Below are positions 1 to 64,000 of a DNA stretch of 64,000 nucleotides, piece after piece. The notes beneath the pieces were generated by a model that made no database searches, was not told the origin of the DNA, and saw only the letters and a list, made by a program, of their open reading frames with translations. Source of the DNA: Pseudomonadota bacterium (GTDB lineage Bacteria > Pseudomonadota > Alphaproteobacteria > Micavibrionales > Micavibrionaceae); the NCBI GenBank assembly GCA_029558635.1, contig JAKQEE010000258.1:1-64000 (forward strand). Reading direction: 5' to 3'. Both the position numbers and the translations under genes were made by a program. Within the stretch, counting starts at the first letter, position 1; each line of letters begins with the position of its first letter.

Positions 1-2679
1 GTTGATGAAACGATTGTCGACAATGCGGGATCGCAGACGGTCAATGGCACTTTGGATGTGAACTTCTTCGGCGACGGTCCGGGGACGACCAATCCTGTGG
101 CGGGCAGCTTTGCGGCGGGTGGATCGCTCAAGGGCGGTGCGTTGACATCGAATGGTGTGCCGGTTGTTGTTACCCTTGCGGGCGACACTTACACAGGTAA
201 AGCGGGGACGGTGACAATCTTTACGCTGACCATAGGTGATAACGGGTCTTATACGTACAAACAGTTCGGCCAGCTGGATCATGCCAATGCGTCCAATCCG
301 GATGATGTGATCTTGCTTAACTTCGGGTTTGTAGCGACCGATGCGGACGGCGACAGCGCCAACGGCACGGTGGTTGTATCGGTCCATGATGATGCGCCTG
401 TGGCGGTCAATGATGTGGCGACGCTGTCTCAGGCACCGGGATCGGTCTCGGGCAACGTGACCGGCAATGATGACGTGGGTGAAGACGAGCCGGGCTATGT
501 GGTGAAAGAGATCACGTTCGGAGCGAACACGGTTGCGGTTCCGACCAGTGGTACGATCACGGTTGCGGGAGCGCACGGGAATCTGACCATCAGCCACACG
601 GGTGCTTACACCTATACGGGTGCGAGCGTGGGCAATGATGTGTTCACGTACAAGATCGTGGATCAGGACGGGGACCCTGCAACGGCGACGTTGACGGTCA
701 CGGTGAGTGATATCGACGAACAGCCGAATGTTATCAATTCTGTCAAGAATATTGATGAAACGGATCTGGGTCCGATTGTTGTCAACGGTACGGTTTCTCC
801 TGATTATCATGGGGATGGGCCGGGGACTGTTACCCCGCTTGGGACTGGCAGTGTTGTCGTTTCCGGCAATGCCAAAGGTGGCGTTCTGGCTTCGAGCGGT
901 GTTCCAGTGGTGGTCACTCTTGTTGGTGATACCTATACGGGTAAGGCAGGATCGACGACGGTCTTTACGCTCAAGGTCAATGCGGACGGCACGTATAAAT
1001 TTACGTTGCTGGACAATCTCGACCACAGCATCACGACCAACCATGACGAAACGCTTTATATCACCTTTGGTGTGCGGGCGACCGACGCGGATGGCGATTA
1101 TGTCGATGGTACAATCAAGATCGGTATTGACGATGACGGTCCGAAGGCTGTTGACGATCATGCTTCGGTTCCTGCGAACCAGAACAGTGTGAGCGGCGAT
1201 GTCGATCTTAACGATACTATCGGCAAGGATTATACGGCTGACGGTGTTGCGTTCGTCAAGTACGGTGCTACGACCTATACGGTTCCTGTCGGCGGTACGG
1301 TTTCGATCACTGCGGCTTACGGTACGCTGGTTATCGGGTCGAACGGTCAATATACCTATACGGTGAAACCGGGTACGACTGGCGGTACGGAGACGTTCTT
1401 GTATACGCTTTGCGATACGGACCAAGATACGGCAACAGCCAATCTGGTGATTGATGTTGCTCCACGCTATCTGCCGCCCGAACCTCCGTGCGTTGAAGCA
1501 TGTAATGTTTGTGTTGTCGAAGATGGCCACGTTACGTTGCAAGTTTCGACCTCGGCTAACGGTGGAAACGGTAATGAAGTTATCACGCTCTCGATCTCCG
1601 GCTTTACGGCGGGATGGACGGTCAATACGGCTTCGAGCGGCGGGACCTATAATGCAGGTACCGGCATCTGGTCGATTACATTGCCTGCCGGCTCATCCTT
1701 CACGGGTGGCCCGACGGTTGCGCCTCCGGCCAATAGCGATGCCGATCTGTCGAGCCTGACGGTCAAGGCGGTTGTTTACGATCCGGATTCGGGTGAAAGT
1801 GCTACTGCAACCACTTCGATGAAAGTTGTTGTCGATGCGGCCGCGGATGCTCCGAACCTTACCGTTCATGACGTTTACGCAATTGATGCAACGACTGTCG
1901 CTCTTGATGTCGGTGTATCGCTCAAGGATACGGACGGGTCCGAGATCATCAAGGAAATCCGTATTGAAGGGTTGCCTGACGGTCTCTCGCTTAATCACGG
2001 CGTTTATGACGCTGTTGCTGGTCGCTGGATTCTGACTGAGGCTCAGTTGAACGGACTGCAGGTTATGACTCCCGACAACTATGAAGGGCAGTTCAATCTG
2101 TTGGTGACGGCTGTTTCTCAGGAAGTCAATCTCTCCGGTGAAGAATGCACCACCGGTAACAACATCGCCTATAATGCCGATGTTCTGACGGTTACTGTTT
2201 ATGATGGTCAGTGCACTTGCGAATGCCCTACCAACTCGGTCATCAATGTCACGATCACGAACACCAATACGGTCAGTTCGTCGAGCGAGGTGATTGTGAA
2301 CGGTGAGAGCAGCGTTACGTCGAGCTTTACGTCTTCGTCGAGCACCACGACTTATTCGTCTTCGACGGATAACAGCTCGTCCGGCACCAGCCATTTCGAG
2401 CCGATCGTGATTAACGACTTTAATGCTCATGAAGGCGATATTCTGGATCTTAGCTCTTTGGTTGAGGTCCAGGATGGCGTCACGGCCGCGATCCATGAGT
2501 TTGTCTTTGCCCGCACCGAAAATGGCAACACCATTATCAGTGTGGATTCTGATGGAACCGGATCGGCGCACAGCGTTCAGGATGTTGTTGTCCTTCAAGG
2601 GGTTACGGGTATTCAGGTTGAAGACATTGTTCGTATCACCACGCAGGATCAGAGCCAGAGCGGTCTTGGGACGGCATAA
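1..2679 (+). CDS. C-terminal part of a large type I secreted VCBS/T1SS-143-like repeat adhesin (5' truncated by window)
   Basis: Frame is open from base 1. Repeated modules (DGPGT..VPVVVTL.GDTYTGKAG..ATDADGD..DDxPxAVxD), Ser/Thr-rich linker, and C-terminal D..LDLSSLV...VSVDSDGTGS...VVLQGV typical of T1SS target domains; followed by T1SS genes. Confidence 0.85.
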   Translation, partial: VDETIVDNAGSQTVNGTLDVNFFGDGPGTTNPVAGSFAAGGSLKGGALTSNGVPVVVTLAGDTYTGKAGTVTIFTLTIGDNGSYTYKQFGQLDHANASNPDDVILLNFGFVATDADGDSANGTVVVSVHDDAPVAVNDVATLSQAPGSVSGNVTGNDDVGEDEPGYVVKEITFGANTVAVPTSGTITVAGAHGNLTISHTGAYTYTGASVGNDVFTYKIVDQDGDPATATLTVTVSDIDEQPNVINSVKNIDETDLGPIVVNGTVSPDYHGDGPGTVTPLGTGSVVVSGNAKGGVLASSGVPVVVTLVGDTYTGKAGSTTVFTLKVNADGTYKFTLLDNLDHSITTNHDETLYITFGVRATDADGDYVDGTIKIGIDDDGPKAVDDHASVPANQNSVSGDVDLNDTIGKDYTADGVAFVKYGATTYTVPVGGTVSITAAYGTLVIGSNGQYTYTVKPGTTGGTETFLYTLCDTDQDTATANLVIDVAPRYLPPEPPCVEACNVCVVEDGHVTLQVSTSANGGNGNEVITLSISGFTAGWTVNTASSGGTYNAGTGIWSITLPAGSSFTGGPTVAPPANSDADLSSLTVKAVVYDPDSGESATATTSMKVVVDAAADAPNLTVHDVYAIDATTVALDVGVSLKDTDGSEIIKEIRIEGLPDGLSLNHGVYDAVAGRWILTEAQLNGLQVMTPDNYEGQFNLLVTAVSQEVNLSGEECTTGNNIAYNADVLTVTVYDGQCTCECPTNSVINVTITNTNTVSSSSEVIVNGESSVTSSFTSSSSTTTYSSSTDNSSSGTSHFEPIVINDFNAHEGDILDLSSLVEVQDGVTAAIHEFVFARTENGNTIISVDSDGTGSAHSVQDVVVLQGVTGIQVEDIVRITTQDQSQSGLGTA

Positions 2680-2815
2680 TTAACGTAATAATACATGGCC
2701 GTGGCGGAAATCTTCGCCCCGGCAGTTCACAGTCTTGCATTTCAAGACAAAAACGATCATAACTGTTTCTGGAATTTCAATCCTTTAGGATGGCCCACAG
2801 GTCGAGGAGAAAAAG

Positions 2816-4387
2816 ATGGTTATCTCACACAGCAAATTTCTCACTGTATGCGCTTCTGCATTGATGGTGTTTTCAGTGGGCGTCGTACATGCGCAGGATA
2901 CCGCACAATCTATGGAAAGTGAAATGAAGGTGTCCCCGGACACTCTTCCCGTGCCGAACGATTCTTCTGCCGGTGCGCCAATTTATGAATCTGGCGTTGT
3001 TCCGGAAACAGCTCCCGCACCGGCTCCGGTGTTGGCTGCAACCAGCCCCGAAACTCCTGCTGTTTCTGCTGCGACCCAGATCGGGTCTTATAATCCGCGC
3101 TCTACCGGTACAGACCGGATCGTTACGCTGCGCGATGCCGTGGCTGTCGGCGTTTTGACCAATCCGGAAACAGAAACGGTTGAAAATAACCGCCGCGCCA
3201 CCGATGAAGAGCTGGAACAAGCCAAAGCCTTGTATCTGCCGTCGGTCGATATGCGTGCCGATACGGGCTATCAGAGCATTTATAGTGATCCTGACGGGGC
3301 TGTTTCCGGCCATTCCGATTTGTGGCGTTCACAAGCTTCTCTGACTTTGACCCAGTTGTTGTTCGACGGGTTTGAAACCCATTACGAGAACGAGCGCCAA
3401 CGTCACCGCGTTCGTTCCGCGTCGCACCGCGTTCGTGAAACGGCTGAATTTGTCGGTCTGGATATTGTCGAGGCCTATCTGGATGTGTTGCGTCAACGTG
3501 AATTGCTGGCGATTGCTCAGGAAAACCTCAATCAGCACCGTTCCATTATGTCCCAGATCGAAGACAGCACCGGCGCCGGTCGTTCGACGCAAGCTGATGT
3601 CGAGCAAACCAAAGCCCGTATTCAGGCTGCTGTGGCTCAGGAAGCTGCCGTTCGCCAATCCTTGCGCAATGCTGAGGCTTCTTACCTCCGCCGTGTAGGG
3701 GATATGCCGCAGACCAATCTGCAGCGTCCCGTTTCTCCTAATAATCTGCTTGAATCCAGTGTCGATGATGAAGTCAAACAGGTTTTGACACACAGCCCGA
3801 CGCTCGATATCAAAGAAGCCGATGTGAATGTGGCTGAGTCCGAAATGGAACAATCGAAAGCCACGCTTTATCCTCAACTTGACTTTCAGGCCGGTGCTTC
3901 TGTCGGTGAAAATCTCGACGGGGTTGAAGGCCGTACACAGGAAGCCTCCGCTTTGGTGATTGCCAACTGGAATCTTTACCGCGGTGGTGGCGATGAAGCC
4001 CGTATCCGTGAACATGTATACCGTCATGCACAGGCGAAGAGCGACCGCAACGCTTCTGCCCGCACGGTCGAACGCGATGTGCGCCAGACTTGGGCCAACA
4101 TGCTGGCTGCACGCGAGCGTGCCGAAGCTTTCCGCGGGCAGGCCGATGCCAATGCGATGGTTGTTCAGGCATACAAGGATCAGTTCAATCTGGATCGCCG
4201 GACGTTGCTTGACGTTCTCGACTCCCAGAATGAATGGTTTGTTTCCCGCAGCAATGCGATCAACAACGATTATCTCGAAATGTTCGCGGTCTATCGTTTG
4301 TTGGCTCTGCGCGGGGTGTTGCTGCCGTCTATGGGGGTTGCCTATCCCAAGGAAGTTAATCCATCCGACAAGAGCCGCCGCGGCTAA
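2816..4387 (+). CDS. TolC-family outer membrane efflux protein (type I secretion)
   Basis: Signal peptide; TolC-like heptad repeats (..LDVLRQRELLAIAQENLNQHRSIMSQIED..); adjacent to ABC and HlyD genes. Confidence 0.9.
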   Translation: MVISHSKFLTVCASALMVFSVGVVHAQDTAQSMESEMKVSPDTLPVPNDSSAGAPIYESGVVPETAPAPAPVLAATSPETPAVSAATQIGSYNPRSTGTDRIVTLRDAVAVGVLTNPETETVENNRRATDEELEQAKALYLPSVDMRADTGYQSIYSDPDGAVSGHSDLWRSQASLTLTQLLFDGFETHYENERQRHRVRSASHRVRETAEFVGLDIVEAYLDVLRQRELLAIAQENLNQHRSIMSQIEDSTGAGRSTQADVEQTKARIQAAVAQEAAVRQSLRNAEASYLRRVGDMPQTNLQRPVSPNNLLESSVDDEVKQVLTHSPTLDIKEADVNVAESEMEQSKATLYPQLDFQAGASVGENLDGVEGRTQEASALVIANWNLYRGGGDEARIREHVYRHAQAKSDRNASARTVERDVRQTWANMLAARERAEAFRGQADANAMVVQAYKDQFNLDRRTLLDVLDSQNEWFVSRSNAINNDYLEMFAVYRLLALRGVLLPSMGVAYPKEVNPSDKSRRG

Positions 4388-4471
4388 TACAGACCCGTTG
4401 TCGGATCTTTTGTCCCTTGCTCTTGATCCTGCCCTCTCCGTTCTGGAGGGGGCTTTACCCGGGTATGAAGA

Positions 4472-6778
4472 ATGACTGATCCGCAAACGCCATCTCCCTT
4501 TTCGCAAGACCCCGCTGCTCCGGCTGAAAAAATCCAGCCTCCCGAACCTGCAGATCGCTGGCCAATTGAAGCTGATCGGATGTCTATTCATTACCCGTTG
4601 ATCGAATGTTTGCGCATTCTGGCCGGTCATTATGGTCGACGGACCAGCGAGAATGCCTTGACCGCCGGTTTACCCATTCCGCCGAGCGGGATTACGCCCG
4701 CGCTTTTCGAACGGGCGGCGCTTCGTGCCGATATGAATGCGCGAATTCTGGAACGTTCGCTTGAAGCTTTGGCCATTGCACCAAACCTGCCGTGCATTCT
4801 GGTTTTGGAACATAATCAGGCTTGTGTATTGTGGGAGGTGCGTTTCCCCAAAAAACATCCGCCGAGAAAGAACAAAGGGCAGGTTGCGGAAATCCATCCC
4901 GAAACGCAACTGGTGTTGCAGTTCCCCGAAAGTCCCGATGAACGTAAAGTTTTAAGGGTTTCCGAGCTGGCCAAAATTTATACCGGCTATTGTTTTTTTG
5001 TACGGCCTGTGGCGCGGGTCGATGATCGTGCGGGTCCGGCGGAGATTGATACAGCACGCGATTGGTTTTGGGGATCGCTCAAGGAAAACTGGGCGATTTA
5101 CCGCGAGGTCATTCTCGGCACGGTTATGATTAACTGTTTTGCGCTGGTCAGTACGCTTTACATCATGAATGTCTATGACCGCGTTATTCCAAACAGCGCG
5201 TATGAAACGCTGTGGGTTTTGTCATTGGGTGCGCTGATCGTTTATGTTTTCGATTTCATCATGAAGAATATGCGTTCCTATTTCCTTGATATCGCGGGAC
5301 GCAAGGCGGATGTTAAAATTTCGGCAAAGCTTTTCGAACAGTTGCTCGGCATGACTTTGACGGCGCGTCCTGCGAGCGCGGGGGTTTTGGCAGCCAATAT
5401 GCGCGAGTTCGAGACGATCCGCGATTTCTTTACATCGGCGACTATGGCCGCTCTTATTGATCTTCCGTTTGCATTGTTCTTTATCCTTATTATTGCGGTG
5501 ATTGCGGGGCCGCTTGCAATTATTCCGCTTGTGGCTATTCCGATTGTGATCGGGTGCGGATGGATTTTGCAAAAGCCGATGCAAAAAATCATTCGTCAGT
5601 CGATGCATGAAAGTGCGCTGAAAAATGCTTTGTTATTCGAGACGATCACGGGGTTAGAGACCATCAAGACGCAAGCTGCCGAAGGGCATATCCAGCGTCG
5701 TTGGGAGGAGCTTAGCGACAAGGGATCGCGTACCTCGGTCAAATCAAAACGCGTGGCGGCGTTTGCGCTCAATTTCTCGCTCTTTATCCAGCAATTCACA
5801 ACCGTGGGGATGGTGGTCGCGGGTGTCTATATGATCTCGGAAGCGATGCTGACTCAAGGGGCTTTGGTTGGTGCGGTGCTTCTGGTGGGGCGCGCTTTGG
5901 GGCCGCTCTCGCAAGTGGCCGGTTTGATGACGCGGTTCAATCAAAGCTATGAAGCGTTGCATCAGCTTGAGGATTTGATGCGCCGTCCGGTCGAACGTCC
6001 GGCGGGAAAACATTTTATTTCGATGCCGCGGATCGAAGGCAAAATCGAATTCCGCGATGTGGAATTCAAATATCCGGGGCAGACCTATCCGGCCTTGCAG
6101 GGGTTGAATCTATCGATTGAACCCGGAGAGCATATCGGAATTATTGGCGCTGTCGGGTCGGGTAAAACCACGCTCGCGCGGCTTTTGGTCAATTTGTATC
6201 AGCCAAGCAACGGGGCGGTCCTTCTTGACGGGACGGATGTGCGTCAGGTCGATCCTGGTGATTTGCGCCGTTCGATCGGGGCCGTTCAGCAAAGCCCCAA
6301 TCTGTTTTACGGGTCGGTTAGAGAGAATATCACGATGGGTCATGAAATGGCGCCGGACCGTGCAGTGGTGCGTGCGGCGGAGCTGGCCGGTGTCATGGAA
6401 TTTTTGCGAGATTCAGAAAAAGGTCTTGATACGCCTGTTGGGGAACGCGGCGAGGCGCTTTCCGGCGGGCAGCGTCAGGCAGTGGCGATTGCCCGATCCT
6501 TGCTTTATGATCCTCCAATTTTATTGCTCGACGAACCGACGGCGTCGATGGATCCGACATCCGAGAATAAACTCAAAGAGCGTCTCAAGGTGATGTCGCA
6601 GGGCAAAACAACCATTCTGATTACACATAAGGGCGCGATGCTCGAACTGGTGGATAAATTGTTGTTGCTGGATCGCGGGCGAGTTATAGCTTTCGGAGCA
6701 CGAGATGAAATTATCCGCCGTTTGCAGGCGCGGGAATTTGGCGGTGGTCGTCCTGCCGAGACGAGAAGTGGAGAGTAG
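4472..6778 (+). CDS. Type I secretion ABC transporter permease/ATPase (LapB-like, degenerate C39-like N-terminus)
   Basis: Walker A GAVGSGKTT, signature LSGGQRQ, Walker B ILLLDEPTA; TM region; N-terminal C39-like domain without obvious catalytic Cys. Confidence 0.92.
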   Translation: MTDPQTPSPFSQDPAAPAEKIQPPEPADRWPIEADRMSIHYPLIECLRILAGHYGRRTSENALTAGLPIPPSGITPALFERAALRADMNARILERSLEALAIAPNLPCILVLEHNQACVLWEVRFPKKHPPRKNKGQVAEIHPETQLVLQFPESPDERKVLRVSELAKIYTGYCFFVRPVARVDDRAGPAEIDTARDWFWGSLKENWAIYREVILGTVMINCFALVSTLYIMNVYDRVIPNSAYETLWVLSLGALIVYVFDFIMKNMRSYFLDIAGRKADVKISAKLFEQLLGMTLTARPASAGVLAANMREFETIRDFFTSATMAALIDLPFALFFILIIAVIAGPLAIIPLVAIPIVIGCGWILQKPMQKIIRQSMHESALKNALLFETITGLETIKTQAAEGHIQRRWEELSDKGSRTSVKSKRVAAFALNFSLFIQQFTTVGMVVAGVYMISEAMLTQGALVGAVLLVGRALGPLSQVAGLMTRFNQSYEALHQLEDLMRRPVERPAGKHFISMPRIEGKIEFRDVEFKYPGQTYPALQGLNLSIEPGEHIGIIGAVGSGKTTLARLLVNLYQPSNGAVLLDGTDVRQVDPGDLRRSIGAVQQSPNLFYGSVRENITMGHEMAPDRAVVRAAELAGVMEFLRDSEKGLDTPVGERGEALSGGQRQAVAIARSLLYDPPILLLDEPTASMDPTSENKLKERLKVMSQGKTTILITHKGAMLELVDKLLLLDRGRVIAFGARDEIIRRLQAREFGGGRPAETRSGE

Positions 6779-6780
6779 AA

Positions 6781-8139
6781 ATGTCCAAAGAGCTTCCCGA
6801 AGATCGCAAAAAATTATTGAAGGGGTCGATGGACCGTGCTGCAGCCCATGCCGACAAATATTTTATGACGGATGACGAGTTGCCGCTTCACAAGCATGTG
6901 ATTTTGGTGACGACATTTTTCTTTTTTGTCGTGTTTGTATTGTGGGCCAGTTTCGCCGATGTCAACGAGACGGCGCGCGGCGAGGGGCAGGTCATTCCGG
7001 CTGGTGAAGTGCAGGTGATCCAGAACCTTGAGGGCGGGATTGTCGAAGAATTTTTGCACAAGGAAGGCGAGACGGTCAAGAAAGACGAAGTTATTATGCG
7101 CCTTAAGGATGTCGGGGCGATGTCCGATCTCGGGTCAAATCAGGCGCGTTACTTGGGTTTGTTGGCGGCGGTCACGCGGTTGCAGGCTGAAGTTGATGGA
7201 AAGGATACGGTCGAGTTTCCCGAGAATGTTCAAAAATCCGCCCCGCAGAGTGTTCTGGAAGAGCTGAATGCGTTCAAGGCCAATAGGGCCAAGTTGCAAG
7301 GCCAGCTTGATGTTCTTGATCAGCAACTTTCGCAGCGCAGACAGGAGATCAGCGAGTTGACGACGAAATCCCGTGATTTAAGCTCGGTTATTGCTTTGTC
7401 GCGGCAGGAAAAAAGTATGATCGAGCCGTTGGTGGCCAAGGGGTCGGCTCCGAAGATTGAACTGATCCAGTTGGAACGCGGAATTAAGGAAAAGCAAACG
7501 GAACTGAATGGTGTTCTGGAGGCTATTCCCCGCGCCAAGGCAGCGATGGCCGAGGCCGAGGCGAGGATCGCCGAGATGAAAAAAAGTGCGATTGCGGATG
7601 CACAAACGGATCTTGCGGCCAAAACAATTGAGATGAATACGGTCAAGGAGACGCTTGGCGCTCTGGAAGATAAAAAGGATCGCACGGAAATCCGCTCTCC
7701 GGTGAATGGCACAATCAAGGATTATAAAGTCAATACGGTGGGCGGCGTTGTGCGTCCGGGAGACCCGATTGCCGAGATCGTTCCGGTCGATGACAATTTG
7801 TTGGTTGAGGTTAAAATCAAACCGTCGGATATTGCGCGCCTTCGTCCCGATATGGAGGCCATGGTCAAAATCACCGCCTATGATTTTACGGTTTATGGCG
7901 GACTTAAGGGTAAGGTGGTGGATATATCTCCCGATACCATCAAAAACGACAAGGGGGAGAGTTTTTACCGCATCTTGGTGCGGACCGAGAAAAATGCGCT
8001 GTACAGGGACGGCAAGCCCCTGCCGATTATTCCCGGTATGATTGCAACGGTTGATATCGTGACCGGATATAAAACTGTGATGGAATATCTGATGAAGCCG
8101 GTTCTCAAAACCGTGCAGAATTCGTTGAACGAGAAATAG
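6781..8139 (+). CDS. HlyD-family type I secretion periplasmic adaptor
   Basis: Single N-terminal TM, biotinyl-lipoyl-like GEGQVIPAGEVQVIQNLEGGIVEEFLHKEGETV, coiled coil, C-terminal PGMIATVDIVTG. Confidence 0.93.
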   Translation: MSKELPEDRKKLLKGSMDRAAAHADKYFMTDDELPLHKHVILVTTFFFFVVFVLWASFADVNETARGEGQVIPAGEVQVIQNLEGGIVEEFLHKEGETVKKDEVIMRLKDVGAMSDLGSNQARYLGLLAAVTRLQAEVDGKDTVEFPENVQKSAPQSVLEELNAFKANRAKLQGQLDVLDQQLSQRRQEISELTTKSRDLSSVIALSRQEKSMIEPLVAKGSAPKIELIQLERGIKEKQTELNGVLEAIPRAKAAMAEAEARIAEMKKSAIADAQTDLAAKTIEMNTVKETLGALEDKKDRTEIRSPVNGTIKDYKVNTVGGVVRPGDPIAEIVPVDDNLLVEVKIKPSDIARLRPDMEAMVKITAYDFTVYGGLKGKVVDISPDTIKNDKGESFYRILVRTEKNALYRDGKPLPIIPGMIATVDIVTGYKTVMEYLMKPVLKTVQNSLNEK

Positions 8140-8147
8140 GGTTTGTC

Positions 8148-9053
8148 ATGTCTGTTGATATGGGGTCCTCCGGATTTGCGGTGATCGACGTTGGGTCGAA
8201 TTCCGTGCGGATGGTGATCTATGATATTTCAAAGTCCCCGCCAGAACAGGTTTTCAATGAAAAGGTTTATTGTGCCATGGGGCGCGATCTCGGTACGACG
8301 GGTAAGCTCAGTCCTGATGGAGCCGAAGCGTCTTATGATGCGATTCATACCTATCTGACAGTCGCCAAGGAACATAAGGTTGAGTATGTGAGGGCTGTGG
8401 GAACTGCGGCGCTTCGGGATGCAACGGATGGTCCGGATTTTGTCCGGAAAGTCGATCAAAAAATGGGTCTTAAAATCGAGGTTCTAACCGGTGAGGAAGA
8501 GGCGCGTTATGCCGCTGCCGGTGTTCTAGCTCTTGATCCCGAGGCTAACGGCGTTGTGGCCGATTTCGGTGGTGGGTCGCTGGAGCTGGCTTTGGTTGGT
8601 AACGGACGGATTATCGAGACGGTCAGCTTGCCGCTCGGGGCCTTCAGGATTAAGTCAATGGGAGAGAATGCGGAAGAGCAGATCGAAAAATCTCTGTCAT
8701 TTTATCATGATAAATTCGGAAACCAGAATGCGGTTTATGCGATCGGAGGGTCGTGGCGGGCGTTGGCTAAGGCACATATGATCCGGCACGGGTTAAAACA
8801 GGATGCGCAGGGTTACGCCATTCCCGGCAGTTCATTGGTGGCGTTTTGCAAGGTGGTCGAGGTATCTCCTATCGAAACGCTTGAAGAAAAATACCAGTTG
8901 GAGGGGCATCGGGCCAGTTTGGCTCCGGTTGCGGCCAAAATGCTCAGGCTCTTGGTTGAAACTTTGAATCCGGCTATATTCGTGACATCTGAAGCAGGGG
9001 TTCGTGACGGTCTGGTCTATGAATTTCTTTCTTCTTCATCAAAAGAGGCTTAA
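8148..9053 (+). CDS. Ppx/GppA family phosphatase
   Basis: VIDVGSNSVRMVIYD and GGGSLELAL motifs. Confidence 0.9.
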   Translation: MSVDMGSSGFAVIDVGSNSVRMVIYDISKSPPEQVFNEKVYCAMGRDLGTTGKLSPDGAEASYDAIHTYLTVAKEHKVEYVRAVGTAALRDATDGPDFVRKVDQKMGLKIEVLTGEEEARYAAAGVLALDPEANGVVADFGGGSLELALVGNGRIIETVSLPLGAFRIKSMGENAEEQIEKSLSFYHDKFGNQNAVYAIGGSWRALAKAHMIRHGLKQDAQGYAIPGSSLVAFCKVVEVSPIETLEEKYQLEGHRASLAPVAAKMLRLLVETLNPAIFVTSEAGVRDGLVYEFLSSSSKEA

Positions 9054-9062
9054 ACTGGCATT

Positions 9063-9950
9063 ATGAGCGATATTGAAACCCATCAGGACAGCGAGCCTAC
9101 CGAAGTTTTCGATCTTGACGATCTTCCTTATGACGAGGAAGATGAGGATGGTGATGGTGACGGCAGTTCCGGCAAAGGGGGCGGGGGAAAATCTCCCAAA
9201 CGTTACCGCGTTATTGTTGAGCCGTTTCTGGAGTTCGCTGACGACCCTACTTTGTCCCCTGAAGAAAATGCCGAACGTAAGCTGAGATTATTAGCGACTG
9301 CGCCGATGAGCATTCTGGTTCCCGGGGCATCGTCTTTTGCGTCGGAAAACGATCTGTCGCGCAAAATTTTTATGGTTGATATCGGTCAGGCCAACGGTGA
9401 GGCTACGGCCAGCGACATGGCCGATCCGAACTTTGTCGACAAGCGCGATGCGCTCCAGCGCCAGCGCAGGACCCTGTTTGGTTTGCCGCATCCGTCACTG
9501 GTTTTAAGTGGCAGCATTGCTCTGGCTAGTGTGATGGCGACGGCTTTTGCCGGATTTGCGGCAAGTGTGGCAGGCAAAAAACCCGGAGAAAAAATATCCA
9601 AGAAGGGCAAGGGGGCTGAAAGCAAGAAAGCCAAATTGCTTGATTTTTCCCTCGACAAAGAGTCAGCTTTTTCTGCCAAGGATGATCCTTACAAGAGCTA
9701 TAAAATTGCGGATGAAATCGGAGCGCATCTTGGTGTTCTGGAACATGCGACCATTGAGACCGTCACCGAGATGGTCGAGGTCAAGCGTACGGCACTGAGT
9801 TTTGACAGCCTGTCTTCCTATTTTGATTATTTGGCGGAGATGGCCAAAGCTCCGGTTCTGAAGGTAGATTTGAAGGACGGAAAGGGCGGTGCGGCCGAGC
9901 AGAGCGATGCGCCTATCTCACCGTGGCATGAGTATTCGCCGATCAAGTAA
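9063..9950 (+). CDS. Hypothetical protein with acidic/Gly-rich N-terminus
   Basis: Long ORF ten bases downstream of ppx; no recognised domain. Confidence 0.7.
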   Translation: MSDIETHQDSEPTEVFDLDDLPYDEEDEDGDGDGSSGKGGGGKSPKRYRVIVEPFLEFADDPTLSPEENAERKLRLLATAPMSILVPGASSFASENDLSRKIFMVDIGQANGEATASDMADPNFVDKRDALQRQRRTLFGLPHPSLVLSGSIALASVMATAFAGFAASVAGKKPGEKISKKGKGAESKKAKLLDFSLDKESAFSAKDDPYKSYKIADEIGAHLGVLEHATIETVTEMVEVKRTALSFDSLSSYFDYLAEMAKAPVLKVDLKDGKGGAAEQSDAPISPWHEYSPIK

Positions 9951-9962
9951 ATACAGGATGTA

Positions 9963-9988
9963 AAAAACCCGCCTGATGGCGGGTTTTT
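9963..9988. terminator. Bidirectional intrinsic terminator
   Basis: AAAAACCCGCC-TGAT-GGCGGGTTTTT, between convergent ORFs. Confidence 0.9.
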
Positions 9989-10005
9989 CGTTATCATATT
10001 TCAGA

Positions 10006-11790
10006 TTATTCTTCAGAAGCTTCGGCTTCGTCTGATTTTTTCTTCGATGTTTTTTTCTTCGGAGCAGCTTCCTCTGCAGGGGCAGCAGATTTGCTGTCTT
10101 TCAGAGCGGCACCCAAAATGTCACCGAGCGATGCACCGGATTCGGTTGAACCGAATTCAGCCATGGCTGCTTTGTCCTCATCAATCTCGCGTTGTTTGAT
10201 CGACAGGGTGAGGTGATGTTTCTTGGAGTCGACGCCGGTGATTTTGGCGTCGACTTTTTCGCCGACTGCGAAGCGGTCAGGACGTTGTTCGGAACGCTCG
10301 CGAGAGAGGTCAGCACGTTTGATCGTGCCTTTAACCGTTTCATTGATCGAGACTTCGATGCCTTTGTCGTTGACCTCGGTTACGGTACAGGTAACTACCT
10401 GACCTTTGGCGAGACCGGACATGGCACCAGCCATCTTGTCTTCGGTGAGTTGCTTGATGCCCAGAGCTATGCGCTCTTTGTCGGCGTCGATGTCGAGGAT
10501 CTTGACCTTGACAGAGTCACCTTTTTTGTAGGCTTTCAGAGCATCTTCGGTTGCATCTTCCCACGATACGTCGGAGAGGTGAACCATCCCGTCGATATCG
10601 CCAGGCATACCAACAAACAAGCCGAATTCGGTGATGTTGCGGATTTCTCCTTCCATCTCTTGTCCGACTTTGTGAGCGGCTGCGAACGCACCCCACGGAT
10701 TGTCCTGGGTTTGTTTCATACCCAAGGAAATGCGGCGTTTGTCCATGTCGATGTCGAGAACTTCAACGTCGACCATTTGATCGGCAGATACGATCTTGTT
10801 CGGATGAACGTTTTTCTTGGTCCAAGACATTTCGGATACGTGAACGAGGCCTTCGATACCGGGTTCGAGCTCAACAAATGCACCGTAATCGGTGATGTTG
10901 GTGATTTTACCAGATGTGCGCAGACCCTTGGTGTATTTGGCACTGACTTCCGCCCATGGGTCGGATTCGAGTTGCTTCATACCCAGAGAAATACGCTGGT
11001 TGTCTTCGTTGTAACGAATGATCTGGACTTCGATGGTTTGACCGACCGAGAGAACTTCGGAGGGATGGTTGACACGTTTCCAAGAAATATCGGTGACGTG
11101 TAACAGGCCATCCACACCGCCCAAGTCGATGAACGCACCGTAATCGGTGATGTTCTTGACGATACCTTGAACGATCGAGCCTTCGCGGAGTTGACCCATC
11201 AATTCTGAACGGGCTTCTTCGCGGCTTTCCTCGAGGATCGCACGACGGGAGACAACGATGTTGCCGCGGGCGCGGTCCATTTTCAGGATCATGAACGGTT
11301 GCGGCGTTCCCATCAGCGGAGAAATGTCGCGGACCGGACGGATGTCCACTTGAGAGCCGGGCAAGAAGGCCACAGCACCACCCAGATCAACGGTGAAGCC
11401 ACCTTTGACGCGGGAGAAGATGACACCGGTGACGCGTTCTTTTGCTTCACAGGCGCGTTCGAGGACGACCCAGACTTCTTCGCGGCGAGCTTTTTCGCGC
11501 GAGAGAACAGTGTACCCTTCACGGTCTTCCATCCGTTCGACGAAGACTTCAACGCTGTCGCCAATGCGGATTTCGGGGTCTTGTCCGGGCATACCGAATT
11601 CGCGTTTGGCGATCCGGCCTTCGGATTTCAGGCCAACGTCAACGATGACGGTGTCGCTCGTAATCGAGACGATCCGGCCATTTACAACTTGTCCTGAGAA
11701 TTTTGCCTGAGGTTGGAGAGTTTCATTCAACAGAGCGGCGAAGTCAGGCGACTCCTCACGGTCTTGGATATTAGAGGCTACGTTTGCCAT
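10006..11790 (-). CDS. rpsA: 30S ribosomal protein S1
   Basis: Multiple S1 domains (GxVxxITDYGAFVDLGG..GLLHVTDISW..RISLGMKQ). Confidence 0.97.
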   Translation of the reverse strand: MANVASNIQDREESPDFAALLNETLQPQAKFSGQVVNGRIVSITSDTVIVDVGLKSEGRIAKREFGMPGQDPEIRIGDSVEVFVERMEDREGYTVLSREKARREEVWVVLERACEAKERVTGVIFSRVKGGFTVDLGGAVAFLPGSQVDIRPVRDISPLMGTPQPFMILKMDRARGNIVVSRRAILEESREEARSELMGQLREGSIVQGIVKNITDYGAFIDLGGVDGLLHVTDISWKRVNHPSEVLSVGQTIEVQIIRYNEDNQRISLGMKQLESDPWAEVSAKYTKGLRTSGKITNITDYGAFVELEPGIEGLVHVSEMSWTKKNVHPNKIVSADQMVDVEVLDIDMDKRRISLGMKQTQDNPWGAFAAAHKVGQEMEGEIRNITEFGLFVGMPGDIDGMVHLSDVSWEDATEDALKAYKKGDSVKVKILDIDADKERIALGIKQLTEDKMAGAMSGLAKGQVVTCTVTEVNDKGIEVSINETVKGTIKRADLSRERSEQRPDRFAVGEKVDAKITGVDSKKHHLTLSIKQREIDEDKAAMAEFGSTESGASLGDILGAALKDSKSAAPAEEAAPKKKTSKKKSDEAEASEE

Positions 11791-11932
11791 AGTTTAAGTT
11801 TCCTTTTCGGAAGTAAAATATGCCAGCAGGGTAGAGGATAAGGGCCGGAAACCAGCGCTTTCGTACCAAACAGGCAGGCGGACTCTTAAGGCAAAATGGC
11901 CGTAAGATCAAGAGAAAATAGGGGTTTTGTGG

Positions 11933-12607
11933 TTAAACCAGTTTTTCGCGAACGATTTGGCAGGCTTTTTCAAAGGCCTGATCCGCATCCATCTCGGTCG
12001 TGTCGAGGATAATAGCGTCATCGGCCGGTTTCAGGGGGGCGGCACTACGGTTAGAATCCCTTGCGTCACGGTCCTTCATTTCCTGTAAAACTGTGGCGTA
12101 ATCCGCTTCGATACCGCGGGCGTTGAGTTCTTTGGTGCGGCGGTCGGCGCGGATTTCTGCCGAGGCGGTCACAAAAAACTTTACATCGGCGGTGGGGCAG
12201 ACAATTGTACCGATATCTCGACCATCCAAAATGGACCCCGCCCATGGTCTCAGGTGGGGTTTGTGCGGCGGCCTTGTGGCGTAGAGGTGTTGAATATCAA
12301 GCAAAACATCCCGAACTTCAGGGAATTTTGAAGATCTGGACGTGGCGTCGGCCACGGTGTCGTTGCGTAAGGCCTCGTCTTCCAGCATTTCCCAGCTTAG
12401 ATTGTCGCGGACAAAAGTCGCGGCGGCGATGGCAGCTTGCTTGTCATCCGGGCTTCTCCCCTGATCGAGAATATGTTTGGCCACGGCACGGTAAAGCGCG
12501 CCCGTATCCATGTGGGACAGGTGGAACTGAAGGGCGAGGCGGCGGGCGATTGTTCCTTTTCCGCTGGCCGATGGACCGTCAATGGCGATGGTAATAAATT
12601 GCGACAT
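11933..12607 (-). CDS. cmk: Cytidylate kinase
   Basis: IAIDGPSASGKGTIARRLA, DGRDIGT; adjacent to rpsA. Confidence 0.96.
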   Translation of the reverse strand: MSQFITIAIDGPSASGKGTIARRLALQFHLSHMDTGALYRAVAKHILDQGRSPDDKQAAIAAATFVRDNLSWEMLEDEALRNDTVADATSRSSKFPEVRDVLLDIQHLYATRPPHKPHLRPWAGSILDGRDIGTIVCPTADVKFFVTASAEIRADRRTKELNARGIEADYATVLQEMKDRDARDSNRSAAPLKPADDAIILDTTEMDADQAFEKACQIVREKLV

Positions 12608-12762
12608 GCCCTGTTTTAGGAAATAGTCATAGTCAATGCAATCTATACTTACGAAATATTATTGTTTTTCAATGGGTTCTTTATTAAATTCTTATATAAA
12701 TTTTCATAAATATATTGTATGATGGCTGTGTTCATGAAAAGGGCCGAAAGGGATGGGCATTT

Positions 12763-13686
12763 ATGAGCCGAAGTAAGAGAAGGTCGGGATTCAGGGAAAA
12801 CGGGGCGGATGTCAGCCGGATCGCCGCACAGGTAGCCTATTCTCCCGATGGATCTTTTTCCCTCCATCCTTTGGATGGTCACGTCAAGGGGATCAGCGAT
12901 CCTGTTCCTACGGCATCTCTGGCCAAAATGATGACAACCTATCTGGTGTTCGACGCTTTGCGTGACGGGAGATTGAAACCGGAGCAGAGAATTTCTATTC
13001 CGAAAGAAGTTTACAAGTTCAAGGATAGCGGTTTTTCTGTTCTTCCTAAGGGTACTAAAGATGTGACGGTTGAAGAAGCGCTGGTCGGTATGACTCTTCA
13101 GTCCAACAATTATCTTACATATGCTCTGGCGAAACAGGTGGGTGGGACAGAAGCTAATTTTGTCGAGATGATGAATAATAAAGCGCAGGCCCTCGACCTT
13201 GATCGCACCAAATTTTATAGTGCGACGGGACTTCCAGTTATCAAAGGCGGGAAGCGATACGATTCCATGTCAACGCTTGAGGAGTTGAGCCGTCTTCAAG
13301 TTCATCTTTACAACGACTTTCCCGAGTACAAAGAAATACTCGGACGGGATGAGGCGTTTGTGAATGGCATGCAATTGGGGATTGGACGGAATAATCCGGT
13401 TTTACATGGTTTGGGAGGCGATGTTCACAAGACGGGTACCTTGAAATGCAATGGGTCCAGAGGTAAACGCTATTCGGATATTACCAGTTATGACACCAAT
13501 CAGGACGGCAAAATTGATCAAGTCACCGGTGTGATGTGTGCGGCGTCTCCTGAAGGACGGAATTCTGTTTTGAAATCTCTGAAAGAGCAACTTGAAATGA
13601 CCAAGCCTACTGCGTCTTTGCTTCCGGTTTCGGATCGAGATGTTACTCGCCCAGAGTTGCTCCCAAGTCCGTCATCAGCTCTATAA
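12763..13686 (+). CDS. D-alanyl-D-alanine carboxypeptidase-like (PBP5/S11 family) protein
   Basis: SxxK (TASLAKM), SNN, KTG (VHKTGTLK) motifs. ATG at 12763 preferred over the longer 12715 start. No obvious signal peptide. Tail overlaps aroA 3' end. Confidence 0.8.
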   Translation: MSRSKRRSGFRENGADVSRIAAQVAYSPDGSFSLHPLDGHVKGISDPVPTASLAKMMTTYLVFDALRDGRLKPEQRISIPKEVYKFKDSGFSVLPKGTKDVTVEEALVGMTLQSNNYLTYALAKQVGGTEANFVEMMNNKAQALDLDRTKFYSATGLPVIKGGKRYDSMSTLEELSRLQVHLYNDFPEYKEILGRDEAFVNGMQLGIGRNNPVLHGLGGDVHKTGTLKCNGSRGKRYSDITSYDTNQDGKIDQVTGVMCAASPEGRNSVLKSLKEQLEMTKPTASLLPVSDRDVTRPELLPSPSSAL

Positions 13687-15010
13687 AATTCGGGAAGCTG
13701 GTTTTAATCGGGCTGGCATCGTCGATGCTCACAGGTTCCTGTGTGGCCGTTCCCAAGACCAGAAAGCTCATAGCAATGCGGTGATCGAGTGCGGTTTCGA
13801 TTAAGGCACCACCTTTTGGCGGTTTGCCTGTGCCGTGAATGGTCAGCCAGTCTTCGCCCATTTCCAGTTCAACACCGCAAGCTTTCAATCCGGTGGCCAT
13901 CATCAACAGGCGGTCGCTTTCCTTGACGCGAAGTTCTGCGAGGCCCGTCATGCGCGTTGTGCCTTCGGCGCAGGATGCGGCGACGGCCAAAATAGGGAAT
14001 TCGTCAATCATGCTGGGGACGCGGGATTCCGGTACGTCTATTCCCTTGAGCGGAGAGTCGGCCATGATCATCAAGTTGGCAATCGGTTCGCCCGCTTCGG
14101 TTTTGCGGTTTTCAAAAATGATACTTGCACCCATTTCAACGAGTGTGTCGTATAGTCCGGTACGGCGCGGGTTGATGCCCACTCGCGGTAAAGTAATTTG
14201 AGATCCCTGATTGATCAGGGCGGCGACAACCGCGAAGGCTGCGGAGCTTGGGTCAGCAGGGACATCAACGGCACAGCCTATCATACGCTGGCCTCCGGCG
14301 ATTGAGATGGCGTCAGAGCTGTCATCGGTTTTTTCTACGGTCACATTCACACCGAAAGCGCGTAGCATATTTTCCGAGTGGTCGCGGGTGGGGTGATCTT
14401 CGATGACAGTGGTTGTGCCGTTTGCATTCAGTCCTGCCAACATAATGGCTGATTTGACCTGAGCCGAGGCGACGGGTAATTTATAGGTAATCGCTTTTGC
14501 TTGGTTCGTGCCGCGCATGGTGAGCGGCAATTTTCCGCCTGCGCGTCCCAGAAAGGTTGCCCCCATTTGTTCAAGCGGGGTGATGACGCGTCCCATCGGG
14601 CGTTTTACCAAAGATTTGTCGCCGGTAAAGCAGGCGGAAATCGGATGCCCAGCAACGATACCCATCAGCAAGCGGGTCGAGGTTCCGGAATTGCCCATAT
14701 CAAGAATTTGATCCGGTTCGGTGAGGTTGCCCAAACCTTGACCGAAACAGCGCCACAGGCCATCATCGCCTTTGGAAATTTTTGCGCCCATAGCGCGCAT
14801 CGCCCCGGCAGTGTTGAACACATCTTCGCCTTCAAGAAGGCCCGAGATCATCGTCTCGCCTTCGGCCAGTGCGCCAAACATCAAGGCGCGATGCGACATG
14901 GATTTGTCCCCCGGAATGCGGGCCGTACCGTTTAACGGACCGGATTTTCGCGCGGTCAGGGATTTGGTGTAAAGATCGGATGAGTCTTGTGCGAGTTCAA
15001 GTTTTGTCAT
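13643..15010 (-). CDS. aroA: 3-phosphoshikimate 1-carboxyvinyltransferase (EPSP synthase)
   Basis: PGDKSMSHRALMFGALAEG, LFMGNSGTSTRLLMG-like, RVKESDRL motifs. Confidence 0.96.
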   Translation of the reverse strand: MTKLELAQDSSDLYTKSLTARKSGPLNGTARIPGDKSMSHRALMFGALAEGETMISGLLEGEDVFNTAGAMRAMGAKISKGDDGLWRCFGQGLGNLTEPDQILDMGNSGTSTRLLMGIVAGHPISACFTGDKSLVKRPMGRVITPLEQMGATFLGRAGGKLPLTMRGTNQAKAITYKLPVASAQVKSAIMLAGLNANGTTTVIEDHPTRDHSENMLRAFGVNVTVEKTDDSSDAISIAGGQRMIGCAVDVPADPSSAAFAVVAALINQGSQITLPRVGINPRRTGLYDTLVEMGASIIFENRKTEAGEPIANLMIMADSPLKGIDVPESRVPSMIDEFPILAVAASCAEGTTRMTGLAELRVKESDRLLMMATGLKACGVELEMGEDWLTIHGTGKPPKGGALIETALDHRIAMSFLVLGTATQEPVSIDDASPIKTSFPNFIELMTDLGATLGE

Positions 15011-15036
15011 GTCTCCGTTTATAGCGGAGGATGAGG

Positions 15037-15522
15037 TCAGTTACAATCGCGACCGCGTGCCGTTTCCACGCAAGGAGCTTGTTTTTCCTGTTCTTCCTTT
15101 ATTTTGGCAATAATTCCGCGTGGATCGATGACCTGTTCGGGAGAGATTCCGCCGTCTTTCTTCAGGAAGGTTGCGAAATAGGTGAAGCGTGCCTTGCATC
15201 TTTCGACTTCTTCGTGTGGAGCGTTTTTGATGCAGTTTTCAATGTTTCTGATGTAATTTTTTCCTGCCAAATAACCTGTTGGCCCCAGACTTCCTTTTCT
15301 AGGCTGGTCGAAAAGCGTGGTGCGGGCGGCATCTTTGCCGTCGGTACATTCCAGCACGTATTTCGGGGCGGAACTGGTCGAAAATTCGAGCAAGAACGGG
15401 ATTTTGATTGGGGTTACGAGTTCTTGTGTCGTGCAGCTATCGGCGTCAAACTTTATTGTGGCACAACCGGATAATCCTGCGGCCAGAATAAAGGGAGTTG
15501 CTAGGGTTCTAAGTTTGAGCAT
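15037..15522 (-). CDS. Putative lipoprotein, unknown function
   Basis: Lipobox-like LAAGLSGCATI near N-terminus. Confidence 0.65.
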   Translation of the reverse strand: MLKLRTLATPFILAAGLSGCATIKFDADSCTTQELVTPIKIPFLLEFSTSSAPKYVLECTDGKDAARTTLFDQPRKGSLGPTGYLAGKNYIRNIENCIKNAPHEEVERCKARFTYFATFLKKDGGISPEQVIDPRGIIAKIKEEQEKQAPCVETARGRDCN

Positions 15523-15558
15523 GACGGGGAGTTTACCCCTATTTAATAATTATGTCAA

Positions 15559-16146
15559 TTAATATATTGTGGGCCGGATTCCGCCAGTTTGAGGAAAGTG
15601 TCTTTGGATAAAGGACGCAATATTTTCCTCTTCGGGGAGGATTATCAGAAAATCGGGGTCTTTTGTATTTTGTTCAGTCAGTCTTGTTAGGGCATCAAAT
15701 GTCTGTGGTGGGAGAGCAATACACCCTCCGGATGATCTCATCTTTTCAGGGTTGTGGCTGTTGAACAGTTTTGTTCTTTCCGCGCCCGCAGAGGGGTGGA
15801 CGAGATAGACGTCTGATCCGTGTCTGAAATATTCGAAACTATTTTTGTCGGGAATGTGCTGCAGAATAAAAATTCCGGACCGAGTGACGGAAGTATCCTT
15901 TGTCACGTCATCGCCCTTCACGCTTCCCGATATTGCGGGGGATGTTAGATAGACCTTCCCATCCCGAATGAATTTCAACGTTCCCGTTTTTTCGTTCATT
16001 ACGAGAAAGTTTTTTATGTTGCGGGATACCATGGCAGAAATAGCCTGATCTTCGATTGTTTCGATCACAGGTATTTTTTCAACTGCATGGCTTGCTGAAG
16101 TGGCAGACAGGAAAAGACCGATAATGGATGCACGGAGCAATTTCAT
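15559..16146 (-). CDS. L,D-transpeptidase-like (YkuD family) secreted protein
   Basis: Signal peptide; H..(9)..RSSGGCIALPPQ resembling the YkuD HXX..S(H)GC(I/V)R motif. Confidence 0.7.
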   Translation of the reverse strand: MKLLRASIIGLFLSATSASHAVEKIPVIETIEDQAISAMVSRNIKNFLVMNEKTGTLKFIRDGKVYLTSPAISGSVKGDDVTKDTSVTRSGIFILQHIPDKNSFEYFRHGSDVYLVHPSAGAERTKLFNSHNPEKMRSSGGCIALPPQTFDALTRLTEQNTKDPDFLIILPEEENIASFIQRHFPQTGGIRPTIY

Positions 16147-16195
16147 GTCATTTATTTACATAAATATTACGGCATTGTCAATTTATTTCATGAAA

Positions 16196-16222
16196 AAAAC
16201 CAGCCCGAGAAAGGCTGGTTTT
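16196..16222 (-). terminator. Intrinsic terminator for the 16244-17203 gene
   Basis: AAAACCAGCC-cgagaaa-GGCTGGTTTT; on the minus strand followed by a T run. Confidence 0.8.
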
Positions 16223-16243
16223 GATTTGGCAGATATTAGTCTG

Positions 16244-17203
16244 TTATTTGGGCAGATAGTCTCTATCGCATTTCAGCTTGCCATTCTCGATGTATGCAAC
16301 TCCAGTACAAGGAACGCGTTCTGAAGAAACACTAGCTGCCGGAGTTGCGGTCGCTGGAGCCGGAGTATCGACAACACGGGGGGCGGCGACATTTACAACG
16401 GTGAAAGAAGTTCTCAAGCCTGTGAGGAACGGGTCTTGGTTTTCGGGGGCTTTTTTCACCTCTACGCGTGCTGCATTCATTGCAACTCCCAAACCATCTT
16501 GATCTTCCGTTTCCCATTCTTTGAGAACGGTATAACGCTCTAGCCCACCTGAGCTGTACATTGCGCCGCGGCGTCCGTTTCTTTCGTTACGTGCGACACA
16601 TTCTTTGTATTCTTGGCTGTTTCTGTCCAGTTTTTTGGTTCCGATACCGAATTGGAAAGCACCAGCGCCTACGGCGGAAAGTCCCAAGCTGTAGGTACGG
16701 CTATCACCCGCGATCAAGCACTGGTCGATGATCTGAGTTTCGACAATATTTGTGCTGCCAAGCGGGGTTGCCTGTTTGGCTTCTTTGTAATTCGTAACCG
16801 GAGCGTAAACGGTGCTGTTTTGAATGGCACCGTTTTCGATGACCGCGCTTGAGTCGGACGTGGCTTTATTTGTGTTGGTGATGTCGGCGTTAAGGCTGGC
16901 TTGTCCACCTTCCGAGTAGGAGCCTGAATTGGAATATGATCCAGAAACAGGATTTGCAATCAGGGTTGGGCTGGCTGTTGCGTTTGCAACCGGGTTTGCA
17001 ATCTGGGTCGGGTTGGCTGTTGCGCTTGCAACCGGAGCTGCGGTCAGGTTGTTCTCGTTGCCGGAGGTAAAGTTAATTGTTTGCGATGGTTGTGTGGGCT
17101 GTGTGCAAGGCGTCAAGCTGTATTGATTGCAGGCAAATGCGCCGTTTGCAGCCATCACCAATGCACCTGTGGCAACGGTATTTCTCAAAATATTAGACAT
17201 CAC
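16244..17203 (-). CDS. Hypothetical secreted protein with short N/T/P-rich repeats
   Basis: Signal-like N-terminus; ANPTQIANPVANATASPTLIANPV repeats. Confidence 0.65.
   Translation of the reverse strand: MMSNILRNTVATGALVMAANGAFACNQYSLTPCTQPTQPSQTINFTSGNENNLTAAPVASATANPTQIANPVANATASPTLIANPVSGSYSNSGSYSEGGQASLNADITNTNKATSDSSAVIENGAIQNSTVYAPVTNYKEAKQATPLGSTNIVETQIIDQCLIAGDSRTYSLGLSAVGAGAFQFGIGTKKLDRNSQEYKECVARNERNGRRGAMYSSGGLERYTVLKEWETEDQDGLGVAMNAARVEVKKAPENQDPFLTGLRTSFTVVNVAAPRVVDTPAPATATPAASVSSERVPCTGVAYIENGKLKCDRDYLPK
16949..17032 (-). repeat. Two imperfect 42-bp tandem units within the 16244 gene
   Basis: aggatttgcaatcagggttgggctggctgttgcgtttgcaac / cgggtttgcaatctgggtcgggttggctgttgcgcttgcaac. 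Confidence 0.85.
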
Positions 17204-17371
17204 ACGTCCTCCTTAAAATAGGGACCAAAAAGTTGGAATTCGGAATGGGAGGAAAAGTACGCCTTTTTGGTCGTTTATGTCAAGATTATTTTTCAGAATA
17301 TTTTATTTGCATCTTTTTGCCGGAATATGGTATTCCCTACGATCAGCAAAAAAAGAATGCCGAGGTGTGAG

Positions 17372-18997
17372 ATGGCGACCACTGTTTTGGGCCGAGATCA
17401 GCTAGTTCAAGATCGAGATCAGCTAGTTCAAGATTTGGAAATGTCAGGTGGTGAACCTGTCCGCAAGTCCGGTGGCGGGCTTTTAGGACGTATTGCCAAA
17501 GTCAGCTCTTTCTTACGCAGCCAAGTTACGGAAGTCATTCGTCATCCAGAAACCATTAAACCCAAGGCGCGTGCTCTGGGAGCCGCGGTCAAGGAACATA
17601 TCCGCAAAGAAAAATATTGGATGATTGCCAGTGCCGGTGTCGGTATTGCGGCCAGTACGATGGCGTCGGGATTTATCGGTGTGGCCGGAGCTGGGATTCT
17701 TGCGACCAGCTTTGCAACCAACATGTTCCGCTATTACAAGGAAAACGCTCAGGCACGCTATACGTATGAGCACACCGCCGGAGATTATGCCGGACAATAT
17801 CATTCCATGCCTGGACTTTTCTTGCGGAGCGTTGTCAAAGACAATGTCAAGTTTCTCGGGAGCGGAAAATTCTGGGGGCGGCTGCTGACCAGCACGGCTA
17901 TTTCTTCCGCGACCTTCGGACTGATGCATGGGTTTTCTTTTGGTGTTGATACGCCAAGCGCATTGGCTAACGTAGCGCCTAAACCTGATCTCCATTCCCA
18001 TTTTGCAGCAGCAGCGCAGGCTGCGCCTGTAGAACAAGCGGCTCCTGTGGCGGCTCCTGCTCCAGCATCCGGTTCTGCTTCCATGGATATTAATGATAAG
18101 ATTATGGCGAATGTTGATGCCTATAACTCACATGGGAAAGTTTTGACAACAGATGGTTATACTGTTTCTCCAAGTACAGTGAGCCTTACCGAACAAATCA
18201 ACGATGTCTATCACAATTATTGGGGGCATGGTGGTTTCAAGGCCGATCCCGAAGTGGCTCTCCGTGCAATGAAGGATTTGGCGGAGAATGCCGGAACGGC
18301 AAAGGGCCGCGCCATTGCACAGGAATTTGTCGATCAATGGACAGGAAAACACCCGATGAATGTATCTCCGGTTCAGGTTGTTGAGCAACGTATGGCTGAA
18401 GCTGCAGCCAAAAAAGCTGCACAGGCGACCGAGTTGGCAGGGAACGTTGCGGTGCAGAAAGCCTCGGCCATGCAGGAGGCATTCCATCAGATGGATATGG
18501 AGAATGCTCAAGCTTTACAAGAGGAAAGTACGAATCTTCAAAAGGATTTGGCTGTTCAGGAGGTCTTGAAAGAGTCTCAGGCTGAAGAGATTGCCAGAAG
18601 TATGGCTGAAGAAGAGGCAAGACAGGCAGTCCCCGCCGAGTCAGTTTTGTCCAGTAAAGATATTGTTCCGGTTACGGGAAAATGCATTGACCGTTTGAAA
18701 GAAGGGTTCCGTATGGTTCTCAACTGCAGGACCAATGTTCCCGAGTATATCGCGCGTTGGTCGGGTCGAGTGGATGTCGAGGCGCCTCTTTGTAACAGAA
18801 TAGATCCGGTTATTAAGGCGGATGAGTTTGTATGCCTTGACGGAGAGCCGTACTTTAAAAGGTTCAATGCTGCTTCCGAGAATGTTCTCGGCTGGGTTGG
18901 TGACAAGATGCAGTGGCATGTCGGGCAAAAAGTGGAACAGGCGATGAATGCCTATGACAGTGCCTATGCGGCCCGTCAGGCTGCACCAACCCCGTAA
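17372..18997 (+). CDS. Hypothetical protein with hydrophobic segment and Ala/Glu-rich helices
   Basis: Long ORF; ATG at 17372 (MATTVLGRDQLVQD) chosen over the upstream AT-rich start at 17267. Confidence 0.7.
   Translation: MATTVLGRDQLVQDRDQLVQDLEMSGGEPVRKSGGGLLGRIAKVSSFLRSQVTEVIRHPETIKPKARALGAAVKEHIRKEKYWMIASAGVGIAASTMASGFIGVAGAGILATSFATNMFRYYKENAQARYTYEHTAGDYAGQYHSMPGLFLRSVVKDNVKFLGSGKFWGRLLTSTAISSATFGLMHGFSFGVDTPSALANVAPKPDLHSHFAAAAQAAPVEQAAPVAAPAPASGSASMDINDKIMANVDAYNSHGKVLTTDGYTVSPSTVSLTEQINDVYHNYWGHGGFKADPEVALRAMKDLAENAGTAKGRAIAQEFVDQWTGKHPMNVSPVQVVEQRMAEAAAKKAAQATELAGNVAVQKASAMQEAFHQMDMENAQALQEESTNLQKDLAVQEVLKESQAEEIARSMAEEEARQAVPAESVLSSKDIVPVTGKCIDRLKEGFRMVLNCRTNVPEYIARWSGRVDVEAPLCNRIDPVIKADEFVCLDGEPYFKRFNAASENVLGWVGDKMQWHVGQKVEQAMNAYDSAYAARQAAPTP
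17393..17434 (+). repeat. Perfect 21-bp tandem duplication (RDQLVQD x2) in coding sequence
   Basis: cgagatcagctagttcaagat repeated twice exactly. Confidence 0.95.
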
Positions 18998-19240
18998 TAC
19001 TTAAATTTCTTGACTTATCGTAGCGAAACTGGGCATATGTGCGCCAAGAGTTTGCGATAGCTTTTTTTCCGCACCGGACATCTTAATTTATAAGTCCTGA
19101 TTTGATCCTTTGAAAAGGTCATGCCGTGTTGAACGAGAGCCAGCCTCAATAACGCAAAACTATAAGGGCTGACCCATGAACTCCGGCATTTCGTCGCTGT
19201 GACGCTTTGCCAACACGGACATAGATAATAAGGATTTATA

Positions 19241-20965
19241 ATGACCGGATTTACCCCCTTCGGCCTAGCCGAGCCTATTTTGAACAGACTTGAGACCATC
19301 GAGTTTTTCGAACCTACCCCCATTCAACGCCAAGCCATTCCTCTTGCACTCGAAGGAAAGGATATTCTCGGGACCGCGCAAACAGGAACCGGAAAAACGG
19401 CAGCGTTCGGCTTGCCATTGGTTCAGCATTTGATGAACAACCCACATTCTTGTGCGCTGGTGATGACTCCAACCCGCGAGCTGGCGGTACAGGTGATGAC
19501 CCAGATCAAATCCTTTATTCCGGATGGAACGAAGATTCACGCTGCTTTGTTGATTGGCGGCGAGGCGATGTTCAAACAGCTTAAACAGCTTCAAGGCAAG
19601 CCGCGCTTGATTATCGGAACACCCGGACGGATCAACGACCATCTGGAACGTGATACGCTGCGTCTTTCCAAGGCCGATTTTTTGGTGCTGGACGAGGCCG
19701 ATCGCATGCTCGATATGGGATTTGGCGTTCAGCTTGAGGCCATTGCCAAATATCTGCCCGAACAACGTCAGACCTTGATGTTCTCGGCCACGGTGCCAAA
19801 CAATATCATGAAGTTGGCTTCGAAATATCTCAATGACCCTGCCCGCGTGGAAACGCATCAGGCGCACAAGGCCGCTCCGAAGATCAAGCAAGAGCTGATT
19901 CACGTCAATGACGATGCCAAGCATGACCAGTTGGTTAAATTGCTGGACGAGCGTTCGGGGCAAATCATCGTGTTTGTGAAAACCAAACACGGAGCAGACC
20001 GTTTGGCGCGCAAGCTGGCCAAAGACAATCATTCGGCTGATGCCATTCATGGCGATTTGCGTCAGGGGCAGCGTGACCGCGTCCTTCGCACGTTCCGCAA
20101 GAACGATGTGCGGATTTTGGTTGCGACCGATGTGGCGGCTCGTGGCCTTGATATTCCGTTCCTTGAAACGGTTATCAATTACGATTTGCCGCAAAATCCG
20201 GAAGACTACATTCACCGCATCGGCCGCACAGGGCGCAACGGCGAAGAAGGCGAAGCAATTTGCCTGATCTCCGGCCATGATCGTTCCAAATGGGTGCTGA
20301 TTGATCGCTTGATGAATCCGAAACCCAAGGAAGAACGTCGCGAGCGTTCTGCAAACGGCGAGGGCAAAAAGCGTCATGAAGGCGGTCGCAACGGGTCCGG
20401 TGACAAGAAGTTCGGCGGTAAAAAGTTCGGTGAGAAATCCGACTGGAAATCAAGCTTCAAAAAGAAGGATGACCGCAAAGCTTTCGGTTCTGACAAGCCT
20501 CGCGTTCCTGTCCGCTTTGAATCGCATGACGATCCAGAACTGGCACAAGCCAAGGCCGAATTCTTTGAGAAAAAAATGGGCGAGAAAAAACCTTTCGAGA
20601 AAAAGCCGTTTGGTAAGAAACCTTTTGGCGGTAAATCCGGCGACAGATCGGAAGGCGGATTCAAGAAGGAAGGTGGCTTCAAAAAAGAAGGCGGCTTCAA
20701 GAAAGAGGGCGGCTTCAAGAAAGAGGGATCGCGTAAAGAATGGGGCGACAAAGACGGAGCAGCTAAGAAACCTTTCTCTCGTGATGGTGCCAAACCATTC
20801 TCCAAAGATGGTGCAAAATCCGGCGAACGTCGTGAGGGCGGTTTCAGGAAAGAAGGTGGATTCAAGAAGGAAGGCGGGTTTAAATCCGGTGGTTTTAAAT
20901 CCAAAGGCTCTCCCAAATCCGGCGGATTCAAAAAAGATGGTCCGCGCCGTTCACACACCGCTTAA
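19241..20965 (+). CDS. DEAD-box RNA helicase, RhlE-like, with repetitive basic C-terminus
   Basis: AQTGTGKTAAF, DEAD, SAT, HRIGRTGR motifs; FKKEGG repeats in tail. Confidence 0.95.
   Translation: MTGFTPFGLAEPILNRLETIEFFEPTPIQRQAIPLALEGKDILGTAQTGTGKTAAFGLPLVQHLMNNPHSCALVMTPTRELAVQVMTQIKSFIPDGTKIHAALLIGGEAMFKQLKQLQGKPRLIIGTPGRINDHLERDTLRLSKADFLVLDEADRMLDMGFGVQLEAIAKYLPEQRQTLMFSATVPNNIMKLASKYLNDPARVETHQAHKAAPKIKQELIHVNDDAKHDQLVKLLDERSGQIIVFVKTKHGADRLARKLAKDNHSADAIHGDLRQGQRDRVLRTFRKNDVRILVATDVAARGLDIPFLETVINYDLPQNPEDYIHRIGRTGRNGEEGEAICLISGHDRSKWVLIDRLMNPKPKEERRERSANGEGKKRHEGGRNGSGDKKFGGKKFGEKSDWKSSFKKKDDRKAFGSDKPRVPVRFESHDDPELAQAKAEFFEKKMGEKKPFEKKPFGKKPFGGKSGDRSEGGFKKEGGFKKEGGFKKEGGFKKEGSRKEWGDKDGAAKKPFSRDGAKPFSKDGAKSGERREGGFRKEGGFKKEGGFKSGGFKSKGSPKSGGFKKDGPRRSHTA
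20654..20725 (+). repeat. Four tandem 18-bp units encoding GGFKKE
   Basis: (GGCGGCTTCAAGAAAGAG-like)x4 in the helicase tail. Confidence 0.9.
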
Positions 20966-20990
20966 TTTATTTTTATAGAGATAAAGAAAA

Positions 20991-21013
20991 GGAGCCGAGA
21001 GGCTCCTTTTTGT
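20991..21013. terminator. Intrinsic terminator between convergent helicase and fabG
   Basis: GGAGCC-gaga-GGCTCC followed by TTTTTG. Confidence 0.9.
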
Positions 21014-21033
21014 TTTCAAGTAAGGATGGCTGA

Positions 21034-21771
21034 TTAAATCATTGCCATGCCGCCATTCACATGAATGGTCGCACCAGTAACGTATCCGGCTTCGTCGGAG
21101 GCAAGGTAAGTCACCGCGGCGGCGATGTCGTTCGCGGTTCCCATTTTTCCGGCCGGAATGGTGCTCGAGATTTTTGCCTTTTGATCGTCAGTCAAAACTT
21201 CGGTCATTGAGGTCGCGATAAAGCCCGGGGCAACGCAATTGACGGTGATGCCGCGGCTTGCGATTTCTTGTGCCATTGCTTTCGACCATCCGATCATGCC
21301 GGCTTTGCTTGCTACGTAGTTGCACTGGCCCGGGTTGCCCATCACGCCCACGACCGAGGCAATATTGATGATGCGACCCGCGCGGCGTTTCATCATACCG
21401 CGCTGGACGGCTTTGGCGAGTTTGAATGTTGCTGTCAAATTGACGTTGATGACGTCATTCCATTCTTCGTCTTTCATGCGCATTGAGAGGTTGTCGCGCG
21501 TCAGGCCTGCGTTGTTGACCAGAATGTCGATCTGGCCCATGGCGGCTTCGGCATCGGCTGCCAATTTATCAACTGCTTCGAGGTCCGAAAGATCGGCAGG
21601 GAGGACGTGGACGCGCTCTTTCAGATCGGTGGCGAGCGCATTCAGTTTATCGACGTTGCGGCCAGAGATGCCAACGGTCGCGCCTTGCGCGTGCAGGGCG
21701 CGGGCAATCGCTTCGCCGATGCCGCCGGTTGCGCCTGTGACTAAAGCTGTTTTTCCAGTGAGATTGAACAT
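21034..21771 (-). CDS. fabG: 3-oxoacyl-[acyl-carrier-protein] reductase
   Basis: SDR motifs TGATGGIG, NNAGLTRDNL, YxxxK (YVASKAG), VNCVAPGFI; next to fabD. Confidence 0.95.
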   Translation of the reverse strand: MFNLTGKTALVTGATGGIGEAIARALHAQGATVGISGRNVDKLNALATDLKERVHVLPADLSDLEAVDKLAADAEAAMGQIDILVNNAGLTRDNLSMRMKDEEWNDVINVNLTATFKLAKAVQRGMMKRRAGRIINIASVVGVMGNPGQCNYVASKAGMIGWSKAMAQEIASRGITVNCVAPGFIATSMTEVLTDDQKAKISSTIPAGKMGTANDIAAAVTYLASDEAGYVTGATIHVNGGMAMI

Positions 21772-21789
21772 TTTGTTTTCCTTTTCTTC

Positions 21790-22743
21790 TTATTTCAGTT
21801 TTTCAATGAGGGCGTCGATTTGTTCCGGTGTACCGACGCTTTCGCAGGCGACATCTTTTTCGATGCGTTTGACGAGGCCGGAGAGGACTTTGCCTGCGCC
21901 CAGTTCGATCATTTCAGTGACGCCTTGCTCTTTCATCCATGTGACAGATTCTCTCCAACGGACCATGCCAGTCACTTGTTCAACCAGCAATTTGCGAATG
22001 AGGTTCGGGTCGGTTGTGGCTTTGGCTGTGACGTTGGCAACCAGCGGAACAATTGGTGGTGCGATGACTGTGTCAGCCAATGCCTTTTCCATTGCATCGG
22101 CAGCGGGTTGCATCAGGCGGCAATGGAACGGGGCGCTCACAGGAAGCTGTACGGCACGTTTGGCGCCTTTTGCAGTAGCCAACTCCATAGCGATGGCCAC
22201 GGCGCCAGCGTGACCCGACACCACGATTTGACCTGGCGAGTTATCGTTGGCGGAGGCAACCATTTCGCCATTTTCGGTTTTGGTGTTGGCCTCGCGGGTG
22301 ATGGCTTCGACGTCGGGGAGGTCAAGGCCCAAAATAGCGGCCATCGCGCCAACTCCTACAGGGACGGCTTTTTGCATGCTTTGTCCGCGCAGTTTTAAAA
22401 GTTTGGCGGTAGTGTGGATTTCCAGCGACATGGCAGCAGTCAGGGCCGAATATTCACCCAGCGAATGGCCTGCGACAAAGTTGGATACTTCATGGAGGTT
22501 GATGTTTCCCTGTCCGACCAGCGTTCTGACCACGGCCATCGAGACAGCCATCAGGGCGGGTTGAGTGTTTTCGGTGAGGTTCAGATCCTGTTCCGATCCT
22601 TCGGTCATCAGTTTGAAGAGGTTTTGGTCCAAGGCATCGTCCACCATTTCGAACACTTCACGGGCTTCAAAGAAGGCTTCGGCCAGATCCTTGCCCATTC
22701 CGATGAATTGGGACCCTTGGCCCGGAAATATAAATGCGCGCAT
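21790..22743 (-). CDS. fabD: Malonyl-CoA:ACP transacylase
   Basis: MRAFIFPGQGSQ, GHSLGE active-site motif; start set at MRAF. Confidence 0.95.
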   Translation of the reverse strand: MRAFIFPGQGSQFIGMGKDLAEAFFEAREVFEMVDDALDQNLFKLMTEGSEQDLNLTENTQPALMAVSMAVVRTLVGQGNINLHEVSNFVAGHSLGEYSALTAAMSLEIHTTAKLLKLRGQSMQKAVPVGVGAMAAILGLDLPDVEAITREANTKTENGEMVASANDNSPGQIVVSGHAGAVAIAMELATAKGAKRAVQLPVSAPFHCRLMQPAADAMEKALADTVIAPPIVPLVANVTAKATTDPNLIRKLLVEQVTGMVRWRESVTWMKEQGVTEMIELGAGKVLSGLVKRIEKDVACESVGTPEQIDALIEKLK

Positions 22744-22863
22744 GGTGATTCGCTCCAAACTCGTAAATTTCGTCAATATGGCCGGATTAGGCGGAATTTT
22801 GCGGTTTTAGTCAACCTTAAAAGGGGTCTAAAAAATCCAATCCCCAGAAGGACTTACTGTTGC

Positions 22864-22896
22864 GCAACATACAAAACGGTGCGTTTTTTATGTTGC
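22864..22896. other. Inverted repeat (15-bp arms, one mismatch, 3-nt loop)
   Basis: GCAACATACAAAACG-gtg-CGTTTTTTATGTTGC. Confidence 0.85.
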
Positions 22897-22933
22897 CCCT
22901 TTACAACTATCCCAAAATAAACTAGTATCAAAT

Positions 22934-23013
22934 TACTCAGGATTGCGATTTCTTGAAATAAAAAATCCCCCAGCAGGTGGCAATACCATGCAAGGAGGGA
23001 TGGATCCTGAGTA
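22934..23013. other. Nested inverted repeat / candidate structured RNA
   Basis: Closing TACTCAGGAT...ATCCTGAGTA; inner ATCCC(CC)...(GGa)GGGAT; apical GCAGGT..ACCATGC. Confidence 0.6.
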
Positions 23014-23132
23014 GGGAGACGTGCCTTAAGTGTTAAGTGCTTAATAAATATAATAACAGTGGGACGAGTGCGGTAGCGTTTCATGCGGGTGTTAATGCCA
23101 TATGTAGACATTAAAAAAGCATGGAGGTTACA

Positions 23133-23444
23133 ATGAGTTGTTCTATTATTCACCAATCTGTCCGATCTATCCTTGAAGAAGGAAGTACCGCTTACACGAC
23201 GGTTGTCGAAACTGGCGGCGCTCCCAATGTCGACTATGCCGGTTATTGCTGCCATGTGGCTTTGAACAGGCTTCGGCAGACGCTTAACCATCCGGATCTA
23301 ACGGCTGAGCAGCTGGAGGGGCTTCTTCGACGGGCTGCCCGGAAGTACGATTCAAGTGGAGAAGACGAGCGTCGAGAGTGGTCTTCGATGATGGCCCGTT
23401 ATCTGACCAAGCATGTCAACGCCAACTCTCATTCGGTCGTGTAG
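23133..23444 (+). CDS. Small hypothetical protein
   Basis: GGAGGTTACA Shine-Dalgarno before ATG 23133; no recognised family. Confidence 0.6.
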   Translation: MSCSIIHQSVRSILEEGSTAYTTVVETGGAPNVDYAGYCCHVALNRLRQTLNHPDLTAEQLEGLLRRAARKYDSSGEDERREWSSMMARYLTKHVNANSHSVV

Positions 23445-23540
23445 TCCGTTTTTACTCCTTTTAGGGGGGGGTTATGATGCTTCCTCCTGTTGTGAATCTC
23501 CCTTGCGCGGGGTTTTGAAAACAGGTTAAGTGTTTTCCCT

Positions 23541-25076
23541 ATGGAAGCTCAAAATTTTGACCGTCTTTTTACCGAAATTCTTCAAGCGCGGACCCGTGTT
23601 TATCGTGCGGGGTCGGTGACGCCGTTGCAGCGTATTGCGCTGCCCGAGATCGAAGCTGAAATTTTCGTTAAACGCGAGGACATCTCGCCGATTAACGCCT
23701 ACAAATGGCGCGGTGCCTACAATTGTACGGCTGTTCTGACCGAAGGGAAAGATGTAGGTACCGTTGTTGCGGCTTCGGCCGGGAACCATGCACAAGGTGT
23801 GGCGTTGGCTGCGCGGATGCTCGGGATCGAGGCTAAGATTTTTATGCCGATGTCCACGCCGATGATGAAACAGCGCGCTGTCAAGCTGCATGGTCAGGAG
23901 CATGTCGAGATCGTTCTGGTGGGAGATACATACGATCAGGCGTCGGATGCCGCCAAGGATTATGCTGCAAAAAACAATGTTCCTTATGTTCATCCATTTG
24001 ACGATCTTTATACGATTGCTGGTCAAGCGACGATTGCGGATGAACTGGTTTTGTCCGGTGAAGGACCATTTGATTATGTTTTTCTGCAAATCGGCGGTGG
24101 CGGAATGGCGGCCGGAGTTTCAAGCTGGTTGAAACTCCATCATCCGAATACCAAAATCATCGGTGTCGAAGGAATCGGGCAAGCCTGTATGAGCGCGTCG
24201 CTCAAGCATGGAGAGCCGGTTACGCTCCATGAAGTCGATACGTTTTGCGACGGAACAGCCGTTAAGCGTCCGGGGGCTTTGACGTTCCAGATTTGCAGCA
24301 AGACACTCGATGGTACAGTCGAAGTCACGAATGAGGAAGTATGCGCGGCGATCCAGAAATTCTGGGATGCCAAGCGTGTTATTCCTGAACCTGCCGGAGC
24401 CATGGGGCTTGCGGGGTTGGTCAAATTTGCATCCGAGAATAAAGATGCTATTCGCGGAAAAAAATTATTGTGCATTCTGTGCGGGGCCAATATGGATTTC
24501 GGCAAGCTTGCGCTTATTTCTGCGCAATCGGCTATCGGTGCCAATCGTCGCCGTTATTTGCGTTTCCATCTCAGCGAAAAAGGCGGCAGTCTGCTCGGGT
24601 TGCTCGACCGGATTTTTACGGACGTCAATGTCACCGAATTCCAGTACGGAAAAATTTCCGATACGGACGGGTATCCGATTATTGCGTTTGAAGCCATGCC
24701 GCAAAAGATCGAAGAGTTGCAGGAAAATCTGCATAAGGAAAAGATCGAGTTTCAGGATGTGACGGAAGATCCCGATGTGCGGTACCGCGTCATCAATTAC
24801 AATCCGTCGCTGTTTCGTCATCCGGTGTTGTTACACGTTCATTTCCCCGAGCGGAAAGGCGCGTTGCGCGAATTTATGCGTCAGGTTTCGACCATCGCCA
24901 ATGTTTGTTATTTCAATTATGCATATACCGGTGAAACGATCGGGCGTGCGTTGATGGGGTTTGAGTTTGAAAAACCCGAAGATCATGCGCGGTTTTACGA
25001 GATCATTTCCCAGTCTCCGGTGGAATGCCGTGCCGTTCCCGATGAGGTGGCCAGGCGGATGCTGGCGGCGGCTTGA
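23541..25076 (+). CDS. ilvA: Threonine ammonia-lyase, biosynthetic, with C-terminal ACT-like domains
   Basis: PLP site NAYKWRGAYN, ASAGNHAQGVA, C-terminal FPERKGAL..F. Confidence 0.94.
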   Translation: MEAQNFDRLFTEILQARTRVYRAGSVTPLQRIALPEIEAEIFVKREDISPINAYKWRGAYNCTAVLTEGKDVGTVVAASAGNHAQGVALAARMLGIEAKIFMPMSTPMMKQRAVKLHGQEHVEIVLVGDTYDQASDAAKDYAAKNNVPYVHPFDDLYTIAGQATIADELVLSGEGPFDYVFLQIGGGGMAAGVSSWLKLHHPNTKIIGVEGIGQACMSASLKHGEPVTLHEVDTFCDGTAVKRPGALTFQICSKTLDGTVEVTNEEVCAAIQKFWDAKRVIPEPAGAMGLAGLVKFASENKDAIRGKKLLCILCGANMDFGKLALISAQSAIGANRRRYLRFHLSEKGGSLLGLLDRIFTDVNVTEFQYGKISDTDGYPIIAFEAMPQKIEELQENLHKEKIEFQDVTEDPDVRYRVINYNPSLFRHPVLLHVHFPERKGALREFMRQVSTIANVCYFNYAYTGETIGRALMGFEFEKPEDHARFYEIISQSPVECRAVPDEVARRMLAAA

Positions 25077-25142
25077 TTTTAGAGAATTTTGTGCTTTCCC
25101 TGATCTCCGGCTTCTGTCATAATTCAAGGAGGAGATTTGATT

Positions 25143-25466
25143 ATGCGCGGGTTATTCGTTCTTTTGGGTGCTTTTGGTGTGATTTTGGTCGGAGGTCCCG
25201 CTTTTGCAGAGGGACAGCTGCTCAATTTATGGCCTAGCCAGCGGGCAACATATCAGGTGAATATGGATGCAAGGGCCGCCGAATATGAGGCGCGCGGTCA
25301 GGCTTATGTCGATCATCTTTATGCGACCCAAGGTGAGGAAGAGATGCCACCCGCGGACAATCTTCACATGGATGAGGCTGGTTCTGCCGATCAGGTTGTT
25401 GAACCCAAGGACGTGGATATGAACGAGGTTCAGTCCATCGTTTCCCGACAGACTTCAAGACAGTAA
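25143..25466 (+). CDS. Small secreted hypothetical protein
   Basis: Signal peptide MRGLFVLLGAFGVILVGGPAFA. Confidence 0.6.
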   Translation: MRGLFVLLGAFGVILVGGPAFAEGQLLNLWPSQRATYQVNMDARAAEYEARGQAYVDHLYATQGEEEMPPADNLHMDEAGSADQVVEPKDVDMNEVQSIVSRQTSRQ

Positions 25467-25473
25467 GTTTTCT

Positions 25474-25863
25474 TTATTTGCAATCTGCATAGAGTTTTGT
25501 GAACCCCTCTTTGGTGGTGGTCTTGCGCAGCATGATGTCGCCGCTTAACCGTGTTTTGCAGGAGAAAAGCGGGATAATCGTTCGTAAGACCAATTCGACT
25601 TTATAGCCGTCATAGAAAGGACCGGTGGAACAGACTTGGGCGGCCTGGTCGGGTTCGAGACGGAAGGTTCCCTCGTGACGCTGGACCGTTCCCGTGGTGG
25701 TTTTGAACGGGGCGGTGCGAATCACGCCTATAATGCTCTGGTCCGACATATTGCGGAGCGTGGCACATTCTTCAAATGGCGAAACATCGCCAGCATAGGC
25801 GGAGAGCGGGGACAGCCCAAGGATTAGTGCAAATCCAAGAATGATAAAAGGGGAATTCTTCAT
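25474..25863 (-). CDS. Small secreted hypothetical protein
   Basis: Signal peptide; convergent with previous ORF. Confidence 0.6.
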   Translation of the reverse strand: MKNSPFIILGFALILGLSPLSAYAGDVSPFEECATLRNMSDQSIIGVIRTAPFKTTTGTVQRHEGTFRLEPDQAAQVCSTGPFYDGYKVELVLRTIIPLFSCKTRLSGDIMLRKTTTKEGFTKLYADCK

Positions 25864-25886
25864 TCCCCTTTTATAACATAAATTGG

Positions 25887-26903
25887 TTAAGAATTTGATG
25901 GAATACCCTTGGTAGTGGAATATTCGAAATGCTGCGCTTTGTCGGGGTTGCGGCGGGTCAGGATATGATGGGCGGCCTGGGCGGCTTCGGCAAATCCCGT
26001 CAAAATCAGGCGCAGTTTATGGGGGTAGATGGCCATGTCGCCCACGGCGTAAATCCCCGTTACGGATGTTTGGGCTGTTCCCTGATCGGTTTTGATCTGG
26101 TGGTGGTCGAGCACCAAACCCCACTCGGCGATAGGTCCCAACTCGGTAGCTAGTCCGAAAAAGGGTAGCAGAATATCAACGTCACGGCTTTGGGTGTTTC
26201 CATCCAGATCGGCGATTGTGATCGAGGTCAGTATGCCGTTTTCGCCATCCAGTTTTTCAAGCTGGGCAGGGGTGATGATTTCAACTTTTCCGGTTGCGGC
26301 CAGTTCATGGAGTTTTTCGAGGGAAGCGGCGCTGGCACGGAATTTGTCGCGGCGATGAACCACATAAATTTGCTGCGCGATGTCGGCTAGAGAGATCGCC
26401 CAGTCGACGGCTGAATCTCCGCCGCCTGCAATCATGATTTTCTTGCCTGAAAACCCGTTGCGGTTGCGGACGGCGTAGAAAATTGATGTGCCTTCATAGG
26501 TTTCGATGTTTTCCAGTGGCGGGCGGTTGGGGCCGAACGCTCCGGCGCCGCCTGCGATGATAATTGCTTTTGCTGCAATTAGGGTGTTTTTCGATGTTGT
26601 AAGGGTGAATGCGCCCTCTTGTCCGTTGATTTTAACGACTTGTTGGCCGAGGTGATAAACCGGACCAAACGGGGAGGCTTGAGCTTCGAGTTGCTCGATC
26701 AATTCGCCCGCCAAAATTGATGGTTCGGCCGGAATGTCATAGATCGGCTTTTCAGGGTAAAGGGCCGTGCATTGACCACCGATCTGGTCCAGTGAGTCGA
26801 TGACGTGGGCCTTGAGACCTGCCATACCGCACTGGAACACCGCAAATAGGCCTGCGGGGCCTGCGCCGATAATGGCAACATCGGTTTGAAATTCTTGATC
26901 CAT
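25887..26903 (-). CDS. Ferredoxin/flavodoxin-NADP(+) reductase, thioredoxin reductase-like type
   Basis: GAGPAGLFA FAD motif, GGGDSAVDWA NADP motif, IYAVGD; no CxxC. Confidence 0.9.
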   Translation of the reverse strand: MDQEFQTDVAIIGAGPAGLFAVFQCGMAGLKAHVIDSLDQIGGQCTALYPEKPIYDIPAEPSILAGELIEQLEAQASPFGPVYHLGQQVVKINGQEGAFTLTTSKNTLIAAKAIIIAGGAGAFGPNRPPLENIETYEGTSIFYAVRNRNGFSGKKIMIAGGGDSAVDWAISLADIAQQIYVVHRRDKFRASAASLEKLHELAATGKVEIITPAQLEKLDGENGILTSITIADLDGNTQSRDVDILLPFFGLATELGPIAEWGLVLDHHQIKTDQGTAQTSVTGIYAVGDMAIYPHKLRLILTGFAEAAQAAHHILTRRNPDKAQHFEYSTTKGIPSNS

Positions 26904-26938
26904 AGGCTATACATACGGGAAGGAAGGGATACCCGCCA

Positions 26939-27346
26939 ATGGTTTTTTTGACCGAAGAGGAAACAATTCGCTTTGCTGCGGATTTTACGCGAAAGCTCAA
27001 GCCCCGAGATGTCGTTTTGCTGCGTGGCGATCTGGGGGCGGGCAAATCGGTTTTTGCGCGCTCTGTCATTCGGGCGCTTTCGGATAATCCTGAATTGGAG
27101 GTTCCCAGCCCAACTTTTACCCTTGTCCAGACCTATGATACTTCGGGTGGGGAAGTCTGGCATTTCGATTTATACCGGTTGAAAGATGCGGACGAAATTT
27201 TTGAGCTGGGGTGGGAAGATGCTCTGGCGGGTGGGATCGTTCTGGTCGAATGGCCAGAGAGGCTTGGTCCGTATGTTCCCGAAAATGCTCGGGAGGTTAA
27301 TATTACCATTCAGACGGATGGGGCGCGAGAGGTCGAGATAAGATGA
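26939..27346 (+). CDS. tsaE: tRNA threonylcarbamoyladenosine biosynthesis ATPase TsaE
   Basis: LRGDLGAGKSVFAR, SPTFTLVQTY, HFDLYRL. Confidence 0.94.
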   Translation: MVFLTEEETIRFAADFTRKLKPRDVVLLRGDLGAGKSVFARSVIRALSDNPELEVPSPTFTLVQTYDTSGGEVWHFDLYRLKDADEIFELGWEDALAGGIVLVEWPERLGPYVPENAREVNITIQTDGAREVEIR

Positions 27347-28050
27347 GTATTGATACGGCTTTTATATTGGCAGCGGGAAAGGGCACGCGGATGGCGCCTC
27401 TCACCGATATTGTTCCCAAGCCGCTGGTAAAGTTAAACGGACGAGCTTTGCTCGATTATGTGTTCGATCATTTGAAAGATGCCGGTGTTACCAAAGCGGT
27501 GGTGAATTCGCACCATCATGCAGGCGTTTTGCGGAAATATCTGGCGGGTGTTCAGGGAATTGAGATCATGGAAACGCATGAGCTTGTATTGCTTGAAACT
27601 GGAGGAGGGCTTCAAAATGCTGCGTCCTATCTGGGGGATGAGCCGTTCTTTATGATCAACGGTGATGCGTTCTGGACGGATGGGCCAAGCGGTTGCGCAT
27701 TGAAGAGGCTTGAAGATTTTTTTGATGACGAGCGGATGGATATTTTGTTGCTGCTTATTCCCGTCGAGCGGATGATTTTGACCGAAGGGGTCGGTGACTA
27801 TGATCTTTTGCCGGATGGACAAATTCGCCGTAACAAAGCAAAGGCCGGAACTCATATGTTTACGGGGATCCGGATTGTGCATCCACGTATTCTTAGTGGA
27901 ATGGAAGAGGGGATTTATTCCTTTCTCAAGCAAATGGATGCAGCTGAGCAAGCGGGGCGGCTCTACGGTTTGGTCCATGACGGGGAGTGGCACCATATCT
28001 CGACGCCTGATGATCTGAAAAGGGTTGGGAATGCTTGTAGGGATGCGTAG
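27343..28050 (+). CDS. Nucleotidyltransferase, MurU-like
   Basis: ILAAGKGTRMAPLTDIVPKPLVKLNGRALLDY; 4-nt overlap (ATGA) with tsaE. Confidence 0.88.
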   Translation: MSIDTAFILAAGKGTRMAPLTDIVPKPLVKLNGRALLDYVFDHLKDAGVTKAVVNSHHHAGVLRKYLAGVQGIEIMETHELVLLETGGGLQNAASYLGDEPFFMINGDAFWTDGPSGCALKRLEDFFDDERMDILLLLIPVERMILTEGVGDYDLLPDGQIRRNKAKAGTHMFTGIRIVHPRILSGMEEGIYSFLKQMDAAEQAGRLYGLVHDGEWHHISTPDDLKRVGNACRDA

Positions 28051-28211
28051 GGTTGTTCAAAATGGGGGGTAGACCCTTCGCCAACCAGTATGATAAAACT
28101 GATGCATACGAAGTCATTTATTTAAAGAAATCAGATGGGAGTTTATTTTCCCATGGGCCATGCAGAAGTGTGTGGCAAGTAAACATATAAATCAGGAGTG
28201 AAATTTGAACC

Positions 28212-29108
28212 ATGACAAATGAAACATATACCGATGACGAATTGTTGCGACTGGTTTTTTCCCGGGGGGCCGTGTCCATATGGAATAATCAGAAAGGGCC
28301 GGTTTTCTGGTATGCTGCGGGGGTTCCGGGGCCGTTCTATGTGAACACAGAAAAGCTGATCGGGAAGGATGTCGCCGATAAATTGTTATCGGATATCAAC
28401 GGTATTCTCCAGAAGTCGGGAAGTGCCGCAGAAAAAGCAGAGGAATTAGATCATCTTGTTATGGGCGTTTACTCTTCTCATGAGGAGTTTCAGCGGATTG
28501 TAAAAAGTATGGTCAAGAAAGGTGAGGATTTCTCCTATGATTGCGTGTCCGGAGGGGAGAGAAGAGACTGGTTTTTCTCGATCCCGTTTTCCCATGAGGT
28601 GGGCAAGGACCATTTGTATATCTTTAAGGACATGACGGTTTTTCGTAGAAAATGTGAAGGGAGCGGTTCTCATGACGGTGTGAATGCCCTTCATATTGCC
28701 GACCTTATTAATAATGCGGCGAGCTACTTTGATAAATGGCTGCCGGCCGTGGCTAAAAACAACATGAATATTGTTGGTACAATTTCCGTTATCAATCGTG
28801 GCAACGTTGGAATGGACCGCTTAAGTGAGGCTGGCGTCAGAAGCTGCGCTTTGAAATGTATTAACGTCTCATTTTTCCTGGAATTGGCGCAGAAGAATCT
28901 GATATCTCAAAGTACATATGAAGAGATTCAGGCCTATTTCGATTCCAAAGAGGAATGGGCGAAGCGATATATTCTTTCGAACCCTGCTTTGTTCAATGTA
29001 AAAGAACTGGATGCCAAATCGAAAGAAAGGCTTGAGCAGTTTGTATCAAATGATCCGTGGAATCTTAAGGATTATGCTCCGGAGACTTTTGCGAAGCTTA
29101 AATTTTAA
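28212..29108 (+). CDS. PyrE/orotate phosphoribosyltransferase-like protein with divergent PRPP loop
   Basis: SRGAVSIWNNQKGPVFWYAAGVPGPFYVNTEKLIG..VSGGERRDWFFSIPFSHEVGKDHLYIFKD..ALHIADLINNAASYF..GTISVINRGNVGMDRLSEAGV. Confidence 0.55.
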   Translation: MTNETYTDDELLRLVFSRGAVSIWNNQKGPVFWYAAGVPGPFYVNTEKLIGKDVADKLLSDINGILQKSGSAAEKAEELDHLVMGVYSSHEEFQRIVKSMVKKGEDFSYDCVSGGERRDWFFSIPFSHEVGKDHLYIFKDMTVFRRKCEGSGSHDGVNALHIADLINNAASYFDKWLPAVAKNNMNIVGTISVINRGNVGMDRLSEAGVRSCALKCINVSFFLELAQKNLISQSTYEEIQAYFDSKEEWAKRYILSNPALFNVKELDAKSKERLEQFVSNDPWNLKDYAPETFAKLKF

Positions 29109-29149
29109 GCGCTGTATATCTCTTCTGGTGGAATTGCCTAGCTTTTACT

Positions 29150-29185
29150 CATTATAAAACCCCCATAAAAGGGGGCTTTATAATG
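29150..29185. terminator. Strong hairpin terminator abutting tRNA-Thr 3' end (usable in both directions)
   Basis: CATTATAAA-a-CCCCC-ataaaa-GGGGG-c-TTTATAATG; one mismatch over 15-bp arms. Confidence 0.8.
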
Positions 29186-29258
29186 GTGCCGCTGAAGAGA
29201 TTTGAACTCCCGACCTTGTCATTACGAATGACCTGCTCTACCCCTGAGCTACAACGGC
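29184..29258 (-). tRNA. tRNA-Thr (anticodon CGU), encoded CCA
   Basis: GCCGTTG/CAGCGGC acceptor, GCTC-GAGC D-stem, anticodon loop TTCGTAA, TTCAAAT T-loop, ACCA 3' end. Confidence 0.95.
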
Positions 29259-29373
29259 TTTTTAGAATTTCTGGGTCAAGTTCCTAATCGGTTTTAAAAA
29301 AGATTGCAAGTCTCTTACAATTTGTGTATCTTCTCCGTCATTGACATAACATTTATGAAAAAAGGTTAAAATT

Positions 29374-29574
29374 ATGGCAGGTGCAGATAATAGTCAGATC
29401 AAAGCTTTTCAAGAGTCGGCAGAGGGCGCTGAGCAGGTATGCCTTGTATGTGCGGATGCACAACCCTTGGGAGAAGTTGTGACTTTGGGGCGTGAAGACC
29501 AGTTTGAAGGAATTGGTCAAAATGATCATCGCTCTTCCATTCAAAGCCCTGCATTAGCGCCAATTCGTTGGTAG
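29374..29574 (+). CDS. Small ORF, doubtful
   Basis: AAAGGT upstream of ATG; 66 aa, no family. Confidence 0.3.
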   Translation: MAGADNSQIKAFQESAEGAEQVCLVCADAQPLGEVVTLGREDQFEGIGQNDHRSSIQSPALAPIRW

Positions 29575-29680
29575 TATAAGTTTGAAGATTCCCGTTTTTT
29601 ATGTTGGCGGGGTTTTCTCCTGTTCTTGTATTTGCTACACTTTCTTCGAATGATTCGTTTCCGAATATTTGGTGGGGAGT

Positions 29681-30775
29681 ATGGCGGAAAAGCGCAAAAT
29701 TAAAATGACACGAAAGGTCATGCCGGATGGTCGGTATGGCCTTTTTTTTCCGGCGGTGTTCATGTCGGATATGCATTTGGGGACTTTTGGGACACGGGCG
29801 AAGCGCCTGTGTTTGTTTTTGGACCTGATAGAAACCGACCGGCTTTATCTCGTCGGTGATATTGTCGGTGGGACCGAGATGGAGGCCAAGCGCAAATTCC
29901 AGTTTGGTGGAAGTTGGCACAAACAAGTCTTAGGCCATTTTTTGCGCAAGGCGCGCTGTGGAACAGAGGTAACTTATATTCCCGGCAATCATGATGCCGT
30001 GCCGCGCGGCCGTGAAATCGGGCGAGGGATTTGGCACCGGAAGCTCACGGGTAAAAGCCTGGTGGGCGTGCGGTTTGTCGAGCATGATCTTTATACCGAC
30101 CCGAATGGACGGCGGTTCAAGGTTCTGCATGGAGACGAGTTCGATGATATGGTCGGATTCTGGTATAAGGTCGGAGATTGGTTTATCGAGACTCTGCAGT
30201 CTTTCGACCATTTTCTTCACTCTTATTTTCCGCGGATGCGCGAACACTCGGTAGCGGCTGTCGTCAAGCGGGCGTTCAAGGGGGCCATTTCCACCTTGAT
30301 GGATGTCAAAAAGAAAATTCGTGATTATGCCGATCACGAGCATGTGGATGGCATTATCTATGGCCATTCGCATATCGGCGGATTCCAGAGAACGGCAGGC
30401 GGCAAAATTGCCATGAATGACGGATGTTGCACCGAGCATGTTCAGGCGCTGGTGCATGATGAAGATGGGACATGGGCGTTGCTCACGATGTTCAAGGACC
30501 GGTTTCTGGTGACTGAAGAAGACGGAACGAGCTATCCGGTTTTTTGGAGGGAATTGGGGTTGGAGGAGTCGATGGTATTTGGTCCGACAAAATATCAGGA
30601 TCAGTCGAGAAAGGATGCGTGTCGTGTTTTGAGTATTATCGAACGGGCCTGGCCTTCCAAGGAGAGAGTTCAGTCTCTTGAAGCACGTCGCAAGGCAAGG
30701 GTGCGTAAGGTCAGAATGTTTGTGGAAAGCAAGGAAATCTGCGATCTTTGTGATTTTCAAGGGGCTTATGCGTAA
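29681..30775 (+). CDS. Metallophosphoesterase, LpxH-like / UDP-2,3-diacylglucosamine diphosphatase-like
   Basis: SDMHLGT, LVGDIVGG, PGNHD, HGDEFD, GHSHIGG motifs. Confidence 0.85.
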   Translation: MAEKRKIKMTRKVMPDGRYGLFFPAVFMSDMHLGTFGTRAKRLCLFLDLIETDRLYLVGDIVGGTEMEAKRKFQFGGSWHKQVLGHFLRKARCGTEVTYIPGNHDAVPRGREIGRGIWHRKLTGKSLVGVRFVEHDLYTDPNGRRFKVLHGDEFDDMVGFWYKVGDWFIETLQSFDHFLHSYFPRMREHSVAAVVKRAFKGAISTLMDVKKKIRDYADHEHVDGIIYGHSHIGGFQRTAGGKIAMNDGCCTEHVQALVHDEDGTWALLTMFKDRFLVTEEDGTSYPVFWRELGLEESMVFGPTKYQDQSRKDACRVLSIIERAWPSKERVQSLEARRKARVRKVRMFVESKEICDLCDFQGAYA

Positions 30776-30818
30776 TAAAAACTTGAAGAGATCACAGCGC
30801 TTTGCTAGAAAGTTCGCG

Positions 30819-30909
30819 GAAGATCGGCGCGGGCGAAAATCTCGCCAACCCGGTCAGGGCCGAAAGGCAGCAGCCGTAACGAATTCTTTTCGGGTCGTGT
30901 CCGGTCTTC
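30819..30909 (+). ncRNA. ffs: Signal recognition particle RNA (4.5S-type)
   Basis: Conserved core ACCCGGTCAGGGCCGAAAGGCAGCAGCCGTAACGA...TTCGGGT; terminal helix GAAGATCGG/CCGGTCTTC; located upstream of dnaX. Confidence 0.92.
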
Positions 30910-30931
30910 CACTTCTGAGTTCACTGTGTAA

Positions 30932-32092
30932 ATGGAGAGTAGTGTCGTGACGTCCTTTCGCCCCGTTCAATCTTTCCGGCCATGTTTGCACTTTAGAACT
31001 GTTGTTATTTCCGATACCCATTTAGGAAAAAAAGCTGCTTCGGCAGCTTTTCTTTTTGAGTTTTTGCAGAATATCTCCTGCGAACGGTTGTTGTTGAATG
31101 GAGATATTCTTGAAGGATGGGGAATGAAGCATAAAAAGCGTACCCCATTTCCCGAAATGCATGCAAGGTGTCTTGATGCTCTGAATGCCAGGGCCGAGAG
31201 TGGGGTTGAGGTTATCTATATTCGTGGAAACCACGATGAGGACTGGGCTAAATCCAAGAAAAAAATTTCCAACAGAACGATCACGTTTCGTGACAAGCAC
31301 CATCGGCATGAATGTCCCATAAGGTTCCAGAAATCATTCCAGCATACGGACGTGCAGGGCCGGAAATTTCTGGTTTTGCATGGAGATGTATTCGATGGTT
31401 TTATGAAGTCGACCAAAAAGAAAGTTATCGCCCAGTATGCCGATCGTGCCTATGAAGGGTTCGTCAATTTAAATGGTATTTTTCGGCAGGCAGTTCAGGA
31501 TATGACGGGAGCTCATGTCTCCCCTGCGGCGTTTCTTAAACGCAAGACTAAAAAAACTCTTGGAATTATTGATGGATTTGAAAAAGCTGTAACTTCGAAG
31601 AGGATGATAGAGAGGTTCGATGGCGTTATTTGCGGGCATATCCACCATGCGGAAATTACACCGAAAAAAGACATCTTGTACATGAATAGCGGGGATTGGG
31701 TTGAAGGATGTACTGCCTTGGCCGAAGATTTTGATGGGAACTGGCATATCGTTGATTGGGGTCGTGATAGAAATCAATATGGGATGAAACGCGTTCCTTC
31801 GATTTTTGACAAGAATCCATATGAATCCTACCGCGGTGTTACGATTCGGCAGTTGGGGCTTGCCCGCAAATTGTGGCCGGGAGCCGATTACGGTGAATTG
31901 ATGGGAGAAATGTGGGAGTGTCGTCGTAAACTTGAGCACCAGAACGAGCGTTTGGCCGAATTGTTTAAAGAGAAGGTCACCAACGACAACCTCAAGAAAG
32001 AGCAGAAAATTCGCCAGAAAATCGGGGCATTGGAGCAAAAAATCGAGGGAATTACAGAATTGTTGGCTCCGGTTCATGATCCGGTATCTTGA
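30932..32092 (+). CDS. Second metallophosphoesterase, paralogue of the 29681 gene
   Basis: SDTHLGK, LLLNGDILEGW, RGNHDED, HGDVFDG, GHIHHAE. Confidence 0.83.
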   Translation: MESSVVTSFRPVQSFRPCLHFRTVVISDTHLGKKAASAAFLFEFLQNISCERLLLNGDILEGWGMKHKKRTPFPEMHARCLDALNARAESGVEVIYIRGNHDEDWAKSKKKISNRTITFRDKHHRHECPIRFQKSFQHTDVQGRKFLVLHGDVFDGFMKSTKKKVIAQYADRAYEGFVNLNGIFRQAVQDMTGAHVSPAAFLKRKTKKTLGIIDGFEKAVTSKRMIERFDGVICGHIHHAEITPKKDILYMNSGDWVEGCTALAEDFDGNWHIVDWGRDRNQYGMKRVPSIFDKNPYESYRGVTIRQLGLARKLWPGADYGELMGEMWECRRKLEHQNERLAELFKEKVTNDNLKKEQKIRQKIGALEQKIEGITELLAPVHDPVS

Positions 32093-32152
32093 GTGTTGAT
32101 ATTTCTCCGTTTTTAGTTGAAGGGCCTGTTTCTTCACTCTAGAGTCCTTCCT

Positions 32153-33829
32153 ATGTCTATACAGCAAGAAAATAACGCCTATCGTGTATTGGCGCGGAAA
32201 TACCGTCCCCAGAATTTCGATCAATTGATCGGGCAGGATGCGTTGGTGCGTACGTTGACCAATGCCATCAGTTCGGGGCGTGTGGCGCATGCGTTTATGC
32301 TGACCGGTGTGCGCGGGGTGGGGAAAACCACCACGGCGCGGATTATTGCCAAAGCATTGAATTATACCGGACCTGACGGCACGGCTGGTCCGACCACGGG
32401 ACCGACAGACGATTGCGAAATTTGCCGTGCGATTAGTGAAGACCGTCATCCCGATGTGATGGAAATGGACGCTGCGTCGCGCACAGGCGTTGATGATATT
32501 CGTGAGATTCTTGATGGGGTGCGGTATGCGCCGACGTCGGCGCGGTATAAAGTCTATATCATCGACGAAGTGCATATGCTTTCCAAAAACGCGTTTAATG
32601 CGCTTCTCAAAACTCTGGAAGAGCCGCCGCCCCATGTGAAATTCATTTTTGCAACGACCGAAATCCGCAAGGTTCCGGTAACGGTGCTTTCACGTTGCCA
32701 GCGTTTTGATTTGCGTCGTGTTGATGTCGAGACTTTGCAGTCTCATTACAAAAAAGTTTGTGATCTTGAAAAAGTTTCCGCTGAAGACGAAGCGGTTGCG
32801 ATGATTGCGCGCGCAGCGGATGGGTCGGTCCGGGATGGGCTGTCTATTCTCGATCAGGCGATGGCACTGAGTGAAGGGGCAATCACAGTGGATCGTGTGC
32901 GTTCAATGCTCGGTCTTGCCGACCGGACACGTTTGCTGGATCTGATGGAACATATCCTTGGTGGTAAGGGCGATGAGGCCCTGACAGTTATGGCTGATTT
33001 GTATCGTGCCGGAGCTGACCCTCAAACGGTCTTGCAGGACCTTCTCGATATTACCCATTTGATGAGCAAGTTCCTGACCATAAAATCTCCACCTGCGACG
33101 GTGGAGCCGAATATGGCGGGGGCGGAGCGGAACCGCGCGGCGGATATGGCTGCAAATACAGGAATTCCGGCTTTGACGCGCGTATGGCAAATTTTGCTGA
33201 AAGGTCTTGGTGAAATTCAACATTCCCCCAATCCGCAGGCCACTGCCGAAATGGTGATTATCCGTTTGATGTTTGCGGCTGATCTTCCCGATCCTGCCAC
33301 TGTTTTGAAACAGTTGAAAGACGGCACGATTGTGAGTGGCGGTGGTGCGCGTGCTGCGTCTGGTTCCGGTGGTGGCGGAGCGGTGGCGTCGATTGCGTCC
33401 GGTTCAGGGGTCAAGATGATGGCGCAGCCTGCTGTGGCGGCGCAGCCCGTCGCGGTGGCCAACAGCAATCTTGAGACTCTCGCCGATGTGGTGGGTCTCT
33501 TGGAACAGCACGGGGCGATGATTCTGGCGTCGCAAGTGGTTCACGGGGTCGAGCTGGTGAAGCTCGAGCCGTTGCGGATTGAGTATCATCCGGCGCCAGA
33601 GGCCGATCCGAAACTTGCGAGCGATTTGTCCAAAAAGCTTACGCAAATCACCGGACAGCGCTGGGTGGTGTCCATTTCGATGCGCGAGGGCCAGCCGACC
33701 TTGGCGCGCCAGCATGAGATGGCGTTGGCGGTAGAACGCACTGCTGTTATGGCCAACCCCGTGATTGCACGGTTTTTAAGTGTGTTTCCCAAGGCAGAGA
33801 TAATTTCGATTACCAATCAAGAGGATTAG
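32153..33829 (+). CDS. dnaX: DNA polymerase III subunits gamma/tau
   Basis: YRPQNFDQLIGQDALVRTL, GVRGVGKTTTAR, zinc Cys, DEVHMLS, SRC. Confidence 0.96.
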   Translation: MSIQQENNAYRVLARKYRPQNFDQLIGQDALVRTLTNAISSGRVAHAFMLTGVRGVGKTTTARIIAKALNYTGPDGTAGPTTGPTDDCEICRAISEDRHPDVMEMDAASRTGVDDIREILDGVRYAPTSARYKVYIIDEVHMLSKNAFNALLKTLEEPPPHVKFIFATTEIRKVPVTVLSRCQRFDLRRVDVETLQSHYKKVCDLEKVSAEDEAVAMIARAADGSVRDGLSILDQAMALSEGAITVDRVRSMLGLADRTRLLDLMEHILGGKGDEALTVMADLYRAGADPQTVLQDLLDITHLMSKFLTIKSPPATVEPNMAGAERNRAADMAANTGIPALTRVWQILLKGLGEIQHSPNPQATAEMVIIRLMFAADLPDPATVLKQLKDGTIVSGGGARAASGSGGGGAVASIASGSGVKMMAQPAVAAQPVAVANSNLETLADVVGLLEQHGAMILASQVVHGVELVKLEPLRIEYHPAPEADPKLASDLSKKLTQITGQRWVVSISMREGQPTLARQHEMALAVERTAVMANPVIARFLSVFPKAEIISITNQED

Positions 33830-33832
33830 ATC

Positions 33833-34165
33833 ATGTTCAATATGCAGCAGATGATGCAAAAGGCGCAGGCCGTTCAAAAGAAAATGGCGGCGTTACAGGA
33901 AGAGTTGAATGAGATGGAGGTCGACGGGCAATCCGGTGCGGGTCTTGTCAGGGTTACGATGACTTGCAAAGGGAATATGAAGGCGTTGACCATTGATCCG
34001 TCGTTGATTGATCCTGCGGAAAAAGAAGTTCTGGAAGATTTGATCAAGGCGGCGTGCAATGATGCGCGGAATAAAGCCGATCAGAAACTGGCCGATGAAA
34101 CGCAAAAGGCCATGGCTGATATGGGGCTTCCTCCAGGGCTTCTCGGCGGCGGGATGCCGTTCTGA
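33833..34165 (+). CDS. YbaB/EbfC family nucleoid-associated protein
   Basis: MQQMMQKAQAVQKKMAALQEEL..; follows dnaX. Confidence 0.95.
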   Translation: MFNMQQMMQKAQAVQKKMAALQEELNEMEVDGQSGAGLVRVTMTCKGNMKALTIDPSLIDPAEKEVLEDLIKAACNDARNKADQKLADETQKAMADMGLPPGLLGGGMPF

Positions 34166-34956
34166 TGCGGTTGATGACATGGAATATAAATTCGGTCCGG
34201 TTGCGGGCCGAATTGGTTTTAAAGGCTGCGAGCGAGGCTCGCGCCGATGTCGTGTGTTTGCAGGAAACCAAAACCCCCGATGAATTTTTTCCGCATGAGG
34301 TGTTTGATGCGGCAGGGTTCAAATATCGCCATATTCACGGGATGAAATCTTATAATGGCGTTGCTATCCTGTCTAAATTGCCGTTTCAGGAAGTTGCCGT
34401 TCATCACCGTGTCGGACGTGAGGATTGCCGCCATATTGCGGTGAAGCTGGATGGCGTTGAGTTGCATGATATTTACATTCCGGCGGGTGGAGATGTTCCT
34501 GACCCCACGCTCAATGACAAGTTTGCGCATAAGCTGGGGTTTGTTGATGAGTTGGCGGCATGGTTCCCGAGACACTACAAATCCACTTCGAAACTGATCG
34601 CGGTCGGGGATTTTAATATCGCGCCGCTTCCCAACGATGTGTGGTCGCATAAGCAGTTATTGAATGTTGTATCGCATACGTCGGTTGAGGTCGAGAAACT
34701 GGAACGGTTTCAGAAAAGTTTGAATTGGGTTGATGTGGGGCGGCATTTCGTGCCAGAAGACGAAAAACTTTATACATGGTGGTCGTACCGCAATCGCGAC
34801 TGGAAGGTTTCCAATCGTGGACGGCGGCTCGATCACGTGTGGGTGACGCAGCCGCTTCAATCTTCACTGAAATCGCACGAAGTTTTGACCCATGCGCGGG
34901 ATTGGGAGAAAACCAGCGATCATGTGCCGGTTGCGGTTGAGTTCATTTCATTCTGA
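34165..34956 (+). CDS. xthA: Exodeoxyribonuclease III
   Basis: MTWNINSVRLR, LQETK, GDFNIAP, RRLDHVWVT, SDHVPV. Confidence 0.94.
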   Translation: MRLMTWNINSVRLRAELVLKAASEARADVVCLQETKTPDEFFPHEVFDAAGFKYRHIHGMKSYNGVAILSKLPFQEVAVHHRVGREDCRHIAVKLDGVELHDIYIPAGGDVPDPTLNDKFAHKLGFVDELAAWFPRHYKSTSKLIAVGDFNIAPLPNDVWSHKQLLNVVSHTSVEVEKLERFQKSLNWVDVGRHFVPEDEKLYTWWSYRNRDWKVSNRGRRLDHVWVTQPLQSSLKSHEVLTHARDWEKTSDHVPVAVEFISF

Positions 34957-36146
34957 GCTTTTTGCCGTTTGTGATTGCGTTCAATCAGAATGTATGACCA
35001 TGCGCCCAATGCGGCGATCAGTGCCGCGTGCGCGAGCAGACCGTTACCAATGCCGTATTCGTCAGTGGCCCAGCCGATGACCTGACTCATTGGGATAAAA
35101 CCCAACGAGACCGAGACGCTGGCTGTTGAAAGAATAGTGGCGCGTTCGGCGGAACCGGCCAGGTTGTTGACGGCTTCTTGTGCACGCGGCATCCCAAATC
35201 CGAAGACAAAGGCTTCGTAGGTGAGGCAGGCAAGACCAAACCATGTGGTGGAAACCCCCGCGCCAATTAAGGCCAGAACAAGGGATGCCAGCAGGATGTA
35301 GAGGGCTTTGCGGCCATAAAGGGAGGGAAAAATTTTATGGCCGATATGCCCGCATATGCCGCCTAGCAGCATGACGCCCGAGAGAATCCAGCCATTATAG
35401 AATTCTGGCAGGTTCATGGCTTCGGTATAAGGTTGGATTGCCCACATGCAGATTTTAGTCGTGGCGAAGGCTAGAGTCATCAACATAATCAGGCCCGCAA
35501 TTTCCTTATGCCCGTGCGTGACGTATTTGAATGTTCGCCACATATCGGCTAGAGGGTTTCCTTCGACTGTTTTTTTATGGCGGGGCGGCTCAATGAAAGC
35601 GAAGCCGAGCAAGGTTGTTGCTATGACCACGACAATTTCCATTTGCATGGGCAGGTAGGGGGAAATTGTATATAGGTAACCACCAATTACACAAGCTGCA
35701 GCACAGGAATAAAACATTACGGCGAAACGGAATCCTTCGCGTTTTCTGAATTCCTGTTCGCGTCCTGCGGCCAACAAAGAATCATACAAAAGGGCTGAGT
35801 TGGCTCCGCTCATCAGGGATGTTCCGATGCCGATTACACCTTGAGAAATTATAGCACTCCAAAACCCTGTGGCTTCGAGCAGGCAAATGAAGCCGATTGC
35901 AAACATGAAACCTCCGGCAGTCAAGGTCTTTTTGCGTCCCCACTGATCGGCGATCCAGCCAGTGGGAACATCGAGGAGCACCATCACCGCAGCAAAAACC
36001 GATTCCCCGATCAGAAAATCCTGGAAAGTCAGCCCTAATTGATCGTGGTAATAGGGGACGATGATCGGGAGTGCAAAAACAGCATTGATCCCGATCGTGA
36101 ACAGGTTCAAAAGCCATATATTGCGATTGCATTGCGCGTTTTCCAT
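34920..36146 (-). CDS. MFS transporter
   Basis: 12-TM pattern, DVPTGWIADQWGRKK loop motif. Confidence 0.88.
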   Translation of the reverse strand: MENAQCNRNIWLLNLFTIGINAVFALPIIVPYYHDQLGLTFQDFLIGESVFAAVMVLLDVPTGWIADQWGRKKTLTAGGFMFAIGFICLLEATGFWSAIISQGVIGIGTSLMSGANSALLYDSLLAAGREQEFRKREGFRFAVMFYSCAAACVIGGYLYTISPYLPMQMEIVVVIATTLLGFAFIEPPRHKKTVEGNPLADMWRTFKYVTHGHKEIAGLIMLMTLAFATTKICMWAIQPYTEAMNLPEFYNGWILSGVMLLGGICGHIGHKIFPSLYGRKALYILLASLVLALIGAGVSTTWFGLACLTYEAFVFGFGMPRAQEAVNNLAGSAERATILSTASVSVSLGFIPMSQVIGWATDEYGIGNGLLAHAALIAALGAWSYILIERNHKRQKAQNEMNSTATGT

Positions 36147-36151
36147 TTTTA

Positions 36152-36655
36152 CTACCGTATAATTTTTTCGTATTTAAGAGAAATATCTTTTTCTCCGTTC
36201 CCGAAAATATATTCTATTTCACCGATAGGAATAAACCCGCACCGAAGAATTACTGACTTGCTTGCGTTGTTGTTTCTGCGATGTCCGATCCCCATGTGGG
36301 AGATGGATTTATCGGCAAGCGCATAATCAAGACAAAAATTGACCAATTGCAAGGCAAAGTTATTCCCGCGATAGCGTGGATTCACGTACAGCATTCCAAT
36401 TTCACGTTCGTGATCTTTCATTTCGCCGAAATGGAAGTTTCCTGCGAAGCCAACCGGCAATTCTTTGTTGTAGAGCATGAACAGAGCGTTTTTCGGGTTT
36501 GACAGCTCCGAAATCCATCTTTCGTCCGGTCTGCTTTTGGCCTGATCTGCCGATTCCAGAAAACATTCGGGGTTGTGCGTGACCATTTCAATCCGCATGG
36601 CGCGGAAGAGTTTCCAATCGTCTTTTTCAAGTTTCCTGATATATATGTTTTTCAT
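36152..36655 (-). CDS. GNAT family N-acetyltransferase
   Basis: Motif A-like MLYVNPRYRGNNFALQLVNFCLD. Confidence 0.8.
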   Translation of the reverse strand: MKNIYIRKLEKDDWKLFRAMRIEMVTHNPECFLESADQAKSRPDERWISELSNPKNALFMLYNKELPVGFAGNFHFGEMKDHEREIGMLYVNPRYRGNNFALQLVNFCLDYALADKSISHMGIGHRRNNNASKSVILRCGFIPIGEIEYIFGNGEKDISLKYEKIIR

Positions 36656-36657
36656 TT

Positions 36658-37221
36658 TTATTTCTCTGTTTTAGATATGCTGTACCAATAAACATCCAGT
36701 TTTTCACCGGTCAGGTGGCTGGTATGCGCTTTGGGTTCGGTTTTGTTATGCGTTAGCCCCAGCCGTTCCATCAAATTGCGGCTGCGGATGTTGCCTTCGT
36801 AGTAGGCCATTTCAACCCTTTCGATTCCGGCTGTGTTAAACGCAAAATCAATGATGCGGGTCATGACCTCGAACGCTATGCCTTTTCCTTCGTAGGATTT
36901 TGTCATCCAATAACCGCTATGGACTGTGCTGAAATTTTCGTCTTCGCCATCCAGACCGCTTGACATGATGTAGTCTCCGGTTTTTTTGTCGAGGGCGATC
37001 AGGCCCAAAAGAGGGCTATTTTCGCTTTGAAGTTTTAGCCATTCTTCCAGACCTTCGCGCGACATACCGTGATCGTCTGTCCAGCTCATCCAGCGGCGAA
37101 GATCGGTTTCGCGGTCTTCCTTGGCTTTTTGAATCATGTCCGCGTCTTCCATGGTCGGTTGGCGAATGATGGTTCGTTCCGTTTTCAGCGGTAGAAGTTT
37201 TACAATTTCCTGTTTGCGCAT
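36658..37221 (-). CDS. GNAT family N-acetyltransferase, RimJ/RimL-like
   Basis: GYWMTKSYEGKGIAFEVMTRIIDFAF, N..SRNLMERLG. Confidence 0.85.
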   Translation of the reverse strand: MRKQEIVKLLPLKTERTIIRQPTMEDADMIQKAKEDRETDLRRWMSWTDDHGMSREGLEEWLKLQSENSPLLGLIALDKKTGDYIMSSGLDGEDENFSTVHSGYWMTKSYEGKGIAFEVMTRIIDFAFNTAGIERVEMAYYEGNIRSRNLMERLGLTHNKTEPKAHTSHLTGEKLDVYWYSISKTEK

Positions 37222-37234
37222 TTTATGCCTCTCC

Positions 37235-37699
37235 TTATGTTTCTCTGATCAGGCGGACGGTTTTTTTGCCTTGTTCGTTTTCTAGAAACCCGAGTTGTCT
37301 ATAGAGGGACAGGGCGTTTGCATTGTCTTCCTCTGCTCCAATCCGGATGGCGTTTGCGGTGAATTTTTCCCGTGCTTCTTTCATAATGGCGAGCATCAGG
37401 ATTTCACCAACCCTTTGTCTGCGGAATTCTTCGGCGACGAATAAGTTCTGGATGTAGAAATTTGTCTGGCCCATGTGGAATTCGTACATGACGAAACCCG
37501 CGACGTAACCTGCCAGCACGCCTTCCGCTGTTTCGGCGACCATAACCGTCACGGGAGCATTATCCATGCACACCATGCGGTCGAAGTCTTTGCGGGTCAG
37601 GGCATGGGCGTCCCCGTGGGCGCGGCAGATGCCCGCGACCAGTGTTTTAAGTTTTGCCCAATCTCCGCTTCTTGCTGCGCGTATTCTGACGGCAAGCAT
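37235..37699 (-). CDS. GNAT family N-acetyltransferase
   Basis: LFVAEEFRRQRVGEILMLAIMKEA, NALSLYRQLGF. Confidence 0.85.
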   Translation of the reverse strand: MLAVRIRAARSGDWAKLKTLVAGICRAHGDAHALTRKDFDRMVCMDNAPVTVMVAETAEGVLAGYVAGFVMYEFHMGQTNFYIQNLFVAEEFRRQRVGEILMLAIMKEAREKFTANAIRIGAEEDNANALSLYRQLGFLENEQGKKTVRLIRET

Positions 37700-37761
37700 T
37701 TTAGTCTCCTTTCTTTGGGGAAAGGACTGACAGGGGGAGTCTTCTTTTTTTGGAGATTTCC

Positions 37762-37804
37762 GAACTGCCAGCCTTTCCGGTTTTCGGGGCTGACAGTTCT
37801 TTTT
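37762..37804 (+). terminator. Terminator-like hairpin followed by T5
   Basis: GAACTGcCAGCC...GGCTGaCAGTTC TTTTT; no obvious upstream + strand gene. Confidence 0.6.
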
Positions 37805-38018
37805 GAACCTAGCCCAACCTTAGTGCAAAGCCGCCAAATACCTTGGTTTCAAGGCGATAAGCAAGCGCGCCGTCCATATTAATGGACGGATTCCAAGCGG
37901 TCGGTTGGTGGTTCGAAAGAATTATCATGCGTTCAGGAGATCATGAAATCATACTGCTTTGCAACATGTTTTTTAAAATCTTTGCGAAATGACCGGATTT
38001 CCTCTATAAACCCGCGCT

Positions 38019-39362
38019 ATGTCTATAAATACAAAAAAGCTTTCTTCCCCCAAAGTCGGGGTTGTGTCCTTGGGATGCCCCAAGGCTCTGGTTGATTCCG
38101 AACGGATCATGACGCAACTCCGGAGCGAGGGGTATCAATTCACCGACACGCACCAGAATGCCGATGTTGTTATCGTCAACACTTGCGGGTTTCTGGATTC
38201 GGCTAAGGAAGAGTCGCTCGCGTCTATCGGTCAGGCGATGAAAGACAATGGCCGTGTGATTGTCACGGGGTGTATGGGGGCCGAGCCTGAACAAATTACG
38301 GCAAAATATCCGAATATTCTCGCGGTCACGGGACCACATCAATATGAACAGGTGGTCGAGGCTGTGCATGACGCTGTGCCGCCTGCACATGATCCGTTTG
38401 TCGATTTGGTGCCTGAGGGTGGTCTTAAACTTACGCCGCGCCATTATGCCTATCTCAAAATTTCCGAAGGGTGCAACAACCGCTGTACGTTTTGTATTAT
38501 TCCCCATTTGCGCGGTGACTTGGTGTCCCGCCCCATTCATCATGTGATGTTCGAGGCGGAAAAGCTCGTGAATGCGGGGGTCAAAGAGCTTTTGGTGATC
38601 TCGCAAGATACCAGTGCATACGGGATTGACACTAAATATGCCGAGTATCCGTGGAAAGGCGCGCGACGCAAGACAAAGTTTCTGGATTTGTGTGAAGCGC
38701 TCGGGGATTTGGGTGTGTGGGTTCGTCTCCATTACGTCTATCCTTATCCGCATGTCGATGAAGTGATCCCGTTGATGGCCGAGGGCAAGATTCTTCCTTA
38801 TCTCGATATCCCATTCCAGCATGCCAGTCCGAAGGTTCTGAAAGCCATGCGACGGCCCGGTAATCAGGAGAAAACTTTGGAGCGGATCAAGGCGTGGCGC
38901 GATATTTGCCCGGACCTGACTTTGCGTTCGACCTTTATCGTTGGTTTTCCAGGTGAGACAGAAGAAGATTTCGAAGAGCTTCTGGAATGGATGCAGGAAG
39001 CGCAGATTGATCGCGCGGGCGCATTTAAATACGAGAATGTCGAAGGGGCCCCATCGCGCGAGCTTGACGGTCATGTGCCTGAAGAGGTGAAACAGGAGCG
39101 TTACGAGCGGTTTATGGAGATCCAGCGCCAGATTTCCGAGGACAAATTGCAGGCCAAAATCGGTCAAACCATTTCCGTGATGATCGACGAGACGGATGGC
39201 GAAGGCGGTGCGGATGCGCGGTCGATGGGCGATGCACCGGAGATTGACGGGAAAGTGTTGCTCCGTGATGCACAGGGCGTCAAGGCGGGGGACGTTGTTA
39301 AGGTAACGGTGGAGGATGCGGATGATTACGACCTTTACGCTTGTCTCTCCTCCGACACGTGA
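38019..39362 (+). CDS. rimO: Ribosomal protein S12 methylthiotransferase RimO
   Basis: [14 protein letters not shown], radical [15 protein letters not shown]-terminal TRAM-like. Confidence 0.96.
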
Positions 39363-39657
39363 GGATGTGCTTGGTCAAATTCGTGACGATTTAAAATTTC
39401 TACAAGAGAATGTAGGGAGAGATGGAATCTATACTCTACAAAAGTTGGCGGATATGATTAATCGCATTATGGGGACGAAGTGGGATGCCCATTATGTAGG
39501 ACGGTTTATCAGGGGAGAGGCTAAGGCCGAGAAACCTGCATTTTATAAGTTATGTAAGCTGCAAAGGGGAATACTCGAAGAACGGCAGAAGATTGAGATG
39601 GCTTATTCAAGAATGTTCAGGTGGCCATCTCAGGAGAATGTCCCTTCCAAGAATTAA
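39322..39657 (+). CDS. Hypothetical small protein
   Basis: ORF overlaps rimO 3' end and convergent ATP12 3' end. Confidence 0.45.
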
Positions 39658-40348
39658 GAAATATTTTGCAGTCTTCAATTTCCGATTTTAGTTGTTTTCT
39701 CTTCTTTTCCTGATCTGGGCTGAGGCCGTAGGCGTCTGCCAGATAAATTGTATCCTTGATCAAATCCTCGACCAAAGTGGCGTGAAAGATTTCATCGTTG
39801 GTAAATGCTTTTTCCAGGAATGCAAGGCCGAGGAATAGAGAGCCTGTCGCAGATACAATCCGGTACAGGCAGGCAAAAGCCAGATCATCCAGTTTGTTAA
39901 CGTAGGTGGTAATTGCTCCTCGAAGGTTTTCCGGTTGGGAGAGGGCCGCAAGGCCTGATGTTGTCAGCGGCTTTGTTCCATAGAGGCTTTTGATCCATTC
40001 GAGAACGGGCTGCCATGCATCCATTTGAGCAGTGGCGTAGATCTCCGGTTCGTCCGTGAAGTAGCAAATCAGGTCGGTGTCGATATAGTCCAGAATTTCG
40101 TTTTGCAACTTGGCGCGGTTTGGCGTAACGCGGTCGATGACGGTCATCATCATCTGTGTGACCGGCATTGTGTCGGGAAGGATCGTTTCTTTTTGGTCTT
40201 TCCATTCGTTTCTGGCTATTGTCGCAAGATTCTGGGTTGGGAAGATCAGATCGGATTTTTCCGGCGTTTTGACTTGTTTTCCATCTAGATGAAGGTTCCA
40301 TCCATGATCTGTGGGAGACGTGGTCACAAGGGAATAGAACTTCTTCAT
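39617..40348 (-). CDS. ATP12 family chaperone (F1-ATPase assembly)
   Basis: WNLHLDGKQVKTPEKSDLIFPT, EWKDQKETILPDTMPVTQMMMTVID. Confidence 0.9.
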   Translation of the reverse strand: MKKFYSLVTTSPTDHGWNLHLDGKQVKTPEKSDLIFPTQNLATIARNEWKDQKETILPDTMPVTQMMMTVIDRVTPNRAKLQNEILDYIDTDLICYFTDEPEIYATAQMDAWQPVLEWIKSLYGTKPLTTSGLAALSQPENLRGAITTYVNKLDDLAFACLYRIVSATGSLFLGLAFLEKAFTNDEIFHATLVEDLIKDTIYLADAYGLSPDQEKKRKQLKSEIEDCKIFLNSWKGHSPEMAT

Positions 40349-40352
40349 TCTT

Positions 40353-41120
40353 TTACAGGCTATATTTGGTGATGTTCGCACAAAGCGTTTCAAGGTTGTC
40401 TTTATCGGTTTCGGACGTCACGATTTCGGAGAAAATCTGGCTGGTGAAGCTTTGCATTGTGAAACGGTTTGTGGATGGCAGGGATTTGCAATTTGTGCCG
40501 TCACGAGATATAACAAGGTTCTGCAAGGCTGTGTTGGTTTTTGTTCCCGGGGTAAAGAATCCTGAAACTTTTGTGCGCCCCATCTCAAGAGAAAATTTGT
40601 TTTCCTTGTCAAAGCGGAAAGAGAGTTCAGGGGGGGTGCCGATTTGTTTCATATCGATTGTAATAGAAAGAGGCAGAATGCCGTAATGTCCGGTAATGGA
40701 CATGTGCGATTGGTTATCATCCTTGGTTGGGAATATTTTGATCAGAGAGGCGAAAAATGTCTGGTTGGTATAGATTCCCTTTTCAATTTCCAGATCGGTG
40801 ATATCCAACCCGCCGATTTGATGCCGTTTCAAAAGCAGATCAAAGAAGTTGAATGAAAATTTGACGTTTTTGGCTTTAATGTCACCCTGTCCCATGGCAT
40901 TGGTTGTGTAGAGATCTTCGATGTCGACGCTGAATTGCGGGAAGACATTGAACGCGTTCAGGACGCCAAATGTTGTCTGGCCCTTCAAGGCTCCGCTGAA
41001 GGCGCTTTCCAAGCCCTGTTTGTGCGCGTTGCTTGTTCCGGCCAGCATATTCAAAGCGCCGATCGTCAAGCCAATCAGGATAATGAGGGTCAAAAGAATT
41101 CTGATGATCCAGGTTTTCAT
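40353..41120 (-). CDS. Membrane-anchored hypothetical protein (AsmA-like character)
   Basis: N-terminal TM; IKAKNVKFSFNFFDLLLKRHQIGGLDITDLEI. Confidence 0.55.
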   Translation of the reverse strand: MKTWIIRILLTLIILIGLTIGALNMLAGTSNAHKQGLESAFSGALKGQTTFGVLNAFNVFPQFSVDIEDLYTTNAMGQGDIKAKNVKFSFNFFDLLLKRHQIGGLDITDLEIEKGIYTNQTFFASLIKIFPTKDDNQSHMSITGHYGILPLSITIDMKQIGTPPELSFRFDKENKFSLEMGRTKVSGFFTPGTKTNTALQNLVISRDGTNCKSLPSTNRFTMQSFTSQIFSEIVTSETDKDNLETLCANITKYSL

Positions 41121-42133
41121 TTGTCTTTCTTCTCCGGTTTCAAATCTTTCGGGATTATATCAGCAAACGGGTCGTCGTCATAGGCAGCATTGAACCCTAG
41201 CTTTTTCCATGTCACTTCCAGTTCCGACGGCAGCGGGGCGCTGACATCCATAATTTCCCGTGTTTTCGGATGACGGAACATCAGGCGGGCCGCGTGAAGG
41301 TGTAGGCGGCCGTCGAGATCGAATTCTTCGATGATATGACCTTTGCAATCATATTTTTCATCTCCGAGAATGGGGCATCCCAGTACGTCCGCTGTGTGGA
41401 TGCGGATCTGGTGCATGCGCCCCGTGCGCGGCCAGAAGGCGACGAAAGCGGCGTGGTTATCTTTTGTACGTTCAATGACGCGGTACATGGTTTTCGAGGC
41501 TTTGCCTTCATTTTCATCAATGACCATGGCTTCCTTGCGTTTGCCGGTCCCTTTGGCGATGGCGCCGACAATCTCACCCTTGTCCTTTGCTGGGGCTGGG
41601 GAAACGACAGCCCAGTAGATTTTCTTGATATCCCGGTTCACAAAAATATCGCCCATCTCGCGCGTGGCTGACAAGGATCTGCCGCAGACCAGAATGCCGG
41701 ATGTGTCACGGTCAAGGCGGTGGACAAGGCGCGGCTGAACGCCTTTGAGGTTTCTGAGTTCAGCCAACATACCGTCAATATGGCGTGTAATGTTGGGTCC
41801 TCCTTGTACTGCGAGGCCATAGGGTTTGTTGAGGATCAGAAGCTGTCCGTCATCGAAGAGTGTGATGGAGTCCAGAAACTCTCTGTCCCCCTTTTGTGCG
41901 CGGAAAGTGAGTTTTTCGGTCTTTTGTTCTGCAGGGGGAAGGCGGACATCCTGCCCTACCTCAAGGCGTGTTTCGGCCTTGGCGCGTTTACCGTCCACAC
42001 GGACCTGTCCGGTCCGCAACATTTTCTGGATCAGCGCGTAGGGGGTCTTGGGGAGTTTCTTTTTCAACCAACGATCAAGGCGTTGGCCATCCGCGTCCTC
42101 TTCGACTTTCAGGTGGGTGATTTCATGGTTCAT
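41117..42133 (-). CDS. RluC/RluD family pseudouridine synthase
   Basis: S4 domain; HRLDRDTSGILV. Confidence 0.95.
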   Translation of the reverse strand: MNHEITHLKVEEDADGQRLDRWLKKKLPKTPYALIQKMLRTGQVRVDGKRAKAETRLEVGQDVRLPPAEQKTEKLTFRAQKGDREFLDSITLFDDGQLLILNKPYGLAVQGGPNITRHIDGMLAELRNLKGVQPRLVHRLDRDTSGILVCGRSLSATREMGDIFVNRDIKKIYWAVVSPAPAKDKGEIVGAIAKGTGKRKEAMVIDENEGKASKTMYRVIERTKDNHAAFVAFWPRTGRMHQIRIHTADVLGCPILGDEKYDCKGHIIEEFDLDGRLHLHAARLMFRHPKTREIMDVSAPLPSELEVTWKKLGFNAAYDDDPFADIIPKDLKPEKKDK

Positions 42134-42513
42134 GCCACAAACTGCCTGATAATCCAGAGTCCGGCCACTGTACCGCTGACAGAAAGAATAAAAGAAGACA
42201 AGACGTAGAAGAGCGCGTGGTAATAGGCTCCTTTTTCAAAGAGCAATACCGTGTCGAGAGAAAAGGACGAAAAGGTTGTGAAGCCGCCCAAAATTCCAAC
42301 CACGAGGAAGAGGCGTATTTCCTGAGACCAACTGGCGAAATGGGCGAAGCATCCAGTCAATAACCCGATGAAGATCGAACCGATGATGTTGACGGTCAAT
42401 GTCCCGTAGGGGAAGTCGGTCCCAAGCCACTTTAGTGATGCCATGTTGACGCCATGTCGTGCCATAGCGCCCAACGCACCGCCGAAACCCACGATCAGAA
42501 AATGGAGAATCAT
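42130..42513 (-). CDS. crcB: Fluoride channel CrcB/Fluc
   Basis: GGALGAMARHGVN, GTLTVNIIGSIFIGLL, GFTTFSSFS. Confidence 0.95.
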   Translation of the reverse strand: MILHFLIVGFGGALGAMARHGVNMASLKWLGTDFPYGTLTVNIIGSIFIGLLTGCFAHFASWSQEIRLFLVVGILGGFTTFSSFSLDTVLLFEKGAYYHALFYVLSSFILSVSGTVAGLWIIRQFVA

Positions 42514-43832
42514 GACCGGTTGTTCCTTTCTTGTCTCAGCTTTTCCCAATAAACGAGGCGTTTATTGATTTCGCGTTCGAAGCCGCGTTCGGGAGGTGTA
42601 TAGAATTCTGTGCGATCCAATTCGTCAGGAAAATAATTTTGTCCCGAAAAGGCTTCTGTGGTGTCGTGATCGTATTCGTATCCGGTTCCGTAGCCTTGCT
42701 GTTTCATCAATTTGGTCGGGGCGTTTAAAATATGTTTGGGCGGCATCAGCGAGCCGTAATCAGATGCGGAGCGCTTGGCGGCTTTATAAGCCATATAGTT
42801 GGCATTCGATTTCGGGGCGGTGGCCAAATAGATCAGGGCTTCGGAGAGGGCAAGTTCGCCTTCGGGGCTTCCGAGCCTTTCATAGATTTCCCATGCGGCT
42901 AAGGTGATGGGCATGGCTTGCGGGTCGGCAAGGCCGACATCTTCGACGGCCATCCTTACCATACGCCGCGCGATATAGCGCGGGTCTTCGCCGCCGTCGA
43001 GCATTCTCGAAAACCAATAGAGTGCGGCCTGAACATCCGATCCACGCACCGATTTGTGAAGTGCGGAGATCAAATTATAATGTGCGTCTTCGCCTTTATC
43101 GTAGAGAGGGGCGCGTTTCTGGACGAGCGCAAAGAGGCTGGATTGATTAAGAGTTTTGCTCTCTGGTGTCTGGGCAAAAATCTGGTCGGTCAAGGTGAGG
43201 ATGTAGCGCCCGTCGCCGTCGGCCAGAGCCTTGAGCGCGGTGCGGGCCTGATCGTCGAGCGGTAGGGTGCGGTCTGCATGATTTTCGGCACGTCCAAGGA
43301 GTTTCTCGAGTGCTGCATCGTCTAGGCGCTTCAACACCAACACTTGTGCGCGGGACAAAAGTGCTGCGTTGAGTTCAAATGATGGATTTTCGGTGGTGGC
43401 GCCAATCAGCGTGATTATACCGTTTTCAACAACGGGTAAGAATGCATCTTGTTGCGATTTGTTGAAGCGGTGAATTTCATCAACAAAAAGGAGCGTGCCG
43501 CGGCCTTGGGATTTTCTGATTTTGGCTTGCTCGAACACTTTCTTAAGATCGGCCACGCCTGAAAAAATAGCCGAGATCTGTTCGAAATGTAGATCAGTGT
43601 GATGGGCCAGAATGCGAGCCAAGGTTGTTTTTCCGCAGCCGGGAGGTCCCCAGAAAATCAGGGATGGAATGCGGCCCGATTTGATAATGCGTGTCAAGGG
43701 AGCATCAACGCCTACGAGATGATCCTGCCCCACGACATCTTCGATGCTTTGTGGACGCAAAATATCGGCCAACGGACGGGTTGTGTCGTCCGTCAGGTCG
43801 GTAAGGTCGGGGATGGGGAACAGGTCCGGCAT
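42510..43832 (-). CDS. rarA: Replication-associated recombination protein A (RarA/MgsA)
   Basis: LADILRPQSIEDVVGQDHL, GPPGCGKTTLAR, DEIHRFNKSQQDAFLP. Confidence 0.95.
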   Translation of the reverse strand: MPDLFPIPDLTDLTDDTTRPLADILRPQSIEDVVGQDHLVGVDAPLTRIIKSGRIPSLIFWGPPGCGKTTLARILAHHTDLHFEQISAIFSGVADLKKVFEQAKIRKSQGRGTLLFVDEIHRFNKSQQDAFLPVVENGIITLIGATTENPSFELNAALLSRAQVLVLKRLDDAALEKLLGRAENHADRTLPLDDQARTALKALADGDGRYILTLTDQIFAQTPESKTLNQSSLFALVQKRAPLYDKGEDAHYNLISALHKSVRGSDVQAALYWFSRMLDGGEDPRYIARRMVRMAVEDVGLADPQAMPITLAAWEIYERLGSPEGELALSEALIYLATAPKSNANYMAYKAAKRSASDYGSLMPPKHILNAPTKLMKQQGYGTGYEYDHDTTEAFSGQNYFPDELDRTEFYTPPERGFEREINKRLVYWEKLRQERNNRS

Positions 43833-43880
43833 AGGCGCAGATTAGCGGGAAACGCGCCAAATTTCCAGATGAACTTGGGC

Positions 43881-45296
43881 CTATCTGACAACCAAATCCC
43901 GTTCTTGACCGTTCGAGAGGATACGGAAGGTCCAGCCTTGGGGAGCCTTGCGCTTTATGGCTTTCAGGGCGTCTTCAACACTGGTGACTTTCAGGCCGTT
44001 AATTTCAAGGAGAATATCCCCTTTTTGCAGGAATTGCCGCGCTGGAGAATTTGGCAGGATGCCACCTACGACGACCCCTTGTTCCGGTGCGATTTTCAGA
44101 CCCAGCTCAATGCCCACGGCCGGATTCAAATTCATGATGGTGGCCCCAAGCAGGGGGGAACGTTCCTTGATGGTTTGCGTATTGCGTTCAGGTACATCCG
44201 GTGGGGCGATGGATTTCATGTGAAGTGTTCTGGTTTCACCCTTGTTCCAGACTTCGATGCCAGACGTATCGCCTAACGCGGTCATAGCCAGACGGAAGCG
44301 CATTTCGGCGGCGTCACGGACTTTGTGTCCATTCACAGAAATTACCACGTCACCGACTTTCAATCCGGCGTCCTTGGCAGGGCTGGCCTCGTGGAGAGCG
44401 GAGATCAAAGCTCCCGAGGGGTGGGATAATCCTAAAGACGTTGCGATATCCGCCGTCACGTTCTGGGCAGATATGCCAACCCATGGCCGCCTGATTTGTC
44501 CCGATTCCGAAATTTGTCCGGATTTGTAGGCCGCGAGAATACTGGCAACCATTTCCGAGGGGATGGAAAATCCGATTCCCAAAGATCCACCGTCGCGTGA
44601 GTAGATGGCAGAGTTGATGCCAACAACGCCGCCGTCGGTCGAGATCAGCGGGCCGCCGGAATTGCCGGGGTTGATCGCGGCATCCGTCTGGATAAAGAAA
44701 TTTAAGTCGTTGATCGAGAGGGAAGAGCGGGCGAGTGCCGAGACAATGCCGGAGGTTACGGTTTGTCCGACGCCAAATGGGTTGCCGATAGCCAGAACCA
44801 GATCGCCAACTTCGAGGGTTTCCGATGGCTGGAGTTTTGCGGTCGGGAGCTTTTCGTTCGAGTCGATGTGAAGAAGGGCAAGGTCTGACGCTTCGTCTTT
44901 CAAAAGAATTTTGGCTGGAAATTCGCGGCCATCGGTCAGGGCAATGGTGATTTCGCTTGCATCCTTGACGACGTGGGCGTTGGTGATCACCAAACCGTCT
45001 TCTTCAATGATAACTCCCGATCCCAGAGATTGTTCAAGGCGTTTCTGGGGGACGGAAAATCCGCCACCAAAAAATTGTGAAAAGAGCGGGTCATTCGCGA
45101 AGGGAGAAATGCGCTGGGTTACAACACGCTTGGTGTAGATATTGACGACGGCGGGCGATATTTTTTTGACAAGCGGGGCAAAGGAGAGTTTGACTGTTTC
45201 ACGGGTTTCAGGGATGACGTCAATATTCTGTGCATAAAGCACAGGAGAGGACAAAAGAGTCAGCAGAAAAAAAGCCAGCGGGAATTTGTGCGTCAT
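43881..45296 (-). CDS. DegP/DegQ-type periplasmic serine endopeptidase
   Basis: Signal peptide; ITNAHVV, NPGNSGGPL; two PDZ domains. Confidence 0.94.
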   Translation of the reverse strand: MTHKFPLAFFLLTLLSSPVLYAQNIDVIPETRETVKLSFAPLVKKISPAVVNIYTKRVVTQRISPFANDPLFSQFFGGGFSVPQKRLEQSLGSGVIIEEDGLVITNAHVVKDASEITIALTDGREFPAKILLKDEASDLALLHIDSNEKLPTAKLQPSETLEVGDLVLAIGNPFGVGQTVTSGIVSALARSSLSINDLNFFIQTDAAINPGNSGGPLISTDGGVVGINSAIYSRDGGSLGIGFSIPSEMVASILAAYKSGQISESGQIRRPWVGISAQNVTADIATSLGLSHPSGALISALHEASPAKDAGLKVGDVVISVNGHKVRDAAEMRFRLAMTALGDTSGIEVWNKGETRTLHMKSIAPPDVPERNTQTIKERSPLLGATIMNLNPAVGIELGLKIAPEQGVVVGGILPNSPARQFLQKGDILLEINGLKVTSVEDALKAIKRKAPQGWTFRILSNGQERDLVVR

Positions 45297-45336
45297 TTCT
45301 CACCTCTGGTAAAAAATGGCAGTTTTCATGGAAATA

Positions 45337-45891
45337 TCAAGAGCTGCCAAACAATATCTTGTGGGCCATATCCTCGCTGAGCATTCCCATGATCGACATG
45401 GCGGTTCCCAGCATCCAGTTGATTTTCAGGATGTGGGTAATGAAATAGGCCTGATATGCGCAGATCAGCAAAACAAAAAAGATAAACAGGTTGAACATTT
45501 CCTTAAATTCATAAAATCCTGCGTAAACCAGAAGATAAAAAGGAAGATTGATGGCAAAAGACGAAACGTTCATCCAGTTGAAGGCATTTATGTAGGCATA
45601 GAATACGTCCCTTTTTTCCAGCGCCCACATCGCGACGTAACTTGCGCTGAAGAATGCCGATGCGCTGATCAGGAACAAAAGTGCGAAAGAGCCGAACAGC
45701 CACGTATAAGATTTGTCGGTAAATTCGGGATTGATGTGGGCGATTTCGGCCGTCGGGATCAGGATCAGAAAAGGAATCAGGAAGGACGAGAGGGTTGCCT
45801 GTTTGGTGTTTTCAAAGCGCGTTGTTCCGATCTTCATAAAGAGGGGTATTTCAAGACACCCCCACAATGCCGATTTGACGCTTTGTCCCAT
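45337..45891 (-). CDS. Hypothetical membrane protein
   Basis: Multiple hydrophobic segments. Confidence 0.55.
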   Translation of the reverse strand: MGQSVKSALWGCLEIPLFMKIGTTRFENTKQATLSSFLIPFLILIPTAEIAHINPEFTDKSYTWLFGSFALLFLISASAFFSASYVAMWALEKRDVFYAYINAFNWMNVSSFAINLPFYLLVYAGFYEFKEMFNLFIFFVLLICAYQAYFITHILKINWMLGTAMSIMGMLSEDMAHKILFGSS

Positions 45892-45905
45892 TTCGTATTT
45901 TGTCC

Positions 45906-46547
45906 CTATTGGCTGACCCAGATAATCCGTGCAATCCAGCTGATCTCTCTGGTTTCGAAGCTGCGGTTCTCATGGTCGGGGTTTAAAGATCTGAGTTCGA
46001 TTTTTCCGGCCGTCTGGCGCAGCAGTTCTTTAGCCATGACTTCACCCGCAGATGTTTTGACCACCACTCGGTCACCGCGGCGGATGGCCGCATCGGGCGA
46101 TACAATCAGGCGGTCGCCTGATCGGAACAATGGCATCATGGAATCGCCAGCGACTTCGAGAGCGTAGTATTTTACGTTGCCCTGCTCGGGATAGGGGAAG
46201 TGGATGTGGTCCCAGCCTTCGCCAGTCGGATATCCCGCGTCGTCGAAATATCCTTCCTTGCCGGCCTGTGCATATCCGATCACGGGAATCTTCGGTTTGG
46301 CGACTGCGGAACCTTTTTCATCGCTGATCAATGCCACGAAATCAACCATCTGTGCACCTGTGGCATCGAGAATGCGGGCGACGCTTTCTGTCGAGGGCCA
46401 ACGGGGTTTGCCGTCGGGTCCGGTGCGCTTGCTGCGGTTGAAGGCTGTCGGGTCCAATCCGGCTTTCTTCGCGAGACCCGATGTCGAGTAGCCGCAAGAT
46501 TGCGCGAGACGGTCAATAGCCAGCCAGATGGTTTCGTGGGTTAACAT
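45906..46547 (-). CDS. S24-family (LexA/CI-like) transcriptional repressor, divergent to virion cluster
   Basis: HTH-like N-terminus; YAQAGKEG cleavage-type Ala-Gly; catalytic Ser (AGDSMMP) and Lys (VMAKELL). Confidence 0.88.
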   Translation of the reverse strand: MLTHETIWLAIDRLAQSCGYSTSGLAKKAGLDPTAFNRSKRTGPDGKPRWPSTESVARILDATGAQMVDFVALISDEKGSAVAKPKIPVIGYAQAGKEGYFDDAGYPTGEGWDHIHFPYPEQGNVKYYALEVAGDSMMPLFRSGDRLIVSPDAAIRRGDRVVVKTSAGEVMAKELLRQTAGKIELRSLNPDHENRSFETREISWIARIIWVSQ

Positions 46548-46573
46548 AGGTCGATTATCTCATAAGTCTTTAA

Positions 46574-46587
46574 TCCTAGATATAGGA
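46574..46587. promoter_or_regulatory. Candidate operator palindrome
   Basis: TCCTA-gata-TAGGA in divergent intergenic region. Confidence 0.35.
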
Positions 46588-46606
46588 AAATAATCTTAAA
46601 AACTTC

Positions 46607-46635
46607 TTGACAAAGGGAGAAAACGCTGCCATAAA
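46607..46635 (+). promoter_or_regulatory. Sigma70-type promoter for the virion cluster
   Basis: TTGACA-17 nt-CATAAA. Confidence 0.65.
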
Positions 46636-46638
46636 CGA

Positions 46639-46653
46639 GAACATAAAGGGAAC
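46639..46653. promoter_or_regulatory. Candidate alphaproteobacterial LexA/SOS box
   Basis: GAACATAAAGGGAAC = GAAC-N7-GAAC, reverse complement of GTTC-N7-GTTC, just downstream of the -10. Confidence 0.5.
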
Positions 46654-46715
46654 AATTGTGTCTTGAGCGTAGTTGATCCCGAGAAAACAATCTTTCTATT
46701 GGGGTTATCTGATTA

Positions 46716-47108
46716 ATGTCTTGTCCGTCTGCCTGTCACGAGGTGTCTCGCGACACTATGGTTCCTTTTGCCTCTGCCGAGGCTGCGTGGTTTTGGTTTG
46801 TGCAATCGCAAATGGCCCGTGCCGAAGGAGCCAAGATCGTGGCGGGTGCGGGTCTGTATCCGCGCCCTTGCGAACCGGTCGATATTTGCCGCGAAGTCGA
46901 GCGTCTCTATCGCGGACGGCGATTGGTGATCGACCATATCAAAGTCATGAGGCATTACGGTATGCGGATGATGTCGCCCGATCCGCGTCGTCCGAAGGAA
47001 GCGCGCGCCCATCATGTGTGGGTCGGGGCCATGAAGCGTCTGGAGGATGCTCTGGTTTTAAAGGGGATTGTCGATTCCAGTTTGTCATGGCGGGCGAACT
47101 GTGTCTGA
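46716..47108 (+). CDS. Hypothetical protein, first gene of phage-like cluster
   Basis: ORF MSCPSACHEVSRD..; co-directional with cluster. Confidence 0.7.
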   Translation: MSCPSACHEVSRDTMVPFASAEAAWFWFVQSQMARAEGAKIVAGAGLYPRPCEPVDICREVERLYRGRRLVIDHIKVMRHYGMRMMSPDPRRPKEARAHHVWVGAMKRLEDALVLKGIVDSSLSWRANCV

Positions 47109-47472
47109 AAAGGGTGATGTGGCGTTGGTCGTCTTTAGCGACCAGACAGATTTATGGTGGCTGAAATTCCTGCGGCGCGGGTTTCGTCACTGTTTTGTGG
47201 TGATCCGGATTAATGATCGCTGGATTGCGATTGATCCGATGGTGCATTTTTTAGAGATTTCTCTTCCTGATTTGCCGGAGGATTTTGATCTGGCGGGGTG
47301 GTTCCAGGGTAGTGGAATGAAGGTTGTGGAAACACAGATATTGTTTCCTGAACGGCGGATGTACCCGCCGTTTTTTTTATCGTGTGTCGAGGTTGTCAAG
47401 CGGGTTCTGGGTCTTCACCAGCCTTTCATTCTGACGCCTGCGCAATTGTATAAATTTTTAAACAAGAATTAG
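47101..47472 (+). CDS. Hypothetical; possible permuted papain/NlpC-like cysteine peptidase fold
   Basis: GTG start at 47101 overlapping upstream stop; His (RHCFVVI) then Cys (LSCVEVVKRVLGL). Confidence 0.55.
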   Translation: MSEKGDVALVVFSDQTDLWWLKFLRRGFRHCFVVIRINDRWIAIDPMVHFLEISLPDLPEDFDLAGWFQGSGMKVVETQILFPERRMYPPFFLSCVEVVKRVLGLHQPFILTPAQLYKFLNKN

Positions 47473-47484
47473 AGGAGAGTTCAT

Positions 47485-47736
47485 ATGGGTTCTTTAGTCT
47501 CAAAGCCGAAAGCGCCTAAGACAACCACAGTTGTCGTTAGCAAACCAGCAGTTACGACCACAAATAGTTCAAGTTCTACGACGACGGAGCCCGATCCGGT
47601 TGAAGTGGCCAGAGAGCGTGCCGAAAACGTTCTGCGTCGTAACCGCGGCGTGTGGGGGAATGTGTTGACCGGGTTTCGCGGCATTCTTTCGACCGGTGAC
47701 GGTGTGCCTCAACGCAAGACTTTGCTGGGAGAGTAA
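47485..47736 (+). CDS. Small phage-cluster protein
   Basis: GAGGAGAG RBS upstream; between phage genes. Confidence 0.65.
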   Translation: MGSLVSKPKAPKTTTVVVSKPAVTTTNSSSSTTTEPDPVEVARERAENVLRRNRGVWGNVLTGFRGILSTGDGVPQRKTLLGE

Positions 47737-47739
47737 GAG

Positions 47740-49230
47740 ATGATGGATAGTAAAAAAATGGATGTTCCCGAAATTATTGTCGGGCGTTTTGACGCAGCGC
47801 GGGCGCGACGGTCTAATTGGGAAGGGTTGTGGCAGGATTGTTACGATTATGCGCTTCCCTATCGTGGCGATTTTTCCGGATATTTTTCCGGTGGATCACG
47901 GCGCGGGGAAACCCTGTTTGATGCGACGGCGCCTGATGCTGTTGATCAATTGGCTTCGCTATTGCTTGGCTATTTAACGCCGCCTTTTACCCCATGGTTT
48001 GCGATCAAGGCTGGAACGGATTTATCCGATGAAGAAGCGGAAAAACTGGCTCCGCTGCTTGATAAAACGACGCGGACGATGCAGGCGCATTTTGACCAGT
48101 CGAATTTTCTGGTTGAGATTCACCAGTGTTTTCTCGATCTGGTCGTTGCGGGGACGGCATCTCTGGCGTTTGAAGAGGCTGGGGTGGGTGAAGCATCAGC
48201 ATTCCGTTTTGCGGCATTGCCTCTTAAGGATGTCTATTTTGAGGAAGGGAATCAGGGTGGACTTGATATTGTTTACCGCGTTTTGTCACTGAGTGATTCG
48301 AAAATTCTTTCAAGATACGCGCTTGAAGAATTACCGACCGATGTTCTGCATGGCAGCCGTGATGACCCGGACAGGAAGTTCAGGGTTATCGAGGCCGTGT
48401 TTCCGCTGGAAACAGAAGGCGGCTACGGTTTGGTGGTCTTTATGGACGAAAGCGGTGAGGTTCTGGTGACCGAGCGTCTTAGTCATTCGCCCTTTATTAA
48501 TTTCCGGTGGATGAAGACGCCCGGTGAGATTTACGGTCGTTCTCCGGTGATGAAATCCTTACCTGATATTAAAACAGCCAACAAAGTGGTCGAACTGATT
48601 TTAAAAAATGCGTCGATTGCGGTCACAGGCATTTGGCAGGCCGATGATGACGGAGTGGTCAATCCGGCCAATATCGAATTGGTTCCAGGGGCGATTATTC
48701 CGAAGGCGGTCGGGTCTAAGGGTTTGACACCGCTCGAGATGCCTGCGCGGTTTGATGTCTCGCAACTGGTTCTGGAGGATTTGCGCGGGCGCATCCGTCA
48801 TGCGCTGTTGGCCGACCGTTTGCCGTCACTTGGCGGAAAAAATGCGACGGCGACCGAGATTGTCGAGCGGTCTGGCGAGATGGCGTTGCTTCTTGGGGCG
48901 ACGTTCGGGCGATTGCAGGTCGAATTCTTGCATCCGCTGATTACGCGGGCTTACCAGATTTTGCGTCGTCGCGGAGTTGTTCCCGATTTGCCGCTCGATG
49001 GGCGGACGCTTGCCATCGAATATAGATCGCCGTTGGCGCGGGCGCAGGCGGGGCAGCACGTCCAGACGATGATGGGGTGGCTGAATACTGCCGGATCATT
49101 GGGTGCGGATGCCGTGTCCAGAATCGACCGTGGGGCTGTTCTTGATTATCTCGCCCGAGTCCTCGGTGTTCCTGCATCTTTTTTAATTCCAACAAAATCC
49201 GAAATTTCAACATTTGAAGGAGAAAAATAA
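47740..49230 (+). CDS. Podovirus-type portal / head-tail connector protein
   Basis: W..DCYDYALPYRGDFSGYFSGGSRRGETLFDATAPDAVDQLASLLLGYLTPPFTPWF characteristic of T7-like head-to-tail connectors. Confidence 0.9.
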   Translation: MMDSKKMDVPEIIVGRFDAARARRSNWEGLWQDCYDYALPYRGDFSGYFSGGSRRGETLFDATAPDAVDQLASLLLGYLTPPFTPWFAIKAGTDLSDEEAEKLAPLLDKTTRTMQAHFDQSNFLVEIHQCFLDLVVAGTASLAFEEAGVGEASAFRFAALPLKDVYFEEGNQGGLDIVYRVLSLSDSKILSRYALEELPTDVLHGSRDDPDRKFRVIEAVFPLETEGGYGLVVFMDESGEVLVTERLSHSPFINFRWMKTPGEIYGRSPVMKSLPDIKTANKVVELILKNASIAVTGIWQADDDGVVNPANIELVPGAIIPKAVGSKGLTPLEMPARFDVSQLVLEDLRGRIRHALLADRLPSLGGKNATATEIVERSGEMALLLGATFGRLQVEFLHPLITRAYQILRRRGVVPDLPLDGRTLAIEYRSPLARAQAGQHVQTMMGWLNTAGSLGADAVSRIDRGAVLDYLARVLGVPASFLIPTKSEISTFEGEK

Positions 49231-49949
49231 TGACTGATACTTATCTGACTGCCGAGCTCGAAAATGCTGGTGCTGCGGATCGTCCGCAAAATGTTCCAGC
49301 AAAATTTTGGGATGCTGAAAAGAAAGAAATCCGCATTGATGCGCTGCTGGGCTCCTATGCTGCTCTGGAAAAGAAATTGTCGGGTATGGTTCCTGAAACC
49401 GATCGTGGGAGGATGCTCAAATTGATAGGTGTTCCGGATACTCCTGAAGGGTATCAGGTCAATCTGCCTTGTGATTATCTTGAGGTTGATCCTGATCTTA
49501 ATGCCCGTCTGCATGGTAAAGGATTTACACCGGAACAGGTGCAGGAAGTTTATGATCTGGCCGCCGAGAAGCTGGTTCCGATGATTTTGCAAATGGCGGC
49601 AGAGTTTCAGGCTGAACGCGAGATCGAACGTTTGGTCGAATCTTTCGGCGGTGTTGAAAAATGGCGTGACATCTCCAAACAATTGCAAGAATATGGCGTG
49701 CGCTCTTTGCCTCTGCAGGCGTTCGAAGGGATGGCGTGTTCCTATGACGGGGTGATGGCGCTTTACAAGATGATGCAAAGCGAGTCCGGTTCTTCTGTGA
49801 AAATTCGTGGCGAGAGTTCTCCATCGGATCCGATGGATGAAAAGTCCCTGCGCAAGATGATGCAGGACCCTAGGTACTGGCGTGATCGCAATTCCGCCTT
49901 TATCGAGAAGGTGACGAAGGGTTTTGAGCGTTTGTATGGAGGTAAGTAA
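49230..49949 (+). CDS. Putative capsid scaffold/assembly protein
   Basis: Position between portal and capsid; PAKFWDAEKKEIRIDALLGSYAALEKKLS typical of phage scaffold N-termini. Confidence 0.7.
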   Translation: MTDTYLTAELENAGAADRPQNVPAKFWDAEKKEIRIDALLGSYAALEKKLSGMVPETDRGRMLKLIGVPDTPEGYQVNLPCDYLEVDPDLNARLHGKGFTPEQVQEVYDLAAEKLVPMILQMAAEFQAEREIERLVESFGGVEKWRDISKQLQEYGVRSLPLQAFEGMACSYDGVMALYKMMQSESGSSVKIRGESSPSDPMDEKSLRKMMQDPRYWRDRNSAFIEKVTKGFERLYGGK

Positions 49950-50348
49950 TTATGCTTGCGATCCGGCGAATTCGCGGGCGTTGAAATCGTCGATGACGTT
50001 CTGGAACGTTTTTCGGATGTCGCCGGTCAGCGGTTCGAATTGGAGCGAATAGCTTTCGGCCATTTTGCGGACGACTTTGGCGCGGTGTTTGACGTGGACC
50101 AGATGGTCGCGGAGGTGGAATTTCATCTCGACGTCCATTTCCTGTCCGACGCCCAGAGGACGCGGGTCACCGAACACTTTAACTCCGCCCGGACTCCAGT
50201 CGAGGATCGGGTGGGCTTTGCCGTCAATAAAGCCGATGCATTGGTCGCAGGATCGGCGCGGATGTGCGCGGCGGGATGTGAATCCGTTGCTACCATCGTC
50301 CGAGAGTGTTTTTTTGATTCCAATTGCTGACATAATGTTTTGCAGCAT
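49950..50348 (-). CDS. PilZ-domain protein (putative c-di-GMP receptor)
   Basis: RRAHPRR (RxxxR) and DWSPGG (D/NxSxxG) motifs; antisense within the virion cluster. Confidence 0.85.
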   Translation of the reverse strand: MLQNIMSAIGIKKTLSDDGSNGFTSRRAHPRRSCDQCIGFIDGKAHPILDWSPGGVKVFGDPRPLGVGQEMDVEMKFHLRDHLVHVKHRAKVVRKMAESYSLQFEPLTGDIRKTFQNVIDDFNAREFAGSQA

Positions 50349-50414
50349 ACAGATGCTCCTGTGTTCGTCCAGTAAAAGTTATTTGTATTCGTTCAGTTAC
50401 TTATAGACACACAG

Positions 50415-50444
50415 TTACGGAAACGCTTCCTCACATTTCCGTAA
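50415..50444. other. Perfect inverted repeat between pilZ and capsid genes
   Basis: TTACGGAAA-12 nt-TTTCCGTAA. Confidence 0.75.
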
Positions 50445-50471
50445 TTACCAACCGTCTCTAATATAGGGGTA

Positions 50472-50488
50472 TTGTAAAAAAATTACAA
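50472..50488. other. Short inverted repeat
   Basis: TTGTAA-aaaaa-TTACAA. Confidence 0.5.
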
Positions 50489-50658
50489 GTTTTCGATGCG
50501 TTCAGACTGTCGCACCCTTGTGGGCAGGCGGTCTGGATCGTCGCAGAGAACGAAGAGCCTTATCTTCGCCTGCACTTTACATGGTTCCGAATTGGCCGGA
50601 CTCCGACAACCAAACGGGATTTTTTCCTTTTAAACCAACAAATTAACAAGGAGTAACC

Positions 50659-51489
50659 ATGAGTACCGAACTCAACAAGGCGTTCGTCAAGCAGTTCGAA
50701 CGCGAAGTCCATGAAGCCTATCAGCGTCAGGGGTCCAAACTGCGCGGTGCGGTCCGTACAATTAACAATGTGAAAGGTTCAAGTGTTGTCTTCCAGAAAG
50801 TCGGCAAAGGAACTGCGTCCACCAAGTCCACCCACGGTATGGTTCCGGTGATGAATCTGTCCTATGCCTCGGTCGAATGTGCGTTGCAGGATTATTATGC
50901 CGGTGACTGGGTCGACAAATTCGATGAACTGAAAATCAACCATGATGAGCGTCAGGTGATTGCCAATGCTGGTGCCTATGCGCTGGGCCGCAAAACCGAC
51001 GAGTTGATTATTACAGCTTTGGCGACTGCATCAACCTATAGCATTGCCGATAGTAATACTGGCATGACTCTCGACAAGCTTTTGGGAGCATTTGAATTGC
51101 TGGGGGCGGCCAATGTGCCGGATGATGGCGGGCGTTTCGCTGTGATCGGTTGGAAGCAATGGAGTGAAATGCTCAAGATCCCTGAATTCGCTAGCAGTGA
51201 ATTCGTTGGTCCTGACGAGCTTCCCTATAAAGACACGCAGGCCAAGAAATGGCTCGGCACCACCTGGATTCCTCATTCGGGTTTGCCGATTAACGGTAGT
51301 GATATTCGTTCCTGTTTCTGGTTCCACCGTACCGCCATCGGTCATGCATCTGGTTCCGATGTCCAAACTGATGTCAGCTGGCATGGCGACCGTGCAGCGC
51401 ACTTCGTCAACAATATGATGAGCCAAGGCGCTTCCCTGATTGATCAGGAAGGTGTGGTTATCGTCAATTGTGACGAGACGCCTGACTAG
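50659..51489 (+). CDS. Major capsid protein
   Basis: Strong RBS (AAGGAG); KAFVKQFEREVHEAYQRQGSKLRGAVRTI..GSSVVFQKVGKGTAS phage capsid pattern. Confidence 0.88.
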   Translation: MSTELNKAFVKQFEREVHEAYQRQGSKLRGAVRTINNVKGSSVVFQKVGKGTASTKSTHGMVPVMNLSYASVECALQDYYAGDWVDKFDELKINHDERQVIANAGAYALGRKTDELIITALATASTYSIADSNTGMTLDKLLGAFELLGAANVPDDGGRFAVIGWKQWSEMLKIPEFASSEFVGPDELPYKDTQAKKWLGTTWIPHSGLPINGSDIRSCFWFHRTAIGHASGSDVQTDVSWHGDRAAHFVNNMMSQGASLIDQEGVVIVNCDETPD

Positions 51490-51595
51490 ATTTTCTTCGG
51501 ATTATAGCGGGAATGGCGGCGGGTGATGCCGCCATTTTCGTCTCAAAATCCTTTGAAACTCATTTTCTCAAAATTTATTTTATAGGAGTTTAAGT

Positions 51596-51838
51596 ATGTC
51601 TTTACAAAGCAAGGACCTCAGTGTGCTGGCCTATGCCAACAAATTCACTCTGTGGCATTACACGACGTTCGATTCGTCGGTTGTCACCACGGGTTATTTC
51701 AACAACGCGGCGTCGATGCTGCGCGTTAACGATCTGATTATCGTGAATATAGATACGGATGGCACACCGTCTACGGTGTTTTATATCGTCACTGCCAACA
51801 CGGGCTCGTCCGTGACGATAGCGGCCTTTACCGCCTGA
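51596..51838 (+). CDS. Small virion-cluster protein (possible head decoration)
   Basis: TAGGAG RBS; beta-rich 80 aa directly after capsid. Confidence 0.65.
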   Translation: MSLQSKDLSVLAYANKFTLWHYTTFDSSVVTTGYFNNAASMLRVNDLIIVNIDTDGTPSTVFYIVTANTGSSVTIAAFTA

Positions 51839-51889
51839 TCCCTCGCCCTTTGGTCAGGGGGGGCCGCTTTGATGGTCCGTACCGATGGG

Positions 51890-51923
51890 AGGTGGCCCAA
51901 GCTTTCGGGTCACCTCTTTTTTA
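51890..51923 (+). terminator. Intrinsic terminator inside virion operon
   Basis: GAGGTGgCCC-aagctttc-GGGtCACCTC followed by TTTTTT. Confidence 0.8.
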
Positions 51924-51931
51924 AGATTTGT

Positions 51932-51964
51932 TCCAATTAAAAACTGGAAATTTTTAATTGGAAG
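51932..51964. other. Perfect 13-bp inverted repeat
   Basis: TTCCAATTAAAAA-ctggaaa-TTTTTAATTGGAA. Confidence 0.9.
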
Positions 51965-52020
51965 TCCTCAGATGCCGGACAAGCTTCGGGCAAAGCCCGC
52001 CTCGCCTTGCTCGGTGCAAT

Positions 52021-52055
52021 TTTGAATAAGAATTAGAGAGGTTCTTATTCAAAAT
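52021..52055. other. Perfect 13-bp inverted repeat upstream of tail gene
   Basis: TTTTGAATAAGAA-ttagagagg-TTCTTATTCAAAA. Confidence 0.9.
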
Positions 52056-52081
52056 CACAATTTTTTTGAAAGGTTTTTATC

Positions 52082-52651
52082 ATGGCTTTGTCCGATATTG
52101 GTTTATGTTCGCGTGCGCTGGTCAAAATCGGTGCGCATCCGATTGCGTCCTTCTCGGACGGTACGGCCTCCTCTGAGATTGCGGGGCTTTTGTATGATTC
52201 CGTTCGTGATGCGGTTTTATCTTCCTATGGGTGGAGTTTTGCTACCGGACAGGTCACGCTGACACGGCTTACAACTGCGCCAGCGGCTGACTATCAATAT
52301 GCGTATCAATTGCCCAATGATTTCCTGCGTGCGATTTCCGCCGGATATCCTGCGCGCGGGAGGGGGCTTTCCTACCGTATTCAAGGAAGACAGCTTCATA
52401 TCAATGCCGAAGAGGTGTTGCTCACCTATATTTACCGTCCGGTTGAGGAAACATTTCCGCCCTATTTTGACATGGCGTTGATTGCGCGTCTGGCGGCTGA
52501 GTTTTGTATTCCATTGACTGAAAATGTATCGCGGTCTGAAGTTTTATCCAAACTTGCCGAACAGGAATTTACCCGTGCGCGCCAGATCGACGCGCAGCAG
52601 GATAGTCCAAACCGGATCGAGAGTTTTTCCTTAATTGATGCGAGGGAGTAA
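52082..52651 (+). CDS. Tail tubular protein A-like (gp11-type adaptor)
   Basis: ALSDIGLCSRALVKIGAHPIASFSDGT..A..LLYDSVRDAVLSSYGWSFA. Confidence 0.85.
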   Translation: MALSDIGLCSRALVKIGAHPIASFSDGTASSEIAGLLYDSVRDAVLSSYGWSFATGQVTLTRLTTAPAADYQYAYQLPNDFLRAISAGYPARGRGLSYRIQGRQLHINAEEVLLTYIYRPVEETFPPYFDMALIARLAAEFCIPLTENVSRSEVLSKLAEQEFTRARQIDAQQDSPNRIESFSLIDARE

Positions 52652-52653
52652 TC

Positions 52654-54549
52654 GTGAAAACCATTCAGATCAAAACAACGTTTACGGCCGGTGAAGTGTC
52701 TTCGGATCTGCTCGGGCGTGGGGATTTGCGTGCTTATGAGAACGGGGCGCTGAAACTCCGTAACGTCTTTATCCAGCCGACAGGAGGGATAAAGCGTCGT
52801 TCTGGGCTGCGGTATATTGATACGGCTGCCGGTGCGGGGCGTCTGATTTCGTTCGAGTTTAATACCGAGCAGACTTATTTGTTGGTTTTAACCGATCTCC
52901 AGATTGCGGTTTATGCGAATGGAGTGTTGCAAACAATGCTGGTTTCGCCATGGGCAGAAGCGGATCTGGCACAACTTGCCTGGACGCAATCAGCTGATAC
53001 GCTTCTTCTGGTCCATCCTGACTATCCGCCCAAGAAACTGACGCGTAGCGGTGGTGGAGTATGGGCGTTGGTCGACTGGGTGTTCTATTCCGAGACTAAT
53101 CGTATTCACCAGCCAATGTATAAGTTTGCGGATAGCGCCATTACCGTTACGCCGAGTGGAACCGGCGGGACCATTACATTGACGGCGTCTGCCTCAGTAT
53201 TCGAGGCCGGTCATGCGGGGACACGCTTGCGGGTTGGAAATAAGGAAGTTCAGGTCACTTCGGTTGATTCACCAACAGTTGTTACGGTTTCAGTTAAAGA
53301 AACTCTAGGTTCTACGTCGGCGACGGTGGATTGGGAAGAGCAGTCTTTTTCCCCCGTGCACGGTTATCCGGTGACTGTGGCGTTCCATCAGGATCGTTTG
53401 GTGATCGGCGGTTCGCAGGATTTGCCGAACCGATTGTGGTTTTCTCAATCGGGCGATTTGTTCAATTTCGATTTGGGGACAGGACTGGATGCCGAGGCGA
53501 TCGAGTTTGGGATTTTTTCGGATCAGGTCAATGCCATTCGCGGTGTGTTTTCGGGGAGACATCTGCAAGTATTTACAAGTGGTGCGGAATGGATGGTCAC
53601 GGGTGATCCGCTCACTCCGTCTACCGTCCAGATTAAACGCCAGACGCGGGTCGGGTCGCGGGTTGATCGCTATATTGCGCCTTTGGATGTTGACGGGGCA
53701 ACGTTGTTTGTGGCGCGTAACGGTCAGGAGCTTCGCGAGTTTGTTTATACAGATGTCGAGCAAGCTTATCAGTCAACCGATCTGGCACTCTTGTCGAAAC
53801 ATATTATTACCACGCCTGCTGATCAGGATTTTGATCAAAAGCGGCGCTTGTTGTTTCTGGTTCGTGAGGACGGGAAATTTGCAACGCTCACGGTGTTCCG
53901 AGCCGAGGAGGTGGCGGCATGGACTCTCCATGAGACGGCGGGCTCGATGCTCTCCGTCTGTGTTGCGGGTGATGTCGTCTATTTTCTAATCAACCGTGAC
54001 GGGGCTTACCTGATTGAGCAGATCGATGACGATCTTCATCTTGATTCTGCGTTAGCCGGAGAGAGCGGGACGCCTGCCAATGAGTGGAGTGGGCTTGGAC
54101 ATCTGGAAGGGAAAACCGTATCTGTCGTGGCCGATGGTCGTGTGCAGGCCGCTGAAATCGTAAGCAGTGGAGTGGTGACGCTTGATGGTGCGTATAGCAC
54201 TGTCCAGATCGGGTTGCCTTATACCCATTTGATCGAGCCTTTGCCTCCTGCCAATACGACAGATATCGGAGCCGCGCGGGCGGTCCGTCTGGTCGAGGCC
54301 ACGTTCCGTCTTAAAGAGACGGCGGCGTTACAACTCAATGTCGGGCGCGGGTTAAAAGATGTTTCGCTTCGTCAGTTGGGTGATGATGAAATTCTCGATG
54401 CGCCCGCGCCGCTTGTGTCGGGCGATATCCGCGTTCAGGCCTATGGATGGTCTTATGATACCAGCAAGCCTCTGTGGGTGATTGAACAGAGTTTGCCGTT
54501 ACCGTTTGCACTGTTGTCGGTGCAAATGAGTGTGATGGCTAATAGTTAG
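52654..54549 (+). CDS. Tail tubular protein B-like (gp12-type nozzle)
   Basis: TTFTAGEVSSDLLGRGDLRAYENGALKLRNVFIQPTGGIKRRSGLRYI; PVTVAFHQDRLVIGGSQDLPNRLWFSQSGD. Confidence 0.88.
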   Translation: MKTIQIKTTFTAGEVSSDLLGRGDLRAYENGALKLRNVFIQPTGGIKRRSGLRYIDTAAGAGRLISFEFNTEQTYLLVLTDLQIAVYANGVLQTMLVSPWAEADLAQLAWTQSADTLLLVHPDYPPKKLTRSGGGVWALVDWVFYSETNRIHQPMYKFADSAITVTPSGTGGTITLTASASVFEAGHAGTRLRVGNKEVQVTSVDSPTVVTVSVKETLGSTSATVDWEEQSFSPVHGYPVTVAFHQDRLVIGGSQDLPNRLWFSQSGDLFNFDLGTGLDAEAIEFGIFSDQVNAIRGVFSGRHLQVFTSGAEWMVTGDPLTPSTVQIKRQTRVGSRVDRYIAPLDVDGATLFVARNGQELREFVYTDVEQAYQSTDLALLSKHIITTPADQDFDQKRRLLFLVREDGKFATLTVFRAEEVAAWTLHETAGSMLSVCVAGDVVYFLINRDGAYLIEQIDDDLHLDSALAGESGTPANEWSGLGHLEGKTVSVVADGRVQAAEIVSSGVVTLDGAYSTVQIGLPYTHLIEPLPPANTTDIGAARAVRLVEATFRLKETAALQLNVGRGLKDVSLRQLGDDEILDAPAPLVSGDIRVQAYGWSYDTSKPLWVIEQSLPLPFALLSVQMSVMANS

Positions 54550-54570
54550 AAATTTCAAAAGGAGACGAAT

Positions 54571-55008
54571 ATGGGGACATTAACTTCGGTTTTGACGCCG
54601 ATTTTGAGTATTGGCAGTGCCTTAAGCGGTGCGCAGCGCGTGTCACAAGACAATCGCGAGAATGATTTGAGGCTTCGGCAATATGAGCAGAATGCGGCGC
54701 TTCATAAAAAGCAGAATTTGTTTGATTTGCAAAATGCCGAAACCGAACGGAGAACTAAATTAAAAAAACTGATCTCGGCACAACGCGCCCAGTTTGGCAG
54801 CGGTGGCATTCGCTCTGGCGCAGGTTCAAGTGAGGCTGTTCTGGAAGGACTGTTTTCGGATTCGGACATTGAACGTCAACAAGGCGAAGGTGATGTGGCG
54901 CTGGCCAACCAAAAAATCAATCAAGGGATTACGCAGCAGCGTCAACTCAATCTTTTGCAAAAAGAGCAGTTGCGCCAGAAAACCATTTTGAACACCCTGC
55001 TTAGCTAA
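54571..55008 (+). CDS. Putative internal virion protein
   Basis: Helical, LSGAQRVSQDNREN..RAQFGSGGIRSGAGS; position after the nozzle gene. Confidence 0.65.
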   Translation: MGTLTSVLTPILSIGSALSGAQRVSQDNRENDLRLRQYEQNAALHKKQNLFDLQNAETERRTKLKKLISAQRAQFGSGGIRSGAGSSEAVLEGLFSDSDIERQQGEGDVALANQKINQGITQQRQLNLLQKEQLRQKTILNTLLS

Positions 55009-55032
55009 TCCGCTTTTAAAAGGAATAAATTT

Positions 55033-57054
55033 ATGACCGAGCATATTAGAATGCCCGATGTGGTGCCGCTTGTGCGCTATCTGGCGAATGGCACGCAGAG
55101 CGTCTTTGAATATCCGTTTCCGATCTTTGCAAGTGAAGATCTGAAGGTTTTGTTTGATGGGGCGGAACAAATATCAGGATTTACGATTGATGGAGCCGGT
55201 GCAACTGCCGGCGGAACTGTAACGTTCGATGTTGCTCCTATTTCGGATGTTGTCGTGACGTTGGAACGGCGGATGGCGTTTGAACGGCTCACCGATTTTG
55301 TCGAAGGTGGCAATTTTGCGGCTGCGGCCATTAATGCCGAGCTTGATTTTCTGGTGGCGGGTCTTCAACAGGTTTCGCGTGACCAGATTCCGATGTTACG
55401 TTTCGATGAGGGGGAAGCGCCTTCGGTGACGTCTTTGCCTGCGCGGGATGTGCGGGCGGGGAAGGCACTCGGGTTTGACGGCAATGGCGACCCTGTGGCG
55501 GTGTCTTTAGCGGGCAGTATGGCTGCTCCTGATTTCACGGCTGTGGGGAATGGTGCGGTGACGCGCACTAACCATGACAAATTTTCCGATTTTGTATCGG
55601 TCAAGGATTTCGGCGCTGTGGGTGACGGTCTGACCGATGATACTTTGGCCTTTCAGCAGGCTTTGGCGGCGCACGATCATGTCTTTGTACCCAGTGGTGT
55701 TTACATTGTTACAGGGACGATTGCAGTCGGCGATGGGCAATCCTTGGCGGGGGCTGGTGATTCGTCAGAAATCAAAACATCGTCTTCGATTGTACTTGTT
55801 CACCTGACCGGTTCTTATGCGCGCTTGGCGACTCTGAAATTGTTCGGCGGGGATGTCGGGATCAAGCTTTCGGGGCTGTCTGGGCCGTGCGTTCAGAATG
55901 CGGTGGTGGACGTGTCAACATGGCAGGCACAGACGGGAATTTTGCTTGATGGCGGGTCTGATACAGGCAAGCCCTGTTACTGGAACAATTTTGTGCGGGT
56001 GTTGGTGGCTCAACCGTTTGTGAATGGCATTCACTTGAAACGAAGCGGAGCAGGGGATACGCCCAATGCCAACCGCTTTATGCAATGCCGTGTTTATTCT
56101 CTGGGGGCTACGACTTCGGGAAGCGGGATTTACATCGAAGAAGGGTCGTTCAACAACAGCTTTACCGATACGGAAGTCAATGTGAACGGAACGGCGCAGG
56201 CTTGTGTCAGATGTGGTGCTGGATCAAATAAGACGATTTTTGTGAATCTGTATTGTGAATCATCTAATTCAGTTCCAAATGTAAAACTTGATGCTGGATC
56301 AATCGAGACGGCTATTTACAATCTCTTGTCGGCTAGTGATGGTGCAGCGATTTGGGATTTGTCGGGTGGGCAGTATACGGCGTTCAATGCGGGGTATCCT
56401 TATAAAAACCGTTTGCAGAAAACGACTTGTACCGACCTAACGTCAACTTTGCAGCGCTATGATACTGAGTATATCGACGCAAGCGGGACGGTGACACTTG
56501 ATTTATCGCACTCTATCCATCTGGTGTCGTCTTATGGTGGCGCGTTGACGGTGCAGTTGCCCAATGCCGCCGATGCGGCGGCGGCGATGATGATGGTCAA
56601 GAAAATCGACACATCAAAAAACATTATCACCGTAACGGAATCAGGCGGAACAGGGCCGGATGATCGTTCCTATTATCTGGGCGGAGAAAACGATTTCGTG
56701 ATGATGATGTCGAACGGGGCGGAATGGTTTGTGATTTCAACCAACCGTTCGGCGGGGAATACACGCTATTACGACGGGTCGGGGACATATGATATCGACA
56801 TGGCGGTGGATGTGTATTTGTTGTCTTCCTATGGCGGGGTTTTGACGGCGAGGTTGCCGCCAGCCAATGCACCGGAAGCGATCGGGCGGATGGTCACAAT
56901 CAAGAAAACTGACGTATCGGCCAATCCTGTCATGGTTTCCGAGTTGGGTGGTTCGGGTCCGGACCAGTATACCCAATCGTTGACCTCACAATTTCAGTCG
57001 ATCACGGTCGTGTCCGATGGCGGGCATTGGTATATTGTCAGCCGCTTTTCTTAG
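55033..57054 (+). CDS. Tail fibre/tailspike with pectate-lyase-like beta-helix
   Basis: T7-like N-terminus (YLANGTQSVFEYPFPIFASEDLKV) then VSVKDFGAVGDGLTDDTLAFQQAL beta-helix motif. Confidence 0.88.
   Translation: MTEHIRMPDVVPLVRYLANGTQSVFEYPFPIFASEDLKVLFDGAEQISGFTIDGAGATAGGTVTFDVAPISDVVVTLERRMAFERLTDFVEGGNFAAAAINAELDFLVAGLQQVSRDQIPMLRFDEGEAPSVTSLPARDVRAGKALGFDGNGDPVAVSLAGSMAAPDFTAVGNGAVTRTNHDKFSDFVSVKDFGAVGDGLTDDTLAFQQALAAHDHVFVPSGVYIVTGTIAVGDGQSLAGAGDSSEIKTSSSIVLVHLTGSYARLATLKLFGGDVGIKLSGLSGPCVQNAVVDVSTWQAQTGILLDGGSDTGKPCYWNNFVRVLVAQPFVNGIHLKRSGAGDTPNANRFMQCRVYSLGATTSGSGIYIEEGSFNNSFTDTEVNVNGTAQACVRCGAGSNKTIFVNLYCESSNSVPNVKLDAGSIETAIYNLLSASDGAAIWDLSGGQYTAFNAGYPYKNRLQKTTCTDLTSTLQRYDTEYIDASGTVTLDLSHSIHLVSSYGGALTVQLPNAADAAAAMMMVKKIDTSKNIITVTESGGTGPDDRSYYLGGENDFVMMMSNGAEWFVISTNRSAGNTRYYDGSGTYDIDMAVDVYLLSSYGGVLTARLPPANAPEAIGRMVTIKKTDVSANPVMVSELGGSGPDQYTQSLTSQFQSITVVSDGGHWYIVSRFS
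56458..57051 (+). repeat. Two tandem ~100-aa C-terminal tailspike modules
   Basis: (HSIHLVSSYGGALTVQLP..VKKIDTSKNIITVTESGGTGPD) vs (VDVYLLSSYGGVLTARLP..IKKTDVSANPVMVSELGGSGPD). Confidence 0.8.
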
Positions 57055-57109
57055 ATTTTTGGTTTTTTTCCGACTCAAAACTCGTTGAAAAGATGAACAG
57101 GGGAATGTT

Positions 57110-57439
57110 TTGAAATCTATTACAATTGAAGAGACCACGCGGGCGCAGGTGGCGGAATTCCTGCCGCGCGCTATATCCAAGGCTTTGCAGTCTTACCACG
57201 AATTTATGGAAGGGACCGCGTTTGGTGAGGAAGCTAAAGAGTTTTCCGATGCGCATAAGGCGGCGAAAGTCGCCATTTCGCATATCGAGCTTTTGATCAA
57301 GCTTGCGAAATGGGCTGACCTGCCGGATGCGGCGATTGAAAGCAAAGGGGAGTTGGATGAATTCTCGAATCTTATGAATCGCGCTGAAGGTGATGTCAAA
57401 GATTATTACGCCCACAGGGTTGAAGGTGATGACGAATAA
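57110..57439 (+). CDS. Small helical protein preceding terL (TerS candidate)
   Basis: TTG start with GGGGA upstream; directly upstream of terL. Confidence 0.5.
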   Translation: MKSITIEETTRAQVAEFLPRAISKALQSYHEFMEGTAFGEEAKEFSDAHKAAKVAISHIELLIKLAKWADLPDAAIESKGELDEFSNLMNRAEGDVKDYYAHRVEGDDE

Positions 57440-57441
57440 AA

Positions 57442-58923
57442 ATGGTTTCAAGAGACTGTGGATTTCCGCTTTTCGTGGCGCTGTGGAACAGGGTACAAGG
57501 CCTGTCGACCCCGGCGGTGCATTTCGTGATCGCGGCGTTTTTAGAGACGAGTTGGGAGCGCGGGGACAGGCGGCTGTTGCTGATGGCATTCCGTGCGTGC
57601 GGGAAATCGACACTTGTTGGTCTGTTTTGCGTTTGGCTTTTGTTAAAGTCACCTGACGTTCGGATACTGGTTTTATCTGCCGATCTGCCGCTGGCCAAAA
57701 AGATGGTGCGAAATGCCAAGCGGATACTGGAAAAGCATCCACTCACACGGCATTTGAAACCTGCAGCGCTTGATCAGTGGGCAAGTGACCGGTTTACGGT
57801 GAACCGCGAGACAGAACTTCGCGACCCGTCGATGCTGGCCAAGGGGATTATGAGCAACCTGACGGGGACACGTGCTGATGTGGTGATCTGTGATGATGTC
57901 GAGGTGCCTAAAACTAGCGATACGTCCGGGAAACGCGCATTTCTGCGCGAGAGGTTGTTGGAACTGGATTATATTCTGACACCCGATGGAACGCAGTTAT
58001 ATGTCGGGACGCCGCATTGTTTCCACTCGATTTATGCGGAGAAACCTTTGGGCGAATATGGGGAGGCCCAGATTTTTCTCGAAGGTTTTTTGCGGATGGT
58101 GTTGCCTGTTTTAAACGCGCGGGGTGAGAGTGTGTGGCCCGAACGGTTTCCATTGGAGAAAATCCGTGCGATTGAAAAACGCACGGGTCCTGCGCATTTC
58201 AAAAGCCAGATGATGTGCGAGATTTTCAATATTGCGGACGGGTATTTTTCGGCTGACCAGCTTGGGATTTATCAAAAGATTATTGATTATCGCGAGGCGA
58301 ACGGGCGGCCTGTGCTTGAAATTGGCGGGCGGAAGATGGTGTCTGTTTCGGCGTGGTGGGACCCGTCTTTCGGTAAAGACGGTGGTGACCGCAGTATATT
58401 GGCGATTGTCTATACTGATGAGGACGGGGAATATTTCCTTCATCATCTGGAGCAAATCAAAACCGATGCGAAGAGTAAGGACGATGAAGCTACGCAGCAA
58501 TGTAAACAAGTGGCAGAGTTGGCAGCGCGGTTTTATTTGCCGTCTATAGCTCTTGAAACCAACGGGATTGGCAAGTTTCTGCCAGGAATTTTGCGTCGGG
58601 AGCTGGCGGCGATGAGATTGACTTGCGCGGTGTGTGAGATCACGTCGAACAAGCCTAAGGCTGTGCGTATTCTGGAATCTCTGGATGCGGTGATGGCGGC
58701 ACGGGCGCTCCATATTCACGGATCGGTTCTCAGGACGCCGTTTTTATCCGAGCTTGAGGATTGGCGGCCCACGGGCAATCGGGGACATGACGATTGTCTG
58801 GATGCGGTGGCAGGAGCGATTTCGTTAGAGCCGGTGCGGATCAAACGTGTGATGACGGGTAGAGGAGCTGCATCATGGCGCGGGGTGCAGCCGCATACGG
58901 CGCAAAGTGAGTTTGAGGTTTAG
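57442..58923 (+). CDS. Terminase large subunit
   Basis: Walker A-like AFRACGKST, Walker B VVICDDVE, nuclease motifs WWDPSFGKDGGDRS and DDCLDAVAGA. Confidence 0.9.
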   Translation: MVSRDCGFPLFVALWNRVQGLSTPAVHFVIAAFLETSWERGDRRLLLMAFRACGKSTLVGLFCVWLLLKSPDVRILVLSADLPLAKKMVRNAKRILEKHPLTRHLKPAALDQWASDRFTVNRETELRDPSMLAKGIMSNLTGTRADVVICDDVEVPKTSDTSGKRAFLRERLLELDYILTPDGTQLYVGTPHCFHSIYAEKPLGEYGEAQIFLEGFLRMVLPVLNARGESVWPERFPLEKIRAIEKRTGPAHFKSQMMCEIFNIADGYFSADQLGIYQKIIDYREANGRPVLEIGGRKMVSVSAWWDPSFGKDGGDRSILAIVYTDEDGEYFLHHLEQIKTDAKSKDDEATQQCKQVAELAARFYLPSIALETNGIGKFLPGILRRELAAMRLTCAVCEITSNKPKAVRILESLDAVMAARALHIHGSVLRTPFLSELEDWRPTGNRGHDDCLDAVAGAISLEPVRIKRVMTGRGAASWRGVQPHTAQSEFEV

Positions 58924-58934
58924 GAAACAATAAA

Positions 58935-59180
58935 ATGACTGATTTTTTGGATGCGTTCGGGTGGTGGATTGCGGTGATCGAATTGCCTGTGTTGTCGGCC
59001 TTGTTCTGGATGATCCAGCATTTAAGAGACGATCTTGCCAACCACAGGCTGGAGGTCGCAAAGAATTATGCGCAGGTGCAGGATTTGCGGTTGCTGGAAA
59101 ACCGTATCACGTCGCATTTGCTGCGGATCGAAGCCAAGCTCGATGTTACGGCGCTTAAAGCCGAGAAAAATTCCCAATAG
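58935..59180 (+). CDS. Small membrane-anchored phage protein (lysis/spanin-holin region)
   Basis: N-terminal TM plus coiled coil. Confidence 0.6.
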   Translation: MTDFLDAFGWWIAVIELPVLSALFWMIQHLRDDLANHRLEVAKNYAQVQDLRLLENRITSHLLRIEAKLDVTALKAEKNSQ

Positions 59181-59192
59181 AAAGGATTAATC

Positions 59193-59675
59193 ATGGATAA
59201 ACCGAAATTGACACCGGTGCCCAAAGAGGCAGCGGACGAGAACGCACGTGAATTTTATAAGGAAATGGAAGTTGATATTCTGGCGCGGACCATTTGGGGC
59301 GAGGCCCGCGGTGAAGGGAAGACAGGGATGGAGGCCGTGGCGATGGTTATTCTCAACCGTGCGACAGTAGCGCAGGCGCGCGGCGGGTACTGGTGGGGGA
59401 ATTCTGTAATCGAGGTTTGTCAAAAACCTTATCAGTTTTCCTGTTGGAACAAGGAAGATCCGAATTACCGGAAGCTGATTTCAGTGAATGACAGTGATGT
59501 TTATTTTGCAACGGCACAGCGTGTGGCTCGGCGGGCCTTGCTTGGGTTTCTAAAGGATTCGACTTACGGGGCAACGCATTATCATGCGCGTCATGCCTCG
59601 CCGTCATGGACCAAGGGGCAGCGTCCGTGTGCGGTGATTGGTCGTCACATTTTCTATCATCTGGCGGAGGGATAG
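59193..59675 (+). CDS. SleB-like cell wall hydrolase (endolysin)
   Basis: LARTIWGEARGEGKTGMEAVAMVILNR..SCWN..ATHYHA. Confidence 0.88.
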   Translation: MDKPKLTPVPKEAADENAREFYKEMEVDILARTIWGEARGEGKTGMEAVAMVILNRATVAQARGGYWWGNSVIEVCQKPYQFSCWNKEDPNYRKLISVNDSDVYFATAQRVARRALLGFLKDSTYGATHYHARHASPSWTKGQRPCAVIGRHIFYHLAEG

Positions 59676-59678
59676 CAC

Positions 59679-60242
59679 ATGGCGTTGCCTGTTTTGGCGC
59701 AAATCGGCATTCCGGTTCTGGTTAAGGGGCTGGCGGAGGGGTTGGCGCAGCTTAAATCCCCCGTGGCGCAAGGGGCTTCAGCTGCTCTTGCGGAGTTGGG
59801 GGATGCGTTTGGCAATGGTCTGGTGTCTCCAGAACAGATGGCCGAACTCAACCGCCATCTTGAAAAAGTTCAGGAGATTGAAGCGTCCGAGCGACAAAAT
59901 TCGATCCAGCAGATCAATGAAAGTCTCAGGGCCGAAGTTGCGTCGAGTGACCCTTATGTGCGACGGATGCGGCCGACCTTCGGTTATATCATCGCGACAA
60001 CGTGGGGTGCGCAGATGTTTGCCTTAGCCTATATCATTGTGTTTGAAACGTCGCAGGCGGCGCTTGTGATTGATGCGATGGAAAAGCTTGGCACGATCTG
60101 GGCGGTCGGTTTGTCGGTCCTCGGGATTTATGTGTACAAACGTAGTGAGGAAAAGAAGTTGTCGTCGCCTGTACTTCAAGCCAAGGAGGAAATTGTTGCT
60201 CCTGCCGCACCTCCGGTTAAACAACCAAAATATAATGAATAG
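59679..60242 (+). CDS. Holin of the 3TM GTA-type family
   Basis: SDPYVRRMRPTFGYIIATTWGAQ..IWAVGLSVLGIYVYKRSEEKK. Confidence 0.8.
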   Translation: MALPVLAQIGIPVLVKGLAEGLAQLKSPVAQGASAALAELGDAFGNGLVSPEQMAELNRHLEKVQEIEASERQNSIQQINESLRAEVASSDPYVRRMRPTFGYIIATTWGAQMFALAYIIVFETSQAALVIDAMEKLGTIWAVGLSVLGIYVYKRSEEKKLSSPVLQAKEEIVAPAAPPVKQPKYNE

Positions 60243-60348
60243 AGATACTTAACCTTGCTTCGTAGAAAACAGGCTTTATATATGGTAGAATGAAAGAAAA
60301 ATATAAAAACCATGCGTGTCTGAGTTCATGATGTCAGGGAGGCGTGAG

Positions 60349-61617
60349 ATGGGTACCAAATATCTGGCTGGGCTTAAGGCCAAAGCTGACGATTCTGGCG
60401 AGTTTCATCATATGGGGCATGCGCCGCATCCGGTGATCGGCATGACGCGCGAGTTTTTCCGGATGGAGGCATCCGGCGGGATTGTGCTGGTCATTGCGGC
60501 GGTTCTGGCGATGATTGTTGCTAATTCTCCTTTGTATTCCCTTTACGATTTTGTCCTTAACGATGTGAATTTTACCATCGGGTTTGTCGGGCCTGAAAAT
60601 GGCGGGCCGTTCCTTGATAAATCGGTTTTGCACTGGATCAATGACGGGCTGATGGCCATTTTCTTTTTTCTGGTCGGGCTTGAGATTAAGCGAGAAGCTT
60701 TGCGCGGAGAGTTGTCATCGCGGGATAAGGCGTTGCTTCCGGTTGTTATGGCGATTGGGGGGGCGACGCTTCCGGCATTTATTTATTACATGATTAATAA
60801 AGATGGAGGAATTGTCTCCGGCTGGGCTGTTCCGTCGGCGACAGACATTGCCTTTTCTCTGGGAATATTGGCTTTGCTGGGGTCGCGAGCGCCATTGCCG
60901 CTTAAAATTATGCTGACAGCCATTGCGATTGCCGATGATTTGATGGCGGTGTTGATTATTGCCATTTTTTATTCGGGCGAGATGGCTATAACGCCATTGA
61001 TCGTTTCCGGCCTTGCGGTTCTGGGGTTGATCGTTTTGAATCAGCAACGAATCGTGCGGACCGCACCTTATATCCTGATCGGGTTTGTATTGTGGGTTGC
61101 CCTTTTAAAATCGGGGTTGCATCCGACGATTGGCGGGGTGCTGACGGCTTTGGCCATTCCGCTGACGTGTCCGAAACGTCCGTGGTTGACTCCGATTGAA
61201 ACTCTGGAACATGCGCTTCACCCGTGGGTGGCGTTCCTGATTTTGCCGCTTTTTGCTTTTGCCAATGCGGGGATTTCTTTCGAGGGGATGAGTTTTGGCA
61301 GTTTGTTCGAGCCTGTGACGCTCGGGATTATTGCGGGGTTGTTTATTGGCAAGCAGCTCGGTGTTTTTCTGCCGTTTCTGCTGGCGGTTAAGATTGGATG
61401 TTGTCATATACCCAAGAATACCAACTGGATGCAGGTATACGGGATGGCTGTTTTGTGCGGGGTCGGGTTTACGATGTCGCTGTTTATCGGCGAGTTGGCT
61501 TTTGCCGATCATGATACCCAGACCGCGGTGAGGCTCGGGGTTATGGCGGGGTCGCTTCTGTCCGCCGTAGTCGGCTATCTGGTGATCTTTTGGGCCGCAC
61601 CAAGGCGCGGGGTCTGA
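60349..61617 (+). CDS. nhaA: Na+/H+ antiporter NhaA
   Basis: FFRMEASGGIVLVIAAVLAMIVANS, FFFLVGLEIKRE, PSATDIAFSLGILALLG; RBS AGGGAGG. Confidence 0.95.
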   Translation: MGTKYLAGLKAKADDSGEFHHMGHAPHPVIGMTREFFRMEASGGIVLVIAAVLAMIVANSPLYSLYDFVLNDVNFTIGFVGPENGGPFLDKSVLHWINDGLMAIFFFLVGLEIKREALRGELSSRDKALLPVVMAIGGATLPAFIYYMINKDGGIVSGWAVPSATDIAFSLGILALLGSRAPLPLKIMLTAIAIADDLMAVLIIAIFYSGEMAITPLIVSGLAVLGLIVLNQQRIVRTAPYILIGFVLWVALLKSGLHPTIGGVLTALAIPLTCPKRPWLTPIETLEHALHPWVAFLILPLFAFANAGISFEGMSFGSLFEPVTLGIIAGLFIGKQLGVFLPFLLAVKIGCCHIPKNTNWMQVYGMAVLCGVGFTMSLFIGELAFADHDTQTAVRLGVMAGSLLSAVVGYLVIFWAAPRRGV

Positions 61618-61671
61618 AACTTTGCGATAAAAGTCGTTGCAATTCTTTCTTATTCGTGGTCTGCTTGCAGC

Positions 61672-61776
61672 ATGGTATTGACGTTTGCACCCATTATGAC
61701 GATTAAAGCCGCTTGTATCCAAGCGGCTGCGGGTGTATGCGCGGCTGCCGCAGCAGCGGCGGGTCTGCCCGCATAA
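61672..61776 (+). CDS. Putative Ala-rich leader peptide (MVLTFAPIMTIKAACIQAAAGVCAAAAAAAGLPA)
   Basis: 34-codon ORF, 14 Ala, overlapping mutually exclusive hairpins upstream of an aminotransferase; no clear SD. Confidence 0.4.
   Translation: MVLTFAPIMTIKAACIQAAAGVCAAAAAAAGLPA
61707..61728 (+). other. Perfect 9-bp hairpin within leader ORF
   Basis: AGCCGCTTG-tatc-CAAGCGGCT. Confidence 0.8.
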
Positions 61777-61837
61777 ATTTTCGACTTTCCCCCTTATTTT
61801 TCACTAAATATCAACCCCAAACCCCGATAATCAGGGT

Positions 61838-63106
61838 GTGAGCATGTATACCGATCCTTCCCACCTACAGGCAGGCCTTATTTTGAATTCTCCGTTTTCC
61901 AGTGAACCTTCTCCGTTCTTCAATGAAATCATGGACAGTTTTCCGCTGGCCAAAAAAGTTTACCGCAACCATTTCAAAACGATGGGGGTCAACCGTGCGG
62001 CTGACTTGCTCCGTCACGGTAAATCGAAAGAAGGCTGCATTTCTCTTGCCCAAGGAGAGGGCACGATTGCCACACCGGAATTTATCTGCCGTGCCGTGAC
62101 CAAAGCTCTTGAGGACGGGAAAACATTCTATGGAATGGGGAACGGGTTGCCGGAGCTTCGTCAGGAAATCTCAACCTATTATTCGCGTGTTTACAACGTT
62201 ACAATTCCCACCAACCGCATTGCCGTGACCAGTTCGGGGACCAATGCCGTTCATTATGCTCTTCTTTCCATTCTGGAAGAGGGGGATGAGGTTCTGGCTG
62301 TGACACCGATCTGGAAAAACCTGATCGGGATTACCGAGCTGGCTGGCGGGGTGATCCGCGAGTTTCCAATGGTACAACAAGACGGGGAATGGACGCTTGA
62401 TCTGGACCGGATGTTTGCCGCTTGTACGCCTTCGACCAAGGCTATGCTGATTGTGACACCCAACAATCCGACGGGGTGGACAATGTCGTCGGTCGATATC
62501 CGGCGTGTCATGGAGTTTTGCCGTGAGCGCGGAATCTGGGTGATTGCTGATGAAGTGTACGGGCGGTGCCTGCATCAGGGAGATCGTGCGCCGAGTTTTC
62601 TGGATCATGCGGAAGAGTCGGATCGGCTTTATGTCGTCAACAGTTTCTCGAAGACGTGGGCGATGACCGGATGGCGGCTCGGGTGGCTGGTCGGACCAGC
62701 CGATGCGGAAGAGAAAATACGCGACATTATTCTTTACGAGACGATGGGGACGCCGACTTTTACCCAGTACGGGGCGATTGAAGCTTTGCGTCACGGGGAA
62801 GATTTTCTCGGTTCGCAGAAGGATTTGTGGGTCCAAAATCTTGACATCATTATGGACCGTTTGCCCCGTATGAAGGGCGTTACAATGGTCAAGCCGACGG
62901 CGGCTTTTTATGCCTTTTTTCAGATCGAAGGGTGCGATTCCTATGAATTGGCCCGCGAGCTGATCGACGAGGCCGGCGTGTCCTTGTGCCCCGGGGCAGC
63001 GTTTGGCAAGGGATTTGGCGATCATTTGCGGCTGTGCTTTGCCGTTTCGCCTGAAATTTTGACCGAAGCCCTTGATCGTCTGGAAAATCACTTGAAAAAA
63101 CTGTAG
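61838..63106 (+). CDS. PLP-dependent class I/II aminotransferase
   Basis: TPNNPTG, ADEVYG, NSFSKTWAMTGWRLGW. Confidence 0.93.
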   Translation: MSMYTDPSHLQAGLILNSPFSSEPSPFFNEIMDSFPLAKKVYRNHFKTMGVNRAADLLRHGKSKEGCISLAQGEGTIATPEFICRAVTKALEDGKTFYGMGNGLPELRQEISTYYSRVYNVTIPTNRIAVTSSGTNAVHYALLSILEEGDEVLAVTPIWKNLIGITELAGGVIREFPMVQQDGEWTLDLDRMFAACTPSTKAMLIVTPNNPTGWTMSSVDIRRVMEFCRERGIWVIADEVYGRCLHQGDRAPSFLDHAEESDRLYVVNSFSKTWAMTGWRLGWLVGPADAEEKIRDIILYETMGTPTFTQYGAIEALRHGEDFLGSQKDLWVQNLDIIMDRLPRMKGVTMVKPTAAFYAFFQIEGCDSYELARELIDEAGVSLCPGAAFGKGFGDHLRLCFAVSPEILTEALDRLENHLKKL

Positions 63107-63146
63107 AGGTATGTTTACTATATATGACAAATAGAAAGAGGGAAAA

Positions 63147-63449
63147 GTGGCCAATATTCTTGTGACGCAGTTTACCCGTTCGCTTGGGTTAATGTCTCCG
63201 GTTGTTTTCTCAGATGTTCCTGCGGCGGTTGATTATATCGTCAAGCACGCGCGGCGAAACGCCGAGATCAACGAGGAAAACAAGGCGCGTCCCATCGGTC
63301 AGAAGCATGGACAAACCGGAATCGAGCTTTTTGCCACATCCGCAGAGCCTGGCAAATATAAAGATTCTTTGGGACTTGATCGTAAAAAAATTGATCCGGC
63401 TGTTCATCGGAAAATTTCCGAAGGCGTCCGTGCGGCGTTGGCGCTTTAA
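63147..63449 (+). CDS. Hypothetical protein
   Basis: GTG-start ORF, 100 aa. Confidence 0.55.
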   Translation: MANILVTQFTRSLGLMSPVVFSDVPAAVDYIVKHARRNAEINEENKARPIGQKHGQTGIELFATSAEPGKYKDSLGLDRKKIDPAVHRKISEGVRAALAL

Positions 63450-63952
63450 GTTTCTTTTTCCAGTGTTATAAAACTGTAAGACCAGTTTTCATCCGATGAG
63501 CTGGTCTTTTCCATTTCCTGCCAATCCGCTTTGTTCCATGCAGGGAACCATGCATCGGCACCTTCAATGATGGCGTGGACTTGTGTCAGATATATCCGTT
63601 CGACAAGTGGTGCGGCCTGTTCGTAAATGCTGGCGCCGCCAATAATCATGATCTCCTGATCGGGATTGTCGCTGCGCGCTTTTTCAATGGCGTCGTCCAG
63701 CGAGGTGCAGGGAATGATATCGTCGCGGTCCAGCGGATTGCGGCTTATAATATAATTCGGGCGGTTCGGCAGAGGTTTGCCAATGCGCGAAAGGATCGAG
63801 TCAAACGTCTTCCGCCCCATAATAACCGGTTTGCCGGTGGTCAGCGCTTTGAAATGTTTCAAATCTTCGGAGATATGCCACGGCAGGTCGTTGCCGCGCC
63901 CAATGGCGCGGTTTTCATCCATGGCGACAATGAGAGAGAGTTTTCCTGTCAT
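63446..63952 (-). CDS. folA: Dihydrofolate reductase
   Basis: IVAMDENRAIGRGNDLPWHISEDLKHFKALTTGKPVIMGRKTFDSI. Confidence 0.96.
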   Translation of the reverse strand: MTGKLSLIVAMDENRAIGRGNDLPWHISEDLKHFKALTTGKPVIMGRKTFDSILSRIGKPLPNRPNYIISRNPLDRDDIIPCTSLDDAIEKARSDNPDQEIMIIGGASIYEQAAPLVERIYLTQVHAIIEGADAWFPAWNKADWQEMEKTSSSDENWSYSFITLEKET

Positions 63953-64000
63953 GAGAGCAAGCTAGCCTTTCGCATCCTTTCCGTCTAGCGTTTTTGGCAG

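Follow-up and report, generated by a model that had tools for sequence, protein, structure and literature searches.

A podovirus-type particle module inherited with the chromosome across much of Alphaproteobacteria, and its probable role as a gene transfer agent

Among the agents of programmed DNA transfer in Alphaproteobacteria, those of the RcGTA type have been studied best. In a Firmicutes host, Faecalibacterium, packaging of about 9 kb of host DNA by the gene transfer agent (GTA)-like FpGTA has been shown by experiment (PMC12946183). Mitomycin-inducible particles with DNA of about 10 kb are described for Azospirillum lipoferum 4B and Azospirillum sp. B510 (PMC3899980, PMC3245306), and in A. 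lipoferum 4B this DNA consists of random host fragments (PMC3899980). As the source of the particles their authors proposed a region that is RcGTA-like and different from the one described below and, as far as these accounts go, the genes were never assigned with certainty (PMC3899980, PMC3245306). Here we describe an intact short-tailed phage particle module of 13.6 kb, a single cluster at positions 45906-60242 of the 64,000-nucleotide stretch of Micavibrionaceae DNA that was analysed (the window). RarA/MgsA and DegP flank it on one side and NhaA on the other, and its GC content is that of its surroundings. The first-pass annotation had called a podovirus-derived virion, packaging and lysis cluster lacking replication and integration genes; profile matches bear out its gene content, coordinates and flanks, and neither replication nor integration genes were found in the module or its immediate flanks. 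No tRNA lies near the module. The virus-derived structural, packaging and lysis genes expected of a GTA are present.

The late operon begins with the conserved, syntenic orf130 (46716..47108, +), followed by orf134 (putative start 47068, to 47472, +), a conserved module protein that is syntenic in most loci, the small conserved orf83 (47485..47736, +) and the portal or head-tail connector (47740..49230, +; Head-tail_con, E=7.6e-132). Between the scaffolding protein (49230..49949, +; Phage_T7_Capsid assembly, 1.2e-10) and the major capsid protein (50659..51489, +; Phage_capsid_2, 5.9e-82, and alignment) lies a gene for a PilZ-domain (c-di-GMP-type) protein (49950..50348, -; PF07238, 8.6e-7), which is kept at this site in Micavibrionaceae and is absent from the distant loci of named isolates. 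The small conserved virion-type protein orf80 (51596..51838, +; phrog_18004, 1.8e-10; syntenic) precedes tail tubular proteins A (52082..52651, +; phrog_394, 1.6e-47) and B (52654..54549, +; phrog_376, 2.6e-154); the module has one tail tube A gene, versus two paralogues in phiGT1-like podoprophages. The probable internal virion protein (54571..55008, +), called earlier, is syntenic and has a weak profile match (phrog_418, 0.0084). A tailspike or tail fibre (55033..57054, +), also called earlier, is backed by its N-terminus and a pectate-lyase-like segment (1.1e-12), and it matches phrog_1640 tail protein (4.4e-21); it is kept over its full length within the family, with dN/dS of 0.028-0.061 in the three closest pairs.

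The packaging and lysis end comprises the small, conserved, helical orf57k (57110..57439, +), the T7-type terminase large subunit, TerL, that it precedes (57442..58923, +; NCBIfam NF033889, 2e-125; phrog_38, 1.7e-78), the small, probably membrane-bound orf81 (58935..59180, +; phrog_29007, 3.2e-16; syntenic), a SleB-type cell-wall hydrolase or endolysin (59193..59675, +; Hydrolase_2, 8.6e-20; phrog_938 endolysin) and a GTA-type 3TM holin (59679..60242, +; GTA_holin_3TM PF11351, 7.2e-10). The acidic ATPase and nuclease residues of TerL are near-invariant across 51 sequences. The orf57k model has three helices (pLDDT 84), for which a PDB fold search gave no significant match; the small-terminase assignment was therefore not adopted, and orf57k is a TerS candidate by position only.

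Divergent to the particle operon is a gene for an S24 (CI/LexA-like) regulator (45906..46547, -; Peptidase_S24, 2.6e-22; phrog_4 repressor, 1.7e-22), whose A95-G96 cleavage pair and S136/K173 dyad are kept in 50-52 of 53 homologues. The intervening region holds TTGACA (46607..46612, +), a -35-like element of the late-operon promoter predicted from sequence, and GAACATAAAGGGAAC (46639..46653, +), which matches the LexA/SOS-type motif GAAC-N7-GAAC as defined in PMC3323433. The exact box occurs in 48 of 83 distinct late-operon control regions, where shuffles give 0.32, and in 60 of the 83 TTGAC lies at 45-70 bp from the start of the S24 gene. The earlier claim that the particle is host-regulated gains support from this box and the regulator, at the level of sequence, and we infer that the module sits behind an SOS-type (DNA-damage) switch. 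The orf130 product could be a regulator, and profile and structure searches gave it neither a family nor a PDB match; a role as antiterminator was rejected, the sole match, to a Q-engaged complex at E=8.3, being meaningless. The first-pass annotation had overlooked the S24 regulator, the PilZ gene, orf130, orf134, orf57k and the LexA-type box.

With carriers across much of the class Alphaproteobacteria, the module is more widespread than first thought. TerL is found in 93 of the 107 species of the family (37 of 39 genera), a near-universal and not patchy presence, and is missing from 14 of the 107 genomes; the capsid gene is found in 106 of 145 genomes of the order and, at 50% identity or more, in 60 of 387 evenly sampled alphaproteobacterial genomes. 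Carriers include many genera, for example Azospirillum, Elioraea and Terasakiella. The syntenic module, with regulator and lysis genes, recurs in about 40 loci of the family, in distant families and in named isolates. It is mostly single-copy, with two copies in one genome, and decayed remnants are seen in genomes where it is missing. Carriage on plasmids was rejected, with 0 copies among 72,556 plasmids.

The module is not a stray prophage; it is inherited with the chromosome and kept intact by selection. In FastTree trees, the module and a single host marker, rpoB, have 28 of 45 splits in common (shuffles: mean 0.23, maximum 3). Among the well-supported splits 22 of 25 are common to both, while the rpoB tree lacks the other three and strongly contradicts two of these; module and rpoB distances correlate with a Spearman rho of 0.92, a value reached in 0 of 999 permutations. 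The congruence with the species tree for which the first-pass annotation had proposed to look is thus found, as is the purifying selection: dN/dS is mostly 0.01-0.2 in all module genes, well below 1. The module is split in five distant genomes, where its portal half lies on the same contig as the capsid/TerL half but at a distance of 153 kb (G318), 60 kb (G259), 133 kb (G362), 244 kb (G444) and 12 kb (G183), with intact ORFs except for possible frame breaks in the scaffold gene of G362 and G444. Genes at several chromosomal places, a common but not universal trait of GTAs, are thus present in five relatives, and where the halves are 12-244 kb apart a single particle would hardly be able to take up the genes that encode it.

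We consider it likely, at a probability of about 0.72, that the module is a domesticated, vertically inherited podovirus acting as a gene transfer agent, and the best reading is a second alphaproteobacterial GTA lineage, unrelated to RcGTA and SOS-inducible. Carriers probably make their own virus-like particles and pass DNA to one another. As read from the genes, DNA damage would relieve LexA-type repression of a single late promoter, and probably S24 repression as well; the host would then build short-tailed capsids, into which the T7-type TerL would pack random host DNA, holin and SleB would lyse the producing cell, and the tail would inject the DNA into related cells. A point against the GTA reading is that capsids of related phages hold about 34 kb, so that the compact 13.6-kb module could package itself. 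The three splits that rpoB lacks, the genome with two copies and the 14 family genomes without TerL also weigh against it, as do, for the Azospirillum particles, the RcGTA-like source region that their authors proposed and the siphovirus-like form reported for them. A fuller version, which we offer tentatively and hold to be rather doubtful as a whole, has a podovirus-origin GTA that predates the Micavibrionales/Rhodospirillales-type split, is SOS-controlled, excludes RcGTA, is the source of the Azospirillum particles and in some lineages carries peptidoglycan hydrolases bearing a DATGR-type loading tag.

The evidence for domestication (presence, synteny, dN/dS, tree) fits equally well a particle with another job, such as a PBSX-like DNA-packing killer or a tail-borne lytic weapon, which we regard as unlikely. 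Related clusters contain inserted peptidoglycan hydrolases that have a DATGR-type motif in common, the tailspike is strongly conserved, and the family includes the Micavibrio predators. However, selection maintains the portal, the capsid and the ATPase and nuclease residues of TerL, none of which a DNA-free killer would need, and a predation weapon sits poorly with carriers from many genera not known as predators, the three named above included.

Related capsid genes do occur in real phages, and phages may show patchy vertical descent (PMC10386132), but it is very improbable that the module belongs to a temperate podophage lineage that is still active, diverges together with its hosts and takes its replication genes from other parts of the genome. 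The module lacks the integrase, replication genes and one-piece genome of temperate podophages, its halves can be separated by as much as 244 kb and still have largely intact ORFs, it is mostly single-copy and tree-congruent, and plasmid and phage collections hold no copy of it as a whole, nor does the phage collection hold a complete podovirus bearing it. A close phage origin was rejected, the best real-phage matches reaching only about 31% (TerL), 34% (portal), 35% (tail tube B) and 46% (capsid). The IMG/VR contigs L136, L151, L163 and L165, considered as complete phages with the module, are close only in capsid (67-71%; others about 30%) and L136 bears a Toprim primase gene, which makes them viruses with a related capsid gene. 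Least credible of all is a decaying, functionless prophage remnant: the missing replication and integration genes and the fragments in some relatives would suit it, but ORFs are intact in dozens of genera, at the low dN/dS given above.

If the GTA reading is true, DNA-transfer particles were domesticated more than once in Alphaproteobacteria, from different virus types, with a second lineage in families without RcGTA, and likely gene transfer reaches predators, bacteria that promote plant growth and many groups not yet cultured. The capsid matches 176 IMG/VR stretches, most of the longer ones examined bearing the same cluster, and many database prophage calls may be such modules. A concrete gene set would also be on offer for the Azospirillum particles, which are reportedly siphovirus-like (attributed to Boyer, 2008). 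A. lipoferum Sp59b bears the capsid-TerL half, the half that the search there covered, and the module may be the source of the A. lipoferum particles with 10-kb DNA; induction there is by mitomycin, and a LexA-type box lies ahead of the module in several Azospirillaceae loci.

Among phages, Pelagibacter phage Hodr and HTVC010P-type pelagiphages have the same order of portal, scaffold, capsid, orf80, tail tube A and tail tube B, and the Hodr capsid is 46.5% identical to that of the module. Unlike the module, they are 34-kb free-living phages, their portal and tail proteins are only about 31-35% identical, and Hodr gave no match to the S24 regulator, orf130, orf134 or TerL. The phiGT1-like podovirus prophages likewise place structural modules of podovirus type in the chromosomes of Alphaproteobacteria and descend in part vertically, but by description they are temperate and lytic phages, patchy in persistence and Rhizobiales-centred, in a study that names neither domestication nor Micavibrio (PMC10386132). 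FpGTA resembles the module by description, being GTA-like, probably podovirus-like and encoded in more than one operon (PMC12946183). A relationship to RcGTA was rejected, since its marker GTA_TIM (PF13547) is absent from the module's own genome and from all 60 sampled carriers; marker and module occur together in 0 genomes where 5.6 are expected (P=0.0017). Like the RcGTA-type GTAs of Rhodobacter and Caulobacter, the module has genes for virion, packaging and lysis but none for replication, descends vertically under purifying selection and includes a holin of the family that Pfam names for GTA release, but RcGTA is siphovirus-like, whereas the portal, capsid and TerL of the module are of T7/podovirus type.

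The podovirus-type module (window positions 45906-60242) lies on one of the 439 contigs (C422) of a 3.65-Mb source genome. As the first-pass annotation had it, the module is unbroken, with rarA/degP on one side and nhaA on the other; it lies on the plus strand. Profile searches assigned portal, scaffold, capsid, two tail tube proteins, a tailspike-like protein, a T7-type TerL and, as lysis genes, a SleB endolysin and a GTA-type holin; five further ORFs (orf130, orf134, orf83, orf57k and orf81) are also conserved. The S24 gene, encoding a CI/LexA-like regulator (45906..46547, minus strand), is divergently oriented at the left end. No difference in GC content was seen between the module and neighbouring DNA. 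A minus-strand PilZ gene between scaffold and capsid (49950-50348) is retained at this position across the family Micavibrionaceae and missing from distant loci; it is a possible c-di-GMP input. The intergenic stretch at 51929-52000 is a repeat with three similar copies on another contig of the same genome (C328; 78-82% identity).

The first-pass annotation had proposed a domesticated particle or GTA-like system, for which congruence with the species tree and purifying selection are expected, and both were found. For 48 genomes, the tree built from five module proteins in concatenation shares 28 of 45 splits with the rpoB host tree (shuffles: mean 0.23, maximum 3), and 22 of the 25 strongly supported module splits recur in the rpoB tree; two of the others are in strong conflict with it. 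Patristic distances correlate at 0.92 (0/999 permutations). Across seven close pairs, dN/dS is mostly 0.01-0.2 in every module gene, including TerL; the three closest pairs, in which the tailspike gives 0.028-0.061, weigh most because synonymous distances approach saturation in wider pairs. We regard the module as almost certainly domesticated.

TerL is present, almost always as a single copy, in 93 of 107 family genomes and 37 of 39 genera. Of 145 Micavibrionales genomes (the order), 106 have the capsid gene; in an even sample of 387 alphaproteobacterial genomes, 60 have it at ≥50% identity. Genomes lacking TerL or the capsid gene in the family and order surveys frequently hold module fragments, as expected under loss in place. 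Synteny covers the entire module, including S24, orf130, orf134 and the lysis end, at about 40 family loci, and the module is largely syntenic in distant families too. Scanning named genomes gave at least 600 matching stretches, with 583 confirmed among the matches listed; the 80 retained loci include Azospirillum, Skermanella, Niveispirillum, Caenispirillum, Rhodovibrio, Roseospira, Elioraea, Telmatospirillum and Terasakiella. A plasmid search found the module on none. One genome (G096) carries two diverged copies (L052, L053).

Five distant genomes have the module in two halves, 153, 60, 133, 244 and 12 kb apart, each on one contig: S24, orf130 and/or orf134, portal and scaffold on the left, and capsid to TerL on the right. 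The portal, capsid and TerL frames are open in these genomes; in G362 and G444 the scaffold match is broken in two. A self-packaging phage could not live in this way, and dispersed genes are known in other GTAs. The best reading is that the module works as a gene transfer agent, to which we give a probability of roughly 0.7; the main rival is that it makes a killer particle. Azospirillum cavernae (G194; L258, L259) may be losing the function, given that its portal gene is split into two open parts some 17 kb from each other.

Related clusters carry additional genes between the particle genes, several with peptidoglycan-active domains, and these share a short DATGR[IM][IV] motif (L046, L047, L057, L061, L264, L266, L346) in N-terminal, central or C-terminal position. 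A search of 24 family genomes matched the motif 12 times, 10 of them within the module, and the reversed control gave no match. The motif may be a virion-loading tag, although some tagged proteins are related to one another.

Nearly all S24 homologues keep the Ala-Gly cleavage pair and Ser/Lys dyad. Between S24 and orf130 lie TTGACA (46607-46612) and GAACATAAAGGGAAC (46639-46653); the LexA motif of Alphaproteobacteria is GTTC-N7-GTTC (PMC3323433). Of 83 distinct divergent regions, 48 contain an exact LexA-type box, versus 0.32 in shuffles, and this conservation predicts induction by the SOS response and hence by mitomycin. Two earlier papers describe mitomycin-inducible particles with ~10-kb DNA in strains of A. 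lipoferum and in Azospirillum sp. B510 (PMC3899980; PMC3245306), the DNA consisting in A. lipoferum 4B of random host fragments (PMC3899980); the particle genes were not assigned with certainty there, and the authors preferred another region (PMC3899980; PMC3245306). A. lipoferum Sp59b has the capsid-TerL half near a Fur gene and, judged from translations, apparent F1-ATPase genes. We hypothesize that the module is the source of these particles.

Among 50,697 phage records, the best identities were approximately 31% for TerL, 34% for portal, 35% for tail tube B and 46% for capsid (Pelagibacter phage Hodr), with the exception of a 5-kb human faecal virome scaffold carrying module genes (L194, MT838907.1; portal 52%, capsid 61%). 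Gene order between portal and tail tube B is identical in Hodr, which makes a podovirus of broadly that kind the probable ancestor. IMG/VR holds 176 stretches with a capsid match. Of the longer ones examined, the majority contain this module too and resemble prophage call-outs; a few are real phages whose capsid is similar and whose other genes are distant. In four of these (L136, L151, L163, L165) the capsid is 67-71% identical to that of the window, other structural genes about 30%, and the capsid nests within the bacterial clade with moderate support, which suggests capsid gene exchange. We found no earlier description of the module in openly accessible literature; subscription journals or preprints could hold one. 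Of the 387 genomes sampled from the class, 36 have GTA_TIM (PF13547), the marker of RcGTA, which is the siphovirus-like agent of Rhodobacter/Caulobacter; no module carrier among the 60 has it, where 5.6 were expected (hypergeometric 0.0017, uncorrected for kinship). GTAs as such are already known; if the module is one, it would be podovirus-derived, unrelated to RcGTA and spread across much of the class.

Follow-up and report, generated by a model that had tools for sequence, protein, structure and literature searches.

What does the SOS-box-like motif at the promoter of a virion gene cluster in a Micavibrionaceae genome do: is it a functional LexA box, and what kind of particle would it control? 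The window, that is, the whole stretch of 64,000 nucleotides analyzed here (contig JAKQEE010000258.1), contains the cluster and its divergent repressor gene (Table 1). An earlier note on this DNA had placed the motif immediately after a TTGACA-N17-CATAAA promoter, and the sequence of positions 46607–46653 confirms this, with GAACATAAAGGGAAC lying shortly 3' of CATAAA, at 46639–46653. Its reverse complement, GTTCCCTTTATGTTC, reads GTTC-N7-GTTC, as the note had stated, and this direct repeat is the LexA box of the Alphaproteobacteria (PMC8565304).

Table 1. Predicted features of the promoter region and the virion cluster in the 64,000-nucleotide window.
Feature	Position	Strand	Basis
RogA/cI-like repressor, 213 aa, S24 autopeptidase domain	45906..46547	-	PF00717, E 2.6e-22; PHROG transcriptional repressor
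Predicted RogA-type operator TAGGAAAATAATCTTA, a GGA-N6-TCC palindrome in degenerate form, shortly before -35	46583..46598		Aligned block
Predicted sigma-70-type promoter of the virion cluster, TTGACA-N17-CATAAA	46607..46635	+	Sequence; TTGAC kept in nearly all orthologous regions
-35 element TTGACA, followed by a 17-base spacer	46607..46612		Sequence
-10 element CATAAA	46630..46635		Sequence
Predicted LexA (SOS) box GTTCCCTTTATGTTC over the expected transcription start	46639..46653	-	Motif, matrix, conservation
Gene 1 (130 aa), conserved, without a family	46716..47108	+	dN/dS 0.03 in close pair
Gene 2, conserved, no family	47068..47472	+	Profile search, synteny
Gene 3, 83 aa, conserved	47485..47736	+	Profile search, synteny
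Portal (T7-like head-tail connector)	47740..49230	+	PF12236, E 7.6e-132
Capsid assembly/scaffold protein, T7 type	49230..49949	+	PF05396, E 1.2e-10
PilZ-domain protein, between scaffold and capsid genes	49950..50348	-	PF07238, E 8.6e-7
Possible RogA-type operator GGAAACGCTTCC, between PilZ and capsid genes	50419..50430		Weak for the window; not kept in own genus
Major capsid protein	50659..51489	+	PF19821, E 5.9e-82
Tail tubular protein A	52082..52651	+	phrog_394
Tail tubular protein B	52654..54549	+	phrog_376
Tail spike/fibre	55033..57054	+	PHROG match; PF12708
Large terminase, T7 type	57442..58923	+	NF033889, E 2e-125; phrog_38
Cell-wall hydrolase (lysis)	59193..59675	+	PF07486, E 8.6e-20
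GTA_holin_3TM holin (lysis)	59679..60242	+	PF11351, E 7.2e-10

The simplest explanation of the box is a chance match of an 8-base pattern, with no function, and the bare counts are compatible with this. Three sites are found in the window, compared with 2.62 expected from shuffles, which agrees with the caveat, already raised in the earlier note, of about two chance matches per 64 kb, and the genome as a whole contains 64 + 66 matches, against 52 + 58 for the reversed control pattern. As these totals are close to chance in both the window and the genome, the pattern by itself provides little or no evidence, and its count was dropped as an argument for the box. The other two sites in the window, at 22579 and 28323, rank 43 and 101 among the 103 sites listed in the matrix ranking described below, and were rejected as LexA boxes, given that they look like chance matches. 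The features of the window box that do exceed chance are its AT-rich core, its position, and its conservation. The position had initially been considered the main support, and it now shares this role with the other two.

Conservation was assessed in orthologous loci, located via the portal gene, which has a match in 43 of 58 related genomes (37 of the 45 of good quality) and in 29 public contigs, including Micavibrio and Rhodospirillales records. Within the order, 29 of the 36 orthologous upstream regions contain a perfect box, with strand and place unchanged throughout, compared with a mean of 0.135 (maximum 2) in the shuffled controls, while spacers of other lengths (3–6 or 8–12 bases) return 0–2 matches in these 36 regions. 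The offset of the box from TTGAC is 29–33 bases in 26 of 27 loci, and at this fixed distance, the box overlies the expected transcription start. In two further genomes (G052 and G049), the box falls outside the scanned region only through the estimated gene start, and in another (G019), the upstream region has a box with one mismatch, while G023 and G027 keep the cluster with no recognizable box upstream. Most loci beyond the order lack the box, although three (L048, L050, and L056) have possible sites. The conservation of sequence, strand, and offset over many genera, together with the matrix rank of the box, refutes the chance match, which retains almost no credibility. The pattern suggests that the whole order—the relatives of Micavibrio—keeps an SOS switch together with the virus-derived cluster, through which damage would turn on a particle similar to a gene transfer agent (GTA).

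The clade also shares the LexA consensus assumed in the initial reading of the motif. Among the relatives, a perfect GTTC-N7-GTTC box is found upstream of recA in 20 of 30 genomes, and upstream of lexA in 23 of 31. In the genome of the window, lexA and recA, which are both located on one 780-kb contig, each have a one-mismatch box upstream, and dinB, which encodes a Y-family polymerase, is directly preceded by two perfect boxes, GTTCTCTTTATGTTC and GTTCCTTATTTGTTC, the first of which differs from the window box by a single base. When 103 listed sites, of the approximately 130 GTTC-N7-GTTC sites in the genome, were ranked by a matrix built solely from the recA and lexA boxes of the relatives, the window box came sixth, preceded by the dinB pair, the two sites at a virion-like gene located elsewhere, and one site between nth and xseB. 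In the light of these comparisons, the most plausible identity of positions 46639–46653 is a genuine LexA box, predicted to cover the start of transcription. This box resembles the published alphaproteobacterial box in its motif, spacing, occurrence at lexA, recA, and dinB, and position over a promoter, and differs in serving a domesticated virion cluster from a fixed place approximately 32 bases from TTGAC (PMC8565304).

The box is flanked by the gene of the divergent repressor, in which a conserved N-terminal DNA-binding region is followed by an S24 domain that retains Ser136, Lys173, and the Ala-Gly site. In the relatives, the N-terminal region is near-invariant, and the S24 domain may be degenerate or missing, or have been replaced, in seven genera, by an orotate phosphoribosyltransferase-like domain. 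Repressors of the S24 type usually bind beside their own gene, and as this one is conserved and adjoins the box, the box might be its operator, rather than that of LexA. This is very improbable, considering that the same motif is also found at lexA, recA, and dinB, and that a different palindrome, GGA-N6-TCC, is enriched at the repressor, the capsid promoter, and the distant virion-like gene, and fits the GGAA-N4-TTCC inverted repeat bound by RogA (PMC9632790). The LexA box also persists in loci in which the S24 domain has been lost or replaced, and is thus independent of this domain. A strict complementarity between the LexA box and the S24 catalytic residues was not found, and several Rhodospirillales loci have neither.

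Perfect GGA-N6-TCC palindromes are present in 20 of the 36 orthologous promoter regions (shuffle mean 0.72; at most 4 for any other spacing), although in the genus of the window, the main promoter has the degenerate form only. The intergenic regions upstream of the capsid gene contain this palindrome in 12 of 25 orthologous loci (shuffle mean 1.2), and no LexA box was found at the capsid promoter in any of the 25. As the capsid gene of the relatives is served by a promoter of its own, which bears an S24-type operator but lacks a LexA box, direct control by LexA is probably limited to the first five genes of the cluster. The proposal that LexA represses the operon is thus supported by the conserved box and the consensus common to the clade, and narrowed in its reach. 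Neither is the box the sole control, because a divergent S24 repressor, with separate operators, lies beside it.

The LexA-repressed set appears to extend to a gene that lies far from the cluster. This gene (G000:C328:112128-112460; L022:2129-2464) encodes a 111-aa virion-like protein, has two LexA boxes upstream, and is present in 38 of 58 genomes, largely those with the cluster. The protein has no Pfam or PHROGs family and no phage DNA match. A structure prediction (pLDDT 88) gave a fold similar to those of small, uncharacterised proteins of phages (E 4.5e-9). In 30 upstream regions, which come from related genomes and are not independent, the LexA box is found in 14, GGA-N6-TCC in 11 (one of which, GC-rich throughout its palindrome, could be a chance match), both in none, and neither in five. 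The occurrence of one operator or the other, never both, ties the distant gene and the cluster into a single regulon, and makes GGA-N6-TCC the likely binding site of the divergent repressor. LexA would thus probably control the first five genes of the cluster and, in the genus of the window, the distant gene, as read from the operators.

The nature of the cluster itself can be read from its gene content. Together, the predicted products make up a conserved module of the T7-like type, with capsid, short tail, terminase, and lysis proteins, which is GTA-like and lies outside the RcGTA family. Over 46716–60242, virion, packaging, and lysis genes are found without genes for replication or integration, which is the combination expected of a GTA in the functional sense. 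The PilZ gene, of the c-di-GMP receptor type, has a similar counterpart adjoining the capsid gene in the relatives.

SOS boxes are common on prophage promoters, and the structural genes resemble those of T7-like phages, so that an ordinary SOS-inducible prophage, without domestication, deserves consideration. This is improbable, given that no replication, polymerase, or integrase genes were seen among the annotated cluster genes, and that the cluster is nearly always single-copy in the 43 of 58 relatives that carry it, with its synteny kept through the order. The distances between the cluster proteins also track those of RecA (Mantel r 0.45–0.69, p ≤ 0.002). The known phages are distant, with a portal identity of about 34% or less in named isolates, and of at most about 31% in the terminases among the matches listed. 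The one closer portal (52.5% identical; MT838907.1:3268-4755) comes from an uncharacterised 5-kb faecal record, labeled "Bacteriophage sp.", possibly a piece of the genome of a Micavibrio-like host that was deposited as phage sequence.

A particle that kills, or serves some other purpose that involves no transfer of DNA (a bacteriocin with a capsid, or a defensive particle), would account for the presence of host-lysis genes and a spike. This is rather unlikely, since a full set of capsid, portal, and terminase genes is under purifying selection (dN/dS of 0.03–0.125 in a close pair, which is strong), and these genes would be superfluous in a DNA-free tail particle. The GTA-like particle is the product most consistent with this gene content.

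The history of the cluster is less regular at the level of single genes. The RecA and portal trees, both of which have limited signal, have 5 of 20 splits in common, and some horizontal movement of the cluster may have occurred. The portal genes of three genomes (G001, G009, and G010) contain in-frame stops, and those of three others (G006, G008, and G018) are split, through either decay or assembly errors. The bin of the window genome is a draft of 3.65 Mb with 5.9% contamination, in which the contigs used here are large, and its contamination and size, compared with approximately 2 Mb in the relatives, indicate that it contains foreign contigs. A second recA (G000:C213:7995-8777) is found on a 17.7-kb contig, and another contig of this bin, of 3.6 kb, carries a second, distant portal gene (G000:C20:463-1863; 27% identity), which may derive from a genuine phage or from contamination.

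Taken together, the favored reading, to which we assign a probability of about 0.82, is that of a functional LexA box, released by damage, on a domesticated podovirus-type particle cluster with a second, RogA/cI-like repressor and a GTA-like product. LexA, bound at about -4 to +11, would block the initiation of transcription by RNA polymerase at the first promoter of the cluster. Following DNA damage, RecA filaments would provoke the self-cleavage of LexA, releasing the first transcript, which would include the three small genes, the portal, and the scaffold. The divergent repressor would act as a second lock, binding separate palindromes next to the -35 element; in the relatives, it would also sit at the capsid promoter and the distant virion-like gene. 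In the genus of the window, the residues needed for RecA-stimulated self-cleavage are mostly retained in this repressor, and a single signal may therefore open both locks. The particle, most likely GTA-like, would be freed by the holin and the lysin, and we infer its assembly, lysis, and transfer of host DNA from the gene content. A more specific proposal has roughly even odds: an independently domesticated podovirus-derived GTA of the Micavibrionales and related Alphaproteobacteria, placed directly under SOS control by LexA and a RogA-type repressor capable of self-cleavage, and including a dispersed virion gene that has alternated between these two repressors over evolutionary time.

The closest regulatory parallel is RogA (CCNA_00080) of Caulobacter crescentus, a LexA-like repressor of GTA activators that has 213 aa, lacks catalytic residues, and binds GGAA-N4-TTCC inverted repeats (PMC9632790). 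Likened through this published description, the window repressor agrees in its length, its S24 domain, and its probable work on a particle cluster, and the RogA operator corresponds to the GGA-N6-TCC of the Micavibrionales loci. RogA represses the activators gafYZ (PMC9632790), whereas the window repressor adjoins the cluster itself and keeps its Ser and Lys, residues that are variable in its relatives, several of which, unlike RogA, lose the S24 domain or carry the orotate phosphoribosyltransferase-like fusion.

Among the recognized GTAs, RcGTA, CcGTA, and related GTAs (Rhodogtaviriformidae and Bartogtaviriformidae; PMC9662315) resemble the window locus, whose structural cluster also appears to have been kept for long, in their dispersed accessory gene, lysis genes, and alphaproteobacterial host, and differ in that the window cluster is a T7-like short-tail module. 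Their marker, GTA_TIM (PF13547), is absent from all 58 genomes, while the Caulobacter control was positive. A LexA site has been predicted in silico at the promoter of the GTA cluster of Dinoroseobacter shibae (PMC6473078), although this is an RcGTA-type cluster, and a single-species prediction without comparable comparative support. FpGTA, of the human gut commensal Faecalibacterium, is a podovirus-like GTA-like element described as the first with that morphology (PMC12946183), in a host outside the Alphaproteobacteria. In the window, the predicted SOS control would act on a short-tailed module, alongside a RogA-like co-repressor. In the literature searched, no report of a GTA or prophage cluster of Micavibrio, or of its regulation, was found, and the words capsid, SOS, and LexA are absent from the Micavibrio ARL-13 genome paper.

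The natural triggers of gene transfer agents are an open question, on which the conserved LexA box has a bearing; in Caulobacter, DNA damage has been named as a candidate trigger, though not shown to be one (PMC9632790). With a LexA box kept throughout the order where transcription of a cluster of viral origin is expected to start, a direct link from damage to particle becomes testable with mitomycin. If the favored reading is true, the order of Micavibrio would harbor a podovirus-type GTA-like lineage beyond the recognized GTA families, and the distant gene would offer an example, from nature, of a gene that changes from one damage-related repressor to another.

Some minor observations concern other sites of the two operator types, and the fused repressors. 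The strong LexA-like box between nth and xseB (G000:C68:246460-246474) lies at the 3' end of nth, approximately 100 bases upstream of an xseB-like gene (exonuclease VII small subunit), which is followed by a polyprenyl synthetase gene. In two relatives, GGA-N6-TCC is found near genes of peptidoglycan-binding-domain-like proteins (L237, L243, L262, and L265). In seven loci (L096, L098, L099, L101, L104, L109, and L116), the N-terminus of the repressor is fused in one frame to the orotate phosphoribosyltransferase-like domain, forming proteins of 303–313 aa, and these fusions are the best pyrE match of their genomes, while elsewhere, pyrE adjoins the cluster.

Follow-up and report, generated by a model that had tools for sequence, protein, structure and literature searches.

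The gene transfer agents (GTAs) RcGTA and BaGTA are placed in the Rhodogtaviriformidae and Bartogtaviriformidae, respectively (PMC9662315). The cluster described here lies in a Micavibrio-like predator lineage (Micavibrionales); the host was placed there because relatives in named genomes belong to Micavibrio or to unclassified Alphaproteobacteria. It shares with RcGTA and BaGTA vertically inherited, phage-derived particle genes in an alphaproteobacterial host, with terminase, capsid and lysis functions, a likeness that is based on Pfam and PHROGs matches for a cluster known from its genes alone. Its holin also matches the GTA-type holin family PF11351. Unlike RcGTA and BaGTA, the cluster carries podovirus-type genes (PF12236, PF05396, PF19821 and tail tubular). 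Its capsid protein is ~31–47% identical, over the full length, to that of HTVC010P-type podoviruses (Pelagibacter and Vibrio phages); the genomes of those phages measure ~31–39 kb, whereas the cluster spans ~13.5 kb and has no recognised replication or integration genes. A search of the open-access literature yielded no paper that deals with a GTA of Micavibrio or links PilZ to a GTA cluster.

The window, which is the whole stretch of 64,000 nucleotides that was analysed, contains the features listed in Table 1. The genes are arranged in the order repressor (on the minus strand), orfA to orfC, portal, scaffold, pilZ (on the minus strand), capsid, orfD, two tail tubular genes, orfE, spike, orfF, TerL, orfG, lysozyme and holin; one cluster gene order is common to three families. 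The cluster is flanked by degP and nhaA. No integrase or replication gene was recognised between 43.9 and 61.6 kb by inspection of ORFs and family scans, several small ORFs being left without assignment, and orfA, orfB and orfC had no Pfam match. Riboswitches and other known RNAs were rejected as components of the cluster, as the Rfam search of 45.2–60.4 kb gave no match at E<=1. A second, diverged capsid fragment was seen on another contig of the same genome (G000:C194:11-622).

Table 1. Positions of the cluster genes, the pilZ gene and the putative control sites in the window.
Feature	Position	Strand	Remarks
S24-peptidase-type repressor	45906..46547	-	PF00717, E=2.6e-22; heads the cluster, conserved synteny
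Cluster operator (putative), TAGGAAAATAATCTTA	46583..46598	+	Repressor region; 1 mismatch to TAGGA-N6-TCCTA
LexA/SOS-type box (putative), GAACATAAAGGGAAC	46639..46653	+	Repressor-orfA region
Early genes orfA (46716-47108), orfB (47068-47472), orfC (47485-47736)	46716..47736	+	Collinear in the order
Portal / head-tail connector	47740..49230	+	PF12236, E=7.6e-132; phrog_332
Scaffold / T7-type capsid assembly protein	49230..49949	+	PF05396, E=1.2e-10
pilZ	49950..50348	-	132 aa; PilZ beta barrel between an N-terminal tail (residues 1-23, low confidence) and a C-terminal helix (109-130)
DWSPGG codons ([DN]xSxxG, c-di-GMP motif 2)	50184..50201	-	Motif in 85/88 homologues
RRAHPRR codons (RxxxR, c-di-GMP motif 1)	50253..50273	-	Motif in 88/88 homologues
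PilZ-capsid divergent intergenic region	50349..50658		Capsid promoter and TAGGA-N6-TCCTA in most other genera
Sigma-70-like promoter match, candidate for pilZ	50460..50488	-	TTGTAA-17-TATATT; consensus match only
Major capsid protein	50659..51489	+	PF19821, E=5.9e-82; phrog_3437
orfD, tail tubular A (52082-52651), tail tubular B (52654-54549), orfE, spike (55033-57054), orfF	51596..57439	+	phrog_394, phrog_376; spike PF12708
Terminase large subunit (TerL)	57442..58923	+	phrog_38, E=1.7e-78
orfG, cell-wall hydrolase/lysozyme (59193-59675), GTA-type holin (59679-60242)	58935..60242	+	PF07486, PF11351
Host nhaA	60316..61617	+	PF06965; right cluster flank in several lineages by synteny

The pilZ reading frame starts with ATG, preceded by AGGAG. 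Its stop abuts that of the scaffold gene (tail-to-tail, 0 bp), and 310 bp separate pilZ from the capsid gene, which runs divergently. The original prediction of a single-domain PilZ protein with both signature motifs, placed between scaffold and capsid on the opposite strand, splitting the virion operon and facing the capsid promoter region, was borne out by these positions and by the PF07238 match (E=8.6e-7, 29.7 bits; curated cut-off 22.5). The gene had also been described as embedded antisense; the strand is as stated, but pilZ overlaps no cluster gene and is thus not embedded by overlap. The -10 block (AATATAGG) of the candidate pilZ promoter is kept in several members of the genus. Within the genus, median dN/dS was ~0.05 for pilZ and ~0.04 for the capsid gene, from few unsaturated pairs in both cases. 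Because of this low value and of conservation across the order, the coding status of pilZ is judged to exceed chance.

Membership in the c-di-GMP-binding PilZ proteins (PF07238) was indicated alike by profile, motifs and fold. Residues R27, R31, R32, W51 and G55 were invariant in 64 aligned sequences. The fold predicted by AlphaFold2 (mean pLDDT 80, core >90) was matched best by 4xrn (Z 14.3, rmsd 2.0 over 101 residues), with 4rt1 and 4rt0 tied; c-di-GMP-bound PilZ domains scored Z 11-14 against the model and the weak binder XC1028 Z 5.8. A search of PDB sequences with the PilZ profile returned no PilZ chain, and such chains came up by fold comparison only. The Alg44 PilZ domain (4rt0/4rt1) and the 4xrn PilZ, both from Pseudomonas aeruginosa and with c-di-GMP bound, resemble the window protein in fold and motifs at 17-18% identity, but the Alg44 domain is part of a larger protein, whereas the window PilZ has this one domain, extended by a tail at its N terminus and a helix at its C terminus. 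Closer in size and in having a single PilZ domain are MapZ (5xly, 5y4r) and PA4608 (1ywu), which were also structural matches. These two and Caulobacter DgrA, likened here by description, we take to be single-domain PilZ adaptors; unlike them, the window PilZ sits within a virion cluster. GGDEF domains were found in 19/19 genomes searched (3-12 per genome), so that the ligand can probably be made. Judged from sequence and model, the window PilZ very probably binds c-di-GMP.

The distribution of the arrangement was followed in 103 Micavibrionales genomes (>=90% complete), which gave 77 capsid matches. pilZ lay antisense, 289-2225 bp upstream of the capsid gene, in 70 of the 77 and in the sense orientation in none; two genomes of the order have a capsid gene without pilZ (G058 and G074). 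Among the contigs of named genomes, a set that overlaps the order sample, pilZ was present in 71/76 assessable loci, and those lacking it were mainly from Niveispirillum and Azospirillum, with one Micavibrio-type cluster (L130, in G058). The original prediction had tied a recent insertion to the absence of pilZ from all orthologous clusters, which is not what was found. Because pilZ stands antisense upstream in so many of the capsid matches across the order, its place in the cluster is, on gene order, not a recent insertion. The gap between the stops of pilZ and scaffold varied (median 73 bp in 68 loci, range -4 to 3355 bp). An additional gene separates pilZ and capsid in family f7 and in contigs like it (L143 8699-9736, L158 4511-5407, L154 762-1691); that of L143 resembles a sigma-54 activator.

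The cluster itself has host genes on both flanks, and the tree distances of PilZ, portal and capsid follow those of the host genes nadK and pyrE (correlation with nadK distances, r 0.77 for PilZ and 0.67 for capsid), in keeping with long-term vertical inheritance under purifying selection. Because of the fixed order, the lack of a recognised integrase or replication gene, the host-tracking distances and the low dN/dS, the cluster, which is inherited with the host, fits a domesticated, podovirus-type, GTA-like element. The same capsid gene, mostly in single copy, was seen in 68/82 genomes of the Azospirillaceae (the family of genome G109). In several of these the portal-scaffold and capsid blocks are not adjacent within the stretch seen, and in G115, G136, G137 and G191 the capsid gene is in two parts, 12-43 kb apart, as if an element had integrated in its 3' part.

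The neighbourhood of pilZ differs between families. In two sister families whose genomes lack the cluster at this site (f3 and f5), a diverged pilZ stands beside pyrE in 8/10 loci. In the cluster-bearing families, pyrE, mostly with nadK, is the left cluster flank in 38/44 loci, and pilZ occupies its cluster position in 43/44. The genus of the window is rearranged, with degP and rarA at the left flank and no pyrE beside the cluster. In a FastTree tree rooted by our own choice, the PilZ proteins of virion clusters formed one clade, with the pyrE-linked proteins of f3 and f5 outside. Several PilZ paralogues lie near CusA/CzcB/CzcD-type efflux genes (L067, L235, L236, L240); the three genomes that carry them (G012, G070, G084) have no intact capsid gene, and in the tree these paralogues fall inside the virion-cluster clade.

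On viral contigs, pilZ was missing from 53/56 assessable loci of related clusters, the remaining 3 being Micavibrio-type, and the cluster loci of Azospirillum and Niveispirillum are likewise without it. The suggestion made originally that pilZ might be a regulatory cargo gene (moron), that is, a phage-borne gene benefiting the host, thus did not hold up. The opposite strand of pilZ between virion genes would suit such a gene, as would the scaffold-capsid slot, which houses other genes in other lineages. Membership among phage morons was nevertheless rejected on both counts considered, since pilZ is missing from the viral relatives of the cluster and is kept beside pyrE in families where the cluster is not; its vertical inheritance also speaks against cargo, and we consider this explanation very improbable.

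Since pilZ and pyrE adjoin in f3 and f5, the subfamily is essentially confined to the order, and relatives of the cluster elsewhere are without pilZ, the simplest interpretation has the cluster lying around a resident gene. We regard as rather likely the joint reading of a resident single-domain PilZ receptor of the Micavibrionales, encircled by a domesticated, podovirus-type, GTA-like cluster with its own control. The home locus of the gene would then be pilZ-pyrE, the repressor-to-scaffold block having come to lie between pyrE and pilZ, and that from capsid to holin beyond pilZ. The protein, which very probably binds c-di-GMP, would act as an adaptor in host signalling, its main role probably being in host behaviour, e.g. 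motility or attachment during predation, and the particle genes would be governed by the cluster's own repressor operator together with a LexA/SOS-type box. We infer both the host role of PilZ and the order of insertion.

Several observations count against a resident gene. The cluster position of pilZ is very stable, and steadier than the pyrE flank; the genus of the window has no pyrE beside the cluster. The PilZ subfamily was essentially absent from 382 other alphaproteobacterial genomes (one weak match), which fits a gene of the order but supplies no outgroup for the polarity of pilZ and cluster. Alternatively, PilZ may have come with the virion genes and stayed beside pyrE when families f3 and f5 later lost the cluster. 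Partly deleted clusters that keep pilZ near pyrE (L058, L061, L233) are what such a loss would look like. However, PilZ is missing from the cluster's relatives in other orders, no nhaA-icd (the right flank) was found next to pilZ in f3 or f5, and the f3 and f5 proteins are the most diverged under the chosen root; arrival of PilZ with the cluster therefore appears improbable.

The persistence of PilZ bears on the resident reading as well. In the 87 genomes of families f1, f2 and f7, capsid and PilZ occurred together in 67, capsid only in 2, PilZ only in 14 and neither in 4 (Fisher p=0.015 for the association, with no correction for ancestry). Of the 18 genomes with no intact capsid gene, several being cases of contig breaks, 14 thus retained pilZ. 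Eight clusters with deletions visible in the sequence had a full-length PilZ in 8/8 and a full-length capsid in 0/8; these clusters were found via PilZ, which biases the count, and 14/18 is the fairer figure. Because PilZ persists without capsid, it is argued to serve the host apart from particles. The 4 genomes that lost both genes together count the other way, as this is what coupling, or mere linkage, would give.

The putative control sites of the cluster were examined in the two regions in which they would act. The box GAAC-N7-GAAC, which we take to be the alphaproteobacterial LexA-type consensus, was present in 51/57 distinct repressor-orfA regions (0.36 expected), and a near match of 7/8 bases lies upstream of the host lexA. 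It was found in 0/75 PilZ-capsid regions, and LexA control of the latter was rejected. The box was also seen in several Azospirillum-type copies of the cluster. A 16-bp palindrome, TAGGA-N6-TCCTA (<=1 mismatch), was present in 55/57 repressor-orfA regions (0.3 expected) and in 58/75 PilZ-capsid regions (0.6 expected); both motifs were derived from the same regions in which they were counted, so that the numbers express enrichment only, while the spacer of exactly six and the recurrence in a second region serve as a check. On the capsid side a TTGAC element immediately precedes the operator, which extends into the presumed -10. The window has box and operator at the repressor and no operator on the capsid side, as is the case in its genus. 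We infer from sequence which proteins would bind operator and box. Most members of the window's genus share a conserved block (TTWCGTAAYNACCRACC, ~50410-50470) in the pilZ-capsid gap, which three members lack.

Coupling of particle production to c-di-GMP, which had also been proposed originally, is possible. In its specific form, c-di-GMP-bound PilZ would contact a regulator or a virion protein and so gate capsid expression or particle assembly. The fixed place of pilZ at the capsid promoter in the capsid matches of the order, the intact PilZ signature and the scarcity of other PilZ proteins beside several GGDEF domains per genome are consistent with such a checkpoint. PilZ has no DNA-binding domain, however, and as capsid and repressor promoters share the operator, this would belong to a factor other than PilZ; furthermore, PilZ outlasts the capsid genes, and two genomes have capsid without it. 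In 7 loci from a subset of Azospirillum relatives (L150 7304-9721, L155, L157 6672-9080, L171 4852-7242, L256, L271, L272), the slot between scaffold and capsid is filled by a GGDEF-EAL gene that also encodes sensory domains; this is real in those loci, not general and suggestive only, and the coincidence may be chance, as the slot takes varied genes. In Niveispirillum-type copies (L146, L148, L259, L260) a response regulator and a histidine kinase stand ahead of the capsid gene. For RcGTA, c-di-GMP is reported to reduce production (PMC9143464), and this precedent and the Azospirillum GGDEF-EAL genes make a checkpoint worth testing, although we hold it to be rather unlikely.

A further possibility is that SOS-induced read-through from portal and scaffold, antisense across pilZ, lowers the receptor during particle making. 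No terminator-like site was found at the scaffold-pilZ junction of the window, where the stops abut, and the median distance between them over 68 loci is 73 bp. The wide range of this distance among loci argues against such interference, to which we give little credence.

The receptor looks like a resident host gene. Micavibrionales genomes mostly carry one or two PilZ genes, compared with 15 in the predator Bdellovibrio (PMC3271064), and in the 3.6-Mb genome of the window a profile search found this protein as the sole PilZ domain above the cut-off. In a still more doubtful extension of the checkpoint, GTA release in the predatory Micavibrionales would be set off by DNA damage, through LexA and the cluster repressor, and gated by c-di-GMP via the principal PilZ receptor at the capsid promoter. 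In addition, the locus indicates a family of GTA-like clusters of podovirus type, of which no description was found and which is present in most Azospirillaceae genomes searched as well; its LexA-type and repressor sites allow simple induction tests. A principal PilZ receptor fixed inside a particle cluster offers a direct handle on the action of c-di-GMP in these predators.
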